Of a stretch of DNA of 64,000 nucleotides, positions 1 to 64,000 are shown piece after piece (position 1 is the stretch's first letter; the number at the start of each line of letters is the position of its first letter). Source of the DNA: an uncultured Bacteroidales bacterium. GTDB taxonomy: Bacteria; Bacteroidota; Bacteroidia; Bacteroidales; Muribaculaceae. Below the pieces are notes generated by a model. That model saw only the letters and a program-made list of their open reading frames with translations. It was not told where the DNA came from and did no database searches. The stretch lies in contig CASENC010000049.1 of NCBI GenBank assembly GCA_949289215.1, positions 186,001-250,000 of the forward strand, read 5' to 3'. The translations under genes and the position numbers were made by a program.

Positions 1-1
1 C

Positions 2-2722
2 GGCGAATTTGCCAACACCGGTAACGATGGTACATTCTCGATTGCCACTAACCCGTTGACATCGCTCAACCCCGCCGACATCGAGAGTATCGAGGTGCTG
101 AAGGACGCATCGGCCACGGCAATCTATGGTTCTCGCGGTGCCAACGGTGTAATTCTCATCACCACCAAGCGAGGCAAATCGGGCAAGACGTCGGTAAGTG
201 CATCGGCCAACTTCACCATTGCCGACGCATCCAAGCTGCTCGACATGATGAACCTCACCGAGTATGCTCAAGGACGCATGATATATGGCGGTCCCGACAT
301 CGCGCACGGAGCTACGTATGACAACTGGATGCTTCAAAAGACTGATGACAAAACCGGAGAATTGGTTTGGAACGACTTCTACCAATATTATCTCGACGGC
401 GGTTCGGTGTATCGCAAGATTGGCGAGCAGTATCGCGTGAACGACGAAGTTTGGCGCAAGCTGAACGAGGTTGACTGGCAACGTGAAATCTACAGCACGG
501 CACTGTCGCAGAACTACAACATCACCGTCAACGGTGGTAACGACAAGATTACCTACTTCACCTCGGCTTCTTACAAGAAGGTTGAAGGCTTGGTTGAAGG
601 CACTGGCTTGCGCCAAGGAGACTTGCGTGTGAACTTGAACGCCGACATTTCACCGACAGTGAAATTGGCCGTTTCGCTTAACGGCTCGTTGAAGGAGAAC
701 GACATGATGTCGGGTGGTAACACCACCGGTGGTGCAACGGGTTCGGTTTCGAACGTGGCCCTGTACAGCGCACCATACGTCAAGACGCAGGAGGAAATGG
801 AGCAAGAAACTCCCAACCTTGCCGACCGTGCAACGGTGTGGACTTGGGTTGACGACTACGAGGACAAGACTTCGGAAAAGACTTTCCGCGGCTCTCTCGA
901 CCTTACTTGGAACATCTGCAAGTACCTTACCTACAACCTGCGTGCCGGTGGTAACATTGCATTGCAGAACCGCGACCGCTGGTATGACATCACCCTGTAT
1001 GAAGGTTCGAAACAGAATGGTTACTTGACGCAGACGCAGTTCAACCGCAGCAACTACACAGTGGAAAACGTGTTCTCGTTCAACTACGAGGTTCGTGACA
1101 TAGTTGACATAAGTGCAGTTGCCGGTCTCACCTACGACGATTACAGCTCGCTCAACACGCTTACTGTGGGTAACGACTTCCAGATATACGACTTTGGCCT
1201 TAACGGTATGCACGTTGCCGGCAACACCGAGGTTAAACAACCTACGCAGGCCGACTACCAGCTGCTTTCGTTCCTGGCCCGTGCCAACCTGAGTTTCCTC
1301 AATGGCCGCTATCTGCTCACCGCATCAATCCGTGGTGACGGTTCCAGCAAGTTTGCCGAGGGCAAGCGTTGGGCATACTTCCCTGCTGCCACATTGGCAT
1401 GGAACATGACGCAGGAAACCTTCATGCGCGACGTTCAATGGCTCAACCAGTTGAAGGTTCGTGCCGGTTATGGTGAAACTGGTTCTCAGTCAATCGACCC
1501 GTACAGCACATTCTCAAGCTATGCTTCGGCATTCGTCGATACCCCCAATGGTTCTACCAAGCCGTCGCAGTCGGCCGATGCCAGCGGTAACAAGCTCATT
1601 GGCCTTGTAGTTGACAAGTTGCCTAACGACGGGTTGAAGTGGGAGCGTACTCGCTCTTACAACGTGGGTCTCGACTTCGCGTTCCTCAAGAACCGTATCA
1701 CGGGTAGCGTCGATCTCTATCACAAGACCACCAATGACCTGCTCATTCAGAAGGAACTTCCGCCATCGGCAGGTTACAAGTATATGTACATCAACCAAGG
1801 TAGCTTGCGCAACAAGGGTATCGAAATAAGCCTCACCGGCCACATCATCGACACTAAGGACTTCTCTTGGGACCTCTCGGGTAACATCGCGTTCAACGAC
1901 CCGAAGATTACCAACCTCGGTCTTCCCGTGCAGGAATGGGGTACCGGCCAAAACTGGAAGGCATACCTCGGTAACACCATCGGCGACCACTTCGGCTCGG
2001 CCAACATCTTCATCGAGGGAGAAGCCCCGGGCTTGTTCTACGGCTACGAAACCGACGGTATCATCCAAGAGAACGACCCGTACTTGCAGCAAGTGACCAA
2101 CTCGTCGTCGATTAACACGCTCGAACCTGGCAACTTGAAGTTTGTCGATCAGAACAAAGACGGTGTTATCAACGAGAAGGACCGTGTGATACTCGGCAAC
2201 CCGAACTCGAAGTTCACTTATGGTATCCAGACTTCGTTCCGCTATAAGGACTTCTCGCTGTCGATGGCATTCAACGGCGTTTACGGCAACGACATATTGA
2301 ACACCAACATCCGCTACTTCGGCCTCCCGTCGAATTCTTCGCAGATGGTTTACAAGGACGTGTTCTATGACATGTACCGCGACAACAACCCGTGGATAGG
2401 AGAGTACCGCAGCAACACCACTCCGTCTTATCAGTCGGTTACTCCGAAGGTGGTTATGGACAAGTACATCGAGGACGGCAGTTTCTTCCGTTGCTCCGAC
2501 ATCACGCTTGCCTACACGCTGCCAAAGAGTATAGTCGAGAAGATACGTTTCACCAACATCAGCGTTTACGCATCGGTTAAGAACGCATTCTGCATCACCA
2601 ACTACTCTGGCTATGACCCCGAAGTTAACAGCTTCGCATTCGACGGCACCCGTCCGGGCATCGACATGAGTTCTTACCCGAACACTCGTTCTTATATCAT
2701 TGGCCTTAATGTTTCATTCTAA
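2..2722 (+). CDS. SusC/RagA family TonB-linked outer membrane transporter, 5' end outside window
   Basis: Outer-membrane beta-barrel that imports glycans or other oligomers captured by a SusD lipoprotein, powered by TonB. The reading frame is open from base 2, so the signal peptide, carboxypeptidase-like repeat, TonB box and start of the plug lie upstream. About 906 residues are visible. The plug ending is typical (SIEVLKDASATAIYGSRGA, then GVILITTKRG), followed by a long barrel region ending in a final aromatic strand (SYIIGLNVSF). SusD follows 25 bases after the stop. The family is certain; the substrate cannot be read from sequence. Confidence 0.96.
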   Translation, partial: GEFANTGNDGTFSIATNPLTSLNPADIESIEVLKDASATAIYGSRGANGVILITTKRGKSGKTSVSASANFTIADASKLLDMMNLTEYAQGRMIYGGPDIAHGATYDNWMLQKTDDKTGELVWNDFYQYYLDGGSVYRKIGEQYRVNDEVWRKLNEVDWQREIYSTALSQNYNITVNGGNDKITYFTSASYKKVEGLVEGTGLRQGDLRVNLNADISPTVKLAVSLNGSLKENDMMSGGNTTGGATGSVSNVALYSAPYVKTQEEMEQETPNLADRATVWTWVDDYEDKTSEKTFRGSLDLTWNICKYLTYNLRAGGNIALQNRDRWYDITLYEGSKQNGYLTQTQFNRSNYTVENVFSFNYEVRDIVDISAVAGLTYDDYSSLNTLTVGNDFQIYDFGLNGMHVAGNTEVKQPTQADYQLLSFLARANLSFLNGRYLLTASIRGDGSSKFAEGKRWAYFPAATLAWNMTQETFMRDVQWLNQLKVRAGYGETGSQSIDPYSTFSSYASAFVDTPNGSTKPSQSADASGNKLIGLVVDKLPNDGLKWERTRSYNVGLDFAFLKNRITGSVDLYHKTTNDLLIQKELPPSAGYKYMYINQGSLRNKGIEISLTGHIIDTKDFSWDLSGNIAFNDPKITNLGLPVQEWGTGQNWKAYLGNTIGDHFGSANIFIEGEAPGLFYGYETDGIIQENDPYLQQVTNSSSINTLEPGNLKFVDQNKDGVINEKDRVILGNPNSKFTYGIQTSFRYKDFSLSMAFNGVYGNDILNTNIRYFGLPSNSSQMVYKDVFYDMYRDNNPWIGEYRSNTTPSYQSVTPKVVMDKYIEDGSFFRCSDITLAYTLPKSIVEKIRFTNISVYASVKNAFCITNYSGYDPEVNSFAFDGTRPGIDMSSYPNTRSYIIGLNVSF

Positions 2723-2747
2723 ACAAACCTGAATATATATATCCAAT

Positions 2748-4736
2748 ATGAAAATGAAAAAAATATCAATATGCCTGCTGTCGGGCTTGCTGCTGCTAAG
2801 CTCTTGCCTCGACGAGGACCCGAAGTACACGACCAATGAGGAAATCGTGTATTCGAGCGAGCAATCGGCACAGATGGCTCTCAACGGCCTTTACGGACTG
2901 ATGGCCGTGCAGGGTTCGTTTGCGCAGCTGCTGCCCGAAATCAACACCGAGGCATCGGGTCTGTGCTGGACCAGCTACAACACTTCGGACAACCGCCAGC
3001 AATACGTGAGCGGCCAGATACCCGTGGATAACGAGTTCAACAACCTTGTGTGGGGTGCCGTTTATCAGGCTATCGCCAACTGCAACATCTTCATAGAGGC
3101 TTGCGAAAGCGACCGCAGTGCCAACTTTGACCGCAAGGCCAACATGGTGGCACAGGCCAAGTTCCTGCGCGGCGCACTTTATTACCAGCTCTACACTTTC
3201 TATGGCGGTGTGCCATTGCGCCTTGAACCAACCAACAAGGACAACACCGACGTACCACGTGCATCGCGTCAGGCTATACTTGACCAAATAATACAAGACT
3301 GGACCGACGCAGCCCGCGACCTCGACGACGAGATGAGTTCGGAATCGGGTGCACCCACTGCTCCGTGCAAGGCATCGGCATGGGCCTACCTTGCCAAGCT
3401 GTACTGGCTGATGGGTTGCAACGCATGGGCTGCCGACAGCTACGTAGATCCAGCCGGCAAGGCTTACGGTGCCGACGCATGGGCACAGGGCGAATTGAAA
3501 AAGTCGTGGCCCGAGATGAAGTCGAGCCAGGAATACTTCCTCAAGGCAAAGGCTTATGGCGACTCGGTATTCCAGCACAACCCGTTCCAGCTTGAACCCG
3601 ACTTCAACACCTTGTTCAACGGCCAGCGTGTGCAATTGTCGAAGGAATTCATATTCGTAATCGACGCCACGATGAACACTACCGAGAACGTGGGCTACAA
3701 CTCGCTGCACTGGACATTCTCGCCGCAAAACTGCTCGCCGGGTGAAACCTGGGGCCGCGCACAACCGAGCCATGCATTCTATAACTGGGCTGCCGGTACC
3801 TACCAGAACGACCCGCGCCTCGATGCAACTTTCGTGACCAAGTGGGTGAAATATGTCAACCAGGCTCCGTCGTCGGAGATTATGGCATCTTACCCGATAG
3901 TAAGGAAACTCGTCCAGGACACCACTTGGGTTGACTCGGTTGTCCGTCCGGGCCGTCCGCCGATTCAAGTGCCTGTTGTCACCACCGAGTACCAATTTGT
4001 GGATTCAATCGACTTCAGCGACACGCAGAAGTATGCCGACGTTACCAACCCGCAACCCGAGGAACTCGACTCTATCGTGTATGAGCAATATTGCAAGACC
4101 AAGTCGCCCGACGCATGGAACATCGACGACTGGCCATACTTTGGCAAATATATGACGATGAACTGCTCAGGTCGCTATGCCGATAACAACCTCTACGTTT
4201 ACCGCTATGCCGACTTCTTGCTGCTGATGGCCGACGTTGAGAACGAGCTTGGCAACCTTGGCACCGCACAGGGCTATGTGAACCAGGTACTCGACCGCGC
4301 CCGCAACTCTTCGGGTGGCGACGGCGTTTACCCGCTCGCAGTGAATGCTACCAGCAAGGAGGAGATGCGTGAATATATCTTCAACGAACGCCTCTTTGAG
4401 CTTGTGGCCGAGTTCGACGGCTTTGTTGACACTCGCCGCCGCGGTATCAACTGGCGCAGGGCTATCCTTGAACGCAACAACAACGACGGTATAACTCGCC
4501 GCTGCTACATATACGGCAAGCTCAACAGCTACCAGTCGCCGTGGCGCGAATTCTGGTATCCGTATGACATGGCTGTGAGCGGCGACAAGGAGGACATTGA
4601 GAGCGCAACTGTTGCCGAGGCATCAGATGGACAATGGAATGAATACTTGATTAAGAACCAGCTCATTCCGCTGCCGCGTATGGAGTTCAGCTCGAATAAA
4701 GCACTCACCAGTGCCGACCAGAACCCAGGATATTAA
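2748..4736 (+). CDS. SusD/RagB family nutrient-binding outer membrane lipoprotein
   Basis: Surface lipoprotein that caps the SusC barrel and binds its ligand. The 662-residue protein begins with a lipoprotein signal ending LLLLSSC, lipidated at Cys20. The N-terminal part has the tetratricopeptide-like pattern of the family (AQMALNGLYGLM; AKFLRGALYYQLYTFYGGVP). The C-terminal part has the usual NERLFELVAEFDGFVDTRR segment, in which the family normally has a rich R/E pattern. It is translated just after SusC. No sulfatase, glycoside hydrolase or regulator follows, so the rest of any utilisation locus must lie upstream of the window. Substrate unknown. Confidence 0.96.
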   Translation: MKMKKISICLLSGLLLLSSCLDEDPKYTTNEEIVYSSEQSAQMALNGLYGLMAVQGSFAQLLPEINTEASGLCWTSYNTSDNRQQYVSGQIPVDNEFNNLVWGAVYQAIANCNIFIEACESDRSANFDRKANMVAQAKFLRGALYYQLYTFYGGVPLRLEPTNKDNTDVPRASRQAILDQIIQDWTDAARDLDDEMSSESGAPTAPCKASAWAYLAKLYWLMGCNAWAADSYVDPAGKAYGADAWAQGELKKSWPEMKSSQEYFLKAKAYGDSVFQHNPFQLEPDFNTLFNGQRVQLSKEFIFVIDATMNTTENVGYNSLHWTFSPQNCSPGETWGRAQPSHAFYNWAAGTYQNDPRLDATFVTKWVKYVNQAPSSEIMASYPIVRKLVQDTTWVDSVVRPGRPPIQVPVVTTEYQFVDSIDFSDTQKYADVTNPQPEELDSIVYEQYCKTKSPDAWNIDDWPYFGKYMTMNCSGRYADNNLYVYRYADFLLLMADVENELGNLGTAQGYVNQVLDRARNSSGGDGVYPLAVNATSKEEMREYIFNERLFELVAEFDGFVDTRRRGINWRRAILERNNNDGITRRCYIYGKLNSYQSPWREFWYPYDMAVSGDKEDIESATVAEASDGQWNEYLIKNQLIPLPRMEFSSNKALTSADQNPGY

Positions 4737-4858
4737 TATTTCTTACGAGAGAGTACTATAATGAGAGCGAGGGGCTTGCACTAAATAAGGTGCAAGCTCC
4801 TTTTGTTTTTGATGAATCCCGTAATTATGGAAGTGTTCATTAACCGCGTCATAGCCAT

Positions 4859-4985
4859 GTGGTGAGAGCTTGTATGCGGCTGTTTGTAGAGACGGCATAG
4901 TATGCCGTCTCGGTGACTGTATTATTGTTGCGTGGTGAGGCTTGTATGACGCTGTTTGAGACGGCATGGTATGCCGTCTCTACGG
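4859..4985. repeat. two tandem imperfect copies of a palindromic repeat
   Basis: Two copies of a roughly 52-base unit, starting near 4859 and 4932, each begin GTGGTGAG and end in a perfect 11-base palindrome arm pair around one base (4889-4911 and 4958-4980; arm GAGACGGCATA or GAGACGGCATG). The same kind of palindrome, GAGACG(C/T)GGCATGCC, recurs at 55980 and 56052. The region lies between the convergent ends of susD and queE and could act as a transcription barrier. The whole 4737-5009 gap holds no gene. Confidence 0.8.
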
Positions 4986-5009
4986 CTGCTGTGTGTTATG
5001 GCAGGGGGA

Positions 5010-5600
5010 TTAGCGGATGCCGAGCAGGCGGTGGGTTTGGAGTGAGAGCCGCCAGCGTGGGTCGGCGAGGGCGGCTTGGATTGTGGCTTGGAGGTTGGCG
5101 TTGCGCAGCTCGGGGTCGGCGCAGTAACATGGTTGCAGAAATCGGTGCGTGGCTTGAATTTTGAAGTAACCATCGAGCGGTTGGCCGGTGTAAACCACTT
5201 TCAGTTCGTCGCACCGGTCGATTAGGAGAGGGAATGTGTCGCCGCCCTGGTATGCACCCTTGGGCGAGAGTGTCACCCAGTCGATGTTGTCGGGCAGCGG
5301 ATTGGTGCCGTTGGTCTCGATGGCTATGCGCTTGCCCGTGTAGTGCTTTAGAAGTGCTACAAAGTCGTGGTCGATGAACAGGGATGGTTCTCCGCCGGTG
5401 AGTACCACGAGCGGGGCAAGAGGGTACTGCATTATCGCCTCGATGATTTGGCGTTCGCTCATCACGGTGCCGCTGTGGTGGTCGGTGTCGCAGAAGTGAC
5501 ATTGCAGGTTGCAACCCGAAAAGCGGACGAACACGGCAGCCGTGCCGGTGTTGTATCCTTCGCCTTGCAGCGAGTAGAATATTTCGTTGATGCGTTTCAC
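5010..5600 (-). CDS. queE: 7-carboxy-7-deazaguanine synthase (radical SAM)
   Basis: Converts 6-carboxytetrahydropterin to 7-carboxy-7-deazaguanine, the third step to queuosine. At 196 residues it has the family opening NEIFYSLQGEG, the iron-sulfur cysteines 30, 34 and 37 (CNLQCHFCD, CX3CX2C) and a VVLTGGEPSL SAM-binding motif near residue 66. The start is a GTG at 5598-5600: an in-frame TAA lies only 10 bases upstream and no ATG is available. It is last in the que cluster and is separated from queD by a palindromic repeat, which may lower its expression relative to queF-queC. Confidence 0.95.
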   Translation of the reverse strand: MKRINEIFYSLQGEGYNTGTAAVFVRFSGCNLQCHFCDTDHHSGTVMSERQIIEAIMQYPLAPLVVLTGGEPSLFIDHDFVALLKHYTGKRIAIETNGTNPLPDNIDWVTLSPKGAYQGGDTFPLLIDRCDELKVVYTGQPLDGYFKIQATHRFLQPCYCADPELRNANLQATIQAALADPRWRLSLQTHRLLGIR

Positions 5601-5604
5601 GTTA

Positions 5605-5760
5605 TATAATTAGGAATTTTCAATAATTAGGAATGAGGGAGTTAGGAATGAGGAATGTGGAATTTTGAATAATTGGGAGTTAGGAATAAAGGATTTCATC
5701 ATAATCTTATAAATCATACCAATACTCCATCATTCCGCATTCCTAATTATTAAAAATTCC
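5605..5760. repeat. AT-rich palindromic intergenic repeat, copy 1
   Basis: Arms 5613-5635 and 5738-5760 are 23 bases long and complementary at 22 positions. Both are built from the words GGAATT and TTAGGAATG. Transcribed, they would make a long stem with a loop of about 100 bases, itself containing more copies of the word. The right arm includes the queD stop codon and last codons. Similar elements are at 6126-6214 and 46814-46885. Confidence 0.8.
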
Positions 5761-6106
5761 TCATTTCTAATTCTTCTTCTTCGATGTAGGAGGCTGTGTT
5801 GTTGGTTGATTCTTGCACGTCGGCGCGGTAGCATTGGGGGATTGAATCTACTATCCATCGGGCAATGTTCTCGGCGGTGGGGTTGAATGGCAGCACCTCG
5901 TTGAGATTGCGGTGGTCGAGGCGGCCTATGATGTCTTGCTTTATGTGGGTGAAGTCGCATACCATTCCGTCGGCGTTCAGCTCCCGTGCGCGGCAATATA
6001 CCGTGATTATCCAGTTGTGGCCGTGCATGGTGGTGCATTTGCTGGGGTAGCTTAGCGTGAGGCTGTGGCATGCGGCTATTTCGAGTGTTTTCTTTATGTA
6101 GTACAT
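5750..6106 (-). CDS. queD: 6-carboxytetrahydropterin synthase
   Basis: Second enzyme of the queuosine precursor pathway; makes 6-carboxytetrahydropterin from dihydroneopterin triphosphate. The 118-residue protein shows zinc-binding His14, His28 and His30 (HGHNW), catalytic Cys24 in PSKCTTMHGHN, the LDHRNLNEV segment at 63-71 and PTAEN at 76-80. The last residues (EMRNF) and the stop are encoded within the arm of the palindromic repeat at 5738-5760, so the C-terminus was probably reshaped by repeat insertion. It sits between queC and queE. Confidence 0.95.
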   Translation of the reverse strand: MYYIKKTLEIAACHSLTLSYPSKCTTMHGHNWIITVYCRARELNADGMVCDFTHIKQDIIGRLDHRNLNEVLPFNPTAENIARWIVDSIPQCYRADVQESTNNTASYIEEEELEMRNF

Positions 6107-6125
6107 TTTATTTAATTAGGAATTA

Positions 6126-6214
6126 GGAATGAGAAATTAGGGATGTGGAATTAGGAATGATGGAGTTGGTGTATAGGGCTATGATGAAATTCCACATTCC
6201 TAACTCCTCATTCC
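6126..6214. repeat. AT-rich palindromic intergenic repeat, copy 2
   Basis: Arms 6126-6152 and 6188-6214 are 27 bases long and complementary at 24 positions, with the same GGAATGAG and ATGTGGAATT words as copy 1. It fills the gap between queC and queD, which are read in the same direction. Confidence 0.8.
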
Positions 6215-6223
6215 ACATTATTT

Positions 6224-6880
6224 TTATTCTTCGTATTTGGTGGGGTCGGGGATGCCGGCGTAGGCGAGGGCTTCTTTGCGCTCCACGCAGGTGCCGCAGC
6301 GTCCACAATGCTTTTCACCGCCCTTGTAGCACGAGTAGGTGAGGGAGTAGTCCATGCCCAAGGCTTTGCCGTGCTTGGCTATTTCGCCCTTTGTAATGTT
6401 GGTGTAAGGGGCGAATATGTCGATGCCGTCGTATGTGCCTTCGTGCATGGCTTGCGACATTGCGTCGATGAACGGTGCGCGGCAGTCGGGGTATATGGCA
6501 TGGTCGCCGCTGTGGTTGGCTATCATCACGTGGCGCAGGCCGTGGCTCTCGGCCAGTCCGCAGGCTATGGCAAGCATTATGCCGTTGCGGAACGGTACCA
6601 CGGTCGAACGCATATTCTCGTCGTCGTATTGCCCTTCGGGAATGGCATCGGCCCCCGACAGGAGCGAGCTGCGGAAGTATCGGCCCATGAAGTCGAGCGG
6701 AATTACTATGTGGCGTATGCCAAGCATCGAGCAGTTGGCGGCTGCGCAGGCTATTTCGCGGCTGTTGTGGTTGGCGCCGTAGTCGAAAGTCACTGCCAGG
6801 GCTATGCGGTCGCTATATTCGTGCAGCAGGGTGGTTGAGTCCATGCCGCCCGACAGTATTATTATGGAATCTTTGTTCAT
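6224..6880 (-). CDS. queC: 7-cyano-7-deazaguanine (preQ0) synthase
   Basis: ATP-dependent amidation and dehydration of 7-carboxy-7-deazaguanine to preQ0. The 218-residue protein has the N-type ATP pyrophosphatase loop SGGMDST at 10-16 and a C-terminal zinc cluster (SCYKGG, then CGRCGTC). It also has the family segments VPFRNGIMLAIA and APYTNITKGEI. It starts nine bases after queF, so the two are almost certainly co-transcribed; queD and queE follow beyond palindromic repeats. Queuosine ends up in tRNAs with GUN anticodons; the later genes queA and tgt are not in this window. Confidence 0.97.
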   Translation of the reverse strand: MNKDSIIILSGGMDSTTLLHEYSDRIALAVTFDYGANHNSREIACAAANCSMLGIRHIVIPLDFMGRYFRSSLLSGADAIPEGQYDDENMRSTVVPFRNGIMLAIACGLAESHGLRHVMIANHSGDHAIYPDCRAPFIDAMSQAMHEGTYDGIDIFAPYTNITKGEIAKHGKALGMDYSLTYSCYKGGEKHCGRCGTCVERKEALAYAGIPDPTKYEE

Positions 6881-6889
6881 AGTGTGCGT

Positions 6890-7360
6890 TTAAGAGTTGC
6901 GGAATGATGCGAGCAGGCGTTGGCGCACTAAGTCTTGGTGGTCGGCATCGCCGTAGTTTGCAAACGGGTATATCGAGATGCCTCCGCGCGGGGTGAATAT
7001 GCCGGTTACCTCTATGTATCGCGGGTCCATGAGCCGCACCAGGTCTTTCATGATTATGTTGATGCAATCTTCATGGAAGTCGCCGTGGTTGCGGAAGCTG
7101 AACAAGTAGAGTTTCAAGCTCTTGCTCTCCACCATTCGCTCGCGCGGGATGTAGTTGATGATGATTTTGCCGAAGTCGGGCTGGCCGGTTTTGGGGCATA
7201 GCGTCGTGAATTCCGGGCAATTGAAAGTGACAAGATATTCGTTTTCGGGGTGCTTGTTGGGGAAAGTCTCAAGCACCTGTGGGTTATAGTCGTAGCTATA
7301 TGCCGTGTTTTGGTCGCCCAGCCGGGTGATTCCTTGCAGTTCGTCGTTTGTTCTTGACAT
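6890..7360 (-). CDS. queF: NADPH-dependent preQ0 reductase
   Basis: Reduces the nitrile of preQ0 to the aminomethyl group of preQ1. The chosen start ATG (7358-7360) gives 156 residues, the usual length of the short YkvM-type enzyme; a longer frame to 7429 has no homology-like sequence. The catalytic cysteine is Cys55 in [15 protein letters not shown], and the substrate motif [20 protein letters not shown] follows at about 78-97. First gene of the que cluster. No preQ1 riboswitch was recognised in the 84 bases between it and the upstream terminator. Confidence 0.96.
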
Positions 7361-7444
7361 AAATAAAGTGCTTAAAAGGTGAGTGTAGCCGATAAATGTG
7401 CGCGTGGCTTTCGCGCCGCCATGCAGCATATCGTCGGTCGGGGG

Positions 7445-7481
7445 TTAAAAAAATGCGAGGCGGCTTTGGAGGCTGCCTCGC
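7445..7481 (-). terminator. intrinsic terminator after tRNA-Thr
   Basis: On the minus strand a 10-base stem (arms at 7472-7481 and 7455-7464, one G-U type mismatch) with a 7-base loop is followed by a run of seven T (plus-strand AAAAAAA at 7447-7453). It separates the tRNA from queF. Confidence 0.85.
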
Positions 7482-7487
7482 TTGCTG

Positions 7488-7560
7488 AGCCGCGAATGGG
7501 ACTCGAACCCATGACCTTTTCGTTACGAATGAAATGCTCTACCAACTGAGCTATTGCGGC
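7488..7560 (-). tRNA. tRNA-Thr (anticodon CGU)
   Basis: The minus strand folds into a 73-base tRNA: D stem GCTC/GAGC, T arm ATGGG-TTCGAGT-CCCAT, anticodon loop TTCGTAA with anticodon CGT, reading ACG threonine codons. CCA is not encoded. Two stem positions are A-C mismatches (6-67 in the acceptor, 31-39 in the anticodon stem), which is unusual. A TATCTTTG promoter element at 7592-7599 precedes it and a strong terminator follows. Confidence 0.9.
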
Positions 7561-7591
7561 TTGATGTGTCGCACCGTTTCCAATGCGAGTG

Positions 7592-7599
7592 CAAAGATA
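7592..7599 (-). promoter_or_regulatory. -7 element of tRNA-Thr promoter
   Basis: TATCTTTG on the minus strand, 31 bases before the tRNA 5' end and immediately after the stop codon of the DUF4270 gene. No clear TTTG at the expected -33 distance. Confidence 0.55.
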
Positions 7600-9048
7600 C
7601 TAATTATTTTCAAATAACCTACTATAATAAAGCCTTAAATTTGCATTTTCGAGGTCGAGTTTAACAATTGATGGCCTTTCCATGGCCGGGAGTACCTCGA
7701 TGGGCGAGGATGCCGAGCTGCTGCTTGACGGGAAGTAACCGTAATACAAGTAATAGTAGTAGTTGGTGTAGTTGTATCCGGTCGAGGAGCTGCTCTCGTC
7801 GAACAGCACGTCGATGGGCGTGAGCGAGAACAGGCAGTCTTCGGGTTCGGCTATGCCGCCTTTTTCATCGAGCAGCTTCAGGAAGTATTGGCGCATCTCG
7901 GAGAACGTGTAGCAGCCGTTGGTGGCATCGTATTGGGCGTAGAACGAAGTCACGTTGTCGGGCACGTTGGTTTCGGATAGGAACTTGTTCTTCCGGTCGG
8001 CCGGAATGAGCAGCAAGTATTCGGGTGGTGCTATGCTGCGGCTGTTCACAAGTTCCACGGCCGGGATTTCTAAGCTCACGCTGTTGAATACCGTCTGCGC
8101 GTCGGTGTCGTTCTTGAAACGGTCGAGGATTTCCTGCACCGGCAGGTTGAGTTCCACATCGTATGCTGCCGGGGTTTGTATTATGGCATCGCCGTCAGCT
8201 ACCATTGTTTTCACTTCCTCACTGATGTCGAGGCGCAGGTTGTTGTTTGACAGCACTTCTTCGGTCGAGCCCATGTAGCTTCGGTTGATTGTGTATGTGG
8301 TGTCGATCTCGGCTTCCTTGATGATGCGGCGGCAATATACGACAAACTCGGTGTCGTAGATGTTCACCACGCGGCCGTTGCCGAAACTTGTTGTCACATA
8401 AATTCCGGGGAAGAATTCTTCAAAAGTAGCCGGGTCGCGGAATATTTCGGGGTCTTGCTTGAACTTGCGGAATATGTCAACAGCCACACTGCGGTCCACG
8501 TTAACCTTGATTTCCCGATATTGGTAATCACTCCCGTCAAGCACGTCGGCAAGCGAGTCGGATTGCAGAGCCGTGGCGGTATATGATGTTGAGCCAAGCG
8601 GATTGTTTTGGTCGTAGTATCCGGTCGGGTCGAACGAGCTGCTGATGGGGCGCGGCAATGGCTTGGTGAGCTTGTAAACGGTGGCTCGCATCGGTGTGAC
8701 ACTGTCGCCCGTATAACCGCCTATGGGCAGTCGCATAACGAAGAGGCAGCTGTCTATTTCATTTTCGCTTACGTAAGCGGTATCTAATGGCCATGCGGGC
8801 ATCATTTGCGAAACGAAGTCGGCCGACAGGGTTCCGTAATTGTCGGCATTGATGTTTCCTAACAATTGAGTCAAGGTGCGGGCAGGCAAGGAAGTATTGG
8901 CCACTGTGCGCCCCGATACTTTAAAAGAGGAATCGCTCACTACAGCCGTGCGGGTGGGAACGAGTGAAGTTCCGATGCCCGATTCGGTGCACGATTGTAT
9001 TGCAAGCAGCACCAAGGCTGCCATGATAGGCATAAGGATTTTTCTCAT
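7600..9048 (-). CDS. DUF4270 family lipoprotein
   Basis: Uncharacterised cell-envelope lipoprotein typical of Bacteroidetes. At 482 residues, it has a signal peptide with lipobox AIQSC (Cys20), then the family opening GIGTSLVP, and a beta-rich body with GNINADNYGTLSADFVSQ around residue 65, the conserved YGTxxADFVSQ pattern. A serine- and tyrosine-rich low-complexity stretch (about residues 425-450, YYYYLYYGYFPSSSSS) lies near the C-terminus. It is followed by the tRNA-Thr and preceded by the starch-synthase-like gene. Role unknown; envelope location is inferred from the lipobox. Confidence 0.88.
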   Translation of the reverse strand: MRKILMPIMAALVLLAIQSCTESGIGTSLVPTRTAVVSDSSFKVSGRTVANTSLPARTLTQLLGNINADNYGTLSADFVSQMMPAWPLDTAYVSENEIDSCLFVMRLPIGGYTGDSVTPMRATVYKLTKPLPRPISSSFDPTGYYDQNNPLGSTSYTATALQSDSLADVLDGSDYQYREIKVNVDRSVAVDIFRKFKQDPEIFRDPATFEEFFPGIYVTTSFGNGRVVNIYDTEFVVYCRRIIKEAEIDTTYTINRSYMGSTEEVLSNNNLRLDISEEVKTMVADGDAIIQTPAAYDVELNLPVQEILDRFKNDTDAQTVFNSVSLEIPAVELVNSRSIAPPEYLLLIPADRKNKFLSETNVPDNVTSFYAQYDATNGCYTFSEMRQYFLKLLDEKGGIAEPEDCLFSLTPIDVLFDESSSSTGYNYTNYYYYLYYGYFPSSSSSASSPIEVLPAMERPSIVKLDLENANLRLYYSRLFENN

Positions 9049-9122
9049 TGTGTCGTGGTTGGGATAAACAAAATTATTTTTTGTGAATACCCGGAAACAT
9101 GGTCGCAGCCCGTGCCGAGGGT

Positions 9123-9932
9123 TTAAAGTGATTTATAAAACTCGGCGTAATCGTCGATGTAGTTTTCGCGTTCTTCATAGGGAAGGAACGGAATGCCTTT
9201 TTCTTTGACTGATTTGATAAGCTCGGGATTTACGTTTTTGCCATATTGGATTACACCGTCGGCATTGGCGATGGCCAGCTGCATAAGCGCGTCATAGTCG
9301 GTTTCTTTGCCTTCGATGCAGGTAAGACATTCTTTAGGTATGCCGTCCATTTCCATTTTTTCGGCAAGGCGGCTGTTAAGCGGTGTGGCAAAAGAGTCGT
9401 TTTCGTAAAGCGAAAGCACTACTTTTGCGTTTTTGAATACCGGGTCTTCGTTATATATATGTTTTAAGTAGATTGTCGAGAGTGCTGTTATCCACCCGTG
9501 GCAGTGGATTATGTTTGGAATCCAACGCAGTTTTTTCACTGTTTCGAGTGTGCCTCGGACGAAGAATATCGACCGCTCGTCGTTGTCTTCGGGCGACGTT
9601 TCGGTCTCCAACTCTTTCACCAGGTTGTGTTGGAAGTAATCTTCGTTGTATATGAAATAAACTTGCATTCTCGACGGCAACATGGTTGCGACTTTGATAA
9701 TCAGCGGGTGATCGGTGTCGTCGATAATGAGGTTCATTCCCGATAGGCGAATTACTTCATGGAGCTGGTTACGGCGTTCGTTGATGCAACCATACTTTGG
9801 CATGAACGACCTTACTTCAAACCCTCTTTCCTGAATGCCTTGTGGAAGTTCGTGGCCGACGGCCGAAATTTCGGTTTTTGGAAGGTATGGTTCTATTCCT
9901 TGTGATATGAATAACACTTTGCTTGCGTCCAT
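9123..9932 (-). CDS. short glycogen/starch synthase-like glycosyltransferase (GT5 N-terminal domain only)
   Basis: Begins KVLFISQGIEPYLPKTEIS and continues with GHELPQGIQERGFEVRSFMP, matching the first Rossmann domain of ADP-glucose-type glycogen synthases. At 269 residues it lacks the C-terminal nucleotide-sugar domain of full-length (about 480-residue) enzymes. It contains the expected NIIHCHGWITAL motif. The start ATG at 9930-9932 was chosen because it follows AGGAG at a good distance; a frame to 9992 has no homology. Whether the half-size protein is catalytic or a regulator or partner of a full synthase cannot be told. Similar short proteins are known in Bacteroidetes. Confidence 0.85.
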   Translation of the reverse strand: MDASKVLFISQGIEPYLPKTEISAVGHELPQGIQERGFEVRSFMPKYGCINERRNQLHEVIRLSGMNLIIDDTDHPLIIKVATMLPSRMQVYFIYNEDYFQHNLVKELETETSPEDNDERSIFFVRGTLETVKKLRWIPNIIHCHGWITALSTIYLKHIYNEDPVFKNAKVVLSLYENDSFATPLNSRLAEKMEMDGIPKECLTCIEGKETDYDALMQLAIANADGVIQYGKNVNPELIKSVKEKGIPFLPYEERENYIDDYAEFYKSL

Positions 9933-10005
9933 AACGAATTTCTCCTGTATTGTTAATGCGTTGTTAATCCTCGTTGCCGCTGTGCGTGGCACGGCTATCT
10001 AACTG

Positions 10006-10013
10006 CAAAGATA
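10006..10013 (-). promoter_or_regulatory. -7 element upstream of GT5-like gene
   Basis: TATCTTTG on the minus strand, 73 bases before the start codon; no good -33 element seen. Confidence 0.5.
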
Positions 10014-10115
10014 GTGATTTTCTTTTGATATGTGATACCACTTGGGCGGCTTTACTATATTTTTAACCCAAAAACGTGTATGTGCAATGCTTATTTAACA
10101 GTTTTTCTTGCGACG

Positions 10116-11192
10116 TTATTGCAGTTCGGTTATGTTCGGGCTGTTGTATTTTTCCAGCAACGAGCGGGTGCGTTTCAAGAAACGGTCGAATTCGGGCAAT
10201 TGGTCGTGGCGAACCGAGTCGCGCATCGATGCGGGAATCAGCCGGTAGTTGTCGTGGCGCAGTCCGCGTTTGGGCTTTTGGCAGAAAAGCAGTTTGTAAC
10301 CGAGTTCCATATCGCAAGGGGTGCCGTTATGTAATTTCACTTTTACCACGGCCAAAGCGCCTCCGCGGCTGTCGATATCGTTTTGGTTTGAGATAAAATT
10401 TCCCAGCGAGTACACTATGGCCACATTTTTGCCATATCGAGGGCTGTAGCGGATTTCAAACGGCTGTACCACATGGGGGTGGCTGCCTATTATCATGTCA
10501 ACACCTTGGTCGATTAGGAAATCGGTGAGTCCTGATTGCGTTTTATCGGGTGTGCGGCGGTATTCCACGCCCCAATGCAGGCACACGCATATCACTTGTG
10601 CGCCTTTTCGGCGTGCCATGGCAATATCGCGGGTTATGATGTCGCGGTCGATCATGTCAACCACAATGCCGTCGCGCACAGGCATTCCATTGGTGCCGTA
10701 TGTGTAATTGAGCATTGCGATGCGGTAGCCTTTCACCCCGATGATGAATGGCATCACCGAATCGCGCTGCCCGGCCGATGCATAGGTGCCTATGCTCGGG
10801 ATACCTATGTCGTTAAGAACTTTTATTGTGCGCCTGGCCCCGCGGCTGCCACGGTCGAGGCAGTGGTTGTTGGCGGTGAGCAGCAAGTCGAATCCCGAGT
10901 TTCTCAACTGCCGGGCAAACTCGTCGGGGCCGCTGAACACGGGATATCCCGCGTAAGGCTTGCCTGCAAGCGGAACTTCGAGGTTGGCCACGGCAAAGTC
11001 GGCCCCAATGATATCATTTTCTATCATGGTGAAGCATTGCGAATAATCGAGCGATCCGTCGGCACGAGTGGCGGCGTTGATTTGCGGTTGGTGTTGCATT
11101 GCATCGCCCACAAACAGGAATTCTATTTCCTCGTCGGCAATTCCGGCAAGTTGCAGCAGAGAAAAAAGCAGAATGGAGAGCAGTTGCGACAT
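10116..11192 (-). CDS. CapA family metallophosphatase-like protein
   Basis: Member of the CapA/PGA_cap family, calcineurin-like phosphoesterases named after capsule poly-gamma-glutamate synthesis. The 358-residue protein has a short hydrophobic N-terminus (probable signal peptide), then EFLFVGDAMQHQ near residue 25, VANLEVPLAG near 68, LTANNHCLDRG near 106, CLHWGVEYRR, IIGSHPHVVQPFE and YSLGNFISNQ, all the metal-binding motifs of the family in order. No other capsule polyglutamate genes are nearby, so the substrate is unknown; a periplasmic envelope role is inferred. It is a single gene followed by the GT5-like gene. Confidence 0.92.
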   Translation of the reverse strand: MSQLLSILLFSLLQLAGIADEEIEFLFVGDAMQHQPQINAATRADGSLDYSQCFTMIENDIIGADFAVANLEVPLAGKPYAGYPVFSGPDEFARQLRNSGFDLLLTANNHCLDRGSRGARRTIKVLNDIGIPSIGTYASAGQRDSVMPFIIGVKGYRIAMLNYTYGTNGMPVRDGIVVDMIDRDIITRDIAMARRKGAQVICVCLHWGVEYRRTPDKTQSGLTDFLIDQGVDMIIGSHPHVVQPFEIRYSPRYGKNVAIVYSLGNFISNQNDIDSRGGALAVVKVKLHNGTPCDMELGYKLLFCQKPKRGLRHDNYRLIPASMRDSVRHDQLPEFDRFLKRTRSLLEKYNSPNITELQ

Positions 11193-11218
11193 GGTGTGTT
11201 ATGTGTTAAGTTAAACAA

Positions 11219-11309
11219 GGGCTGTATCAAAATGCACTGTGGATATTGTAGAAACGCGGTATGCCACACGCTTCTAAGAATAAACAGGTTTATATTTTGA
11301 TACAGCCCC
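11219..11309. mobile_element. MITE-like element, copy 1 (about 91 bases)
   Basis: Terminal inverted repeats GGGCTGTATCAAAAT (11219-11233) and its complement (11294-11308) enclose a degenerate palindrome (GTAGAAACGCGGTATGCC...). No coding sequence. Ends resemble those of transposons with GG(C/G)TGT(A/G)TCAAAA termini. A related element is at 55951-56109. It sits between folD and the CapA gene and could also form a hairpin in RNA. Confidence 0.75.
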
Positions 11310-11332
11310 TTTTATTTAGTTGCCGCGTATTG

Positions 11333-12217
11333 TTATACGGTGTAGATGGCGTGCTTGGCGGCAAGCAGTGTGTTGCGCATGAGCGAGCAGATGGTCATGG
11401 GACCCACTCCGCCCGGCACCGGCGTGATGTAGGAGCACTTGGGTGCAACGTTGTCGAAATCCACGTCGCCTTTCAATTTCCAGCCGCTCTTGGTGACGGT
11501 TGACGGTACGCGTGTGGTGCCGACGTCGATTATTACGGCTCCCGGTTTCACCATGTCGGCGGTTACAAATCCCGGTTGCCCGAGTGCTGCGATTATGATG
11601 TCGGCGCGGCGGCAAGTTTCGGCAATATCTTTCGATGCGCTGTGGCACACCGTCACTGTGGCATTCCCCGGATAAGCCTTTTGCATCATAAGCGTGGCCA
11701 CGGGTTTGCCAACGATGTTGCTGCGGCCGAGTACGACACATTCGGCACCCTTAGTGGGAATTTCATAGCGGCGCAACAATTCGATAATACCGGCAGGAGT
11801 GGCCGAAAGGTAGCAGGGCAGCCCTATCGACATGCGCCCCACATTGATTGGGTGGAAGCCGTCAACATCTTTGCGATAGTCGATAGCCTCGATTACTTTT
11901 TGCTCGTGTATGTGCTTGGGCAGCGGCAATTGCACTATGAAGCCGTCGATGTCGTCGTTGGCATTAAGTTCGGCAATGGTTTCGAGCAGCCGTTCTTCGG
12001 TCACATCGTCTTCAAAGCGAATAAGGGTGGATTTAAAGCCGCATTGTTCGCAGGCTTTCACTTTATGTGCCACGTAGGTCTCGCTGCCACCGTCATGGCC
12101 GACCAATATGGCTGCAAGGTGCGGGCGTTTACCGCCGCGAGCCACTATTTCGTTTACTTCTTCTGCTATTTCCTGCTTGATTTGCGCAGCTATAGCTTTT
12201 CCGTCGATGAGTGTCAT
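11333..12217 (-). CDS. folD: bifunctional methylenetetrahydrofolate dehydrogenase/methenyltetrahydrofolate cyclohydrolase
   Basis: Interconverts 5,10-methylene-THF, methenyl-THF and 10-formyl-THF for purine and formyl-methionine synthesis. The 294-residue protein has the substrate-binding segment [17 protein letters not shown] with the catalytic lysine, the signature [12 protein letters not shown], the NADP-binding [11 protein letters not shown] and the late motif [11 protein letters not shown] and [11 protein letters not shown]. Full length. Its own well-formed promoter lies at 12246-12277, and a MITE-like element follows its stop. Confidence 0.98.
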
Positions 12218-12245
12218 TTTGCGTAAGTGCTTTGGTGATTATTTG

Positions 12246-12277
12246 CAAAAGTAGTGTTTTTTGCCGAGAATGGCAAA
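12246..12277 (-). promoter_or_regulatory. folD promoter
   Basis: Minus strand TTTG (12274-12277), 20 bases, TACTTTTG (12246-12253): an excellent match to the Bacteroidetes primary sigma consensus. The -7 box is 29 bases before the folD ATG. Confidence 0.8.
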
Positions 12278-12293
12278 AAACAGGAAATTAGGC

Positions 12294-12390
12294 AAAAAAG
12301 GCATTTTATTTCCTAAAGGTGTTTTTTTATTGTATATTCTGTGTTTGTACGACAGAATAAATGCCTTTGGAAAATAAAATGCCTTTTTGT
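12294..12390. terminator. long inverted repeat, probable ffh terminator
   Basis: Arms AAGGCATTTTATTTCC (about 12299-12314) and GGAAAATAAAATGCCTT (about 12369-12385) are complementary and flanked by A/T runs, so on the minus strand the stem is followed by TTTTTTGCC. Located just beyond the ffh stop, before the folD promoter. Confidence 0.6.
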
Positions 12391-12412
12391 GACTTTTCGT
12401 CCTTCTTGGAAA

Positions 12413-13750
12413 TTAGCGGCGTTTCTTTTTCTTCATTGCGCGCATGGCCTTCAGGGGGTTGCCCATGGTGGTTACCTGGCGCATCATTTTGCGTGTTTCC
12501 TCGAATTGCTTGAGCAGGCGGTTCACCTCTTGCAGCGATGTGCCACTGCCGGCGGCTATGCGTTGGCGGCGGCTGCCGTTGATTATTTCGGGGTGCTCGC
12601 GCTCGTAGGGAGTCATTGAGTTGATTATTGCCTCGATGCCCTTGAATGCGTTGTCGTCGATTTCCACGTCTTTCAATGCCTTGCCCACGCCCGGTATCAT
12701 CGAAGCGAGGTCTTTCAGGTTGCCCATCTTCTTTATTTGGGCTATTTGGTTCATGAAGTCGTTGAAGTCAAACTTGTTTTTGGCGATTTTGGCTTGCAGT
12801 TTGCGAGCTTCCTCTTCATCGTAGTTTTGCTGCATACGTTCCACAAACGACACGATGTCGCCCATGCCCAGTATGCGGTCGGCCATTCCGGCAGGGCGGA
12901 AGGGGTCGATGGCTTCGAGCTTTTCGCCGGTTCCGACAAACTTGATTGGCTTATCGACCACTGTGCGGATTGACAGTGCGGCACCGCCGCGAGTGTCACC
13001 GTCGAGCTTGGTGAGTACCACGCCGTCGAAGTCGAGGCGGTCGTTGAACTCTTTGGCGGTGTTGACGGCATCTTGTCCCGTCATGGCGTCCACCACAAAG
13101 AGTGTTTCGGTGGGGTTGACAGCTTTCTTGATGGCTTCGATTTCGTCCATCATCTTTTCATCGACGGCCAGTCGGCCGGCGGTGTCGATGATCACGAGGT
13201 CGTAATTCATTTTGCGAGCTTCGGCAATTGCATCGGTTGCAATTTTCACCGGGTCGCTGCAATTGGGTTCGGTGAATACCGGCACGTTGATTTGCTCGGC
13301 AAGCACCTTCAGCTGGTCGATTGCGGCCGGACGGTAAACGTCGCAAGCCACGAGTAATGGCCGCTTGCCGCGTTCACTTTTGAGCTTGCGTGCCAATTTG
13401 CCCGAGAATGTGGTTTTACCCGAACCTTGCAGGCCCGACATGAGGATTATTGCCGGTTTGCCTTCAATCTTGAATTCGGCAGGTTCGCCGCCCATGAGCT
13501 GGGTCAGTTCGTCATGGACTATTTTTACCATCAATTCTTTAGGCTTTAATGAATTGATTACGTTTTGCCCCATTGCCTTAGCCTTCACGGTATCGACAAA
13601 TTGCTTTGCGACCTTATAGTTGACGTCGGCATCGATGAGGGCGCGGCGCACGTCTTTCAGCGTTTCGGCCACGTTGATTTCGGTAATCTTTCCTTCACCT
13701 TTAAGTATCTTAAACGACCGTTCGAGTCTTTCGCTTAAACTTTCAAACAT
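12413..13750 (-). CDS. ffh: signal recognition particle protein (SRP54/Ffh)
   Basis: GTPase that binds signal sequences and the 4.5S RNA and delivers ribosomes to FtsY at the membrane. The 445-residue protein has an N domain (FESLSERLERSFKILKGEG), the G domain with GLQGSGKTTFSGKLARKL near residue 108, DTAGRLAVDEKMMDEI and TKLDGDTRGGAALS, and a methionine-rich M domain (from about 320) ending in a basic tail KAMRAMKKKKRR. Standard length. It is followed by folD and preceded by panD on the same strand. Confidence 0.98.
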   Translation of the reverse strand: MFESLSERLERSFKILKGEGKITEINVAETLKDVRRALIDADVNYKVAKQFVDTVKAKAMGQNVINSLKPKELMVKIVHDELTQLMGGEPAEFKIEGKPAIILMSGLQGSGKTTFSGKLARKLKSERGKRPLLVACDVYRPAAIDQLKVLAEQINVPVFTEPNCSDPVKIATDAIAEARKMNYDLVIIDTAGRLAVDEKMMDEIEAIKKAVNPTETLFVVDAMTGQDAVNTAKEFNDRLDFDGVVLTKLDGDTRGGAALSIRTVVDKPIKFVGTGEKLEAIDPFRPAGMADRILGMGDIVSFVERMQQNYDEEEARKLQAKIAKNKFDFNDFMNQIAQIKKMGNLKDLASMIPGVGKALKDVEIDDNAFKGIEAIINSMTPYEREHPEIINGSRRQRIAAGSGTSLQEVNRLLKQFEETRKMMRQVTTMGNPLKAMRAMKKKKRR

Positions 13751-13784
13751 TTGAGCTATATCTTTATAGTTGTAAAATTTTCAT

Positions 13785-14138
13785 TTATTGCGGCAACTTG
13801 TTGGTGCCGGTTTCGGGGAAGATGACCGACGGCTTGAAATTGCGGGCTTCGTCGGGTTCCATCATCGCATATGCCATTATTATGACAATGTCGCCAGGTT
13901 GGACCTTGCGTGCGGCGGCACCGTTCAGGCACACCACGCCCGAGCCGCGTTCGCCTGCAATTACATAAGTGTCGAGCCGTTCACCGTTGTTGTTATCGAC
14001 GATAAATACACGTTCGCCCGGAATTATGCCTGCGGCATCGATAAGGTCTTGGTCGATGGTGATGCTGCCGATGTAATTCAAGTTGGCCTCGGTTACAGTC
14101 ACGCGGTGTATCTTGGATTTGAGGACTTGTATGAGCAT
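13785..14138 (-). CDS. panD: aspartate 1-decarboxylase
   Basis: Makes beta-alanine for pantothenate. The 117-residue proenzyme has the self-cleavage site between Gly24 and Ser25 in NYIGSITID, which creates the pyruvoyl cofactor. Also present are the family segments [20 protein letters not shown] and [15 protein letters not shown]. It starts 16 bases after panC ends, so panC-panD form an operon supplying both late pantothenate substrates. Confidence 0.97.
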
Positions 14139-14154
14139 TATTTCGCGTGTGTTT

Positions 14155-15000
14155 TTATTTTTTGTATGCGATATTGTCGATTAGTCTCACGCCTCCGCAG
14201 TAAACTGTCACGCATCCCACGATATAGTTTGTTTCGTTCCAGTCGTTTACGGGCATGAGTGTTATCCCGTCAACTATTTGGTAATATTCAACTTCCATGT
14301 CGGGATACGAGTTTATGGTATCGGTTACGAATTTTTGTGTTTCGGCCACGGTGTGGCTTTTCGCATAGTCGATGCTTTCACGCAAGGTGCGGTATATGTT
14401 TGGAGCGGTTTGGCGGGCCTCGGGCGATAGACGCACGTTGCGGCTGCTCTTGGCCAGGCCGTCGGCTTCGCGCACGATTGGGCAAGGCACGATTTGCAGC
14501 TTGAAGCCTTCGCTTTTTACCATTTGCTTGATTACGGCAATCTGCTGGAAGTCTTTTTCACCGAAGTATGCGCGGTCGGGCTTCACCATCATGAACAGCT
14601 TGCTGACGATTTGTGCCACGCCGTTGAAGTGTCCGGGTCGCATGGCTCCTTCCATTACTTCGGCTACGGGGCCGAGATTAAACACCCGAGTGTCGGGTTC
14701 GGGATATACTTCCTCGACGGTAGGCATGAACACAATGTCGCAGCCGGCTTCGGCAAGCAGAGCCTTGTCGGCCTCTTCGGTGCGCGGATATGTGCGCAAG
14801 TCTTCTTTATTGTTGAATTGGGTGGGGTTGACGAAAACGCTCACCACTACCACATCGTTCTCACGGCGGCAACGATTTACGAGCGACAAATGCCCCTCGT
14901 GCAGTGCGCCCATAGTTGGAACAAGTCCTATCGACTTGCCCTCAATGCGAAAGGCTTCAACGGCCTTTTCCAATTCATTGACTTTACTTATTACAATCAT
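14155..15000 (-). CDS. panC: pantothenate synthetase
   Basis: Condenses pantoate with beta-alanine using ATP. The 281-residue protein has the HIGH-type motif in [14 protein letters not shown] (29-42), [13 protein letters not shown], the pantoate/ATP-binding [16 protein letters not shown] and the KMSKS-like [10 protein letters not shown]. It heads the panC-panD pair and is driven from a good promoter at 15029-15060. The neighbouring AT-rich cassette downstream of 15126 ends just beyond that promoter. Confidence 0.98.
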
Positions 15001-15028
15001 TTTGACTATGTTATTTCAAAAAGACTTG

Positions 15029-15060
15029 CAAAGGAACAACTTTTTTGCCACATACACAAA
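15029..15060 (-). promoter_or_regulatory. panC promoter
   Basis: Minus strand TTTG (15057-15060), 20 bases, TTCCTTTG (15029-15036); close to consensus. A fragment of the AT-rich repeat word (AATTAGGAATGAGG at about 15066) lies just upstream. Confidence 0.7.
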
Positions 15061-15125
15061 TATTCAATTAGGAATGAGGCGGAATGACGGTTTGTGCGTT
15101 ATGTAGAGATGTCCGCCGATGTCGC

Positions 15126-15722
15126 TTAGATTGTAAAGTCACTTGTAAAATCGTTTTCAATTTGATGCTTGTAAATTATATCAAATGGTTGCGAAAGTAG
15201 CGTTTTGTCGAAAAAGCATATTTGTACTTTGCCCAATTGCTTTAGTGTGATGTCGTTTTTGGGGAATTTTATTAATGTACCTTGTAATGTTTTAGGGCTT
15301 GGCCACACTCTGATGGCTTTGTATTTGAATTTAGGCAATGCCTTTAGGTATGCAAGAACGTATGAGAAACTGATTTTATTTAATTTCTGTTCCTGTTTGA
15401 GATATTTGGCACATTTGATAAAGTCATCAAATAAGGATAAGTCGCCCACCATATCGAAAAGGAGTGGAGAGTGCATGTCGAATGAAGTGCGGCATATAAT
15501 ATACCCTTTGCCGTAATTCGTGTAAATAGTTTCCCCCCACCATTTGGCATCGTCTAAGCGAGAATCCCAAAAGTAATAGCCTTCTCCAAGCCAAGGTTCG
15601 GTTGAACCTGTTTTTAGTTTTCCATCTGTTTTGTACAATGAACAGAAATAAGGACCATGTCTCTTGACTTCGTCGTCGTTATGTCGGTCCTCTAATGTTT
15701 GGTATATTGTTATGTATTTCAT
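15126..15722 (-). CDS. putative ADP-ribosyltransferase-fold toxin of a chaperone-linked toxin-antitoxin cassette
   Basis: 198-residue soluble protein, no signal peptide or membrane segment. Residues about 43-62 (EPWLGEGYYFWDSRLDDAKW) match the glycine-rich GxGFYF..(x)n..A..W strand-helix pattern of DUF3990-like and related ADP-ribosyltransferase-fold toxins; this assignment is from motif shape only. The start overlaps the stop of the SecB-like gene by four bases (ATGA), so the two are translationally coupled. Composition is very AT-rich compared with flanking panC. As last gene after a small protein and a SecB-like chaperone it occupies the place of the toxin in a toxin-antitoxin-chaperone unit. 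Not proven; it could have another nucleotide-related function. Confidence 0.6.
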   Translation of the reverse strand: MKYITIYQTLEDRHNDDEVKRHGPYFCSLYKTDGKLKTGSTEPWLGEGYYFWDSRLDDAKWWGETIYTNYGKGYIICRTSFDMHSPLLFDMVGDLSLFDDFIKCAKYLKQEQKLNKISFSYVLAYLKALPKFKYKAIRVWPSPKTLQGTLIKFPKNDITLKQLGKVQICFFDKTLLSQPFDIIYKHQIENDFTSDFTI

Positions 15723-16126
15723 TTTGCGACTGTATTGGAGCGCAATTTATCGGTGAGTCCTATTAGGTTTATAGTAGGCAGTAATATAGGTCGTGTGTTT
15801 GCTTGCAGTGAAATGGTGCTGACGAAAGCCCTTATGTATGGGAATAATATGGCAATACTATTAGGATAAAAAAAATCAGGTATTTCATTTAATGAGACGG
15901 TTCCTCTAAATGAAAAATATGCAACGCATGAAATGTTGATGACTGCTGTGCCAGTTTCCTTACATGTGATTATTGTGTCAAATGATAGTTCGTATCGATT
16001 TTCCTTCTGGTAGAAAACACCTTTGGGGTTGAATGATATGTTCAACTCGGCATTATTGGGAATATTAAAATCGATAGATGCCTTTTTAAATTTGTATGTA
16101 TCTAATTTAAATGCTGCTTTTTCCAT
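15719..16126 (-). CDS. SecB-like chaperone of toxin-antitoxin cassette
   Basis: 135-residue protein of the SecB fold. The C-terminal half carries the SecB signature: YPNSIAILFPYIRAFVSTI corresponds to the CPNILFPYARECITSM region of classical SecB, followed by LLPTINLIGL, equivalent to LAPVNFDALF. The N-terminal half gives the expected beta strands. Bacteroidales do not usually use SecB for general export, and genes of this kind next to a toxin act as antitoxin-specific chaperones (known for the mycobacterial HigBA-SecB and CmdTAC systems). It begins four bases after the small first gene and overlaps the third gene by four. Confidence 0.8.
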   Translation of the reverse strand: MEKAAFKLDTYKFKKASIDFNIPNNAELNISFNPKGVFYQKENRYELSFDTIITCKETGTAVINISCVAYFSFRGTVSLNEIPDFFYPNSIAILFPYIRAFVSTISLQANTRPILLPTINLIGLTDKLRSNTVAK

Positions 16127-16130
16127 AGAG

Positions 16131-16385
16131 TTATGCTGCTAAATAATATGGAGAATCTGCATCAATTTCTTTGGTGGCAGGACAATTTGATATTTCTAAT
16201 TCTTGAACACTGCTTGATTTAGTGAGTATAATTTCACTGTTCAGGAAATCACGTATAGATTCGGCATACTCAATGACATCCGGACCTATGTCATTAAGGT
16301 GCTTTCGTTTATTGAAATCATCCTGTAGAATATCTGATGGAGTATTTTCAAAATATTTTTTAATGCTGTCTAATAAGGTACCCAT
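16131..16385 (-). CDS. small putative antitoxin with ssrA-like C-terminal tail
   Basis: 84-residue acidic protein, first of the three-gene cassette. It opens GTLLDSIKKYFENTPSDIL, then a helical, charged middle. No DNA-binding motif is evident. The last five residues are YYLAA, nearly the YALAA end of the ssrA degradation tag recognised by ClpX. In known chaperone-linked systems the antitoxin has a C-terminal tail bound by the SecB-like chaperone and is destroyed when the chaperone is lost; this tail is a natural candidate for that role. Family not recognised with certainty; the antitoxin role is inferred from position. Confidence 0.6.
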   Translation of the reverse strand: MGTLLDSIKKYFENTPSDILQDDFNKRKHLNDIGPDVIEYAESIRDFLNSEIILTKSSSVQELEISNCPATKEIDADSPYYLAA

Positions 16386-16441
16386 AATTCTAAATTTTGA
16401 TTATGCATAATTATTGCAGTTGATATATTATTCTTTTTATG

Positions 16442-16472
16442 CAAAGATAATGCAAATTGATCGCAAAGCAAA
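16442..16472 (-). promoter_or_regulatory. promoter of the three-gene cassette
   Basis: Minus strand TTTG (16469-16472), 19 bases, TATCTTTG (16442-16449), ending 57 bases before the first ATG. The cassette thus has its own start of transcription. Confidence 0.75.
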
Positions 16473-16584
16473 AAAACGACTTATTGATTTTTATTGTCGA
16501 GATGTAGTTCGTCTTTACAAAGATATATGTTGAATATATGAAATAACAAATCAAATTGAGGTTTGTTTTTTTAGTTCTGATAAA

Positions 16585-16616
16585 TGTTCCGGCACTTGGC
16601 TGGCTGTGCCGGAACA
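16585..16616 (-). terminator. hairpin after small membrane protein gene
   Basis: Perfect 11-base arms TGTTCCGGCAC (16585-16595) and its complement (16606-16616) with a 10-base loop; only a weak T run follows on the minus strand. It separates the 79-residue gene from the cassette. Confidence 0.6.
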
Positions 16617-16638
16617 CTGTGTGGGCATGGCGGTGTGG

Positions 16639-16878
16639 TTACATGACGGCGTATGGGCCGCGTTGCAGCACTGCCATGATGAGCCATACAATGAGGAATG
16701 ACAAAATGCTGAAGACTACCGTGTTCAATGCAATGTTACTCAACTTGCTTATGCCGGCTGCATTGTCGGTGGTGTCTTCTGGCACTTCGGCCATTCGGTT
16801 GACTGCACTTGTGAATACAAATGCCGATATTATCCCTATTGCCAAAGAGATAACAATCCAAAGCCATAGCTGGTTCAT
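16639..16878 (-). CDS. small two-helix membrane protein of unknown function
   Basis: 79 residues from the ATG at 16876-16878 (MNQLWLWIVISLAIGIISAF); a nine-residue upstream extension lacks a plausible leader. Two hydrophobic helices (about residues 4-22 and 50-70) are joined by a polar loop (NRMAEVPEDTTDNA). No family recognised. It follows the DUF695 gene by 63 bases on the same strand and is closed by a hairpin. Probably an inner-membrane protein; function unknown. Confidence 0.7.
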   Translation of the reverse strand: MNQLWLWIVISLAIGIISAFVFTSAVNRMAEVPEDTTDNAAGISKLSNIALNTVVFSILSFLIVWLIMAVLQRGPYAVM

Positions 16879-16941
16879 AATGCACTGTTTTTTAGGGTTA
16901 AACAAAAATATATGGTATCTCAGCCCCGGCTATGTGCCGGG

Positions 16942-17391
16942 TCATTCACCTTCGTCGATTTCGGTTTGGCTGCGCATTTCGCGATATTCGTTCCACTCGG
17001 GGTCGTGCTCGGCATATATTGTGAGGGGCAGTGTCTCGAATGGTTCGAGTGCATGGTTGAAACGGTATTGGAACGAGTGCAGGCTGCTTACGTAGAACAC
17101 CCAGTTGCGTTCTCCGCCCCCGGTGTATATGCCGGTGATTACGGCCACGGCATCACGGGCGAACTCGCCACGCAGGGCCATATCAACTTGCTCCATGAGT
17201 CTGGCAGTTGCATCGTCGGGCATTCCGCCTTCGGCAGGAGTGTATTTCCAAGTGACTTCCACACGGTCGTTGAAACGTCCTGATTCCATAACCGGTTCCA
17301 CTTTGCTGCGTCCGGTCACTATCACCAGGTTTCCGTCTTCGCCTTCGGCCGGTGCCGTCCACCATTCATCGCCTATTTTCAGTCGTGTCAT
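16942..17391 (-). CDS. DUF695 domain protein
   Basis: Cytoplasmic protein of 149 residues from the ATG at 17389-17391; the longer frame to 17550 is unlikely because its N-terminus is AT-rich non-coding-like sequence. It opens KIGDEWWTAPAEGEDG and has the DUF695 pattern of a beta-sheet core (VEVTWKYTPAEGGMPDDA), a helix, GGGERNWVFYVSS and a C-terminal DPEWNEY. The DUF695 family is uncharacterised. The gene is divergent from pyrE, with 181 bases between start codons. Confidence 0.75.
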   Translation of the reverse strand: MTRLKIGDEWWTAPAEGEDGNLVIVTGRSKVEPVMESGRFNDRVEVTWKYTPAEGGMPDDATARLMEQVDMALRGEFARDAVAVITGIYTGGGERNWVFYVSSLHSFQYRFNHALEPFETLPLTIYAEHDPEWNEYREMRSQTEIDEGE

Positions 17392-17528
17392 GCTATGTTT
17401 TTTTATTTTTATGCAAGTTACTATAAATGGCGCATATTTCAAATAATTTGCTGTTAAATTTTTTATGATTGTGGAGAAATATACATAAAATATAACCATG
17501 ATTATTCCGATATATGCAATTAATGTTG

Positions 17529-17536
17529 TACTTTTG
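17529..17536 (+). promoter_or_regulatory. -7 element of pyrE promoter
   Basis: TACTTTTG, 36 bases before the pyrE start codon; -33 element not clear. Confidence 0.55.
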
Positions 17537-17572
17537 CAACATGAAACCAATTAACTACATATCTCTACACTA

Positions 17573-18238
17573 ATGGAAAAAGTCGATCACATTTTGGCCG
17601 AGAAATTGCTGAATATCAGCGCAATCATTTTGCAACCCGAAAATCCGTTCACTTGGGCTTCGGGATGGAATTCACCTATTTATACCGACAATCGCAAAAC
17701 GTTGTCTTATCCCGACATACGCAATTTCATCAAGGTGGAATTGTGCCGCATAATTCTTGAGAAATTCAAGAATGTTGACGTTATTGCAGGTGTTGCCACC
17801 GGTGCCATTGCCCAGGGTGCATTGGTTGCCGATACATTGGGGTTGCCATATGTGTATGTGCGTTCAAGTCCCAAGGATCACGGGCTTGAAAACCTTATCG
17901 AGGGTAACCTTAAAGCAGGCCAGCGTGTGGTTGTCATCGAGGACCTTATTTCGACCGGCGGCAGCAGCCTGAAGGCTTGCGAGGCCATTCGCAACGTGGG
18001 CTGCGAAGTGGTGGGCATGGCAGCCATATTCACTTATGAGTTCCCGGTTTCCATCAAGAAATTCCGTGAAGCCGGAATAGAATTACACACCATAAGCAAT
18101 TATAGCTCAATGGTGGAAGTGGCACTTGCCACCAATTATATAAAGGAAGATGACGTTGAAACCTTGAAGGAATGGCGTCGCGACCCGGCAAACTGGGTGC
18201 CGATGAAGGGTGCCGAGGACACTCCTGTGGTAGAATAA
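17573..18238 (+). CDS. pyrE: orotate phosphoribosyltransferase
   Basis: Joins orotate to PRPP in pyrimidine synthesis, giving OMP. The 221-residue protein has FTWASGWNSPIYTDNRK, the loop SSPKDHGLENLIEG and the PRPP-binding VVVIEDLISTGGSSLKA (near 123-138), all typical. Full length. It is followed 22 bases later by a SRPBCC-fold gene, and the pair ends in a terminator at 18752. Confidence 0.98.
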   Translation: MEKVDHILAEKLLNISAIILQPENPFTWASGWNSPIYTDNRKTLSYPDIRNFIKVELCRIILEKFKNVDVIAGVATGAIAQGALVADTLGLPYVYVRSSPKDHGLENLIEGNLKAGQRVVVIEDLISTGGSSLKACEAIRNVGCEVVGMAAIFTYEFPVSIKKFREAGIELHTISNYSSMVEVALATNYIKEDDVETLKEWRRDPANWVPMKGAEDTPVVE

Positions 18239-18259
18239 GCAATTATATTAATATCTTAA

Positions 18260-18694
18260 ATGGATAGTTACAAGAGTAATACCGAGACCGTGCATCATGA
18301 CATTGCCACGGTTTATGGCAAGTTGTCGAATCCTGAATGTTTCAAGCGGCTTGTCGATAACGAAAATATCCCGGCAGAACTTAAGGAGCGCATGGGTGAC
18401 GTGGAATTTTCGAGCGACTCGATATCGTTCAATGCAAATCCTGTGGGCAAAGTGTGCCTGATGATTACCGAGCGCACCGAGCCTACGCGCATAGTGATGA
18501 CTGCGCAGCAGTTCCCGTTGCCGTTCAAGGCGATTATCAATTTGTCGGAAACCGGAACAGGGGAGACCTCCCTGCTTGTGGAATTCCAGGTGGAACTCAA
18601 CTTCATGCTGCGCTCAATGGCTGCCAAGCCGCTTGGCGACGGCGTGAAAAAGATGGCGCAAATGTTAGCCATGCTCCCTTACGACCGTCTGTAA
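18260..18694 (+). CDS. SRPBCC (START-like) family protein
   Basis: 144-residue protein with the helix-grip arrangement: an N-terminal helix after an ATVYGKLSNPECFKRLVD segment, a beta-sheet middle, and a long C-terminal helix (KPLGDGVKKMAQMLAML). Such proteins bind hydrophobic ligands; the ligand is unknown. No membrane segment. It is downstream of pyrE in the same short operon, an arrangement I recall from Bacteroides. Function not known. Confidence 0.75.
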   Translation: MDSYKSNTETVHHDIATVYGKLSNPECFKRLVDNENIPAELKERMGDVEFSSDSISFNANPVGKVCLMITERTEPTRIVMTAQQFPLPFKAIINLSETGTGETSLLVEFQVELNFMLRSMAAKPLGDGVKKMAQMLAMLPYDRL

Positions 18695-18751
18695 ATAGAT
18701 GGCAGCGTATGTAGCGGATACATATACATGAAATTGTCGCAAATAATAATA

Positions 18752-18784
18752 AAAGCCGATGCTTCACAGCATCGGCCTTTTTAT
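18752..18784 (+). terminator. terminator of pyrE operon
   Basis: GCCGATGC (18755-18762) pairs with GCATCGGC (18769-18776), followed by CTTTTT. The rest of the 18695-19030 gap is AT-rich and shows no gene; no clean promoter for the next gene was found. Confidence 0.8.
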
Positions 18785-19030
18785 TTAATCTACAATCTAT
18801 AAAAACATATATATTTCAGAATTAGAATCATTGGTTTGCCAAATTTAGATATAATTTTAATATACGCAAAGAAAAAATTAAATAAAATTTCGTGTTTATC
18901 GGTTGGTTGTGGGTAAAATCTTGAAATTGTAACTGTTGTATGCTTTGTAGCATGATGATATGAAGTAATGAATGTTTTTTGATTGGTAAAGATTAGCCGT
19001 CGGTCGATTAATTTTGGCGAAAAAATACCA

Positions 19031-21526
19031 ATGAAAAACAGTGATAAACGAGTAACAGTTAAATTTACCGGTGCTGAAAAATATGCAGATGGGGAAAATG
19101 CTCCGGCCGGAATGTGCGAACGGCTTGTAAACCTGCGCGAGAAGCGTGATGCCATGGTTGCCGTTGGGCATTGCCTGCCGGTAGGGGAGCTTACTGACGG
19201 CGAAAGAATTGCTGCCGTGCATTATGTGGCCGGTGGAAGGAACTTGATAAGCGTAATCGGCAACAGGCTGTATTGGCATGGCGTGATAGGAGCCGATGGG
19301 GAAATCTCGATGAAAGGAGTAGTGATAACTTCGGCCGGAATCGAGATAACATCGGTGGTTCCGGTAGGTGAATTTCTGGTATGCGCCACAGCTAACGAGC
19401 CCGTGATTGTAAAATATGATATGGCATCGGCCGGTTATGCAGTGCCGGATACAACCGGGGCTGTACCAAGGCTGCTGCTTTCGCCATCGGGGAAATATGC
19501 CATGAATGATACCGTTGCCGCTTATGAATTTGACACGCCGCTCACGCATTGGCAACGTCCGTTGCCCACCGGTGACGTGGAACATATATCGGCCAATGCC
19601 GCCGATGCCTATAGGAGGTTGGCAAGCCGTGCCGCAACCGAAGGTTATATGGTGCAGCCGGTGTTGGCGCGATATGCGGTAAGGCTGTGGAACGACGATT
19701 ACCTGTGGGTGTCGGCTCCGGTGTTGATAGGCAACGGCATACAATCGTTGTCGTCGGAAACCACGGCAATGACCGACGGCAGTGCATTCACCGGTGTGAA
19801 TACGGCACGTGTGGCTGTGGATGCTTTCAGGTTATCGGTGGTAGTGGAAAAAGGGATTGATGCGGCTTGTGACCGGTTGGTGAAATCAATCGACATATTG
19901 GTGAGCGACGAAGTTGACCCTGTGGATTATTCGTCGCTTGTGGATTATTCATGCACTCGTTCCACCGAAGGCGGATCGGTGGTTTATGGATTTTCATTCA
20001 AGTTCCCGGCGGCTGATGGTGGTACATTGCTTGCACGGTTACTTGCAACCAACAGTTGGCGTGTGGCTGCGAGCATTAGCGATTTTGATTCGTTAAGGCT
20101 GGGCAGGGTGAATGTCGTCAATTGCACACCATCGGCCAATGCCACTGATTTGCCTGCCGGGGTACATCGTTATGAAATCACCGGTTTCGGTGGCGGAACG
20201 GTTGATGCTGCCTATCTTGGCCGGTGTGCATCAGCGTCGGCGCACAGTTATTGCCATACCGCACTCTGCTGCCATAATCGTCGGTTGTTTGCAGCTTGCG
20301 ACAAGGCTGTTCTTGTCAATCCGTGGCATCCGTCGCAGTTTTGGTGTGGAAAACTAGTACAAGGGACTTGCCGCATACTTGTCGAGACAAGTATTGCAAC
20401 CGGTGCCGGTGTATTTGCTACCGTTTGGCAAGGCACATCTGACTTTGTTCCCGAGTCGCTGGCTCCGGTTGTGTCTTATCCCGATGCACGGGCCACGTCG
20501 ATGACTGTTTCGATATTGCCGGCAGGAGGCACTATGAAAAGGCTGACGGTGCAGTTGCATGGAGTTCCCGGCAGTGATATGGCTTGTTCGGCAGCGGGGA
20601 ATATGCAACCGTTGCAATTTACCGATACCGGGAGCGATATGTTACCGGTGCCATCGGAATCGATTGTTGCCGATAACATGACGGGGCGGATAGTTGAATA
20701 TGAGGAGGGTAACCCGCTTGCCGTGGCGGCAGTGCACAATGTGTGTGGAGGTGTGATACGTGCCATTGCTGCGGCCGATCACCATTCAAACGACAACATT
20801 GGTACGCCGCTTTACATTTTTGCCGACGACGGCACATATGCAATGCCTTACAGGGTGGCGACGTCGCGATATTCGCCCGCCGTGATTGTTTCGCGCACTG
20901 CGGTGGCACCGGGGGTGCTGCCTGTTGCGGCCGATGATGCGGTGTATTTTGCCACCACCCGGGGTGAAGTGTGCCGCCTGCACCGATATACCGTGGAGGT
21001 GGCATTGCAAGGTATCGAAGCGACTGCGCTGGCGTGGAATTGCGGTGAACGTGAATTGTGGATGCTGACCCGTGCAGGGGTTGTTGTATTAATGCAGCAT
21101 GGAAGGACGTGTGTGCGAAATGATGCCGAATTTGAGAAATTATTCGGCTTGTCATCGGTTGATGCGTATGCAGCTGATGCTTCCGGTCGATTGCTGGATG
21201 TTTCACGCGAAGACAACTTGTCGCCTGTGGATGTGGAGTTGCTTACCTATCCCATGGCAATTGCCGATGTGGCAGCCGTACCGGTGGCTGTGGTGTGGAA
21301 AGTGTTTGCCGATGATGCCGGATTGTCGCTTGCCGTAACCGGCGAGACCGGTGCAAGCTGCCATGGTGCAACATTGTGCCGATTGAATGTGAACGGACGC
21401 ATTGCCGCTCCGTTGCGGGTGCGCCTTATATCGCCGCCGGTGCGCACTGTAAGGCTGTCGGTTTCCGGAACTGTCAAACCGGGAACAGTTGTCGGGGATG
21501 CGGTGTTGGAGATTAGAACCCGGTAA
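19031..21526 (+). CDS. large phage-tail-like beta-rich orphan protein
   Basis: 831 residues from the ATG at 19031 (MKNSDKRVTVKFTGAE); a 16-residue upstream extension is improbable. No signal peptide, no transmembrane segment, beta-strand-rich. Two segments look like those of phage virion tail or stabilisation proteins: NRRLFAACDKAVLVNPWHP near residue 415, and PLYIFADDGTYAMPYRVATS, then AADDAVYFATTRGEV, near 593-645. The early phrase ERLVNLREKRDAMVAVG also fits the opening NLR pattern of such proteins. No capsid, terminase or lysis gene is close. Could be a prophage relic or a domesticated protein. Function unknown; family assignment is tentative. Confidence 0.65.
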   Translation: MKNSDKRVTVKFTGAEKYADGENAPAGMCERLVNLREKRDAMVAVGHCLPVGELTDGERIAAVHYVAGGRNLISVIGNRLYWHGVIGADGEISMKGVVITSAGIEITSVVPVGEFLVCATANEPVIVKYDMASAGYAVPDTTGAVPRLLLSPSGKYAMNDTVAAYEFDTPLTHWQRPLPTGDVEHISANAADAYRRLASRAATEGYMVQPVLARYAVRLWNDDYLWVSAPVLIGNGIQSLSSETTAMTDGSAFTGVNTARVAVDAFRLSVVVEKGIDAACDRLVKSIDILVSDEVDPVDYSSLVDYSCTRSTEGGSVVYGFSFKFPAADGGTLLARLLATNSWRVAASISDFDSLRLGRVNVVNCTPSANATDLPAGVHRYEITGFGGGTVDAAYLGRCASASAHSYCHTALCCHNRRLFAACDKAVLVNPWHPSQFWCGKLVQGTCRILVETSIATGAGVFATVWQGTSDFVPESLAPVVSYPDARATSMTVSILPAGGTMKRLTVQLHGVPGSDMACSAAGNMQPLQFTDTGSDMLPVPSESIVADNMTGRIVEYEEGNPLAVAAVHNVCGGVIRAIAAADHHSNDNIGTPLYIFADDGTYAMPYRVATSRYSPAVIVSRTAVAPGVLPVAADDAVYFATTRGEVCRLHRYTVEVALQGIEATALAWNCGERELWMLTRAGVVVLMQHGRTCVRNDAEFEKLFGLSSVDAYAADASGRLLDVSREDNLSPVDVELLTYPMAIADVAAVPVAVVWKVFADDAGLSLAVTGETGASCHGATLCRLNVNGRIAAPLRVRLISPPVRTVRLSVSGTVKPGTVVGDAVLEIRTR

Positions 21527-21545
21527 GCGATTTTATTGATAAGAA

Positions 21546-21573
21546 AAGCCGTGCAAACTTTGCTGCACGGCTT
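21546..21573. terminator. hairpin after the 831-residue gene
   Basis: AAGCCGTGCA (21546-21555) pairs with TGCACGGCTT (21564-21573). No T run on the plus strand, TTTTCTTA on the minus, so it is a possible bidirectional or minus-strand terminator. Confidence 0.5.
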
Positions 21574-21879
21574 GAAACACTCATTCTATATATAAATCAG
21601 ACAAATTTATTTTCTTCCTAAGGTTTAGTTTTTTATGGTTACTATTTTCAATGTGTGTTGTTGCCCTGCAACGCATAAATCATGAACGGAAACATGAATG
21701 TTTGTTTCATATTTGTTTTGATATTATTGTATGCATGGCATTGCAGCGGCTTTTTTGGGGAAAGTCGATAGATATGTTGGTCGGAATGTTATGTTTTTTA
21801 GGACTCCCATAATCTTGCATATATAAACAACAGTGGCACATGGGCAAAAAAGCATTGCCTTCTCTTGTCAAACTGTTTT

Positions 21880-22050
21880 ATGTCTCTGCAAGACGGGACG
21901 CAGGAAAGTGATCATTCATGTTGTATGCGGGGAGAAGAGCCGTCCCACTACTTTCTCCGCACCGTCCTAAAGGAGGTGTGGCGAATTGCCCTATGGTAGT
22001 GTAATCTCCCCGAAAGTGCGGCGAGCGCATTTTTTGGCAGTGCAAAAGTA
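21880..22050 (-). ncRNA. candidate structured RNA in the 608-base gap
   Basis: Minus strand shows a nested hairpin: CGGGGAGA (22004-22011) with TCTCCCCG (21929-21936, with a one-base bulge), CACTAC with GTAGTG inside, and CCACACC with GGTGCGG around TCC-TTTA-GGA. A TACTTTTG -7 element lies at 22043-22050 on the same strand. No known RNA family was recognised; could instead be a palindromic repeat. The rest of 21527-22134 has no gene. Confidence 0.4.
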
Positions 22051-22134
22051 GTAAAAAAACATGAATTGTGGTTGACCATGTGTGAAAATTACAATTTTTT
22101 GCGTAAGTTTGATGTGTCATTAGCATTATACATT

Positions 22135-22803
22135 ATGCCGTTGCTTGATACCATACATTATCCCGATGGAACAGCCTTACACCTGTGGTGGCAAACCGAG
22201 ACAGTCGAGGAACTCGTGGAGAGTTGCCGACGACTTGAGTTGCCGGTGCCGGCCGGCACGAAGTGTTGCGAACGGCGGCTTGGTGAACGGCTTGCCGAGG
22301 TGTTGCTTGTGCATCGCATATTCGGCAAAGGGGTATCACTTGGCCACACCCCCGGTGGCGCTCCCACGGTGGCGGTAGCCGGTTGCCACATAAGCATAAG
22401 CCACACCCGTGAATGGGTGGGAATAGCCCGCAACGACAATCATCGCATAGGCATCGACATTGAGCGGTGCGACGGCCGGGTGTTGCGGGTAAGGGAACGT
22501 TTCTTGAGTGCCGAGGAACAGGCGTCAATTCCATGTGACGATATTATAGGCAATACACTTGCATGGACGGCCAAAGAGGCTCTTTATAAATTGTTTTCGG
22601 GTAATGGTGGAGCAAGCCTCAGCGGCCGGTATTCGGTGGGTGAATGTGTGCAGGTGATTAATTGCGGCTATTTGATGCGCCCGGCCACAGCTGCCTGTCT
22701 GCCCGGAGAGCCGTTGACGGTGGTGTCGCAGGTGATGTCGGGTGCGGTGGTATCGTTGGCGGTTGAGACACGGAATATGGGAAATAAGAATGATATTATT
22801 TGA
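22135..22803 (+). CDS. 4'-phosphopantetheinyl transferase
   Basis: Transfers the phosphopantetheine arm from CoA to carrier proteins. The 222-residue protein (start ATG 22135, MPLLDTIHY; a longer frame to 22066 adds AT-rich non-coding-like sequence) has HISISHTREWVGIA, the metal-binding GIDIERCDGR and the WTAKEALYKLFSGNGG helix. This is the Sfp/EntD-type superfamily, not AcpS. It could serve fatty acid or secondary-metabolite carrier proteins; no carrier gene is close. The dipeptidase starts 20 bases after its stop. Confidence 0.93.
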   Translation: MPLLDTIHYPDGTALHLWWQTETVEELVESCRRLELPVPAGTKCCERRLGERLAEVLLVHRIFGKGVSLGHTPGGAPTVAVAGCHISISHTREWVGIARNDNHRIGIDIERCDGRVLRVRERFLSAEEQASIPCDDIIGNTLAWTAKEALYKLFSGNGGASLSGRYSVGECVQVINCGYLMRPATAACLPGEPLTVVSQVMSGAVVSLAVETRNMGNKNDII

Positions 22804-22823
22804 AAGTAATAAAAATTGTGGGA

Positions 22824-24491
22824 ATGAAATTAAATAAGGATTTTATTAGAAAGATTATGGCTGCGGCGGTTGCCGTGGCAGCCGTTAATTATGCCGATGC
22901 CTGCACTAATTTCGTGGCAGGCAAGAATGCTACAGCCGATGGCTCGACAATGGTGACTTATGCTGCCGACAGCCACACTTTGTATGGTTTCTTGCAGCAT
23001 CTGCCTGCTGCCGACCATCCTGAAGGGGCGATGCGTGAAGTGCGCGAATGGGATACCGGCAAGCCGCTCGGGCAGATACCCGAGGCGCGGCACACTTATT
23101 CGGTGATAGGAAATATGAATGAGCACCAACTTACCATTGCCGAATCTACGTGGGGCGGACGGCCTGAGCTTGTCGATACAACGGGTATTATAGATTACGG
23201 AAGCCTTATATACATAACCTTGCAGCGCAGCAAGACTGCCCGTGAGGCGATTGCCACGATGGCCGACCTTGTGCAACGGTATGGCTATTACAGTTCGGGC
23301 GAGTCGTTCTCGATTGCCGACCCCGAGGAGGTGTGGATAATGGATATGATAGGCAAGGGACCGGGCAACAAGGGTGCAGTGTGGGTGGCAGTGCGTATTC
23401 CCGACGATTGCATTGCAGGCCATGCCAACAATCCGCGCATACACCACATTCCGCTTGGCGACAAGGAGAATTGCCTGTATTCTGCCGACGTGATTTCATT
23501 TGCACGTGATAAAGGTTATTTTTCAGGGAAAGATGAGGATTTCGACTTTGCACGGGCATATTCGGTGCAAGATTTCTCGGCACTTCGCGGCTGTGATGCC
23601 CGTGTGTGGGCTTTCTTCAACCATTGGGTTACCGGCATGGACAGATACTTGCCTTACATCAACGGAAAGAAAGGTGCCGAGGTGATGCCGCTGTATGTGA
23701 AACCTGAGCGTAAATTGTCGGTACGAGATATGCAAGCCATGATGCGCGACCACTTTGAGGGTACGCCGTTTGACATGACTGTTGATGCCGGTGCCACCGA
23801 CTGGTGGGGTGTTCCTTACCGTTACCGACCGATGGATTTTAATGTGGATGGCGTGGAATATTCGCAAGAGCGCGCCACGGCCACGCAGCAGACGGGCTTT
23901 GTGTTTGTTTCACAGATGCGCTCGTGGTTGCCCGATGCCATAGGCGGAGTGCACTGGTTTGGTGTCGATGATGCCAATACGGCCGTTTTTGTGCCAATGT
24001 ATTGCTGCATGACACGCGTGCCGCGCAGTTACGACGTATCGACGGCCGACCTTTACACATTGAATTGGGAATCTTCGTTTTGGGTCAATAACTGGGTAGC
24101 CAATCAGGCATATAACCGCTATTCGCTGATGATAGGCGATGTTTTTGCCGTGCGTGATACGCTTGAAAGCAGCTATGAGGCAACACAACCCGAACTTGAG
24201 CGGCTTGCCATTGAAAAATACAAGCAATCGCCTGCCGAGGCGGTGGCCATGCTCACCGAATATTCGTGCCGCACGGCCGATTATGCCACTTTGCGTTATA
24301 AGCAGCTTGGGGAATATCTGTTTGTCAAGTTCCTTGACGGCAATGTTAAAAAAGAGAAAGATGGCAAATTCCTGCGCAATGCTTATGGAATGCCCGAAGG
24401 TCCTGATTTCCCGGGTTATACACCCGACTATTACCGTTCGGTGGTACGTTCGTCGGGCGACAGGTTAAAGGTGGTTCAACCAGAAGAATGA
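22824..24491 (+). CDS. C69 family peptidase (dipeptidase), secreted
   Basis: 555 residues with a signal peptide (MKLNKDFIRKIMAAAVAVAA). The mature chain is predicted to begin with Cys27 in ADACTNFVAGKNATADGSTM, the N-terminal nucleophile position of C69 (Ntn-hydrolase fold) enzymes. Further C69 features are the WGGRPELVDTTGIIDYGSL segment, EEVWIMDMIGKGPG and HANNPRIHHIPLGD. Full length. Inferred role: cleavage of peptides in the periplasm or outside. It follows the PPTase closely and may be co-transcribed. A frame from a TTG at 22800 was rejected. Confidence 0.92.
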   Translation: MKLNKDFIRKIMAAAVAVAAVNYADACTNFVAGKNATADGSTMVTYAADSHTLYGFLQHLPAADHPEGAMREVREWDTGKPLGQIPEARHTYSVIGNMNEHQLTIAESTWGGRPELVDTTGIIDYGSLIYITLQRSKTAREAIATMADLVQRYGYYSSGESFSIADPEEVWIMDMIGKGPGNKGAVWVAVRIPDDCIAGHANNPRIHHIPLGDKENCLYSADVISFARDKGYFSGKDEDFDFARAYSVQDFSALRGCDARVWAFFNHWVTGMDRYLPYINGKKGAEVMPLYVKPERKLSVRDMQAMMRDHFEGTPFDMTVDAGATDWWGVPYRYRPMDFNVDGVEYSQERATATQQTGFVFVSQMRSWLPDAIGGVHWFGVDDANTAVFVPMYCCMTRVPRSYDVSTADLYTLNWESSFWVNNWVANQAYNRYSLMIGDVFAVRDTLESSYEATQPELERLAIEKYKQSPAEAVAMLTEYSCRTADYATLRYKQLGEYLFVKFLDGNVKKEKDGKFLRNAYGMPEGPDFPGYTPDYYRSVVRSSGDRLKVVQPEE

Positions 24492-24543
24492 AGCTTGATG
24501 TTAAATATCAAGTATTAATTAGTTAAATGTGTTAAAAGGCTTG

Positions 24544-24581
24544 CTCCCATGCAATATTTCGTCGGGAATGTTGCATGGGAG
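24544..24581 (+). terminator. hairpin between dipeptidase and LruC genes
   Basis: CTCCCATGCAA (24544-24554) and TTGCATGGGAG (24571-24581) form an 11-base perfect stem with a 16-base loop; the following T run is weak. Confidence 0.55.
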
Positions 24582-24596
24582 TTGTCGGTTTATAAA

Positions 24597-24604
24597 TATC
24601 TTTG
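24597..24604 (+). promoter_or_regulatory. -7 element of LruC lipoprotein gene
   Basis: TATCTTTG, 38 bases before the start codon; no clear -33. Confidence 0.55.
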
Positions 24605-24642
24605 TAAAACCATAAAAGTACAAAACAAGCAATTATATATTT

Positions 24643-26082
24643 ATGAAAGTCAGAAGTTTATTTTTTATGATGTGTGCTGTTGCCGGGCTGATGCTGGTAT
24701 CTTGTGCCGACGATGCTGCGGGTCTTGCCGGGGAGCCTGTGGTTGAGGAAACAGGTGGCATCACGATGATAAAGGTAGTGGTTCCGAGCGGCACTGAAGC
24801 TGTGAGGGTGGAATATCCCACAGCCGACGGCATGAAAAGTGTGAATGTTCCAATTAATGCAGAAGTTAATTATTCAGAACGTCAAGGTGTGTGTGCCATC
24901 ACTACAGGTGAAATCAAGCTTGCTTCACCTGTCGCCACCACGGTTAATGTGTATGATGATATGCAGGGAATGTTGCTTGCGGGGAATGTGCCCGTTGCCG
25001 CAGTCGAGGGGGTTGTTGCCGGTGTCACGATGATGCCCGAGGATGCCGTGAAGAATTACGTGAGCAGCGATGCCAACCAGGTATTCTATCATTCGAGCGG
25101 AGTGGCTATGTTTGACGACAGCTGGCCCAAGACTTATACAAAGGATGAAGATTACAACGACGTGGTTATCGATTATGATATCGAAACCAAATATGTGGAC
25201 ATGAGCGTCATCCCCGACCAGGCTTGGCGCGAGCAGGTGAAAGTGGTTATGCACCTTCGTGCCATGGGCGGTGAATATCCCGCAACTGCCGGTCTGTACC
25301 TTGAAAGTCTCGATACCAAATACATCACAAGTGTCGAAACCTCATTGTCGCTCGGTAATATGGGAGACTTTAATGCCGAAAACATGGGCATAACCTACGA
25401 TGTGAATTTGGATGGTGAGCACCCTGTAATCACTTTCAATAATTTGCAATGGCTGGTTTCGGAAGAGGCAAAGACTGCAACTTACGAGAAGAACGGACTG
25501 TCGTGGCTGGTAAATCCACGCGACCCGTCGAAAATCGCGATTAACCATAATCCGTTGCCTTATACCGATAAAATTGCCGATACTTTCTATAACGTGAACG
25601 CCGGTCTCATTAACACAGGCGGCAGCTTGTTTACTCTTACGGTGATTTTCAAAGGCATCGACCGCAACGAACTTTCGGCCGAAGATGGGCAGAAGCAAAT
25701 AGAGCATTTCATCAATGCCACGATGGACGTGAATAAGCAAAATTTCTTCATCGGCTGCCATACCGAATTTGCCGACTATCTGGAAATTCATATGAAAGGT
25801 TACAATCCCACCCCCGATTATACATCGTATGACGCGCATAATGCCATTGGCGTGGATAAGGATAATTCTACCACTTACAGCGGTGCCGATGGTAGCATAT
25901 ATGGAATGAAAGTGCCGGTGATGACACGTCACGCATATGAGAAAAAACCGTTCCATTTGGCTTATCCCGAATTCGAGGCTTGGTTTGAGAGCAACGGCGA
26001 GAGCAATGCCGACTGGTATTTGCACCCCGACGGATATGGCACTCCCGGCCTGCCGAGCGAATACGTCAGCTGTGAATGGTAA
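24643..26082 (+). CDS. LruC domain lipoprotein
   Basis: 479 residues with a lipoprotein signal (lipobox LVSC, Cys21), so it is anchored in the envelope. The LruC domain is shown by MFDDSWPKTYTKDEDYNDVV near 158, the calcium-site-like D-rich pattern typical of the family, plus a long beta-rich C-terminal domain with NPRDPSKIAINHNP and HLAYPEFEAWF near the end. The family is named for Leptospira and is common in Bacteroidetes; function unknown. Terminated by a strong hairpin at 26106. Confidence 0.85.
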   Translation: MKVRSLFFMMCAVAGLMLVSCADDAAGLAGEPVVEETGGITMIKVVVPSGTEAVRVEYPTADGMKSVNVPINAEVNYSERQGVCAITTGEIKLASPVATTVNVYDDMQGMLLAGNVPVAAVEGVVAGVTMMPEDAVKNYVSSDANQVFYHSSGVAMFDDSWPKTYTKDEDYNDVVIDYDIETKYVDMSVIPDQAWREQVKVVMHLRAMGGEYPATAGLYLESLDTKYITSVETSLSLGNMGDFNAENMGITYDVNLDGEHPVITFNNLQWLVSEEAKTATYEKNGLSWLVNPRDPSKIAINHNPLPYTDKIADTFYNVNAGLINTGGSLFTLTVIFKGIDRNELSAEDGQKQIEHFINATMDVNKQNFFIGCHTEFADYLEIHMKGYNPTPDYTSYDAHNAIGVDKDNSTTYSGADGSIYGMKVPVMTRHAYEKKPFHLAYPEFEAWFESNGESNADWYLHPDGYGTPGLPSEYVSCEW

Positions 26083-26105
26083 GACTTTTTGATTTGTCAC
26101 AATGC

Positions 26106-26140
26106 GCGGCCTTCTTGTTTTTACCGGGAAGGCCGCTTTT
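26106..26140 (+). terminator. terminator of LruC gene
   Basis: GCGGCCTTC (26106-26114) with GAAGGCCGC (26128-26136), followed by TTTT. Confidence 0.85.
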
Positions 26141-26209
26141 CTGTTTTTTGATAGTGCCGCACGGTGAGCCGGTAGCGTAATTTTGTGGTGATATACAGAA
26201 TATAATGCC

Positions 26210-26764
26210 ATGAAAAATTACATGATGAATCTTACCGAGGATGAGATGCTTGAATTGTGGAAAACCCGTTTGCGCCTGTTGCCTGCACGGCGTGACTGCA
26301 CTATTGAACGTGACGACGGGATTGATATTGACAGCGTTTTGTTACCGGATATTCGCGAATGGTATGCACGTTTGCTTGCCGGTGGAGATATCGGTTGGTT
26401 GCCTGTTGAGGATTTGGCGCTTAAGGTGGCGTGTGAAACCGATGACGAAGGGGTGGTGACTGCGTTGTTGCCTTCGGAATGTGTCAGGCCTGTGGAATGG
26501 AAGCTTGCCGGGTGGAAACGCAGTGTTGTGCAATTTCATGTGGCGGGCTCTTATAAAGCTATGTGTCAGCGTAATATTTATTTGCGCGGCGATGCCGAGG
26601 CTCCTGTGGCAGTGTTGCATGACGACCGTATGGTGCTATATTCAGTGGAACCGGGAACAACGGCTGCGGTAAAGCAAGCCCGTTGTGTAGTCCGCCCGGC
26701 CGATGGCAGTTATCGTTTTCATGAGGCGGCCTTGTCAACCATGCATGATTACTTGAAATTGTGA
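26210..26764 (+). CDS. uncharacterised 184-residue protein
   Basis: No signal peptide or membrane helix; about 184 residues, mixed alpha/beta. Readable segments are MNLTEDEMLELWKTRLRLLP, a DSVLLPDIREWYARLLA helix, a PVEDLALKVACE strand and RNIYLRGDAEAPVAVLHDDR. I do not recognise the family. The late segment looks superficially like phage structural proteins, and the other phage-like gene (19031) is on the same strand 4.7 kb away, but no other phage gene separates them. It is followed by a GC-rich hairpin at 26791 and by rpoN. Confidence 0.65.
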   Translation: MKNYMMNLTEDEMLELWKTRLRLLPARRDCTIERDDGIDIDSVLLPDIREWYARLLAGGDIGWLPVEDLALKVACETDDEGVVTALLPSECVRPVEWKLAGWKRSVVQFHVAGSYKAMCQRNIYLRGDAEAPVAVLHDDRMVLYSVEPGTTAAVKQARCVVRPADGSYRFHEAALSTMHDYLKL

Positions 26765-26790
26765 GTATTCATCGTAGTAGCAATGTGGTC

Positions 26791-26811
26791 AAGGGCGGCT
26801 TTGCCGCCCTT
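26791..26811 (+). terminator. hairpin before rpoN
   Basis: AAGGGCGGC (26791-26799) and GCCGCCCTT (26803-26811) with a 3-base loop, followed by a poor T run; probable terminator. Confidence 0.6.
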
Positions 26812-26861
26812 GAATTTGCATTTTGGCACACTCACGTTGCACTACTTTGCATAAGACAGAC

Positions 26862-26924
26862 AGCGTCTTGGCAATAAAAACAAATAAATTTGTTTTGTAT
26901 TGCGCTCGACTTGCACTATCTTTG
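26862..26924 (+). promoter_or_regulatory. rpoN promoter inside a dispersed repeat
   Basis: TTTG (26894-26897), 19 bases, TATCTTTG (26917-26924). The region from AGCGTCTTGGCAAT (26862) to TATCTTTG matches the promoter repeat duplicated at 60204-60363 (GCGTCTCGGCAA...TTGCATTGCACTCGACTT). Transcription should begin just before the rpoN start. Confidence 0.8.
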
Positions 26925-26947
26925 CCTATAAAAGGAGATTATTGCCG

Positions 26948-28402
26948 ATGGCAGGTAAACAGACTTTGGCTCAAGAACAGAAACTGACGCAGCGGTTGTC
27001 GCCGTTGCAATTGTTGCTTGTGCCGTTGTTGCAAATGAACCGGGGTGAAATTGAGGAGGAAGTTCGTCGCGAAATTGACGATAATCCTGCATTGGAAGTG
27101 TCGGAAGACCCTCAAACCGAGATGCTTAATAAGGACGAAGATGGAGAGGTGTTTGACGAGACTCCTGAACAGATGCAGGCTGCCGATTATAAAGACGAGG
27201 ACGACATTCCATATTATCGCATGAATGTGTCGAATCGCAGTGCCGACGATGAACCCCCCAATGCCGTGGTGGTTGCCGAGGGGTCGCTTGTGGATTATTT
27301 GATGGAGCAAATAGGTGAGCGTGACCTGACCGACCGCCAACGTGTCATAGCCGAATATATAGTAGGTAACATCGATGATAACGGTTATTTGCAACGAAAA
27401 GTGAGCGCAATCACCGATGATATTGTGTTCCAAACCGGCAACGATATCGATGAGAATGAGGTGGAAGAGGTGTTGCAAGTGGTGCGTGACCTCGACCCCG
27501 CCGGAGTGGGTGCGACCGACCTGCGTGATTGCTTGTTGCTGCAACTTGAACGTAAAAAGGGCGATGAAGTGAATATGCTTGCCTATAAGGTGATTGACCG
27601 CTATTTTGAACCATTCATCAAGAAGCATTACGACAAGATAATATCGGCATTAGGCATCGACAGCGAGAAGATGAAGAGGGTGGTGGAAGCAATACGCCAG
27701 CTCAATCCCAAGCCCGGGAACACAGTCACCGGCATTGCCGACGAAAGCCGCAGCCAACAGATAATTCCCGATTTCAACGTCGATGTGGAAGGTGATACCA
27801 TCAACCTGACGTTGCTTAATAATATCCCTGATTTGCAAGTGTCGGAAAGCTATTCGTTGCTATATGATAAATATAGCGGCAAGAAGCCTGTCGGCCGACG
27901 TGAAGAGGAAGAGGCCGCCGACATCAAGCAAAAGTATGAAAAGGCATCGAATTTTATCAAGGTGTTGCAGCAGCGTCAAGAGACATTGTTCAAGACTATG
28001 CGTGCCATCACGTTGCGCCAGCGTGATTTTTTCCTCACCGGCGACGAGATGCAATTGAAACCGATGATATTGAAAGACATTGCCGATGACACGGGATATG
28101 ACGTGTCGGTGATTTCGCGTGTGACCATGAATAAATATGTCACTACTCAATGGGGCGTGTATCCGCTGAAATTCTTTTTTACCGAAGGATTACAACATGA
28201 ATCGGGCGAGGAAGTGTCGTCGCGTGAAATACAGTCGATAATAAAATCGGTGGTCGAAGCCGAGGACAAGAAGCATCCGCTTTCCGACCTGAGGCTGTGC
28301 GAGATATTGAAAGAAAAAGGATATGAAATAGCCCGGCGCACAGTGGCCAAGTACCGAGAACGCCTTTCGATACCGGTTGCGCGCTTGCGCAAAGAAATAT
28401 AA
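26948..28402 (+). CDS. rpoN: RNA polymerase sigma-54 factor
   Basis: Alternative sigma factor that needs an enhancer-binding ATPase for open complex formation. 484 residues from the ATG at 26948. Region I is glutamine- and leucine-rich (QTLAQEQKLTQRLSPLQLLL), the core-binding region II/III follows (NPKPGN region near 255), and the C-terminal RpoN box reads ARRTVAKYRE near 466. Upstream start codons exist but give non-homologous sequence. No enhancer-binding protein is in this window. It is expressed from the repeat promoter and followed by a membrane protein 29 bases later. Confidence 0.97.
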   Translation: MAGKQTLAQEQKLTQRLSPLQLLLVPLLQMNRGEIEEEVRREIDDNPALEVSEDPQTEMLNKDEDGEVFDETPEQMQAADYKDEDDIPYYRMNVSNRSADDEPPNAVVVAEGSLVDYLMEQIGERDLTDRQRVIAEYIVGNIDDNGYLQRKVSAITDDIVFQTGNDIDENEVEEVLQVVRDLDPAGVGATDLRDCLLLQLERKKGDEVNMLAYKVIDRYFEPFIKKHYDKIISALGIDSEKMKRVVEAIRQLNPKPGNTVTGIADESRSQQIIPDFNVDVEGDTINLTLLNNIPDLQVSESYSLLYDKYSGKKPVGRREEEEAADIKQKYEKASNFIKVLQQRQETLFKTMRAITLRQRDFFLTGDEMQLKPMILKDIADDTGYDVSVISRVTMNKYVTTQWGVYPLKFFFTEGLQHESGEEVSSREIQSIIKSVVEAEDKKHPLSDLRLCEILKEKGYEIARRTVAKYRERLSIPVARLRKEI

Positions 28403-28431
28403 ATAAGAATTACCCTAAACTGGATGTGATA

Positions 28432-29070
28432 ATGAACAAGATTAATGCCGACTCGGTGATATACGTTTTTGCCCGTTTTTTCTCTACTCTGCTCAGCCCG
28501 TTGTTGATGCCAACGTTTGGCATTTTCATTGCTTTGTGGGCTACGGTATTGTGCTATATCCCGTCGGGAACCAGGCTTGTGGTGCTGCTTGTGGTGTTTG
28601 GCATCACGTGCATCATGCCCATGGTGGCGATAGCGGTGTTGCATAATTTGAAGGTGATTGAAGACAAGCGCCTGGTGAAGCGGGAAGAACGCTGGCTGCC
28701 TTATATTGCCACGGTATTATGTTACATTTGTTCGGCCATATATTTGCACCATATCCACACTCCGCAATGGGTGGTGGTGTTCATGGCCGGTGGTGCGGCA
28801 GCCTGTGCCGTATCGACTGTGGTGACGTTGTGGTGGAAAATCAGCGCGCACATGGCCGGGATAGGCGGACTGCTTGCCATGGCGATGCATATTTATATCG
28901 ACGGGTACAATGTAATTGATATGAAGCCGGTTATATGCCTGCTGGTTTTGCTTTCAGGTTGCCTTGGCTCATCGCGCATATTCATGGGGCGGCATACGTT
29001 CATGCAAGTGATTGCCGGTTTTGCCAACGGATTTGTTATGGTGTATTTGGCTTGTAAATTATTTTCATGA
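28432..29070 (+). CDS. multi-pass membrane protein, PAP2-like
   Basis: 212 residues, six or so hydrophobic helices, start ATG 28432 (MNKINADSVIYVF). The late GRHTFMQVIAGFANGF resembles the C-terminal histidine motif of PAP2 phosphatases (SR..GxHxxxDVxxG), while earlier catalytic motifs are not obvious, so it may be a distant or inactive member. The middle has KVIEDKRLVKREERWLPYI. Follows rpoN closely and precedes purE by 42 bases; possible operon. Substrate unknown. Confidence 0.7.
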   Translation: MNKINADSVIYVFARFFSTLLSPLLMPTFGIFIALWATVLCYIPSGTRLVVLLVVFGITCIMPMVAIAVLHNLKVIEDKRLVKREERWLPYIATVLCYICSAIYLHHIHTPQWVVVFMAGGAAACAVSTVVTLWWKISAHMAGIGGLLAMAMHIYIDGYNVIDMKPVICLLVLLSGCLGSSRIFMGRHTFMQVIAGFANGFVMVYLACKLFS

Positions 29071-29112
29071 AAATCAAGATTAAAATATAGAACAATATAA
29101 TTAAAGAAACTG

Positions 29113-29619
29113 ATGAATCCGGTAGTAAGTATAATAATGGGTAGCACTTCCGACCTGCCTGTAATGGAAAAGGCTGCGAAGTTGCTCGATGAGATGGAGA
29201 TACCGTTTGAAATGAATGCCTTGTCGGCACACCGCACCCCCGATGAAGTGGCGCGATTTGCAACCGAGGCCGAGGGCCGCGGCATACGTGTGATAATTGC
29301 CGCGGCAGGCATGGCCGCCCATCTTCCCGGCGTGATTGCCGCCTCGACCGCTGTGCCTGTGATAGGGGTGCCTATAAAGTCGTCTCTTGAAGGTATGGAT
29401 GCCTTGCTCGCCATAGTGCAAATGCCTCCGGGCATACCTGTGGCCACGGTAGGCATAAACGGTGCACTCAATGCTGCCATCCTTGCCGTGCAAATTCTTG
29501 CCTTGGGCGATGAAGCCTTGTCGGCCAAGTTCCATGCCTATAAAAAAGGCCTTGCCGGGAAGATAGTCGCAGCCAATGAGGAATTGCACAAAGTGCAGTT
29601 CAAGTTTAAAACCAATTAG
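29113..29619 (+). CDS. purE: N5-carboxyaminoimidazole ribonucleotide mutase
   Basis: Purine biosynthesis step moving the carboxylate of N5-CAIR to give CAIR. The 168-residue protein has MGSTSDLPVMEKAAKLLDE, the conserved SAHRTPDE with the catalytic histidine, IAAAGMAAHLPGVIAA, TAVPVIGVPIKSSLEGMDAL and GINGALNAAILAVQIL. Complete. The next gene, a fucosyltransferase, begins 20 bases after the stop, and ispG follows after that. Confidence 0.98.
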   Translation: MNPVVSIIMGSTSDLPVMEKAAKLLDEMEIPFEMNALSAHRTPDEVARFATEAEGRGIRVIIAAAGMAAHLPGVIAASTAVPVIGVPIKSSLEGMDALLAIVQMPPGIPVATVGINGALNAAILAVQILALGDEALSAKFHAYKKGLAGKIVAANEELHKVQFKFKTN

Positions 29620-29639
29620 TGCTGCCTGCAACGCTATGT

Positions 29640-30524
29640 ATGAAAATCGTTAAAGTCATTGGCGGGCTTGGAAATCAAATGTTCCAATATGCGTTATCGC
29701 TCGGATTGGAAAAAAAATTCCCCGGCGAGCGCATATTGCTTGATTTGAACCATTTCAAGTATTACAGTGCGCATAACGGATTTGAGCTGGCGAGGGTGTT
29801 TCGCGCAGCACGTTATAAGAAAGCATCGCTCGCCGAACTGCTTATGGTAACGTATCCATATGTCAGCCATCGTTTAAGCCTCATGACCAAGCTGTTGCCA
29901 CGGCGAAGTACAGTGTGCAAGGAGCAAGACGGGTTTCCGGTGGACGGCACAGTCCTCGCCAGGAAAGGCAATCGGTATTTTGACGGTTTTTGGCAGCATA
30001 TTGAATATTTCGCGCACGCCGCACCTGAAGTGCGTGCCGCATTTGCTTTCCCCGCAGCCGAGGGGAGAAACAAGGCTTTGATTGAAACGATTGCAAGCAC
30101 CGAAAGCGTATCGGTGCATTTGCGTCGGGGCGATTACCTGTCGCTCAACTTATACAATAATATATGCACTTTTGATTATTACAGGCGTGCAGTGGAATAT
30201 GCCAAATCGGCCTTGGGCGACGATTTGCTTTTTTGCATATTTTCAGACGATATCGATTGGTGCCGTGAAAATTTGCAGCGCGAGGTGTCGCTTGGCGGCA
30301 AGATTGTATATGTCGATTGGAACAAAGGTGCCGACAGTTTCAGGGATATGCAATTAATGAGTATGTGTAAACATAATATAATAGCCAATTCATCATTTTC
30401 GTGGTGGGGAGCGTGGCTTAACGCCAACCCCGGGAAATTGGTGCTGGCACCTGATAAATGGCTCAATTACGATGGATTTAACGACCCCGTTCCTGCGTCT
30501 TGGGTGAAAATAAAAACTATATAA
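29640..30524 (+). CDS. GT11 family alpha-1,2-fucosyltransferase-like protein
   Basis: 294 residues from the ATG at 29640 (MKIVKVIGGLGNQMFQYA), the family's GGLGNQMFQYA opening. The GDP-fucose-binding motif is VSVHLRRGDYLSLNLY near residue 158, and the family's late motif is NSSFSWWGAWL near 250. Predicted cytoplasmic enzyme adding fucose in alpha-1,2 linkage to galactose-containing glycans, perhaps in capsule or O-antigen. It lies between purE and ispG with 11 bases to the ispG start, an odd place among housekeeping genes; no polysaccharide cluster is adjacent. Possibly acquired. Confidence 0.9.
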   Translation: MKIVKVIGGLGNQMFQYALSLGLEKKFPGERILLDLNHFKYYSAHNGFELARVFRAARYKKASLAELLMVTYPYVSHRLSLMTKLLPRRSTVCKEQDGFPVDGTVLARKGNRYFDGFWQHIEYFAHAAPEVRAAFAFPAAEGRNKALIETIASTESVSVHLRRGDYLSLNLYNNICTFDYYRRAVEYAKSALGDDLLFCIFSDDIDWCRENLQREVSLGGKIVYVDWNKGADSFRDMQLMSMCKHNIIANSSFSWWGAWLNANPGKLVLAPDKWLNYDGFNDPVPASWVKIKTI

Positions 30525-30535
30525 ATTATTGGCTT

Positions 30536-32374
30536 ATGGATTATTCACGCCGAAAAACTTCTCGTGTCAACATTGGTGAAACTCCGCTTGGGTCGGAGTT
30601 CCCGATAAGAGTACAATCTATGACTTCGACTTCGACAATGGATACTTCGGGCAGTGTTGCCCAGTGCCGACGCATATGTGATGCCGGTGCCGACTATGTG
30701 AGGCTTACGGCGCAAGGTGTGCGCGAAGCCAACAACATAGGGGAAATACGCAAGATATTGCGCAATGAAGGATATTCGGTGCCGCTTATTGCCGACATAC
30801 ACTTTAACCCGTCGGCAGCGTATGCGGCAGCACGGGTTGTCGATAAGGTTCGTATTAATCCCGGGAATTTCGTCGATGCCGCTCGCACATTCAAGGTGCT
30901 CACTTATACAGACGAGGAATATGCGCGTGAGTTACAGCGCATACATGATGCTCTCACTCCGTTTATCGACTTGTGCCGCGAGCATCACACGGCTGTTCGC
31001 CTCGGGGTGAACCATGGGTCGCTTAGCGACCGCATCATGAGCCGTTATGGCGACACTCCCGAAGGGATGGTGGAAAGTGTGATGGAATTCCTGCGTGTGT
31101 TTGAAGCCGAGAATTTCCACGACGTGGTGATTTCGATGAAGGCATCGAATACCGTGCTTATGGTCGAGGCTGTGCGCCTGATGGTTGCTGCAATGGACCG
31201 TGAAAATATGCATTATCCGTTGCACCTGGGGGTGACTGAAGCCGGCGATGGTGAAGACGGGCGCATAAAGTCGGCAGTGGGAATAGGTACGCTGCTTGCC
31301 GAGGGGATAGGTGATACCGTAAGAGTGTCGCTGAGTGAAGACCCCGAACTTGAAGTGCCTGTTGCACAAAAACTTGTGCGATATGTCACCATGCGGCAGG
31401 GGCACGAGCATATTAATGGCGGCGTGAGCCGCGGCTACGATTCCATAAGGCCGGTGCGGCGGCGCACTGCGGTGGTTGGCGGCTTGGTTGGCGGTAACAA
31501 GGTGCCTGTGGCAGTGGTTTCGTGCCTGCCCGGGAATGTGTATGGCAAGCCGCGACCCGATTTCTATTATATAGCCGATGGCAAGATACCTAATGCACAA
31601 GGTCGTTTCATAGTGCCTTGGAGCAAATATAAGGGCGGTGACAATGTATCTCCGCTGTTCACAATTGACGAGATTTCCGAATTGGAGCAATGTGACAGTT
31701 GCATGAAATGGCTGCGGGTGCCGGCCGATACCGATGTGGCAGGTGGTGTACTCGACTTCTTGCGTAATCGCAACGATGTGGTGCTGGTGGTGACACCTAC
31801 ATCGGTGAATGTGACCGGCTGCCAGCAGGCATTTATGCATGCACTTATCGACCGTGGCATCGATGCTCCAGCTATTCCGCTTAACCGCTATCCCGACGGT
31901 GATAATGAATGGTTACAGGTGAAAGCCGGTGTTGACTTCGGAACGTTGCTGCTCAACGGATTCCGCGACGGGGTGTGGATGGAAACGCCCAATTACAAGA
32001 ATTTCAGCGACATCGTGCGATATGAGTTTGCCATATTGCAGGCTGCGCGGGTGCGCATAAGCAAGACTGAATTTATTTCATGTCCCGGTTGTGGGCGCAC
32101 TATGTATGACTTGCAATCTACCGTCCATCGTGTGAAAGAGGCAACATCTCACTTGTCGCATTTGAAAATAGGCATAATGGGCTGCATAGTGAACGGCCCC
32201 GGTGAAATGGCCGATGCCGATTACGGGTATGTGGGCGCGGGGGTAGGTCGCATAAGCCTGTATAAGGGCAAGGAATGTGTTGAAAAGAATATCCCAGAAG
32301 AGGAGGCAATACCTCACCTGGTTGCTTTGATAAAAGCCAATGGCGACTGGGTGGAGCCCGCCGTGCGCGAGTGA
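30536..32374 (+). CDS. ispG: 4-hydroxy-3-methylbut-2-en-1-yl diphosphate synthase, long form
   Basis: Seventh step of the non-mevalonate isoprenoid pathway; converts MEcPP to HMBPP with a [4Fe-4S] cluster. 612 residues from the ATG at 30536, the long form known in Bacteroidetes and plants with a central domain inserted between TIM barrel and iron-sulfur domain. Barrel motifs include RVQSMTSTSTMDT, PLIADIHFNPSAAY and RINPGNF; the cluster cysteines appear in CPGCGRTMYDLQ and GCIVNGPGEMADA. Earlier start sites lie within the fucosyltransferase gene. dxs is 28 kb away in this window. Confidence 0.98.
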   Translation: MDYSRRKTSRVNIGETPLGSEFPIRVQSMTSTSTMDTSGSVAQCRRICDAGADYVRLTAQGVREANNIGEIRKILRNEGYSVPLIADIHFNPSAAYAAARVVDKVRINPGNFVDAARTFKVLTYTDEEYARELQRIHDALTPFIDLCREHHTAVRLGVNHGSLSDRIMSRYGDTPEGMVESVMEFLRVFEAENFHDVVISMKASNTVLMVEAVRLMVAAMDRENMHYPLHLGVTEAGDGEDGRIKSAVGIGTLLAEGIGDTVRVSLSEDPELEVPVAQKLVRYVTMRQGHEHINGGVSRGYDSIRPVRRRTAVVGGLVGGNKVPVAVVSCLPGNVYGKPRPDFYYIADGKIPNAQGRFIVPWSKYKGGDNVSPLFTIDEISELEQCDSCMKWLRVPADTDVAGGVLDFLRNRNDVVLVVTPTSVNVTGCQQAFMHALIDRGIDAPAIPLNRYPDGDNEWLQVKAGVDFGTLLLNGFRDGVWMETPNYKNFSDIVRYEFAILQAARVRISKTEFISCPGCGRTMYDLQSTVHRVKEATSHLSHLKIGIMGCIVNGPGEMADADYGYVGAGVGRISLYKGKECVEKNIPEEEAIPHLVALIKANGDWVEPAVRE

Positions 32375-32458
32375 CAAGTGCGCACACCCACATTCAGTGG
32401 CTTGTAACTTAAATGATGGTGTGCCGTAATCAAGGAAACAATAATAAGAAACAGGCAA

Positions 32459-32508
32459 GAAAACAGATGGGGTGCGCCAAAATCCAGGTGTACCCCCATC
32501 TGTTTTTT
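32459..32508. terminator. bidirectional terminator between ispG and secreted protein gene
   Basis: AAAACAGATGGGG (32460-32472) pairs with CCCCATCTGTTTT (about 32494-32506) and both sides are A/T-rich, so it can terminate the convergent genes. Confidence 0.85.
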
Positions 32509-32555
32509 GCCGTGCGTGCGTGGGCATTGTCGGCCGCCGCGTGTGCGTATTTTTG

Positions 32556-33890
32556 TTATTCCTTCACGAACACCTTCCTTACCGTGCCGTCCGACATTTT
32601 CACGATGTTTATGCCCTTGGCCGGTGCGGCGAGGCGTGCGCCGTTGATGGCATAGCGGGCCACTTCCACTGCCTCATCGCCAGCCACTTTGACGGCCTTG
32701 ACGGCTGTTGAGGCTTCCGAGCCGATGTCGAGCACGAAACCCTTGTAGTTATACATGTCGTCCATTGCAAACCCTGCTATGTACCGGCCGTCGGGTGTAA
32801 TGTCGATTGCGGTGTTGAAACCGATGGAATCGTATAACGCTATTTCTTCGACTTCGGGAACTATGCTTGCGAGCATTCTCGGTGTTTCGCCCTTTTGCCA
32901 AATGATGGCACTGCGTTGCTGCATTACCCAGCCGCCTGCAAGAACATAGCCAATGATAGTGCCGTTGTCAGATACTTGCGTAGCGCTCATCTCGGCGTTC
33001 GCCATTATTTCACCGTTGCCGTCGGCTCGGTATGTCTCAAGCTCGCCTGTCTCAAGGTCGAGGCGGCCCAGGAACTGCTCGGTTATCATCGTTTCAGCCG
33101 AAGCCTCGGCAAGGTTGAGCGACACGTAGCGACCGTTGCGGCTCAGCCCCTGGGGTGCGAACACCATGTAGGGCCGGCCTTGAACATCGCCGTCGGGCGA
33201 GAAGTACATTGTGCACACAGGGTCGCACTCATAGGTTCCGTCGTCTTGCAATCGCCACACGATTAGTGGGTTTGTGCTGAAGTTATCGACCACGTAGCCA
33301 ACTATCAACGAGCCGTCGCTGTTGGTGTAGTAGGCCGACGAGCCGTTAGTCTCAAAGCCGAGTTCCTCGTCGGAGGGAACAGGCAGGTCTATTCTCTTGC
33401 CATTTTTCCACACGCATGCCGTGGTCAGGTAGCCATTGGTGAGGTAGTAGCAGCCCACCGTCACGCTAAGGTCGTCGCTTGCGTCGCGTGCTATGGTTGA
33501 CATCCCCTCTTCTGCCTCGAAATAATCTACTGTGCCATCTATGTTCAAGAAGCAGGCCTGCTCGTTGTATCCTGTCGCAACGCCGTCGTTGTTCACTTCG
33601 CGAATGTCGGCACCGAAATCGTCAAGTGCGGCCTGCACGTTGTAGTTGCCAGTCTCGATGTCATACACAAACATACCGAAAGTGCCTGTTTCCATATTGA
33701 AAGCGGGGCCTGCCGCATATCGGTGGTTTGGCGACACGGCCTGCACGCAAGGTTGATAGGTGACCCCTTGGTCGTCAGTCATGTCATTAAGCACGGTGAT
33801 GCTTGCCGATTCTTGGGCATAAGCCGCGCCACACATTGTCGCCATTGCGGCGGTAAGTAAAACTTTAGTGGTAGAGATTTTCATACGCAT
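32556..33890 (-). CDS. secreted beta-propeller-like protein with C-terminal sorting domain
   Basis: 444 residues with a Sec signal peptide (KVLLTAAMATMCGAAYA). The body has repeated strands with patterns like VSPNHRYAAG, SNDGSLIVGY, SDNGTIIGYVLAG and TPDGRYIAGFAM, reminiscent of HAF-type propeller repeats. The last 40 residues (RYAINGARLAAPAKGINIV, then KMSDGTVRKVFVKE) match the type IX secretion C-terminal domain, type A, so the protein is probably exported and attached to the surface. Function unknown. A promoter matching consensus is at 33950-33979. Confidence 0.75.
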   Translation of the reverse strand: MRMKISTTKVLLTAAMATMCGAAYAQESASITVLNDMTDDQGVTYQPCVQAVSPNHRYAAGPAFNMETGTFGMFVYDIETGNYNVQAALDDFGADIREVNNDGVATGYNEQACFLNIDGTVDYFEAEEGMSTIARDASDDLSVTVGCYYLTNGYLTTACVWKNGKRIDLPVPSDEELGFETNGSSAYYTNSDGSLIVGYVVDNFSTNPLIVWRLQDDGTYECDPVCTMYFSPDGDVQGRPYMVFAPQGLSRNGRYVSLNLAEASAETMITEQFLGRLDLETGELETYRADGNGEIMANAEMSATQVSDNGTIIGYVLAGGWVMQQRSAIIWQKGETPRMLASIVPEVEEIALYDSIGFNTAIDITPDGRYIAGFAMDDMYNYKGFVLDIGSEASTAVKAVKVAGDEAVEVARYAINGARLAAPAKGINIVKMSDGTVRKVFVKE

Positions 33891-33949
33891 TCAATGTTTA
33901 TATAGGTTAATATTAGGTTGATTATTTTAACAACAAAAGCAATTCGATG

Positions 33950-33979
33950 CAAAAGTAATAATAATTATAAATAAAACAA
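33950..33979 (-). promoter_or_regulatory. promoter of secreted propeller-like gene
   Basis: Minus strand TTG (33977-33979), 19 bases, TACTTTTG (33950-33957). The rest of the 33891-34303 gap is AT-rich with no gene and ends with a shared terminator. Confidence 0.65.
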
Positions 33980-34232
33980 TATTTTTATACGTAAAATAGT
34001 GATAATTTTATATTGCACACAATAATGAAGTTGAAAATTCTTGAATTTTTTAAAACGTAGGAGGTTGCCTCTGTTTTGTAGTTGCTTATTCTGAAATTAG
34101 TTGGCTTGTAGTTATAAATAATTGATTGCATGGTGCTTATTGCGTGAATGACGAAGTTGCAACGGTGCTTTTTTTGTCAAATCCTTGTTTCGTTACTTAT
34201 TTGACGATTTTGTGATGGCTTTGGCTTAACAC

Positions 34233-34277
34233 AAAAAAACGACTTCGGCTCGTACTGGGGTCGAAGTCGTTTTTTTT
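34233..34277. terminator. gyrB terminator
   Basis: AAAACGACTTCG (34236-34247) with CGAAGTCGTTTT (34262-34273), flanked by long A and T runs; works in the minus direction for gyrB. Confidence 0.85.
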
Positions 34278-34303
34278 CCCTCTGGTTGATGTTTCTTCTA
34301 TGC

Positions 34304-36313
<2,010 letters not shown>

Positions 36314-36356
36314 TCAAGCGCATAACTGAATTTTTTCTTATAAGTCTTTGAACAAG

Positions 36357-36388
36357 CAAAGATAATAAAAATCATTGAAACAGGCAAA
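36357..36388 (-). promoter_or_regulatory. gyrB promoter
   Basis: Minus strand TTTG (36385-36388), 20 bases, TATCTTTG (36357-36364); ideal match, 95 bases before the start codon. Confidence 0.8.
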
Positions 36389-36441
36389 TCGGCTGCCATG
36401 TGCCTTGTGCAAATTAGGTCCATGCCGTATATTGTTTTTGA

Positions 36442-37119
36442 TTAGAAAAGTTGCATCTTCAACCCGAAAGAGAGGCTTATCAATTCATGGGGAGGGTAGC
36501 CGCTGTTGCCGACGTGGCTTAGGATATAGTAGTCGCAGGTGCTTATTTCATAAAACAATGTCACCGACTTGGCAAAGAAGCGCTTATGTGGCGGAATTTT
36601 GACGGTTATACGTTGGCCTATGTAAGCATTGGTGCGTATGCGTGTCGAAAACCAGTAATAGCCTTTGGGATAACGGTCGGGCTGGCGCACCCAAAAGTCG
36701 TTGTGCAGCACAGTGTTGAGGTATAATCCGCAGGCGAGTGGTTCGATAAAAACTTGCTTGTTCAAGTGCCACTTCCAAGGCATGAAGTTTTGTTTAAGCG
36801 TCAGTGTCACCTTGGCGGCATCCGACTCATATTTAGGAATGAAGCCTATAAGCAAGTCGGTTTCCCATTGCCGGTTTTTTCCGTATGACCAACCTCCACC
36901 GACCGACATGAAGCCCATATTGCCGGCATATTGTATTTTTCCATACGACGGGATAAGCCGTTGCCAGTGTTCCTGCATACGAGTGAGCCGTCGTTCGTAA
37001 CGGATGAGCCGTTGCAGACTGTCTGACGGGATTGTGTCGAAGTCGATGCCGGTGTTGTTTGCCAAGGTTGCAAATGCCGTGCCGAATATGCATATCAGGT
37101 TAAAAAGCAACTTCTTCAT
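36442..37119 (-). CDS. outer-membrane beta-barrel-like protein of unknown function
   Basis: 225 residues from the ATG at 37117-37119 (MKKLLFNLICIFGTAFA). A signal peptide precedes a helix-rich N-terminal stretch (DSLQRLIRYERRLTRMQEHW) and then alternating strands (GNMGFMSVGGGWSYGKNRQ) ending FGLKMQLF, an aromatic C-terminus typical of outer-membrane barrels. No family recognised. The start overlaps the end of the phosphoesterase gene by 20 bases on the same strand, so the two are co-expressed. Confidence 0.65.
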   Translation of the reverse strand: MKKLLFNLICIFGTAFATLANNTGIDFDTIPSDSLQRLIRYERRLTRMQEHWQRLIPSYGKIQYAGNMGFMSVGGGWSYGKNRQWETDLLIGFIPKYESDAAKVTLTLKQNFMPWKWHLNKQVFIEPLACGLYLNTVLHNDFWVRQPDRYPKGYYWFSTRIRTNAYIGQRITVKIPPHKRFFAKSVTLFYEISTCDYYILSHVGNSGYPPHELISLSFGLKMQLF

Positions 37120-37909
37120 AGCTGTAGGTTCCATCGTCGTTGAATGTGAAAAGCAAGTAAAGCCTGTCGTCGAGGCTTGCGGTTTGGTGGTAAATTATGC
37201 CGTCGCCCATCAGGTCGTCGTGCCGAGTGGAATGTCCGTGTCCGTTGATGCAGCACATCAGTTGCGGCAATTGTGTCATGTAGCGGTGGAATACAATTTC
37301 TACGTTGTTGTTGAAAACATCGTCGCCCGGGCGTGCGTGCATCACTCCCACCGAACTGTCAAATTCGTCGGCGCGGTCGGTGAATTGCGACTCAATGAAC
37401 TTGAAGTCGGGTATCGGGTCGGAATAATCATATTCGAGGGCGTTGGTGTTAAGGCACACAAATTTTATGCGTCCGGCGATGAATGAGAAGTCGGTGTCGC
37501 CGAAAACGGCTCTGTAAGCATCACGTCCTGTGCCGAGGCAGTCATGGTTGCCAATAAGTGCCACGTAAGGTATTTTTAAACCATTGAGGCAGTCGCGTGT
37601 CCATAGGAATTCTTGTGTGTAACCATATTCGCTCAAGTCGCCGTCGTGAATTACAAAGTCGATGTCGTCGCGCCGGTTTATCGCTTTCACGAAGAGCTTC
37701 AGCTCGTCATACCAGCGGTGGCTGTCGCCGATTACTGCCACGCGCACTTGCTGTTTGTTGAGGCAACCGGCTTCGATGCGGGCAATGTTCTTAGCATTTA
37801 CATCGGTGTCGCCGGTGATATGTACGTCATATGGGTGGTAGTCGATAAGGTCGCATGATGTGAGCACGGCGGCCGCGAGCAAGGTTGTCGTAATTCGTTG
37901 TATGTGCAT
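37100..37909 (-). CDS. calcineurin-like metallophosphoesterase lipoprotein
   Basis: 269 residues; lipobox AVLTSC with Cys19. The five motifs of the fold are visible: VAVIGDSHRWY, VIHDGDLSEYG, LIGNHDCLG, GVMHARPGDD and INGHGHSTR. Dinuclear metal enzyme on an envelope-anchored lipoprotein; the substrate is not known. It overlaps the following outer-membrane protein gene. The promoter region is AT-rich with no strong -33/-7 pair identified. Confidence 0.9.
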   Translation of the reverse strand: MHIQRITTTLLAAAVLTSCDLIDYHPYDVHITGDTDVNAKNIARIEAGCLNKQQVRVAVIGDSHRWYDELKLFVKAINRRDDIDFVIHDGDLSEYGYTQEFLWTRDCLNGLKIPYVALIGNHDCLGTGRDAYRAVFGDTDFSFIAGRIKFVCLNTNALEYDYSDPIPDFKFIESQFTDRADEFDSSVGVMHARPGDDVFNNNVEIVFHRYMTQLPQLMCCINGHGHSTRHDDLMGDGIIYHQTASLDDRLYLLFTFNDDGTYSYEEVAF

Positions 37910-38051
37910 TTATTTTACGATGATATGTGAATTATAGCATTGCAAATGTAGTGCAAAGTGCGCTAAAAGACCAGCATACTCGCCAAATGTGATATATTTA
38001 CAGAAAAATGTAATATCGGCAGATGCAAGTCGTTTGGAATGGATATTTTAC

Positions 38052-38059
38052 TACCTTTG
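38052..38059 (+). promoter_or_regulatory. -7 element of flippase promoter
   Basis: TACCTTTG, 17 bases before the start codon; the nearest TTTG (38033-38036) is 15 bases upstream, short for consensus. Confidence 0.5.
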
Positions 38060-38076
38060 CACCTGATATAAATTGC

Positions 38077-39531
38077 ATGGTGGAAGAAGAGAGCTTGAAA
38101 TTAAAGACTGCCCGGACGCTCAAGTGGAATACTATCGACCGGCTGTCGTCGCAAGTGCTTTATGCCATAACCGGCATAGTGCTTGCCAACCTGCTTACGC
38201 CCGAAGAATTCGGGCTGGTGGGGGCTGTGCTTGTGTTCCAGGCGTTTGCGGCGTTGTTTGTGGATAGTGGGTTTTCCAATGCTCTTATACAAAAAAAGTT
38301 GCCTACCGAGGTCGATTATTGCACGGTGCTATATTTCAATTTGGCGATGAGCGTGGCGATATATGTGTTGCTGTGGTTTTGCTCGCCGTTTATCGACGAT
38401 TGGTTTGGTGCCGGAGGGCGGCTTGTGGCTCCGGCCAGGGTGATGTTTCTTGCTTTTGTAATCAATGCCACGGCGATAGTGCAAACCAACCGCCTCACCA
38501 AGCGCATGGATGTTAAGATGATAGCCGTGAGCAATACTGCGGGCCTTGTCGTAAGTGGCATAGTGGGCATATGGCTTGCCGTAGCCGGAATGGGTGCATG
38601 GGCAATAGTGTGGCAGACGATAGTGCTTGCCGCCGTGAAGTCGGCACTGCTGTGGGCAACATCGCACTGGTGGCCGCGTGAACGTTTCAGCATGGCATCA
38701 TTGCGCTCTATATTCAATGTGGGTGCCGGCATCATGGCAACTTCGTTCCTGAATATATTGTTTCAAAATATATATTCATTTATAATAGGTGCGTATTATA
38801 ACTTGTCGAAACTGGGCTATTACACTCAGGCCGACAAATGGAGCAAGATGGGGGTGGCATCATTGTCGCAAGTGGTTACTGCATCGTTTCTTCCCATATT
38901 GAGCGGCTGTCAGGACGACCGGGAGCGGTTTCACCGCATGATGTCGAAGACTCACAAATTCACTGCCTATATCACCATATCCTCGATGCTGTTGCTTGCC
39001 GCAGTGGCCACGCCGATATTCCACTTGCTTTTCGGCACCAAGTGGGACGAGGCGGTACCGCTGTTCCAAATGCTTGTGGTGCGCGGCATTTTTGTGGTGT
39101 TGACGGCACTTTATCACAATCATATTATAGCACTCGGTGCTGCACGGAGGCTGGTGTATTCCGAGGTTATGAAAGACGCACTTGCCATAGTGGCAATTGT
39201 TGCCACCATTCCGCTGGGAGTGTGGTGGCTCGTGGCGGGGCAGGTGGCCGCCTCGGCATTGCATTATGCGTATGCTGTGTGGCTCACGGCGTCAACCACC
39301 GGTTACAGCTTGCGCCGTATGCTTGCCGAGCCTGTGCCGTATGTAGCCATTTCGCTTGTCGCCCTTGTACCGGTGGTGTTGTTGCCGCAGGTGCTGTCGT
39401 CGCCGCTTGTCTTGCTGCCGGTGCAACTTGTAGTGTTCGCCATGATTTTCATCGGAACAAGCAGTCTGCTACATTCTCGCATACAGCAAGAAGTGTTTTC
39501 TTATATTTTCAAACGTAAAATCAGTAAGTAA
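38077..39531 (+). CDS. polysaccharide flippase of the MOP/WzxC type
   Basis: 484 residues from the ATG at 38077 (MVEEESLKLKTARTLKWNTI), with about a dozen predicted membrane helices. Typical segments are the N-terminal WNTIDRLSSQVLYAITGIVLA, LANLLTPEEFGLVGAV and FLNILFQNIYSFIIGAYY, as in lipopolysaccharide biosynthesis exporters that flip undecaprenyl-linked repeat units. The neighbours are an unknown membrane protein and a transporter; no glycosyltransferases are adjacent, so the substrate is unclear. Probably the first gene of a short transcript with the next one (12 bases gap). Confidence 0.9.
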   Translation: MVEEESLKLKTARTLKWNTIDRLSSQVLYAITGIVLANLLTPEEFGLVGAVLVFQAFAALFVDSGFSNALIQKKLPTEVDYCTVLYFNLAMSVAIYVLLWFCSPFIDDWFGAGGRLVAPARVMFLAFVINATAIVQTNRLTKRMDVKMIAVSNTAGLVVSGIVGIWLAVAGMGAWAIVWQTIVLAAVKSALLWATSHWWPRERFSMASLRSIFNVGAGIMATSFLNILFQNIYSFIIGAYYNLSKLGYYTQADKWSKMGVASLSQVVTASFLPILSGCQDDRERFHRMMSKTHKFTAYITISSMLLLAAVATPIFHLLFGTKWDEAVPLFQMLVVRGIFVVLTALYHNHIIALGAARRLVYSEVMKDALAIVAIVATIPLGVWWLVAGQVAASALHYAYAVWLTASTTGYSLRRMLAEPVPYVAISLVALVPVVLLPQVLSSPLVLLPVQLVVFAMIFIGTSSLLHSRIQQEVFSYIFKRKISK

Positions 39532-39542
39532 ATTAAAGCTTT

Positions 39543-41339
39543 ATGTATAGGTTCAGTGGTATTATAGTTGTAATTTTATTGTTGATGCTTGGTATGGCAT
39601 CCTGTTCGCAAGACGGTGCGAAAGAGCATGTGTATATCGAAGATAATGCCGGACTGCTCGATTCGACTACCGAAGACTCGCTTTGTTATGCTTTTCCCAA
39701 CAATATGCCATTGGCCATAGTCACGGTCGATTCGGTGGCTTTATACGATTTGTCGGGTGTCGCCGACAGTGTGTTTGCAGCAAGGTCGGCCGCCGATGAG
39801 GACTTTTCGGCCTACGGAGTGCTTGTATTGGCTTCTGCACGGCCTAATGTGGCTATGATAAAAATGGGTTCGTATTACGATGAGGTGGAATATCTCACAT
39901 TGCCGTATGCCTCGCGGCAATATTATCGGTTGCAGATAGCCGACGGCATTGCTCCGGCGCAGAAGGTGATTGGAATGGTCGATATGGGTGTGGCATCGGC
40001 GAATAATACGGCTTTCCTATATTCGCAGATAAAAGGTGAAGTGCTTGGAGAATTGTCGGCAATAGTCAGTCCGAGCGATGGTTTCTTTTATCAATATATC
40101 CTGCGCCCCATTCAATATCCGTTTATTCTTGTATTGAATATTACGGGAAATTTCTATCTGTCGGCTGCATTATATGTGTTGTTGTTTGTTGTTATAATGC
40201 TTGTGGTACGTCGTGTGATGGTGCAACGTTACCGCCGATGCAACAATGAAATGAAACGCGACCTGATTAAAGGCGTGCTGCCGGGAATATTGGTGTTGGT
40301 GTATGATGTGCCGCTGTTGCTTGGCGGGTTGTCGTTTGCCTCGTGTTTCTCGCTGAGCGGCGTGGAGTTTATCGATGCATTGGTGACCGATGCCGGTCTT
40401 TCGGCAAGTGTTGTCAACGATTTGTTTCAATCGGGTCTTTCCGATAAGTCGTATCTGTTGTCGGTGGTAACCACGGTTTGGGCTTCGATGATAATTTATT
40501 TGAACGGTGGCGACAGCAAGTATTATGGATTTAAAGTGGTCATAGTGGCGGTGTTTGCATTTTGGTCGGGGGTAGCCATTAATGTATATTTGCTGATTTT
40601 CTATCTTCCGTTAATAGCGTTTTGCGGTAAGATTACTAATATTCCCACATATATCGACCTTAGAGTCAACGGGATGGGAAAAGTAGAAAGTATGGCATGG
40701 ACGCTCCTTAAGCCTGCGGTGATTGTGGTGGCTGCCATAGCCGGACTGGGGGCAGGCGAATATGTCACGGCCGGCTCGCAACCTGCGGCCGGCTCCGTAG
40801 CCACTGTAGGGCAAGGTGTGCTTGATACTGCCATTACCGGGGAATTGATGGAGATTTATGGTCAGCCGCAAGCAGCCGTGCAGGTTTCGCAAGCCATAAA
40901 AATCGTGGAGCCGTTGCATTTGACCGACTCGACTTCGGAATTTCATACCTATAAATTTACCATCGACAGCCGTGCCGATGAGGATAGCGTGTTTGTGTTC
41001 TTCGATGCCACTTACGACGGCTATAAAACATGTGAAAGTGATTTTTACCCACACGTGAAGAAAGGGGAACAGGAATTGAAAACCACGGTTTTCCATAAAT
41101 ACAAGTTGAAGGGTATCAAGGCGTTTGGAGTAAGGGACGATAGTCTCGCCGACCGGTTTGAGACCGAAGATTCCTGCTCGTTCAGGAACACGGGTGATGA
41201 GACACTGGGATATGTGATGAAATTCCATCACCCAAAATCGCAACCGATGATTTTGGTGGGAACTTTGAGCAGAGGTGGAAGTGTGAATTATAACGAAAAA
41301 ATCAGCATCGATGAGATATTGTTCTATCGTTTGCCTTGA
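39543..41339 (+). CDS. membrane lipoprotein with TPM-like N-terminal region
   Basis: 598 residues, lipobox MASC (Cys21). The N-terminal domain (HVYIEDNAGLLDSTTEDSL, then NMPLAIVTVDSV) resembles the TPM fold (DUF477), with an adjacent stretch of membrane helices between about 190 and 420, and a soluble C-terminal beta-rich domain (about 430-598). Family not firmly recognised. It follows the flippase by 12 bases and may be co-transcribed. Function unknown. Confidence 0.6.
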   Translation: MYRFSGIIVVILLLMLGMASCSQDGAKEHVYIEDNAGLLDSTTEDSLCYAFPNNMPLAIVTVDSVALYDLSGVADSVFAARSAADEDFSAYGVLVLASARPNVAMIKMGSYYDEVEYLTLPYASRQYYRLQIADGIAPAQKVIGMVDMGVASANNTAFLYSQIKGEVLGELSAIVSPSDGFFYQYILRPIQYPFILVLNITGNFYLSAALYVLLFVVIMLVVRRVMVQRYRRCNNEMKRDLIKGVLPGILVLVYDVPLLLGGLSFASCFSLSGVEFIDALVTDAGLSASVVNDLFQSGLSDKSYLLSVVTTVWASMIIYLNGGDSKYYGFKVVIVAVFAFWSGVAINVYLLIFYLPLIAFCGKITNIPTYIDLRVNGMGKVESMAWTLLKPAVIVVAAIAGLGAGEYVTAGSQPAAGSVATVGQGVLDTAITGELMEIYGQPQAAVQVSQAIKIVEPLHLTDSTSEFHTYKFTIDSRADEDSVFVFFDATYDGYKTCESDFYPHVKKGEQELKTTVFHKYKLKGIKAFGVRDDSLADRFETEDSCSFRNTGDETLGYVMKFHHPKSQPMILVGTLSRGGSVNYNEKISIDEILFYRLP

Positions 41340-41363
41340 TGACGGCAAGTGAGTGGGTACTTT

Positions 41364-41397
41364 TTTGTGCGCATGTGAAAACAGTTTCTTACCTTTG
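41364..41397 (+). promoter_or_regulatory. promoter of AspT-type transporter gene
   Basis: TTTG (41364-41367), 22 bases, TACCTTTG (41390-41397), ending 22 bases before the start codon. Spacing is slightly long. Confidence 0.6.
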
Positions 41398-41418
41398 CAC
41401 CGTTTTTCGTCATGATTG

Positions 41419-43083
41419 ATGGATATGGAATGGCTATATAATGCATTTTTCGAGCACTCGGCATTGCAGGCAATGGTGGTGCTGTCGGTGATATGTGCCT
41501 TGGGGCTTGCCTTGGGCAAGATTAAGGTGCTTGGCATCTCGCTTGGCGTGACATTCGTGTTTTTTGTGGGTATTCTTGCCGGGCATTTGGGCTTTTCCAT
41601 TGATCCGCAAATGCTTTCTTATGCCGAAAATTTCGGCCTTGTCCTGTTTGTATATGCTTTGGGATTGCAGGTGGGACCGGGTTTTTTCAGTGCTTTCCGT
41701 AAAGACGGGCTGACGCTTAATGCACTTGCCATGGGGGTGGTGATTGTGGGTACGCTTTTTGCCGTAGCGTTGAGTTTCGTCATGCAAATTCCCATAGGCG
41801 ACATGGTGGGAGTGTTGTGTGGTGCCGTGACTAATACACCGGCACTTGCCGCGGCCCAAGATGCCTTGAAACAGCTCGGATTGCCCAATTCGGGCCCCGC
41901 ACTCGGTTGTGCCGTTACCTACCCGCTTGGCGTGGTGGGGGTGATACTTGCATTGTTTTTCATGCGCCGCTTTTTTGTCAAGCCTTCTGATATAGTTGAG
42001 GATGGCGAAGATCACAGTGCAACCTACATATCGTCGTATCAGGTACATAATCCGGCAGTGTTCGGGAAAAACCTGAGGGAAATATCGCGATTTATCAATC
42101 ACCCGTTTGTAATATCGCGTATATGGCACAATGGCAAGGTGTCGATACCCACTGGCAACAGCGTGCTGGAAGAGGGTGACAGGTTGCTTGTGATATCCTC
42201 GGAAGAAGACAATAAGGCACTTACGTTCCTTTTCGGTGAACAGGAGAGCACCGACTGGAACAAGGACGACATAGACTGGAATGCCATCGACAGCCAACTT
42301 ATATCGCAACGGATACTCATTACCCGACCCGAATTGAACGGGAAAAAACTTGGTGCGCTGAAGTTGCGTACCAACTATGGCGTGAACATAAGCCGGATTT
42401 ATCGTTCGGGCGTGCAATTGCTGGCCTCACCGGGATTGCGGTTGCAACTTGGCGACCGCGTGACTGTGGTGGGCGAGGCTGCATCGGTGAAGAATGTGGA
42501 ACGGGTGCTGGGAAATGCAGTAAAAAGCCTTAACGAGCCTAATTTGATTTCGGTGTTCATAGGCATGATGATAGGGCTTGTGATAGGGTCGATACCGTTT
42601 TTTATACCGGGCATGGACACGCCGGTGCGGCTGGGGCTTGCAGGCGGCCCGGTGATTGTGGGCATACTTATAGGCACATTCGGCCCGCGAATGCACATGA
42701 TTACCTACACCACGCAAAGTGCCAACCTCATGCTTCGTGCTCTCGGGCTTGCTCTTTACCTTGCCTGCCTGGGACTTGATGCCGGTGTGCACTTCTTTGA
42801 AGTTGTCATGCGTCCTGAGGGTGCCTTGTGGATATTGGCAGGTTTTCTGCTGACGGTTTTGCCGGTGCTGCTTGTAGGCCTGTTGGCTATGAAATTGATG
42901 CGTATCGATTTTGGCACGGTGTCGGGAATGTTGTGCGGTGCAATGGCCAATCCCATGGCATTGAATTACAGCAACGACACGTTGCCCGGCGACCACCCGT
43001 CGGTAGCCTACGCCACGGTTTATCCCGTGTGCACGTTCGCACGGGTCATTATAGCGCAGGTGGTTATACTTGTCATGCTATGA
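41419..43083 (+). CDS. AspT/YidE/YbjL family transporter with RCK_C domains
   Basis: 554 residues from the ATG at 41419. Two membrane halves of about five helices each (GKIKVLGISLGVTFVFFVGI near the start; GLAGGPVIVGILIGTFGPRM near 415) with two cytoplasmic TrkA-C-like domains between them (SYQVHNPAVFGKNLREISRF and LISQRILITRPELNGKKLGA). Such proteins act as aspartate/alanine antiporters or related exchangers; the substrate here cannot be told. The ending overlaps the convergent DUF2007 gene by six bases. Confidence 0.9.
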   Translation: MDMEWLYNAFFEHSALQAMVVLSVICALGLALGKIKVLGISLGVTFVFFVGILAGHLGFSIDPQMLSYAENFGLVLFVYALGLQVGPGFFSAFRKDGLTLNALAMGVVIVGTLFAVALSFVMQIPIGDMVGVLCGAVTNTPALAAAQDALKQLGLPNSGPALGCAVTYPLGVVGVILALFFMRRFFVKPSDIVEDGEDHSATYISSYQVHNPAVFGKNLREISRFINHPFVISRIWHNGKVSIPTGNSVLEEGDRLLVISSEEDNKALTFLFGEQESTDWNKDDIDWNAIDSQLISQRILITRPELNGKKLGALKLRTNYGVNISRIYRSGVQLLASPGLRLQLGDRVTVVGEAASVKNVERVLGNAVKSLNEPNLISVFIGMMIGLVIGSIPFFIPGMDTPVRLGLAGGPVIVGILIGTFGPRMHMITYTTQSANLMLRALGLALYLACLGLDAGVHFFEVVMRPEGALWILAGFLLTVLPVLLVGLLAMKLMRIDFGTVSGMLCGAMANPMALNYSNDTLPGDHPSVAYATVYPVCTFARVIIAQVVILVML

Positions 43084-43347
43084 TTGTTGCTCCTCGTTGT
43101 CGGCAATGTCGGGAGCCGATGCCATGATTTTCCGGGCTTGTTCAAGGTCGAAATCGAAAACCATGAGCCTTACAAGCCCTGCGCGTAACGGTGCCATTGG
43201 TAGCAGCGACGACAGTAACCCGTTGGTGATGATACATGGCACACCGTTGGTTTCAAGCACGCCCTTTACGATGCTTGCTTCGGCCTCGTTGGCATATTCC
43301 CCGAATACTACCAATTTATCTTCCTTTTCTTTCTCCATACATTCCAT
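43078..43347 (-). CDS. DUF2007 domain protein
   Basis: 89 residues; VVFGEYANEAEASIVKGVLE is the DUF2007 opening (short alpha/beta fold), and the last strand-helix is LVRLMVFDFDLEQARKIM. Function unknown; such proteins often bind other proteins as signal-PII-like domains. The ATG start overlaps the mltG stop by one base (TAATG), a translational coupling. It may instead start at the fourth residue. Confidence 0.8.
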   Translation of the reverse strand: MECMEKEKEDKLVVFGEYANEAEASIVKGVLETNGVPCIITNGLLSSLLPMAPLRAGLVRLMVFDFDLEQARKIMASAPDIADNEEQQS

Positions 43348-44375
43348 TATTTTATGTTTCGGCGGTTAAGTTCTGCTTGGTAGCGGCGGGCATTTGCAAG
43401 GTGCTGCGAATAAGATGCAGTGAAATTGTGGTAGCCCGAGAAATCCTCTTTTGCGCACATATACAAGTAATTGTGCTGCGGGGCATTTAGCACGGCATCG
43501 ATAGCCCGTTTCGACGCGATGCGTATGGGGCCCGGTGGCAGGCCGGTGTTGGTGTAGGTGTTATAGGGCGATGGCACGGCCAGCATCGCATGAGTGATGC
43601 GGCGTATCGAAAAGTCGCCGATGGCAAATTTTATCGTAGGGTCGGCTTGGAGTGGTATGCCGCGTTCAATGCGGTTGAGGTAAAGCCTTGCAATTTTGCC
43701 ATATTCATCACTTTTGGCGCTCTCTTCTTCCACTATCGAGGCTAATGTTTGTACTTCGTCGGGAGTCAGCCCCAGTGCTTTCGCTTTCGCTTGGCGGTCG
43801 GAGTTCCAAAACTGTTCGTAGTAGCTGTGCAGCCTTTCGAGTAACTTACCGGGCGAAATATTCCAATACATTTCATAAGTGTCGGGCAGCAGAATATTGG
43901 TGATTGTGGCAGGGGTCTTGCCATATGCGGCACACGTTGCACTGTCGTTGAGCAAAGTCTCGATATCGTTTTCATGCATCATAAGTTGCTGCGATGCACG
44001 TTGTGAAAATTGTTCTTTGAGCCTCAGGTTGTTGAAAGTGAATTTTACAGGAGTTTGTTCATGGTTGCGTATTTTCTTTGCCACGGCAATCGGATTGTCA
44101 TTGGGATTTATCTCATAAGCCCCGTAGCGAGCCGACAAATCTACGTCGAGCCATGCCAGTACCCGGGCCGTGCGTCGAGCAAAACCGTCGCTGTGATAAA
44201 TTTGCAAAGTGTCGCCCAGCGCCACGATGTCCATTCCCGGGCGGATATACACCATCGACCTCACACCTGCGTTGCCGTAGATGTATGGTATTGCCCATGC
44301 AACGGCTATTGCCGCTACAGCCAATATCGCTGCCCAAATAGCTGTGGTCCTGTATCCCGTTTTTGAATTTGTCAT
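43347..44375 (-). CDS. mltG: endolytic murein transglycosylase
   Basis: Membrane-anchored enzyme releasing or ending nascent peptidoglycan strands. 342 residues, single N-terminal transmembrane helix (ATIWAAILAV-like, residues 12-30), then the YceG/MltG domain with LPDTYEMYWNISPGKLLERL, the catalytic glutamate region LASIVEEESAKSDEYGKIA and PLQADPTIKFAIGDF, and YNTYTNTGLPPGPIRI. Complete. Followed by DUF2007 with one-base overlap. Confidence 0.96.
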   Translation of the reverse strand: MTNSKTGYRTTAIWAAILAVAAIAVAWAIPYIYGNAGVRSMVYIRPGMDIVALGDTLQIYHSDGFARRTARVLAWLDVDLSARYGAYEINPNDNPIAVAKKIRNHEQTPVKFTFNNLRLKEQFSQRASQQLMMHENDIETLLNDSATCAAYGKTPATITNILLPDTYEMYWNISPGKLLERLHSYYEQFWNSDRQAKAKALGLTPDEVQTLASIVEEESAKSDEYGKIARLYLNRIERGIPLQADPTIKFAIGDFSIRRITHAMLAVPSPYNTYTNTGLPPGPIRIASKRAIDAVLNAPQHNYLYMCAKEDFSGYHNFTASYSQHLANARRYQAELNRRNIK

Positions 44376-44493
44376 AAAATTTTTATATTACATTGTGGCG
44401 GTCAAGCCTGATTGCAATTCCCCGATTTTTCGAGGCTTGTTGATTGTTGCATTCCATTTTTTACAAAAATAAGAAAAATATTTTACTTCCAAG

Positions 44494-44524
44494 TTTGCAG
44501 ATTAAATAAAAATGCCTAACTTTG
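44494..44524 (+). promoter_or_regulatory. tRNA-Ser promoter
   Basis: TTTG (44494-44497), 19 bases, TAACTTTG (44517-44524); 31 bases before the mature tRNA 5' end. Confidence 0.75.
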
Positions 44525-44555
44525 CACTCGCAAAGATGAAATCAGCGCATACACT

Positions 44556-44642
44556 GGAGAGATGGGTGAGTGGCTGAAACCAGCAGTTTGCTAAACTGCC
44601 GTAGGAGTAATCCTACCACGAGTTCGAATCTCGTTCTCTCCG
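44556..44642 (+). tRNA. tRNA-Ser (anticodon GCU)
   Basis: 87 bases, class II. Acceptor GGAGAGA pairs with TCTCTCC, anticodon stem GCAGT/ACTGC with loop TTGCTAA (anticodon GCT), long variable arm CGTAGGAGTAATCCTACC, T loop TTCGAAT. Reads AGC/AGU codons. CCA not encoded. Confidence 0.95.
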
Positions 44643-44650
44643 CAATGCAA

Positions 44651-44690
44651 GGGCTAAATTACTCAAAGGTAGTTTAGCCTTTTTTGTTTT
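44651..44690 (+). terminator. tRNA-Ser terminator
   Basis: GCTAAATTAC (44653-44662) with GGTAGTTTAGC (44668-44678), followed by CTTTTTT. Confidence 0.85.
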
Positions 44691-44763
44691 ATGTTGTTGT
44701 CCGGTAAAATGGGGTCAGCGGATTTTGGATCAGCGGATTTTCCCGGTTGGTGGAACGGGGATT

Positions 44764-44878
44764 TCAGGAATATAGCTTGGCAAGCCTGAACATGAAAAAG
44801 CCTATGTCGCCCACGCCTCTGAAGTGTGTGCGGAGAGCCTTGATGCGGATATCCCCGGTTGGTGAGCTGGACGGCTTT
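44764..44878 (-). pseudogene. remnant of a transposase C-terminus
   Basis: On the minus strand a short frame ends at the TGA 44766-44764 and reads IRIKALRTHFRGVGDIGF, FMFRLAKLYS, stop. This tail resembles the C-terminal end of some Bacteroidetes transposases. No start and no catalytic part is present, and the frame upstream soon breaks at a TAA (about 44909). Direct copies of CCGGTTGGTG (about 44741 and 44861) flank it. The stretch 44690-44999 otherwise holds only the pfkA terminator. Confidence 0.45.
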
Positions 44879-44910
44879 GCCCCCCTTGAGTTGAGTGTGA
44901 GCGGTTAATC

Positions 44911-44955
44911 AAAAAAATACACCCCAAGGTCTTTGCCTGGTGGGGTGTATTTTAG
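44911..44955 (-). terminator. pfkA terminator
   Basis: AAAATACACCCC (44914-44925) and GGGGTGTATTTT (44942-44953) form a 12-base stem, followed by a run of T in the minus direction. Confidence 0.85.
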
Positions 44956-44999
44956 CTTTCTGTGTTATATAATTGCCGATAGATGCGGCATTATGTGTT

Positions 45000-45980
45000 T
45001 TATATCGACAAGCGGCGCAGTGTATTGAGCAATTCGCGGTTGATAGGCTTGTCGTTCTTGATTGCTTTCGAGAACGGAACGTAAACGATCTCATCGTTGG
45101 CGATACCAATCATAACGTTGCGTTGGTCTTCGAGCAAGGCATCGATGGCTGCTGCACCCATGCGCGAGGCCAGGATGCGGTCGGTTGCCGTGGGCGAACC
45201 ACCGCGTTGCAAGTGTCCGAGGATAGTCACACGCACGTCGTATTGCGGGAATTCGTTCTTCACACGTTCGGCAAGACCCATTGCACCACCTGTGATGGGG
45301 CTTTCGGCAACGAGCACAATCGACGAGTTTTTGCTCTTGCGGAAACCGTTCTTGATGAGTTCGGCAAGCTGGTCAACCTCGGTTGAGATTTCAGGAATAA
45401 TGGCAGCTTCGGCACCCGAAGCAATTGCACCGTTCAATGCAAGGAAACCTGCATCACGTCCCATTACTTCGATGAAGAACAGGCGTTCGTGGGAAGTGGC
45501 AGTGTCGCGAATTTTATCGACGCATTCCATGATGGTATTCAAGGCTGTGTCGTAGCCTATGGTCTTGTCGGTGCCATACAAGTCGTTGTCGATGGTACCC
45601 GGCAATCCCACAATGGGGAAATTGAATTCGTTTGCGAAAATCCTTGCACCGGTGAGTGAACCGTCACCACCGATAACCACAAGTGCATCGATGCCTTCAC
45701 GTTTCAATACGTCATAGGCGAGCTGGCGGCCTTCGGGTGTGGCAAATTCCTTGCATCGGGCAGTCTTTAATATCGTACCGCCCATTTGGATGATGTTGGA
45801 AACATTTTGCGTCTTAAAATCGACAATTTCATCGGTTATGAGTCCGCGGTAGCCGCGATAAATACCTTTCACGCTGAAGCCACTGAAAATACCGGCGCGC
45901 GTCACCGCACGAATTGCAGCATTCATACCGGGGGCATCACCGCCCGAAGTGAGAATGCCAATACATTTAATCTCTGCCAT
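45000..45980 (-). CDS. pfkA: 6-phosphofructokinase (ATP or PPi type)
   Basis: Phosphorylates fructose 6-phosphate. 326 residues from the ATG at 45978-45980 ([20 protein letters not shown]). Catalytic segments: [37 protein letters not shown] and [18 protein letters not shown], and the C-terminal [20 protein letters not shown]. The GGDGS loop suggests the ATP-dependent group (pyrophosphate enzymes usually have GGDDS). The long upstream frame to 46154 is not homologous. Confidence 0.96.
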
Positions 45981-46057
45981 AATGATATTTTTTGTTAATT
46001 GATTTTCTGATTGCAAATATAGTGAAAGTCGTGCGCATTGCAAAAATATTCGTGCTC

Positions 46058-46804
46058 TTACACACGTTTCTCTCCCACATAAATGGTGCATGTGCCGAAA
46101 GTCATGCGGCGGAAATTGCAATTTACAAATCCCACACGGCGCATTATTCCGCACATCTCATCGCCCTGCGGCACTGCGGCAATGCTTTCGGGCAGGTAGC
46201 TGTATGCACGGCTGTCGTGTGAAATCATGCGGCCTGCAAAAGGAATGAGCGTGCGGGTATAAATGTTATATAGGCATTTTATCACAGGATTGACCGGAGT
46301 GGAAAGTTCAAGCACACACAACACTCCACCCTGACGTAGCACTCTGTACATCTCGGCATATCCGCGATCGAGGTGCTCGAAATTGCGCACACCGAAAGCC
46401 ACTGTTACGGCATCGAATGTTTCATCGGCAAAGTCCAAGGCCATGCAATCCCCTTCGGCAAATGAGAAATGGCTTGCCACTCCGGCTTTGCCAACCTTTT
46501 CAACGGCGACATCAAGCATTTGTTGCGATAAGTCGATGCCGGTAATGCCACCCGACGGTTGCAGCGTATGCCATAATTGAAGGGCGAAATCGCCGGTACC
46601 GGTAGCCACATCGAGAATGCTTGCAGGGTTGTATCGGCCAACGATTTTCACTGCTTGCCGCCGCCACCATTTGTCTATTCCCATGGTCATGGCGCGGTTC
46701 ATGAAATCATAGGCCGGAGCAATGGAGTCAAACATCTGCCTCACTTGTCCGGTTTTGCTTTCCCCGCTGCCATACGGGGTTATTTTTTCTGCCTTGTAAT
46801 CCAC
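46058..46804 (-). CDS. menG: demethylmenaquinone methyltransferase
   Basis: SAM-dependent last step of menaquinone synthesis (UbiE/COQ5 family). 248 residues. The start is a GTG at 46802-46804, with an in-frame TAA six bases upstream and no earlier ATG. Motifs: [34 protein letters not shown] near 66, [34 protein letters not shown] and [18 protein letters not shown]. Complete. It is read in the same direction as purC, separated by the third AT-rich palindrome. Confidence 0.95.
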
Positions 46805-46813
46805 TTCTTAAAG

Positions 46814-46885
46814 GGAATTATGAATGTGGAATTATGAATGTGTGGGGTATGATAGGTACATTGTTTCCACCTCATTCATAATTCC
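46814..46885. repeat. AT-rich palindromic intergenic repeat, copy 3
   Basis: GGAATTATGAATG occurs at 46814-46826 and 46828-46840, and its complement at 46873-46885. Same word family as the copies at 5605 and 6126. It lies between purC and menG. Loop about 30 bases. Confidence 0.75.
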
Positions 46886-46905
46886 TCATTTCACATTATT
46901 CTTGA

Positions 46906-47850
46906 TTACTTGTTGAGGTATTCGTTTACGTTGCGTTCTATGCGGGCCATGATGTCGCCATCTTCGGCCGGGACAAATTTCTTGCCCACGATATGTTCAT
47001 ACAATTCGATGTAACGAGCCGATACCGATTGGCAATATTCATCGGTCATTTCAGGCACCACCTGTCCGGGCTTGCCCATGAAATTGTGGTCGATGAGCCA
47101 TTGGCGTACAAATTCCTTTGAAAGTTGCTTTTGTGGTTCGCCTTTTTCAAAACGTTCTTGGTAGCCGTCGCTGTAGAAGTATCGCGAAGAGTCGGGGGTG
47201 TGGATTTCATCGATAAGTATCACCTTGCCGTCGCGTTTGCCGAATTCATATTTGGTATCGACAAGTATCAATCCCTTTTCGGCAGCCATCTCGGTGCCGC
47301 GGGCAAACAGTGCGCGGGTGTAACGCTCCATCTGTTCATAATCTTCGCGGCTTACGATGCCTTGTGCGATGATTTCCTCTTTCGAGATGTTTTCGTCGTG
47401 GCCGGCTTCGGCTTTGGTGGTCGGGGTGATTATCGGTTCGGGGAAACGCTCGTTTTCACGCATACCGTCGGGCAATTTCACGCCACACAGTTCACGGCAA
47501 CCGGCGGCATATTCGCGCCAAGCGCTTCCTGTGAGGTAGCCGCGTATAATCATTTCCACGCGGAAGCCTTCGCACTTCAATCCCACGGTAACCATCGGGT
47601 CGGGAGTGGCGAGTTTCCAGTTTGGCACAATGTCGGCTGTGGCATCGAGGAAGGTGGCTGCAATCTGGTTAAGCACCTGTCCTTTGAAAGGAATGCCCTT
47701 GGGCAAAATCACGTCGAATGCCGAGATGCGGTCGGTGGCAATCATCACCAGCAAATCATCGTTGATATCATATACGTCACGCACTTTCCCGTGGTAAACG
47801 CTTTTCTGCCCCGGGAAGTGGAAATCGGTGTGTGTTAGAGTTTTTGACAT
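46906..47850 (-). CDS. purC: phosphoribosylaminoimidazole-succinocarboxamide synthase
   Basis: Joins CAIR and aspartate in purine synthesis. 314 residues, the longer form typical of Bacteroidetes and yeast. Motifs: [73 protein letters not shown] and [16 protein letters not shown]. Complete. It follows phoH on the same strand. Confidence 0.97.
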
Positions 47851-47881
47851 AATATATTGTGTTTAAAAATAAGATTTTTGT

Positions 47882-48871
47882 TCATTGTTCATTTTCTTCG
47901 TCTTGTTGCTTGGCAAGGGCTGCCGCGGCGCGACGTTCTTCATCGAAACTTTGGTAAGCATCGACAATCAGTTGTACCAATTTATGGCGTACTATGTCGC
48001 GGCGGTCAAATTCCACCCGGCCTATTCCCGGTACGCCTTTCAATATGTGCATTGCCTGTACGAGGCCCGATATGACGGTGCGCGGCAAGTCGATTTGCGT
48101 GATGTCGCCCGTGATTATCATTTTGGACCCCAATCCGAGTCGCGTCAGGAACATCTTTATTTGGTGAGTGGTGGTGTTTTGCGCCTCGTCGAGGATGATT
48201 ACGGCATCGCTGAGTGTGCGGCCGCGCATGAAAGCGAGGGGAGCAATCTGTATGACGTTCGACTCCATGTATTCTTTCAGTTTCACTGCCGGAATCATGT
48301 CTTCGAGCGCATCATAGAGCGGTTGCAGGTAGGGGTCGATTTTTTCTTTCATGTCGCCGGGAAGGAATCCCAGTTTCTCACCGGCCTCGACAGCCGGCCT
48401 CGACAGGATGATTTTTTTTACCTGGCGATTTTTCAAGGCCCTCACGGCAAGTGCTATTGCGACGTAGGTCTTACCGGTTCCTGCAGGCCCGAGCGCAAAT
48501 GTCAGGTCGTTTTCCTGGAATACTTTTACAAGCCGCTGCTGGTTGGGAGTGCGTCCGGTGATGGGTTTCCCGTTCACGCCATAGATTATCACATCGTCGA
48601 GCTTCACCTCTTGTGGAACTTCGCCACGCACCATGTCGATAATCACCTCTTGCGGCAGCTTGTTATATTTGACGCAATATTCTTCAAGTTTCTTGATTTT
48701 TTCCTCGAAAAGCGAGGTTTCGGCATCTTCCCCTATCACCTTTATTATGCTGCCACGGGCAGCAATGCGCAACTTCGGGAAAAGATTGCGTATTAATTGG
48801 ATATTTGAATTGTTGACGCCATAAAATACCACAGGGTCAACATTATCTACAATTATTATGCGTTCTATCAT
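47882..48871 (-). CDS. PhoH family ATPase
   Basis: 329 residues. An N-terminal domain with a KH-like region (GVNNSNIQLIRNLFPKLRI) is followed by the ATPase with Walker A ALGPAGTGKTYVAIALAV near 131, the Walker B-like AVIILDEAQNTTTHQIKM and SKMIITGDITQIDLP, and a C-terminal tail rich in E and Q. PhoH/PhoL proteins act in RNA metabolism; no substrate is known. Shares an upstream motif with the radical SAM gene. Often found near rRNA-processing ybeY, not seen here. Confidence 0.93.
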   Translation of the reverse strand: MIERIIIVDNVDPVVFYGVNNSNIQLIRNLFPKLRIAARGSIIKVIGEDAETSLFEEKIKKLEEYCVKYNKLPQEVIIDMVRGEVPQEVKLDDVIIYGVNGKPITGRTPNQQRLVKVFQENDLTFALGPAGTGKTYVAIALAVRALKNRQVKKIILSRPAVEAGEKLGFLPGDMKEKIDPYLQPLYDALEDMIPAVKLKEYMESNVIQIAPLAFMRGRTLSDAVIILDEAQNTTTHQIKMFLTRLGLGSKMIITGDITQIDLPRTVISGLVQAMHILKGVPGIGRVEFDRRDIVRHKLVQLIVDAYQSFDEERRAAAALAKQQDEENEQ

Positions 48872-48890
48872 ACAGTCTTATAAAGCCTGT

Positions 48891-48913
48891 GCAAATTTAC
48901 ACAGAATAATCGG
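48891..48913 (-). promoter_or_regulatory. shared upstream motif, phoH copy
   Basis: GCAAATTTACACAGAATAAT (then CGG) on the plus strand, so the minus strand reads CCGATTATTCTG then TAAATTTGC with a -7-like TAAATTTG, 26 bases before phoH. The second copy at 50031-50053 differs at two positions. Confidence 0.5.
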
Positions 48914-48987
48914 AATTGAGGCACCTTCGGCCTGCTAATATCAGAGAGCCGTCACATATATTTTGCTGATGTCGCCTATTGTGCTTG

Positions 48988-50001
48988 TTACTTCACCGAA
49001 TAATTCATTTTGCGGGTGACATTCACCTTGTGCTTCCGGGTCGGCAGCAAAGCCGCTTTTATAATCTGCCGCCACACACCATGCTTGCGCGAATAGCTTT
49101 CAAATGTGTCGGTGTGGAAATCATAATCGGCTTTCCAGCACGACGATGGGGAAATATACCAATATGTGAATTCACTTATCATGTCGTCGGTTTCACTGCT
49201 GTCAAGTGCTGCAAGGTTTTCTTTTGACGGGGCTATGCACGTGATGCCGCGTTTCTCACATTCTTTTTGCAACGGGCTTATGACCGTGTCGTAACATTCC
49301 GTTAGTTTGTCGGTTGAAAAATTGTTGTATTCACTGTCACCAATTTTTTGAATCGGCCGCAGTTGCAACACATCGACAGGTAAATCGGGAAAACATTCAA
49401 ACATCGACGCCAGTTCTTCTACATTGTCGGCATTCATGGTGTAATTTATGCGTAATTTGAAGTGCGGATACAGTCGCTTGATTTCGATGATTGCATTGAT
49501 GAGCGAGCGGAATTTTTCGTAATTACCATTCACCATCAGCATTTCATAAGTCGTTTTGGTGACTCCGTGCATCGACAATGTTACCTCGTTAAGTCCGGCT
49601 TCGATATAGCGGCACAGCGACTCCTTTGTAAGCAGGTATCCGTTGGTGGTGAGTGAAATATATGGGATGCCATATTGTCTCCCCAGGCGTATGATTTTCT
49701 CGATGTCGCGGTAAAGTGTCGGCTCTGCTCCGCATCCTATTTGCAATTTCAGTGCTCGGTGAAACATTGATTTTGCTATTAATTCGGCATCGGCAACAGG
49801 CATAATGCCGCTTGTGGTTTGCCTTTTCTTTTTGTTACTGAAATAGCACATTTTGCACCTGAAGTTGCAGGCAAGTATCGGGTCGAAAAATATACCGGCA
49901 TAGCGTCTGCCCATAATATGAAACAATGCGATGCCCAATAGCTTCAGGCGTTGGCTTTTTATGCGGGAAGCCAATTTGTATATATTGTATATATTTTTCA
50001 T
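48988..50001 (-). CDS. radical SAM protein
   Basis: 337 residues from the ATG at 49999-50001 (MKNIYNIYKLASRIKSQ). The 4Fe-4S cysteines are 45, 49 and 52 in ACNFRCKMCYF; SAM-binding GCGAEPTLYR and SLTTNGYLL follow, with LNEVTLSMHGVTKTTYEML and NYTMNADNVEEL in the barrel. Residues 1-35 are basic and hydrophobic and could touch membrane. No SPASM-type cysteine cluster is clear at the C-terminus. Substrate unknown. Its promoter region shares a 23-base motif with phoH; lysC is divergent. Confidence 0.88.
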   Translation of the reverse strand: MKNIYNIYKLASRIKSQRLKLLGIALFHIMGRRYAGIFFDPILACNFRCKMCYFSNKKKRQTTSGIMPVADAELIAKSMFHRALKLQIGCGAEPTLYRDIEKIIRLGRQYGIPYISLTTNGYLLTKESLCRYIEAGLNEVTLSMHGVTKTTYEMLMVNGNYEKFRSLINAIIEIKRLYPHFKLRINYTMNADNVEELASMFECFPDLPVDVLQLRPIQKIGDSEYNNFSTDKLTECYDTVISPLQKECEKRGITCIAPSKENLAALDSSETDDMISEFTYWYISPSSCWKADYDFHTDTFESYSRKHGVWRQIIKAALLPTRKHKVNVTRKMNYSVK

Positions 50002-50030
50002 GTCGGCAAATATAAAAATCACACAGAGAT

Positions 50031-50053
50031 GCAAATTTATGCAGAATAATCGG
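50031..50053 (-). promoter_or_regulatory. shared upstream motif, radical SAM copy
   Basis: GCAAATTTATGCAGAATAAT (then CGG) on the plus strand. Same motif as 48891-48913, 30 bases before the radical SAM start codon. A partial third copy (TGCAAAATAATCGGA) is at 50265-50279. The 50002-50410 gap otherwise holds the lysC promoter and AT-rich sequence, no gene. Confidence 0.5.
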
Positions 50054-50334
50054 GATTTGCGATACCTCATATGGGCTAATCTCAAAAAAACAGCCAAAAC
50101 ACGCGTATGGGGCAAAATTCCCAATTGAAGTTTTTTTCGGGAATGGGTATATATGGTATGCTGTGAGTGAATGGAGAGAATACTGTTGTTTCAATAATAT
50201 GCAGGTTTAATAGAAAATTGCATTTATTCGGTGCAATTTTTAGGTGAATAATGCATTTGTTTCATGCAAAATAATCGGAACAGTTGCCTTACTTCAACTT
50301 TCAACGGCAGTATTAAGTTTTTTTTGCCGTCTTG

Positions 50335-50368
50335 TTTGACGCTGTGGGGAGTTTATGTAGTAACTTTG
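50335..50368 (+). promoter_or_regulatory. lysC promoter
   Basis: TTTG (50335-50338), 22 bases, TAACTTTG (50361-50368), 43 bases before the lysC ATG. Confidence 0.6.
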
Positions 50369-50410
50369 CACTCTGATAATTATTTACGGAAATAACTATT
50401 TGACTGATCA

Positions 50411-51736
50411 ATGAAAGTTCTTAAATTCGGAGGTACTTCTGTCGGCTCGGCCGAGAGGATTAAAAATGTAGCCCGGCTTATCATCGAACGGGGAAAAAAC
50501 ATTGTCGTTTTGTCGGCAATGTCGGGAACCACCAACACGCTTGTCGAAATCTCGGATTACTTGTACAAGCATAACATCGACGGCGCAAAGGAAACCATCA
50601 ATGCGCTTGAGAAGAAATACAACGCCACGCTCGCCGAGCTGTTTGGCGACAACGCCGCAGCCATTGAAGCCGCAACCACCGAGATAAAGGCTTGCTTCAA
50701 CTATATGCGCTCGTTTACCAAGGACTTGTTCACCGTATTCGAGGAAAAAGAGATACTTGCCCAAGGCGAATTGATGTCAACGGCAATGATGAACATCTAT
50801 TTGCAATCGATAGGAGTGAAATCGGCCATGTTGCCCGCACTCGACTATATGCGCACCGACAAAAACGGGGAACCTGACAGCCAATATATCAAACAGAAAC
50901 TTACGGCATTGCTCGCAAAGTTTGACGATGCCGACCTGTATATCACGCAAGGGTACATATGCCGCAACGCTTATGGCGAAATCGACAACCTGCAACGCGG
51001 AGGCAGCGACTACAGCGCATCGCTCGTGGGGGCGGCCATCAATGCCGAGGAGATAGAAATATGGACCGACATCGACGGTATGCACAACAACGACCCGCGC
51101 TTTGTGGAAGGTACCGACCCTGTTGATGAACTGCACTTTGAGGAAGCTGCGGAATTGGCATACTTCGGGGCAAAAATCTTGCATCCCACTTGTGTGTTGC
51201 CGGCCAAATTGAACAATATTCCGGTGCGCCTGCTCAATACGTTATGCCCGTCGGCGCGTGGTACTCTTATCCACAATACCACCACGCCCCATGGTGTGAA
51301 GGCCGTAGCAGCCAAGGACAATATCACCGCCATAAAGATTAAATCGGGACGTATGCTGCTTGCTTACGGTTTCTTGCGCAAGGTGTTTGAAATTTTCGAG
51401 ACCTACAAGACTCCCATCGACATGATTGCCACATCGGAGGTGGGCGTGTCGGTGACAATCGATAACGAGAAAAACCTTGACAACATACTCGACGACCTGA
51501 AGAAATTCGGTACAGTGACCATCGACCGCGACATGGTGATAATATGTGTGGTTGGCGACCTTGAATGGCAAAACAGGGGTATCGAGGCTGCCGCGCTCGA
51601 TGCTCTGAAAGACATTCCGGTGAGAATGATTTCTTATGGTGGCAGCAATTTCAATATCTCGTTCCTTGTGAGCAAGCAAGACAAGGTTAAAGCGTTGAAC
51701 CTGTTGAGCGACCACCTGTTTAAAAATAAGAAATAA
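50411..51736 (+). CDS. lysC: aspartate kinase
   Basis: First step of the aspartate family (lysine, threonine, methionine). 441 residues with the catalytic KFGGTSVGSAERIKNV at the start, the SGTTNTLVEISDY helix, GGSDYSASLVGAAINAEEIE and IWTDIDGMHNNDPRFV, and two ACT domains (SGRMLLAYGFLRKVFEIFE; MVIICVVGDLEWQNRG) for feedback control. A monofunctional enzyme without homoserine dehydrogenase. lysA follows after 13 bases. Confidence 0.97.
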   Translation: MKVLKFGGTSVGSAERIKNVARLIIERGKNIVVLSAMSGTTNTLVEISDYLYKHNIDGAKETINALEKKYNATLAELFGDNAAAIEAATTEIKACFNYMRSFTKDLFTVFEEKEILAQGELMSTAMMNIYLQSIGVKSAMLPALDYMRTDKNGEPDSQYIKQKLTALLAKFDDADLYITQGYICRNAYGEIDNLQRGGSDYSASLVGAAINAEEIEIWTDIDGMHNNDPRFVEGTDPVDELHFEEAAELAYFGAKILHPTCVLPAKLNNIPVRLLNTLCPSARGTLIHNTTTPHGVKAVAAKDNITAIKIKSGRMLLAYGFLRKVFEIFETYKTPIDMIATSEVGVSVTIDNEKNLDNILDDLKKFGTVTIDRDMVIICVVGDLEWQNRGIEAAALDALKDIPVRMISYGGSNFNISFLVSKQDKVKALNLLSDHLFKNKK

Positions 51737-51749
51737 CAATAAAGCATAG

Positions 51750-52907
51750 ATGATAAAGACAATTTTTCCCATAGATATTTTCAAGCATTGCGAAACACCG
51801 TTTTATTATTACGACCTCGAATTGCTTAAAGCCACGCTTCGAGAAATGAAGTCGCACGTCAAGGGGCTGCCCTATAAGGTGCATTATGCCGTTAAGGCCA
51901 ATGCCAATCCTCGCATACTGCACGAAATAAGGGAGGCCGGGCTGTCGATTGATTGCGTGAGCGGCGGCGAAATTGTGGCAGCACTTGCTGCCGGGTTTAA
52001 AGGCGATGCCATAGCATTTGCCGGAGTGGGAAAAACCGATCGCGAGATTGCACTTGGTATCAACCACGACATATTCTGCTTTAATGTGGAGTCGCTTCCC
52101 GAACTTGACGTAATCAACGAGATTGCCGCCACCAAGGGTAAAAAGGCCAATGTGGCACTGCGCGTAAATCCCAATATCGATGCGCATACCCACAAGTATA
52201 TCACGACCGGGTTGAGCGAAAACAAATTCGGTATCAACCTTGAACTGCTCGATGCGGCTGTGGATAAAGCATTGTCACTGCCCGATGTGAACCTTATGGG
52301 GCTTCACTTCCACATAGGTTCGCAATTGCTCGACTTTACTCCTTATAAGATGCTGTGTGAACGCATCAACGAGCTTCAGGAGCATTTCGAGAATCGAGGC
52401 GTATCGTTCAAGATAATCAATGTGGGCGGTGGCTTGGGCATCGACTATGCCAATCCCGATGCCAATCCCATTCCCGATTTCAAGGGATACTTCGATACTT
52501 TCAAGGAGAACTTGAAATTGCGCCCCGGGCAGGAACTTCACTTCGAGCTTGGCCGTGCAATAGTGGGGCAGTGCGGCTCTCTTATCACCCGTGTGCTGTA
52601 TGTGAAAAACGGTACCACGCGCAATTTTGCCATCGTGGATGCCGGTATGACCGACCTCATTCGCCCGGCACTCTACCAGGCGCACCATGTGGTGCAAAAC
52701 ATCACATCGGAGTCTGTTGAGACGGCAAAATACGACATAGTAGGCCCGATATGTGAGTCGAGCGACAAATTCGCTTCCGATGAATCGTTGCCCGAAACGC
52801 AACGAGGCGACTTGTTGGCATTGCGCTCGGCAGGGGCATACGGCGAGGTGATGTCGATGCAATATAATTGTCGCCGGTTGCCCTCGTCGCACTTTTCAAG
52901 AGAATGA
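51750..52907 (+). CDS. lysA: diaminopimelate decarboxylase
   Basis: Final step of lysine synthesis, PLP-dependent. 385 residues with the PLP lysine Lys49 in VHYAVKANANP, GLSIDCVSGGEIVAALAA, INVGGGLGIDYANPD and the substrate-binding ESSDKFASDESLP region. Complete, ending SHFSRE. It is downstream of lysC and probably co-transcribed. A terminator hairpin follows at 52923. Confidence 0.97.
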   Translation: MIKTIFPIDIFKHCETPFYYYDLELLKATLREMKSHVKGLPYKVHYAVKANANPRILHEIREAGLSIDCVSGGEIVAALAAGFKGDAIAFAGVGKTDREIALGINHDIFCFNVESLPELDVINEIAATKGKKANVALRVNPNIDAHTHKYITTGLSENKFGINLELLDAAVDKALSLPDVNLMGLHFHIGSQLLDFTPYKMLCERINELQEHFENRGVSFKIINVGGGLGIDYANPDANPIPDFKGYFDTFKENLKLRPGQELHFELGRAIVGQCGSLITRVLYVKNGTTRNFAIVDAGMTDLIRPALYQAHHVVQNITSESVETAKYDIVGPICESSDKFASDESLPETQRGDLLALRSAGAYGEVMSMQYNCRRLPSSHFSRE

Positions 52908-52922
52908 CAAAAAATGAATAAG

Positions 52923-52968
52923 GGAGCCTCGCAGCTCATGCCAATGAGCAAGCGGGCTCCGCATTTTC
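52923..52968 (+). terminator. terminator of lysC-lysA
   Basis: GGAGCC with GGCTCC encloses GCTCAT with ATGAGC; GCATTTTCATT follows. Confidence 0.7.
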
Positions 52969-52982
52969 ATTGTAAATGATGT

Positions 52983-53285
52983 TCAGAGGAACTTCTTCAA
53001 GGCTGCCATGATTTCGGTGGGGCGATGCACGCCCACTTCCCTCCACACAACTTCGCCTTGCTTGAAAATCAGCAGTGATGGTATCGATTGAATACCATAT
53101 TGCCCGGCCAGGGCCTGGTTTTCATCGACATTGATTTTAATGATTGTCGCTTGGTCGCCAATCTGAGATTTCACATCTTCGAGTATCGGGGCCATCATTT
53201 GGCAAGGACGACACCAGTCGGCATAAAAGTCCACAAGTACCGGCTTGTTGTCTGAAATAAGAGTTTCAAAATTGTTCATTGTCAT
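52983..53285 (-). CDS. trxA: thioredoxin
   Basis: 100 residues; active site WCRPCQM at 24-30 (WCxPC with arginine in the middle). LVDFYADWC precedes it, and IQSIPSLLIFKQGEV contains the cis-proline. A standard small cytoplasmic thioredoxin. Divergent from dapA with 93 bases between start codons. Confidence 0.95.
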   Translation of the reverse strand: MTMNNFETLISDNKPVLVDFYADWCRPCQMMAPILEDVKSQIGDQATIIKINVDENQALAGQYGIQSIPSLLIFKQGEVVWREVGVHRPTEIMAALKKFL

Positions 53286-53378
53286 TTCGCTTTTAAGAGT
53301 TTACACTATATAAATTACAAACATTGTGCCTGTTTCCCGGGCCGATGTAATAATATAAAAAACAGTTGTCATACTAAA

Positions 53379-54263
53379 ATGGCTCGTATCAACTTAAAGG
53401 GAATGGGTGTGGCGTTGATTACACCGTTCCACAAAGATAAATCAATCGACTTTGAGTCGCTTGCCCGCTTGCTTGAGTATCAAATACATAGCGGCATCGA
53501 TTTCCTTGTCGTACTTGGAACTACAGCCGAGACCGCAACCTTGTCGCCCGACGAACAGGCTCAAGTGCGTCGCTTTGTTGCCGAACGTGTGCACGGTCGT
53601 GTGCCGCTTGTCCTTGGGCTTGGCGGCAACAATACCATGGCAATCGTCGAGGCAGCGCAAACACTCGATTTGTCGGATTTCAGTGCCATTCTGTCGGTTG
53701 TGCCTTATTACAACAAACCTTCGCAAGAAGGAATATACCAACATTACAAGGCCATTGCCACGGCAAGCCCGTTGCCGGTGATACTGTATAACGTGCCCGG
53801 GCGCACCGGTGTGAACATGGCACCCGAAACTTGCTTGCGGCTTGCACGTGAATTTGAAAACATCATAGGCGTGAAGGAGGCTTCGGGCAATATTTCGCAG
53901 ATGGACGAGATTATCAAGAACAAGCCCGATGATTTTATGGTGATTTCGGGCGACGACGGAATAACATTCCCGCTGATCACGCTTGGGGCGGTGGGGGTGA
54001 TATCGGTTATAGGAAATGCGTTCCCGCGTGAATTCAGCCGCATGGTGCGGCTCGCTCTCGAAGGCGACTTTGACCATGCACGCGAAATACACCACCGCTT
54101 TACCGAACTTTTCAGCCTGCTATTCGTCGATGGCAACCCGGCCGGCGTGAAGTGCCTGCTTAATGCCATGGGCTTCATCGAAAACGAATTGCGCTTGCCG
54201 CTTGTGCCCACCCGCATCACCACTTACGAGAAAATAAAAACCGTCCTGAAAAGCCTTCGTTGA
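53379..54263 (+). CDS. dapA: 4-hydroxy-tetrahydrodipicolinate synthase
   Basis: Condenses pyruvate with aspartate semialdehyde, branch point to lysine and diaminopimelate. 294 residues: catalytic threonines 48-49 in GTTAETATLS, Tyr137 in ILYNVPGRTGVN and the Schiff-base Lys166 in GVKEASGNISQ. Complete. The nucleoside phosphorylase follows after 28 bases. Confidence 0.98.
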   Translation: MARINLKGMGVALITPFHKDKSIDFESLARLLEYQIHSGIDFLVVLGTTAETATLSPDEQAQVRRFVAERVHGRVPLVLGLGGNNTMAIVEAAQTLDLSDFSAILSVVPYYNKPSQEGIYQHYKAIATASPLPVILYNVPGRTGVNMAPETCLRLAREFENIIGVKEASGNISQMDEIIKNKPDDFMVISGDDGITFPLITLGAVGVISVIGNAFPREFSRMVRLALEGDFDHAREIHHRFTELFSLLFVDGNPAGVKCLLNAMGFIENELRLPLVPTRITTYEKIKTVLKSLR

Positions 54264-54291
54264 TAAGAAAAACATTAACACCTTTACCATT

Positions 54292-55173
54292 ATGAACCAC
54301 GATAACCGCATAATACCCGATTCGGAAATGATAATCAATGACGACGGCAGCATTTTCCACTTGCACCTGCGTCCCGAAAACTTGAAAGACAATATTATAA
54401 TAGTGGGCGACCCTGCACGTGTAAACATCGTTGCCTCGTTCTTTGATACTGTGGAGTTTGAAACCACGGCACGTGAGTTCCATACCGTTACCGGAACTTA
54501 TCATGGGAAACCGATGATGTGCCTGTCACATGGTATTGGCGGCGATAATATCGATATCGTAGTCAACGAGCTTGACGCACTTGCCAATATAGATTTGCAA
54601 ACGCGGCAAGTAAAGGACACCTTCAGGCAGCTGAATATAGTACGAATAGGTACTTCGGGCGGGTTGCAACCTGATCTTCCAGTAGGCAGTTTCGTGATTG
54701 CCGAAAAAGGTATCGGCTTTGACGGCGTGCTTAATTTCTATGCCGGGCGTAACGATGTGTGCGACCTTGATTTCGAGCATCGTTTTTGCGAGGCAGTGGG
54801 GTGGAACGGGCTTTGGGCGAAGCCATACGTGGCCGATGCCGATGCCGAACTTGTGGCACGAATAGGGCGCGACGACATGAAGCGTGGTTGCACCATTTCG
54901 GCCAACGGTTTTTACGGGCCGCAAGGTCGCCGTTTGCGCCTGCCGCTTGCCGACCCCGAATTGAATCATAAAATCGAAGCATTTGAATATGAAGGTCGCC
55001 GCATCACTAATTATGAAATGGAAAGTGCGGCCCTGCAAGGATTGTGCCGCCTGATGGGGCATCGCGCCATGACTGTGTGTGCAATAATAGCCAATCGCAC
55101 CACCTGCGATGCGACTTCCAATTATAAGACGGCCGTTCGCGACCTCATTGAAACCGTCCTCGACCGCCTGTAA
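54292..55173 (+). CDS. nucleoside phosphorylase (uridine phosphorylase-type)
   Basis: NP-I superfamily, splits nucleosides with phosphate. 293 residues: IIIVGDPARVNIVASFF, LSHGIGGDNIDIVVNEL, IVRIGTSGGLQPDLPVGSF and the base-binding YEGRRITNYEMESAALQGL. The pattern fits uridine phosphorylase best. Follows dapA in the same direction; convergent with trmD, 47 bases apart. Salvage of pyrimidine nucleosides is the likely role. Confidence 0.92.
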   Translation: MNHDNRIIPDSEMIINDDGSIFHLHLRPENLKDNIIIVGDPARVNIVASFFDTVEFETTAREFHTVTGTYHGKPMMCLSHGIGGDNIDIVVNELDALANIDLQTRQVKDTFRQLNIVRIGTSGGLQPDLPVGSFVIAEKGIGFDGVLNFYAGRNDVCDLDFEHRFCEAVGWNGLWAKPYVADADAELVARIGRDDMKRGCTISANGFYGPQGRRLRLPLADPELNHKIEAFEYEGRRITNYEMESAALQGLCRLMGHRAMTVCAIIANRTTCDATSNYKTAVRDLIETVLDRL

Positions 55174-55220
55174 CAAGTTGAAAAACAAGTGGCCGTGGAT
55201 GAACACGGTCGCAGGAAGAA

Positions 55221-55898
55221 TTATTCGTCGAGGAGGTGGGGGCGGAGTTGGCGCGTGCGTTGCAGGGCCATCTCGTGCTTCCACTCGTTGATGCGAGCTT
55301 CGTGCCCCGACAGAAGTATGTCGGGTACCCGCCATCCGTTGTATTCGGCAGGGCGCGTGTAAACAGGTGGGGCAAGCAGATTGTCTTGGAACGAATCGCT
55401 AAGTGCCGATTGTTCGTCGCCCAGCGCACCGGGAATAAGCCGCACAACGGCATCGGCAATCACCGCTGCGGGAATTTCGCCGCCGGTGAGCACATAGTCG
55501 CCTATGCTTATTTCCATTGTCACCAAGTGCTCGCGTATTCGGTAGTCTATGCCCTTGTAGTGCCCGCACAGTATTATTATGTTGTCGAGCAGCGACAGGC
55601 GGTTGGCAAGCGGTTGTGAGAATTGTTCGCCGTCGGGCGATGTGAATATCACTTCGTCGTAGGTGCGTTGAGCCTTAAGTGCCGATATGCAGCGATCGAC
55701 AGGTTCGATTTTCATTACCATGCCGGCTTCACCGCCGAAAGGGTAGTCATCTACCTTGCGGTACTTGTCGTGAGTGTAGTCGCGCAAGTTGTGCACAACT
55801 ATTTCAACCAGCCCCTTGTCTTGTGCGCGTTTCAGTATCGAGCAGCCCAGGGGCGATTCAAGCATTTCGGGCAACACTGTAAGGATGTCAATTCTCAT
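55221..55898 (-). CDS. trmD: tRNA (guanine-N1)-methyltransferase
   Basis: Methylates G37 next to the anticodon of tRNAs reading CNN codons. 225 residues with the SPOUT knot: [49 protein letters not shown] and [16 protein letters not shown]. Complete, standard length. The gene is alone (no rpsP/rplS/rimM in the window) and is preceded by the MITE-like element. Confidence 0.97.
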
Positions 55899-55950
55899 AA
55901 TGGTATGGTGGTTTTTTGAAAAGTATCAAAATGCGATTTTAACTCTGTAG

Positions 55951-56109
55951 TAGGGGTATCAAAATTCCAACATTGATATTGTAGAGACGTGGCATGCCGC
56001 GTCTCTACAACAACGATTGATTTACAATGTTTTTATGCAATATTACTTGCTATGAGACGCGGCATGCCACGTCTCTACGTATGACAAAATTGTATTTTGA
56101 CACACCCCC
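55951..56109. mobile_element. MITE-like element, copy 2 (about 159 bases)
   Basis: Ends GGGGTATCAAAAT (55953-55965) and the complement of GTGTGTCAAAAT (about 56094-56105) match the TIRs of copy 1 at 11219. Inside are two large palindromes, TAGAGACGTGGCATGCCGCG (55982...56008) and GAGACGCGGCATGCC (from 56054), also seen at 4889-4980. No coding sequence. Lies between adk and trmD. Confidence 0.7.
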
Positions 56110-56143
56110 AAAATCGATATCACTCCTTCTTTATTCGGGAAAA

Positions 56144-56725
56144 TTATTTGCGGCAGTTGTCGATGGCTTGCTTGATGTTCTCGAAAATATCTTCGATTGA
56201 GCCAAGGCCGTTGATCGCGGCGTATATGCCTTCGTCAACGTAGTGGTCGCGCAGCGGGCTTGTTTGGCTGTGGTAAACGGCGAGACGCTTTTTGATGGTT
56301 TCGAGGTTGTCGTCGCTGCGGCCCGATTCCTTGCCACGCTTGATGAGGCGGTCAACAAGCTCTTCTTCGGGAACATCAAGCCCAATTACGATGTCAACCT
56401 TCGAGCCGCGGCGTGCAAGCATTTCTTTCAGGGCTTTGGCTTGCTCGGTAGTGCGTGGGAAACCGTCGAAAATCACGCCTTGTTTCTCTTTTTCGGGATT
56501 TTCGTCAAGCACCTTTTCAAGTATGCTTATCATCAGGTCGTCGGGGATAAGTTTGCCGTCGTTGATGTATCCCGAAGCAATCTTGCCCAGTTCTGTACCG
56601 CGTTTTATATGGTCGCGAAGCACGTCGCCCGTTGAAATATGGAACAGCCCGTAATGCTTGATTAGGAATTCGCTTTGAGTGCCTTTGCCCGACCCCGGGG
56701 CTCCGAAAATAACGATATTATACAT
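56144..56725 (-). CDS. adk: adenylate kinase
   Basis: Converts AMP and ATP to two ADP. 193 residues: GAPGSGKGTQSEFLIKHYG Walker A, ISTGDVLRDHIKRGTELG, GVIFDGFPRTTEQAKAL and IGLDVPEEELVDRLIKRGKE. The LID is short, without zinc cysteines, as in the small (cytosolic-like) variant. Complete. hpt is upstream on the same strand with 36 bases between. Confidence 0.97.
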   Translation of the reverse strand: MYNIVIFGAPGSGKGTQSEFLIKHYGLFHISTGDVLRDHIKRGTELGKIASGYINDGKLIPDDLMISILEKVLDENPEKEKQGVIFDGFPRTTEQAKALKEMLARRGSKVDIVIGLDVPEEELVDRLIKRGKESGRSDDNLETIKKRLAVYHSQTSPLRDHYVDEGIYAAINGLGSIEDIFENIKQAIDNCRK

Positions 56726-56761
56726 CTTAGTTGGAATTTAAGTGTGAGGGTTTATGTAAAT

Positions 56762-57307
56762 TTATTTTTCTTCGCTAAGTACGAATATGTCGCTCAGGTT
56801 TCGAGCCTGTCCGTCGATGTCGAGTCCGTAGCCTATGATGAATTTCGGCGGAATGCTGAATCCTATGTAATCGGGGCGGACATCGGTTTGCAGCGACTCG
56901 GGCTTAAACAGCAGCGATGCCAGTTTCACCTCGCTCGGACCTTTGTCGGCAAGGGTTTTCAGCAATTGTTGAGCCGTGATGCCTGTGTCAACGATGTCTT
57001 CCACTATGATTACTTTGCGTCCTTCGATGTTTTCGTCAAGCCCCATCACCTGTTTTGCCGTGCCGGTTGTCGAAGTGCCTTCGTAGGACTTGAAGCGTAT
57101 GAATGAAATTTCGGCACCTTTGATGCGGCATTCGCGGAACAGGTCAACCGCAAATATGGCGGCACCGTTAAGCACACAAAGGAACAGCGGGTTGTCGTCG
57201 GCGTAGTCGCGCCGTATCTCTTCGGCAACGCGTTTCACTTGCCGGGCTATCTCGTCTCTTGTCAAGTAAGGCTCGAATGTGAGTCCGTTATAAGTAACTT
57301 TATCCAT
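56762..57307 (-). CDS. hpt: hypoxanthine phosphoribosyltransferase
   Basis: Salvages hypoxanthine and guanine with PRPP. 181 residues: NPLFLCVLNGAAIFAVDLFR, SFIRFKSYEGTSTTGTAKQV flexible loop, the PRPP motif VIIVEDIVDTGITAQQLL, and the purine-binding FKPESLQTDVRPDYIGFSIP. Complete. Likely transcribed with adk downstream. Confidence 0.96.
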   Translation of the reverse strand: MDKVTYNGLTFEPYLTRDEIARQVKRVAEEIRRDYADDNPLFLCVLNGAAIFAVDLFRECRIKGAEISFIRFKSYEGTSTTGTAKQVMGLDENIEGRKVIIVEDIVDTGITAQQLLKTLADKGPSEVKLASLLFKPESLQTDVRPDYIGFSIPPKFIIGYGLDIDGQARNLSDIFVLSEEK

Positions 57308-57383
57308 GTCGTGTGGAATAATTTTTTACAAAAATACGAAATTACTTTTTCAGAAGCAATATGCGGCAGGCTTGTTCACTGCC

Positions 57384-57426
57384 AAAAAGCAAAGGAGACC
57401 GTTTGATGCAGGCCTCCTTTGCTTTA
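57384..57426 (-). terminator. terminator of maeB
   Basis: AAAGCAAAGGAG (57386-57397) pairs with CTCCTTTGCTTT (57414-57425), with T-rich ends. Confidence 0.85.
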
Positions 57427-57448
57427 TAATCGTGTGCTTATTCCGGGG

Positions 57449-59758
57449 TTATTTGTCGTTGGACGCGCTTGAACCCATTTTTTGGTAAACGGCGGCATCC
57501 ATTACCGCAACTGTCGTCAGGTTTACAATGTCGCGTACCGATGCGTCGATAGTGGTCATGTGCACAGGCTTGTTCAACCCTATCTGTATCGGGCCGATGA
57601 TTTCGGCCGACCCCATTTCGAGCAGAGTGCGGTAAGCGGTGTTGGCCGAGCTCAGATTGGGGAATACAAGCGTGTTCACGTCTTTGCCTTTCAAGCGGTT
57701 GAACGGGAAGTTCTTGTCGCGTAACTTCTTGTTGAGAGCGAAGTGCACTTGCATTTCACCGTCGATGAGCAATTCGGGGTAGCGTTCCTGCATGATTTCC
57801 ACCGCTTCGTGTACCATGCGCGGACTCTTCAAGTCCATGTTTGAGCCGAAGTTGCTGTAAGACAGCATCGCAATGACAGGTTCCTGGGCGAAATATTCTA
57901 CTGCGGTACGTGCCAGGCGTGCTATATCGACCAGTGTGTCGGTGTCGTTATCGGCGTTTATCGAAGTGTCGGCAAGGAAATATGTTCCTCGCTTGGTGTT
58001 CATGATGTGAAGGGTGGCGAAATGCTTGTAGCTTGGCCGTATGCCTATCACATTTTTTGCAATCTCGGCCACTTGGCGGCGGTTGCTCGGGTAGCTGCCG
58101 GTGATCATCGCGTCGGCTTCTCCGGTTTCCACCATCATCATGCCGAAGTAGTTGCGGTCGAACATATTTTCACGGGCTTCGGGCAACGTTACGCCGCTGC
58201 GCTGGCGTTTTTCGGTGAGAATGTGCGCATAGCGTTCACGGCGGTCGGCTTCGCGGTCGTGGCGCAAGTTCACGATTTCTATGCCGTCGATGTTCAGCCC
58301 TAATTTGTCGGCGCGTTTTGCGATCATTTCCTCGTTGCCAAGCAATATGGGGATGCAAATGCCCTCGTTGCGTGCAAGCACTGCTGCCTGCAACATATTG
58401 TTGGTGTTGGCTTCGGCAAATACCACGCGTTGCGGATTTTTCTTTGCTTCCTCGGTGAGGCGGCGCATGAGCTGGTTGTCAAAGCCCATAATCGAGCGCA
58501 AATGTCCGTGGTATGCGTTCCAGTCGGTTATGGGCCTGGTGGCCACGCCCGAATCCATGGCTGCCCGTGCAACAGCGGGCGATACGGTGGTGATGAGGCG
58601 CGGGTCGAGAGCCTTGGGCAATATATAGTCTTTGCCAAATTTCAGGCCTTCCATTTCATAAGCGGCATTCACCACCGATGGTACCGGCTGCTTGGCCAGT
58701 GCGGCGATGGCCCTTACGGCGGCGTGCTTCATTTCCTCGTTGATTGCGGTGGCGCCGCAGTCGAGGGCTCCGCGGAATATGTATGGGAAGCCGAGCACGT
58801 TGTTGATTTGGTTAGGGTAGTCGGAACGCCCTGTGGCCATGATAATGTCGTCGCGTGTTGCAACTGCGGTGTTGTAATCTATTTCAGGGTCAGGGTTGGC
58901 AAGAGCGAATACTATGGGGCGCGGAGCCATCGATTTAAGCATTTCGGGTGTAACCACATCCTTGACCGACAGTCCGAGGAACACGTCGGCATCGACCATG
59001 GCTTCGGCCAGTGTGTTTATTTCGCGGTCGGTGACAAATTCCATCTTTTGCGGGTTAAGTCCTGTACGCTTGCGGTTGAGCACACCCTTGCTGTCGCACA
59101 TCACCACATTATCTTTCTTTACGCCAAGTGCAATGTAAAGCCTGGTGCAGGCAACGGCGGCAGCTCCTGCGCCATTGACAACGAGCTTCACCTCGTCGAT
59201 TTTCTTGCCTTGTATTTCTAGGGCGTTCAGCAGTCCGGCGGCCGAAATGATTGCCGTTCCGTGCTGGTCGTCGTGCATTACGGGTATGTTGCATTCCTCT
59301 TTCAGGCGACGCTCGATTTCAAAGCATTGCGGAGCTTTGATGTCTTCGAGGTTGATGCCGCCGAAGGTGGGGGCTATGGCTTTTACGACTTGAATGAATT
59401 TTTCGGTGTCTTTTTCATCGACTTCGATGTCGAAACAGTCAAGGCCCGAGAATATCTTGAAAAGCAGTGCTTTGCCTTCCATTACAGGTTTGCCTCCGAG
59501 TGCGCCTATGTCACCAAGTCCGAGTACGGCGGTGCCGTTGGAGATGACTGCTACGAGGTTGCCTTTGTTGGTGTATTCGTAGGCATCGTGTGGGTTTGCT
59601 TCGATTTCTTTGCATGGAAAGGCAACGCCCGGTGAATAGGCAAGCGACAAGTCAGATTGTGATGAGTATGGAACCGTAGGTTCAATTTCAATTTTGCCCG
59701 GCCTGCCATTATTTTTGTGGTAGGCCAAAGCCATTTCTTTAGTAACTTTTGATGACAT
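57449..59758 (-). CDS. maeB: NADP-dependent malic enzyme with phosphate acetyltransferase-like domain
   Basis: 769 residues. Residues 1 to about 430 are malic enzyme: [59 protein letters not shown] and the NAD(P) region [15 protein letters not shown]. The rest is a phosphotransacetylase-like domain, thought to be regulatory by acetyl-CoA rather than catalytic. Decarboxylates malate to pyruvate, giving NADPH. Full length. The upstream gap 59759-60389 holds a candidate -7 at 59854-59861. Confidence 0.96.
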
Positions 59759-59997
59759 ATATATTACAAATGTGTTATAATTGTTTAAATCGTCATGGAT
59801 TTTGCTTTAAATCCATTTGCAAACAAGCGTTTTTAATTTCTTATTCTCATTTGCAAAATTAGTTATTTTTATTGTTTTGTTATGCTAAACTATTGTTGTT
59901 AAATATGAAATAATGGTAATGTAATGCGGAAAGTGTTTATGAAACTTAAAAGATGTAGTCAAAATATAAATCGGGGGGGTAGGTCTCATAAAAGTTG

Positions 59998-60117
59998 TAT
60001 CTTTGCGATGGCATCTGTAGAGGGGGGGACGTTCCCCTGCTGCCTTGGGAAAAAATTAGTATTGAATGAGGTATGTGGTGGCCATGCTTTAGTGAGTCTG
60101 CATGTTTTTTTTGTTAA
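59998..60117 (+). ncRNA. possible small RNA: -7 element and terminator-like hairpin with no ORF
   Basis: TATCTTTG at 59998-60005 begins a stretch without a convincing gene, containing GGGGGACGTTCCCC hairpin sequence and ending in CATGC...GCATG followed by TTTTTTTT (about 60083-60117). Expected product about 105 bases. No -33 TTTG is evident. A 68-residue ORF here has no coding character. No other gene lies in 59759-60389. Confidence 0.35.
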
Positions 60118-60203
60118 GGGCTCTTTTTGACGCGGGCGTTGCGTAACGGTCGGGCAATCGGAGTCTTTATTCGGCCTTTCGGAATTACTTATTTAAATGT
60201 ATG

Positions 60204-60363
60204 GGATGCGTCTCGGCAAAGCAAAGGAAAATGAAGGGGTTCATTTTTTTGCATTGCACTCGACTTTCACTATATTTTGATAATACAGGATGCGTCTCGG
60301 CAATACAAAAGAAAATGAAGGGGTTCATTTTTTTTGCATTGCACTCGACTTTCACTATATTTG
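60204..60363 (+). repeat. tandem duplicated promoter repeat (two 76-base copies)
   Basis: Copies 60204-60279 and 60288-60363 (period 84) are nearly identical, from GGATGCGTCTCGGCAA to CACTATATTT. Each carries TTTG and a -7-like box at 19 bases. The second has TATATTTG (60356-60363) with TTTG at 60333-60336. The first has one extra T (TATATTTTG). The same unit occurs once before rpoN. Confidence 0.8.
60333..60363 (+). promoter_or_regulatory. promoter of small membrane protein/dxs
   Basis: TTTG (60333-60336), 19 bases, TATATTTG (60356-60363), 26 bases before the 59-residue gene. Lies in the second copy of the promoter repeat. Confidence 0.75.
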
Positions 60364-60389
60364 CAAAACTAAAAAAAGGACATCATAGT

Positions 60390-60569
60390 ATGACAAAATA
60401 TCAAATCTTCCGCTTTGCCTGCGTGGCATTGCTGTGGTTGGCGTTGTGTGTCATATTGCTCGCAAGGGTGGAACGTGTCGATTTCATGGTGCTGTTTGCC
60501 ATAGTGGCATCGGGCATTGTGGTATTTGTGCCGTTGTATAAGAAATATGTGCGCAACCGAAAGCAATGA
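60390..60569 (+). CDS. small two-helix membrane protein
   Basis: 59 residues from the ATG at 60390 ([20 protein letters not shown]). Two hydrophobic helices (about 9-26 and 33-50) and a basic tail ([10 protein letters not shown]). The longer frame to 60201 is the translated promoter repeat and is not a protein. Family not recognised. It precedes dxs by 40 bases and shares its promoter. Confidence 0.65.
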
Positions 60570-60609
60570 AACGATTGACGGAGGAGGTGATTGTGTGTTT
60601 TATAATTCA

Positions 60610-62532
60610 ATGATTAGCGTGCCGGAATTTGATATAAAGAAGGAATGTCCGCTGTTGTCGGGAATAAATACGCCCGACGAGCTGCGTCGGTTGCCTCTTG
60701 AACAACTGCCGCAAGTGTGCAGCGAGATTAGGAAATTTTTAATCGATACGCTTTCCCGTAACCCGGGGCATTTTGCTTCGAGTATGGGTGCGGTGGAGCT
60801 TACCGTAGCGTTGCATTATGTGTTCGATACTCCTTACGACCGCATTGTGTGGGATGTGGGCCATCAGGCATATGCCCATAAAGTGCTTACCGGGCGGCGT
60901 GACCGCTTCGATACTTTGCGTAAATGGGAGGGCTTGAGCGGTTTCCCGAATCCCGATGAAAGTGAATATGACAGTTTCACTGCCGGTCATGCATCTAATT
61001 CCATATCGGCGGCATTGGGTATGACGGTTGCATCGAAACTTGTCGGCGACAAGCGCAGGCGCAATGTGGTGGCCGTGATAGGTGATGCGTCGATAAGCGG
61101 AGGATTGGCGTTCGAGGGGATAAACAATGCCTCGTTGTCGAACAGCAATTTGCTTATCATTCTTAACGACAACGACATGGCCATAGACCAGAATGTGGGT
61201 GCGCTAAACGAATATATGACGCGCATCAATACTTCAAAGGCTTACAATCGGCTGCGTTACAGGGTGTACCATTTCATGAAACGGTGGCACCTTATCGATG
61301 AGAAGCACCGTGGGCTGATATTGCGCTTCAACAACAGCATAAAAGCATTGCTCACCCGCCAACAAAATATTTTTGAAGGATTGAACATACGCTACTTCGG
61401 CCCTTATGACGGGCACGACGTGGAACGCATTGTGAGGGTGCTTGGCGACATAAAAGAGATGGACGGGCCGCGCCTGTTGCACTTGCGCACCCGTAAGGGC
61501 AAGGGATATGAGCCGGCCGAGAAGGATCCTGTGACATGGCATGCGCCGGGGCGGTTCAATCCTGTTACCGGCGAACGCATTGTGGAAAATACTGCTGGCA
61601 AGCCTCCCAAGTGGCAAGATGTATTCGGGCATACGATAGTGGAGCTTGCCCGTGAGAATAAAAGGATAGTGGGCATCACGGCGGCAATGCCTACGGGGTG
61701 TTCGCTTAATTTCATGCTCGAAGAGTTGCCCGACAGGGCATTCGATGTGGGTATAGCCGAGGAACACGCCGTTACGTTTTCGGGCGGAATGGCAAAGGAC
61801 GGGCTTATACCTTTTTGCTGCATTTATTCCACATTTCTGCAACGTGCGTATGACGAGATAATACACGATGTGGCCATACAGCACTTGCCGGTGGTATTCT
61901 GCATCGACCGGGCGGGCCTCGTGGGTGACGATGGCGTGACGCACCACGGTGTGTATGACATGGCTTATCTGAGTTGCATTCCGGGTATCGTCATCAGTTC
62001 GCCCATGGATGAGCATTATTTGCGGCACTTGATGTACACGGCACAAACGGGGAAGCACGGGCCGTTTGCCATCCGCTACCCGCGCGGTGCAGGTGTTACT
62101 GTGGCATGGCAATGCCCCATGCATGAGTTGCCGGTGGGAAAGGGACGGAAACTTTGTGACGGCGACCGTGTGGCGGTGCTCACGATAGGGCCGGTGGGCA
62201 ATGATGTGCAGGATGTGATACGCAGCCTTGGCGATAAGGCTTGCCATGTGGCGCATTACGACATGGTTTTCCTCAATCCCATTGATGAAGATATTCTTGC
62301 CGAGGTGGGTAAGCGTTTCGACCAAGTGGTAACCGTTGAAGACGGTGTGATACATGGCGGCCTTGGCTCTGCTGTAATCGACTGGTTTAACGACCACAAT
62401 ATGGCGGTACACGTGACGCGTTTCGGTGTTCCCGGGCGATTTGTCGCGCAAGGCACCATAGCACAATTGCGCAAGTATTGCGGTATGGACAACGACAGCA
62501 TTAGGGCAAAAATTCTTGACATAGTAAGTTAG
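60610..62532 (+). CDS. dxs: 1-deoxy-D-xylulose-5-phosphate synthase
   Basis: First step of the non-mevalonate isoprenoid pathway, thiamine diphosphate dependent. 640 residues from the ATG at 60610 ([18 protein letters not shown]). Family segments: [38 protein letters not shown], the TPP motif [20 protein letters not shown] and the C-terminal [20 protein letters not shown]. The upstream in-frame extension to 60517 overlaps the small membrane protein gene and was rejected. trkA follows 23 bases after. Confidence 0.97.
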
Positions 62533-62555
62533 AAAGAGATATATAATTAAGTATT

Positions 62556-63887
62556 ATGAAAATTGTTATAGCAGGAGCCGGTGAAGTGGGAAGCCACTTG
62601 GCAAAGCTGCTGTCGGAAGAAGGGCAAGATATTATCCTTGTCGATGAGGACGAGGGTAAACTTGATGATTTTGAGATGTATAATTTGCTTACGTGTACCG
62701 GGCGGCCTACGTCGTTCTCTACTTTACGCGAAGCCGGTACCAAGGGGTGCGACTTGTTTATTGCCGTGACACCTTTCGAGTCGCGAAACTTGATGGCTTG
62801 CGCCATAGCCAAGAAATTCGGGGCGCATAACACTGTGGCACGTATCGATAATTACGAATACATGAAAGAGGACAACCGCCCGTTTTTCTCGGGTTTGGGT
62901 GTCGATGATGTTATATATCCCGAGTATCTTGCCGCACAAGAGATATTGACTTCGTTGCAACGCACATGGGTGCGCAGCTGGTTTGAGCTTGTCGATGGGC
63001 ATCTTGTGATTGTCGGGGTGAAATTGCGTGGAAATGCCAGGCTTGTGGGGATGCAACTTAAAGACCTTGCAATGCAGTCGGGGTATATGCACATTTCGGC
63101 CATCAAGCGCAATCATGAGACTATTATCCCGGGTGGCGGCGACCGCGTGTGCGAGGGCGATATCGTGTATATAGCCACTACCAAGGATTATATCCCCAAT
63201 GTGCTTGAAATGACGGGCAAAACACCTGTCGAGGTGAAGCGTGTGATGATAATGGGCGGCAGCCGCATCGCCGTGCAATTGGTGCGTGCCGCGGCCGGGA
63301 AATATAAGTTTAAAATCATAGAGAGCGATCGCGGTCGCTGCCATGAGCTTGCCGAGTTGCTGCCCGATTGCAACATTGTGCATGGCGACGGGCGCGATGT
63401 AGAACTGTTGCAGGAAGAAGGGATAAGCGACTGCGAGGCATTCGTGGCATTGACGGGCAGTTCCGAGACCAACATACTGGGATGCCTTGCCGCCAAGGAA
63501 TATGGCGTGAAGAAGACTGTTGCCGAAGTGGAGAACATCCAATTTATTTCCGAGGCCGAGGGGCTTAACATAGGGTCGGTTGTCAACAAGAAGTTGTTGG
63601 CTTCGAGCCGCATTTTCCAGTTGATGCTCGACCGTGATTCGAGCAATTCCAAGTGCCTTGCGCTTGCCGATGCCGAAGTTGCCGAACTGGTGGTGAAAGA
63701 AGGCTCGCGAATAACGCGCGATGCGGTGATGAACTTGAACCTGTCGCGCGACATGACCATTGCCGGGTTGGTGCGTGACGGGAAAGGATTGCTTGTGAAG
63801 GGCGACACACGCATACAGCCGGGCGACCATGTGGTGATCTTCTGCCTGCAGGGGGCTTTGCACAAGATGGAAAAATTGTTTAAATGA
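62556..63887 (+). CDS. trkA: Trk potassium transport regulatory protein TrkA
   Basis: NAD(H)-binding gating subunit of the Trk potassium channel. 443 residues: two RCK_N-RCK_C repeats, the first opening MKIVIAGAGEVGSHLAKLL, the second VMIMGGSRIAVQLVRAAAGK near residue 230. Both have the GxGxxG-like or related dinucleotide loop and aspartate partner. Complete. trkH follows 16 bases after its stop. Confidence 0.96.
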   Translation: MKIVIAGAGEVGSHLAKLLSEEGQDIILVDEDEGKLDDFEMYNLLTCTGRPTSFSTLREAGTKGCDLFIAVTPFESRNLMACAIAKKFGAHNTVARIDNYEYMKEDNRPFFSGLGVDDVIYPEYLAAQEILTSLQRTWVRSWFELVDGHLVIVGVKLRGNARLVGMQLKDLAMQSGYMHISAIKRNHETIIPGGGDRVCEGDIVYIATTKDYIPNVLEMTGKTPVEVKRVMIMGGSRIAVQLVRAAAGKYKFKIIESDRGRCHELAELLPDCNIVHGDGRDVELLQEEGISDCEAFVALTGSSETNILGCLAAKEYGVKKTVAEVENIQFISEAEGLNIGSVVNKKLLASSRIFQLMLDRDSSNSKCLALADAEVAELVVKEGSRITRDAVMNLNLSRDMTIAGLVRDGKGLLVKGDTRIQPGDHVVIFCLQGALHKMEKLFK

Positions 63888-63903
63888 CACACGTCACGAA
63901 ATC

Positions 63904-64000
63904 ATGTATTCGATATTCAAGAAAAAGTCAACGATAAACCTGCCTGCGATTTTAAGGGTGCTCGGGTTGCTGCTCATCATGGAGGCATTGTTTATGGTTG
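63904..64000 (+). CDS. trkH: Trk potassium uptake protein TrkH, truncated by window end
   Basis: The first 32 codons (MYSIFKKKSTINLPAILRVL, then GLLLIMEALFMV) begin 16 bases after trkA. The short basic start followed by a first membrane helix, and the position right after trkA, identify it as the TrkH channel subunit. The rest is beyond the window, so this rests mainly on context. Confidence 0.75.
   Translation, partial: MYSIFKKKSTINLPAILRVLGLLLIMEALFMV

What the first reader, a model, noticed from the sequence alone, without database searches (positions are those of the whole stretch)
15126..16385. AT-rich three-gene cassette that looks like a toxin-antitoxin-chaperone phage-defence system
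Seen: three tight minus-strand genes (gap 4 bases, then ATGA overlap) with their own promoter, the middle one with a clear SecB-like signature (YPNSIAILFPYIRAF, LLPTINLIGL) and the third with a GEGYYFWDS...AKW pattern of ADP-ribosyltransferase-fold toxins. Local composition is about 27% GC in one 60-base line (hand count), against about 70% in a line of neighbouring panC, suggesting transfer. Known: SecB-like chaperones stabilise dedicated antitoxins in HigBA-SecB and CmdTAC systems, and CmdTAC uses an ADP-ribosyltransferase toxin. Inferred: an undescribed Bacteroidales member of this type, ordered antitoxin, chaperone, toxin.
Basis: partly seen in the sequence, partly recalled or inferred. 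Interest (0 to 1): 0.85.

Follow-up and report, generated by a model that had tools for sequence, protein, structure and literature searches.

The report
Reordered CmdTAC phage-defence operon, Muribaculaceae
A gut bacterium carries a small, probably imported three-gene 'suicide switch' related to the known CmdTAC phage-defence system, but with its genes in a different order and an altered active site in the toxin.

Summary
In detail: three tight minus-strand genes (84, 135, 198 aa) at 35.6% GC in a 49.4% window. PADLOC matches genes 2 and 3 to PD-T4-9 (4e-48, 1e-40), which is CmdTAC, a published SecB-chaperone/ADP-ribosyltransferase phage-defence system. Differences: the order is antitoxin-chaperone-toxin. 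Of 21 loci of that order in my tree, 20 share one chaperone clade. In it 19 of 20 toxins carry Gln where the published CmdT logo has the catalytic His. The antitoxin ends YYLAA, like the host's tmRNA tag GENNYALAA; E. coli CmdA ends LAA. Of 9 genomes of the genus 2 hold the cassette and 2 show the empty site. Toxin and chaperone are under purifying selection. Most likely it is an abortive-infection switch working like CmdTAC. Toxicity, target, trigger and defence are inferred; no fold prediction could be run.

The parts
16131..16385 (-). Gene 1, putative antitoxin (CmdA-like), 84 aa
   Evidence: ORF; no hit in PADLOC or NCBIfam, one weak Pfam hit (E 0.15, below cut-off); similar small ORF upstream of the chaperone in relatives; diverges faster than its partners (71% against 90-91% identity; dN/dS 0.24)
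16134..16148 (-). C-terminal YYLAA of gene 1, ssrA-tag-like, probable ClpXP degron
   Evidence: Own tmRNA tag GENNYALAA; E. coli CmdA ends LAA and is degraded by ClpP; the same-genus relative ends YYLAA too
15719..16126 (-). Gene 2, SecB-like chaperone (CmdC-like), 135 aa
   Evidence: PADLOC PD-T4-9_C 4.1e-48; Pfam SecB 2.2e-5, 24.8 bits against cut-off 26; NCBIfam SecB models only weakly, far under their cut-offs
15126..15722 (-). Gene 3, ADP-ribosyltransferase-type toxin (CmdT-like), 198 aa
   Evidence: PADLOC PD-T4-9_A 1e-40; profile-profile match to distant relatives of which two hit Pfam PARP below cut-off
15699..15701 (-). Gln8 codon, at the place of the catalytic His of the H-Y-[E,D,Q] clade
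   Evidence: Alignment of 33 toxins plus 6 relatives
15573..15575 (-). Tyr50 codon, inferred catalytic Tyr (equivalence to Y41 of ECOR22 CmdT is inferred)
   Evidence: Tyr in 39 of 39 rows
15222..15224 (-). Gln167 codon, inferred third triad residue ([E,D,Q])
16442..16472 (-). Promoter-like site TTTG-N19-TATCTTTG upstream of gene 1
16518..16550 (-). Second promoter-like site upstream of gene 1
15079..16624 (.). DNA that stands in place of 123 bp at the empty site of genome G006
   Evidence: Flanks align at 88.5% up to 15078 and at 93.3% from 16625; both joints printed

Best explanation
A toxin-antitoxin-chaperone (TAC) abortive-infection module of the CmdTAC kind. At rest, the 84-aa antitoxin binds the ADP-ribosyltransferase-type toxin, and the SecB-like chaperone (probably a tetramer) holds the antitoxin's tail and hides its YYLAA end. 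In infection a phage protein made in bulk (in E. coli the T4 capsid protein) draws the chaperone away. The tail is exposed and read as an ssrA-like degron by ClpXP, the antitoxin is destroyed, and the freed toxin ADP-ribosylates an RNA target (mRNA for E. coli CmdT), so translation and the phage crop stop. Shown here: gene set, homology of toxin and chaperone, recurrent operon, degron-like tail, patchy distribution with prophage carriage, purifying selection. Inferred by homology: complex, trigger, proteolysis, RNA target, defence.
For: PADLOC PD-T4-9_A 1e-40 and PD-T4-9_C 4.1e-48. All 26 toxins of alignment A4 match both PD-T4-9_A models. Chaperone beside the toxin in 4 of 4 matching relatives, in 12 of 13 family genomes with a toxin match (11 by profile, G735 read by eye; the 13th, G675, has a toxin with three stops and no chaperone found), and in 8 of 8 viral contigs. 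In the order sample 15 of 28 have it and a 16th is a fused remnant; the 12 without score at most 41 bits. Antitoxins end in Ala-Ala in 15 of 32, against 0 of 33 toxins, 0 of 33 chaperones and 5 of 462 ORFs of the fetched loci. One relative (L036) ends ENNYALAA, the last eight residues of its own genome's tmRNA tag. Published mechanism of CmdTAC: PMC11618068. Prophage carriage. Empty sites. dN/dS 0.09 (toxin) and 0.10 (chaperone).
Against: No experiment. The toxin has Gln for the catalytic His, so activity is not assured. The host's draft (85% complete) shows no clpX above cut-off, although 9 of 9 relatives tested do. Of 21 antitoxins in this gene order, 12 end in a hydrophobic residue and only 7 in AA, so the degron is not general. 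In the phylum sample only 4 of 6 genomes with a toxin match show a chaperone.
Confidence: 0.85

Rival explanations
1. The TAC architecture is real, but the toxin of this branch is not a classical NAD-dependent ADP-ribosyltransferase: with Gln instead of His it is partner-dependent, has another substrate, or acts without catalysis.
For: Gln at the His position in 19 of 20 toxins of the branch, while 11 of 12 toxins of the other order and 6 of 6 relatives without a chaperone have His. PARP9, listed with Q-Y-T, is described as inactive alone and active with its partner (passages of PMC7955679).
Against: Tyr50 and Gln167 are kept in 20 of 20 of the branch; dN/dS 0.09 between two species; a Psychrobacter plasmid system in the published order also has Gln.
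Confidence: 0.2
2. A TAC module kept for stress response or for stability of the mobile element rather than phage defence.
For: TAC systems were studied outside phage biology first (PMC11618068 discussion). Eight neighbours scanned with Pfam gave housekeeping or unknown proteins; the neighbourhood was not scanned with PADLOC.
Against: The closest characterised homologue is a phage-defence system; homologues ride on prophages.
Confidence: 0.2
3. A decaying remnant without function.
For: Some relatives are broken: G751 toxin split over two frames, G675 toxin with three stops, G872 one ORF matching both toxin and chaperone.
Against: All three window genes are intact; toxin and chaperone are under purifying selection.
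Confidence: 0.04

Closest known systems
CmdTAC (PD-T4-9) of E. coli ECOR22
   Same: Toxin and SecB-like chaperone match its family models; small variable antitoxin; antitoxin ends LAA; three-gene operon.
   Different: Order antitoxin-chaperone-toxin instead of toxin-antitoxin-chaperone; Gln instead of His in the triad; the antitoxin has no family match. The ECOR22 sequences themselves were not compared residue by residue.
Other TAC systems (HigBA-SecB of Mycobacterium, MqsRAC)
   Same: SecB-like chaperone protecting an antitoxin with an addiction tail (described in PMC9519451 and PMC11618068).
   Different: Their toxins include endoribonuclease families; MqsRAC toxin and antitoxin are stated to be unrelated to CmdTAC. 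Not compared here by sequence.
Toxin-like relatives without a chaperone found here (L041, L044, L045, L047, L049, L052)
   Same: A nine-row profile of these six plus three distant toxins of the published order (L046, L048, L051) matches the toxin profile at 98.5%, 1.6e-15; same YF motif and Gln third residue.
   Different: His kept in 6 of 6; no chaperone by profile within the fetched flanks of up to 1.5 kb; preceded by a short ORF of another kind.

Membership tests
CmdTAC | CmdT homologue by profile | tested here: met
   PD-T4-9_A 1e-40
CmdTAC | CmdC (SecB-like) homologue within two proteins of CmdT (2024 calling rule) | tested here: met
   PD-T4-9_C 4.1e-48, gene overlaps the toxin gene by 4 bases. 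PADLOC models were used, not the DefenseFinder models of the paper
CmdTAC | Order toxin, then a second ORF, then chaperone (2022 search rule) | tested here: not met
   Order is antitoxin, chaperone, toxin. The 2024 rule as quoted asks only for nearness
CmdTAC | H-Y-[E,D,Q] triad (logo described in PMC11618068) | tested here: not met
   Q-Y-Q by alignment: Tyr and third residue met, His not. A conserved trait rather than the calling rule
CmdTAC | Antitoxin ends LAA (ClpXP signal) | tested here: met
   YYLAA
CmdTAC | Toxin plus antitoxin toxic, chaperone rescues; chaperone released by capsid protein; mRNA ADP-ribosylation; phage defence | not testable with these tools
   Needs experiments
CmdTAC | 1:1:4 complex and ART/SecB folds | not tested
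   Structure prediction switched off
ADP-ribosyltransferase (PARP/DTX, H-Y-[E,D,Q] clade) | Sequence-profile membership | tested here: inconclusive
   No direct Pfam hit for the window toxin and only scattered weak unrelated hits for 26 toxins. Indirect: hhalign 98.5% to a nine-row profile, of whose seven scanned members L048 (with chaperone, published order) and L044 hit PARP at 6.6e-4 and 1.9e-3, below cut-off
SecB-like chaperone | Pfam SecB at the curated score | tested here: inconclusive
   2.2e-5 over residues 28-123, 24.8 bits, 1.2 bits under the gathering score; NCBIfam SecB equivalogs far under cut-off

The most novel reading that the evidence does not exclude
A Bacteroidota branch of CmdTAC that has rebuilt its switch: an operon led by the antitoxin, a toxin whose NAD-site His is replaced by Gln (so catalysis may need the antitoxin or another partner, as described for PARP9, or may have another target), and two alternative antitoxin ends, either one like the host's own tmRNA degradation tag or a hydrophobic tail read by another route. 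Trigger, target and proteolysis would then differ from the E. coli system.
Probability: 0.25. Interest if true: 0.6.

Novelty: new variant of a known kind. Interest (0 to 1): 0.45.

Why it matters
CmdTAC is among the first defence systems shown to work by ADP-ribosylating mRNA, and the papers seen here study it in E. coli. A gut Bacteroidales branch with a reordered operon and Gln for the catalytic His lets one ask which parts of the mechanism are essential. The tmRNA-tag-like end of the antitoxin makes the 'chaperone hides a degron' model directly testable, by removing five residues.

Tried and rejected
Solved-structure searches with the toxin alone, the chaperone alone, profiles of both, a distant-relative profile and L048 gave no credible match. 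Pfam on 26 toxins gave only scattered weak hits. Phage records gave no toxin match and plasmids one, in Psychrobacter, covering 75% of the query. I considered that the antitoxin's N-terminal part might be a portable domain of other modules: a profile search of 99 genomes found it at the system's own loci in 4 genomes plus one weak hit (0.0058, in a 334-residue frame), so this was dropped. I considered that Gln for His goes strictly with gene order: rejected, since L018 (published order) has Gln, L026 (new order) has His, and L009 (new order, outside the main chaperone clade) has Gln followed by His. I considered that the exact tag copy in L036 was recently copied from the tmRNA gene: the first 15 bases of the shared part are identical, the last 9 coding bases differ synonymously, so copying is undecided. 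A look for 'LAA', 'ssrA', 'ClpXP', 'gene order' and 'Bacteroid' in PMC5105189 found nothing.

Full report
WHAT IS THERE. Three minus-strand genes lie between panC and a small ORF in a Bacteroidales genome; a relative with 91% identical toxin is recorded as uncultured Muribaculaceae. Gene 1 (16131-16385) codes 84 aa, gene 2 (15719-16126) 135 aa, gene 3 (15126-15722) 198 aa; the gap is 4 bases, then ATGA overlap. GC is 35.6% against 49.4% for the window; genes 2 and 3 are the lowest of 50 non-overlapping ORFs of at least 100 aa. Two promoter-like sites of the Bacteroidales pattern lie upstream; the pattern is recalled.

WHAT THE PROTEINS ARE. Gene 3 matches PADLOC PD-T4-9_A at 1e-40 and gene 2 matches PD-T4-9_C at 4.1e-48; gene 1 matches nothing there. 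Gene 2 also matches Pfam SecB at 2.2e-5, 1.2 bits below the curated score, and NCBIfam SecB models far below theirs. PD-T4-9 was renamed CmdTAC by its discoverers (passages of PMC9519451). The later paper (PMC11618068: abstract, sections 6, 12 and 34, and passages) reports that CmdT is an mRNA ADP-ribosyltransferase, that CmdA ends in LAA and is degraded by ClpP, and that the T4 capsid protein draws CmdC away. The PADLOC release dates from 2023. A same-class relative of another family (G113) scores 269 bits on model PDLC04068, so this branch, or one like it, is probably inside that model; this last point is inference.

FOLD OF THE TOXIN. By sequence the link to ADP-ribosyltransferases is indirect. 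The 26-row toxin profile matches at 98.5% a nine-row profile of distant relatives: six without a chaperone and three distant toxins of the published order. Of seven of these nine that I scanned, two hit Pfam PARP under its cut-off: L048, which has a chaperone beside it, at 6.6e-4, and L044 at 1.9e-3. With the published CmdT work this is good but not conclusive.

DISTRIBUTION. Toxin matches: 4 of 61 relatives, 6 of 395 genomes of the phylum sample with one PADLOC model, 13 of 397 of the family and 28 of 393 of the order; these samples overlap. A chaperone by profile lies beside the toxin in 4 of 4, 4 of 6, 11 of 13 and 15 of 28. In the family set a twelfth (G735) was read by eye, so the profile can miss one. 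In the order set one more (G872) is a single ORF matching both genes. The 12 of the order set without a chaperone score at most 41 bits; six of them that I read are a different family with a short ORF upstream, the other six were not read. All 8 viral contigs found carry chaperone and toxin in the window's order, with a small ORF upstream (by profile, or for L068 and L069 by position). From four of these contigs 9 proteins were scanned with PHROGs: lysis, head, neck, tail, integrase and terminase genes appear; the other four contigs were not scanned. The window chaperone itself matches a phage family of unknown function at 2.3e-12.

GENE ORDER. I used 33 loci with both genes usable: 21 in the order antitoxin-chaperone-toxin, 12 in the published order. 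The searches were seeded with the first kind, so the proportions are not frequencies. In the chaperone tree 20 of the 21, six of them viral contigs, form one clade (support 99/99); the other, L009, lies outside, and the order label needs 2 changes. The toxin tree is less resolved (4 changes) and has long branches, which lower its weight.

ACTIVE SITE. In a 39-row alignment (33 toxins, 6 relatives without a chaperone) Tyr50 is Tyr in all. At the His position the 20-row clade has Gln in 19 and His in 1 (L026); the third residue is Gln in 20 of 20. Of 12 toxins in the published order 11 have His and one (Psychrobacter, L018) Gln; 8 of 12 have Gln at the third place. L009 has Gln followed by His, and Ile at the third place. 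The 6 relatives all have His. The published logo is described as H-Y-[E,D,Q]. PARP9 (Q-Y-T) is a recorded precedent described as active with a partner (passages of PMC7955679). Conservation, and dN/dS of 0.09 between two species, argue that the Gln enzyme is used.

ANTITOXIN AND DEGRON. The window antitoxin ends YYLAA; the host's tmRNA tag is GENNYALAA. Of 32 antitoxins 15 end in AA: 7 of 21 in the new order, 8 of 11 in the published order (for the 33rd locus, L048, one search listed no antitoxin ORF). Controls: 0 of 33 toxins, 0 of 33 chaperones, 5 of 462 ORFs, a redundant set that also holds module genes. The rows are related, so the Fisher values are only indicative. In L036 the end is ENNYALAA, identical to the last eight residues of that genome's tag. 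Against a universal degron: 12 of the 21 end in a hydrophobic residue. clpX was not found above cut-off in the 85%-complete host draft but was in 9 of 9 relatives tested, so I take it as missing from the draft.

MOBILITY. Of 9 genomes of the genus, 2 hold the cassette, at the same site. G006 and G008 have the same flanking genes without it; G006 has 123 bp where the window has 1546 bp. In four others (G002, G004, G005, G007) about 10 kb upstream of panC hold none of the five other neighbour genes searched, and G003's contig ends within 1 kb, so those five say nothing about the site. G006 is nearer to the window genome by panC (94% against 92%) yet lacks the cassette. Synonymous divergence of the cassette genes (0.51-0.57) is lower than that of panC (0.88) between the two carriers, which fits transfer, though base composition may contribute.

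LITERATURE. 'CmdTAC' occurs in 8 papers of the library and 'PD-T4-9' in 5 (listings). 'CmdT' with 'Bacteroid' occurs in 3: one by title unrelated, one review of which I saw only the listing, and the 2022 paper, whose passage says that more than half of its 21 systems are abundant in groups including Bacteroidetes, without naming CmdTAC there. No paper holds Muribaculaceae, 'defence systems' and 'toxin-antitoxin-chaperone' together. I saw no mention of the reordered operon or of Gln in the passages read. The gene-map figures (Extended Data Fig. 1b of the 2024 paper; Fig. 5a of the 2022 paper) are not held, so they may show it.

VERDICT. A real, intact, mobile CmdTAC-type module; a reordered, Gln-bearing branch of a known kind. 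Its function is inferred by homology.

Noticed in passing
L041, L044, L045, L047, L049, L052: A toxin-like, weakly PARP-like family without a chaperone (GFHG..., WLG.G.Y.WENN, HIQ), four matches in one genome (G826), each of the six preceded by a 55-81 aa ORF: possibly a separate two-gene toxin-antitoxin module.
   Followed up: partly
L036:1250-1492 (-): Putative antitoxin ending in ENNYALAA, identical to the last eight residues of that genome's own tmRNA tag; coding DNA identical for 15 bases, then synonymous differences.
   Followed up: partly
window 15126-15140 and the same end in relatives: 12 of 20 toxins of the branch end in aromatic-x-aliphatic, resembling the hydrophobic ends of many antitoxins; meaning unknown.
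   Followed up: no
window 18983-21526 (+): 847-aa ORF without a Pfam match, with a homologue at 54% identity near pyrE in genome G008.
   Followed up: no
L081 (tmRNA locus of G317): ARAGORN gives an unusual tag peptide (GLKTFIRRRKLRSCCII), perhaps a misread tmRNA.
   Followed up: no
L058 (G872): One ORF matches the toxin profile at its start and the chaperone at its end: probably a deletion remnant of the module.
   Followed up: no
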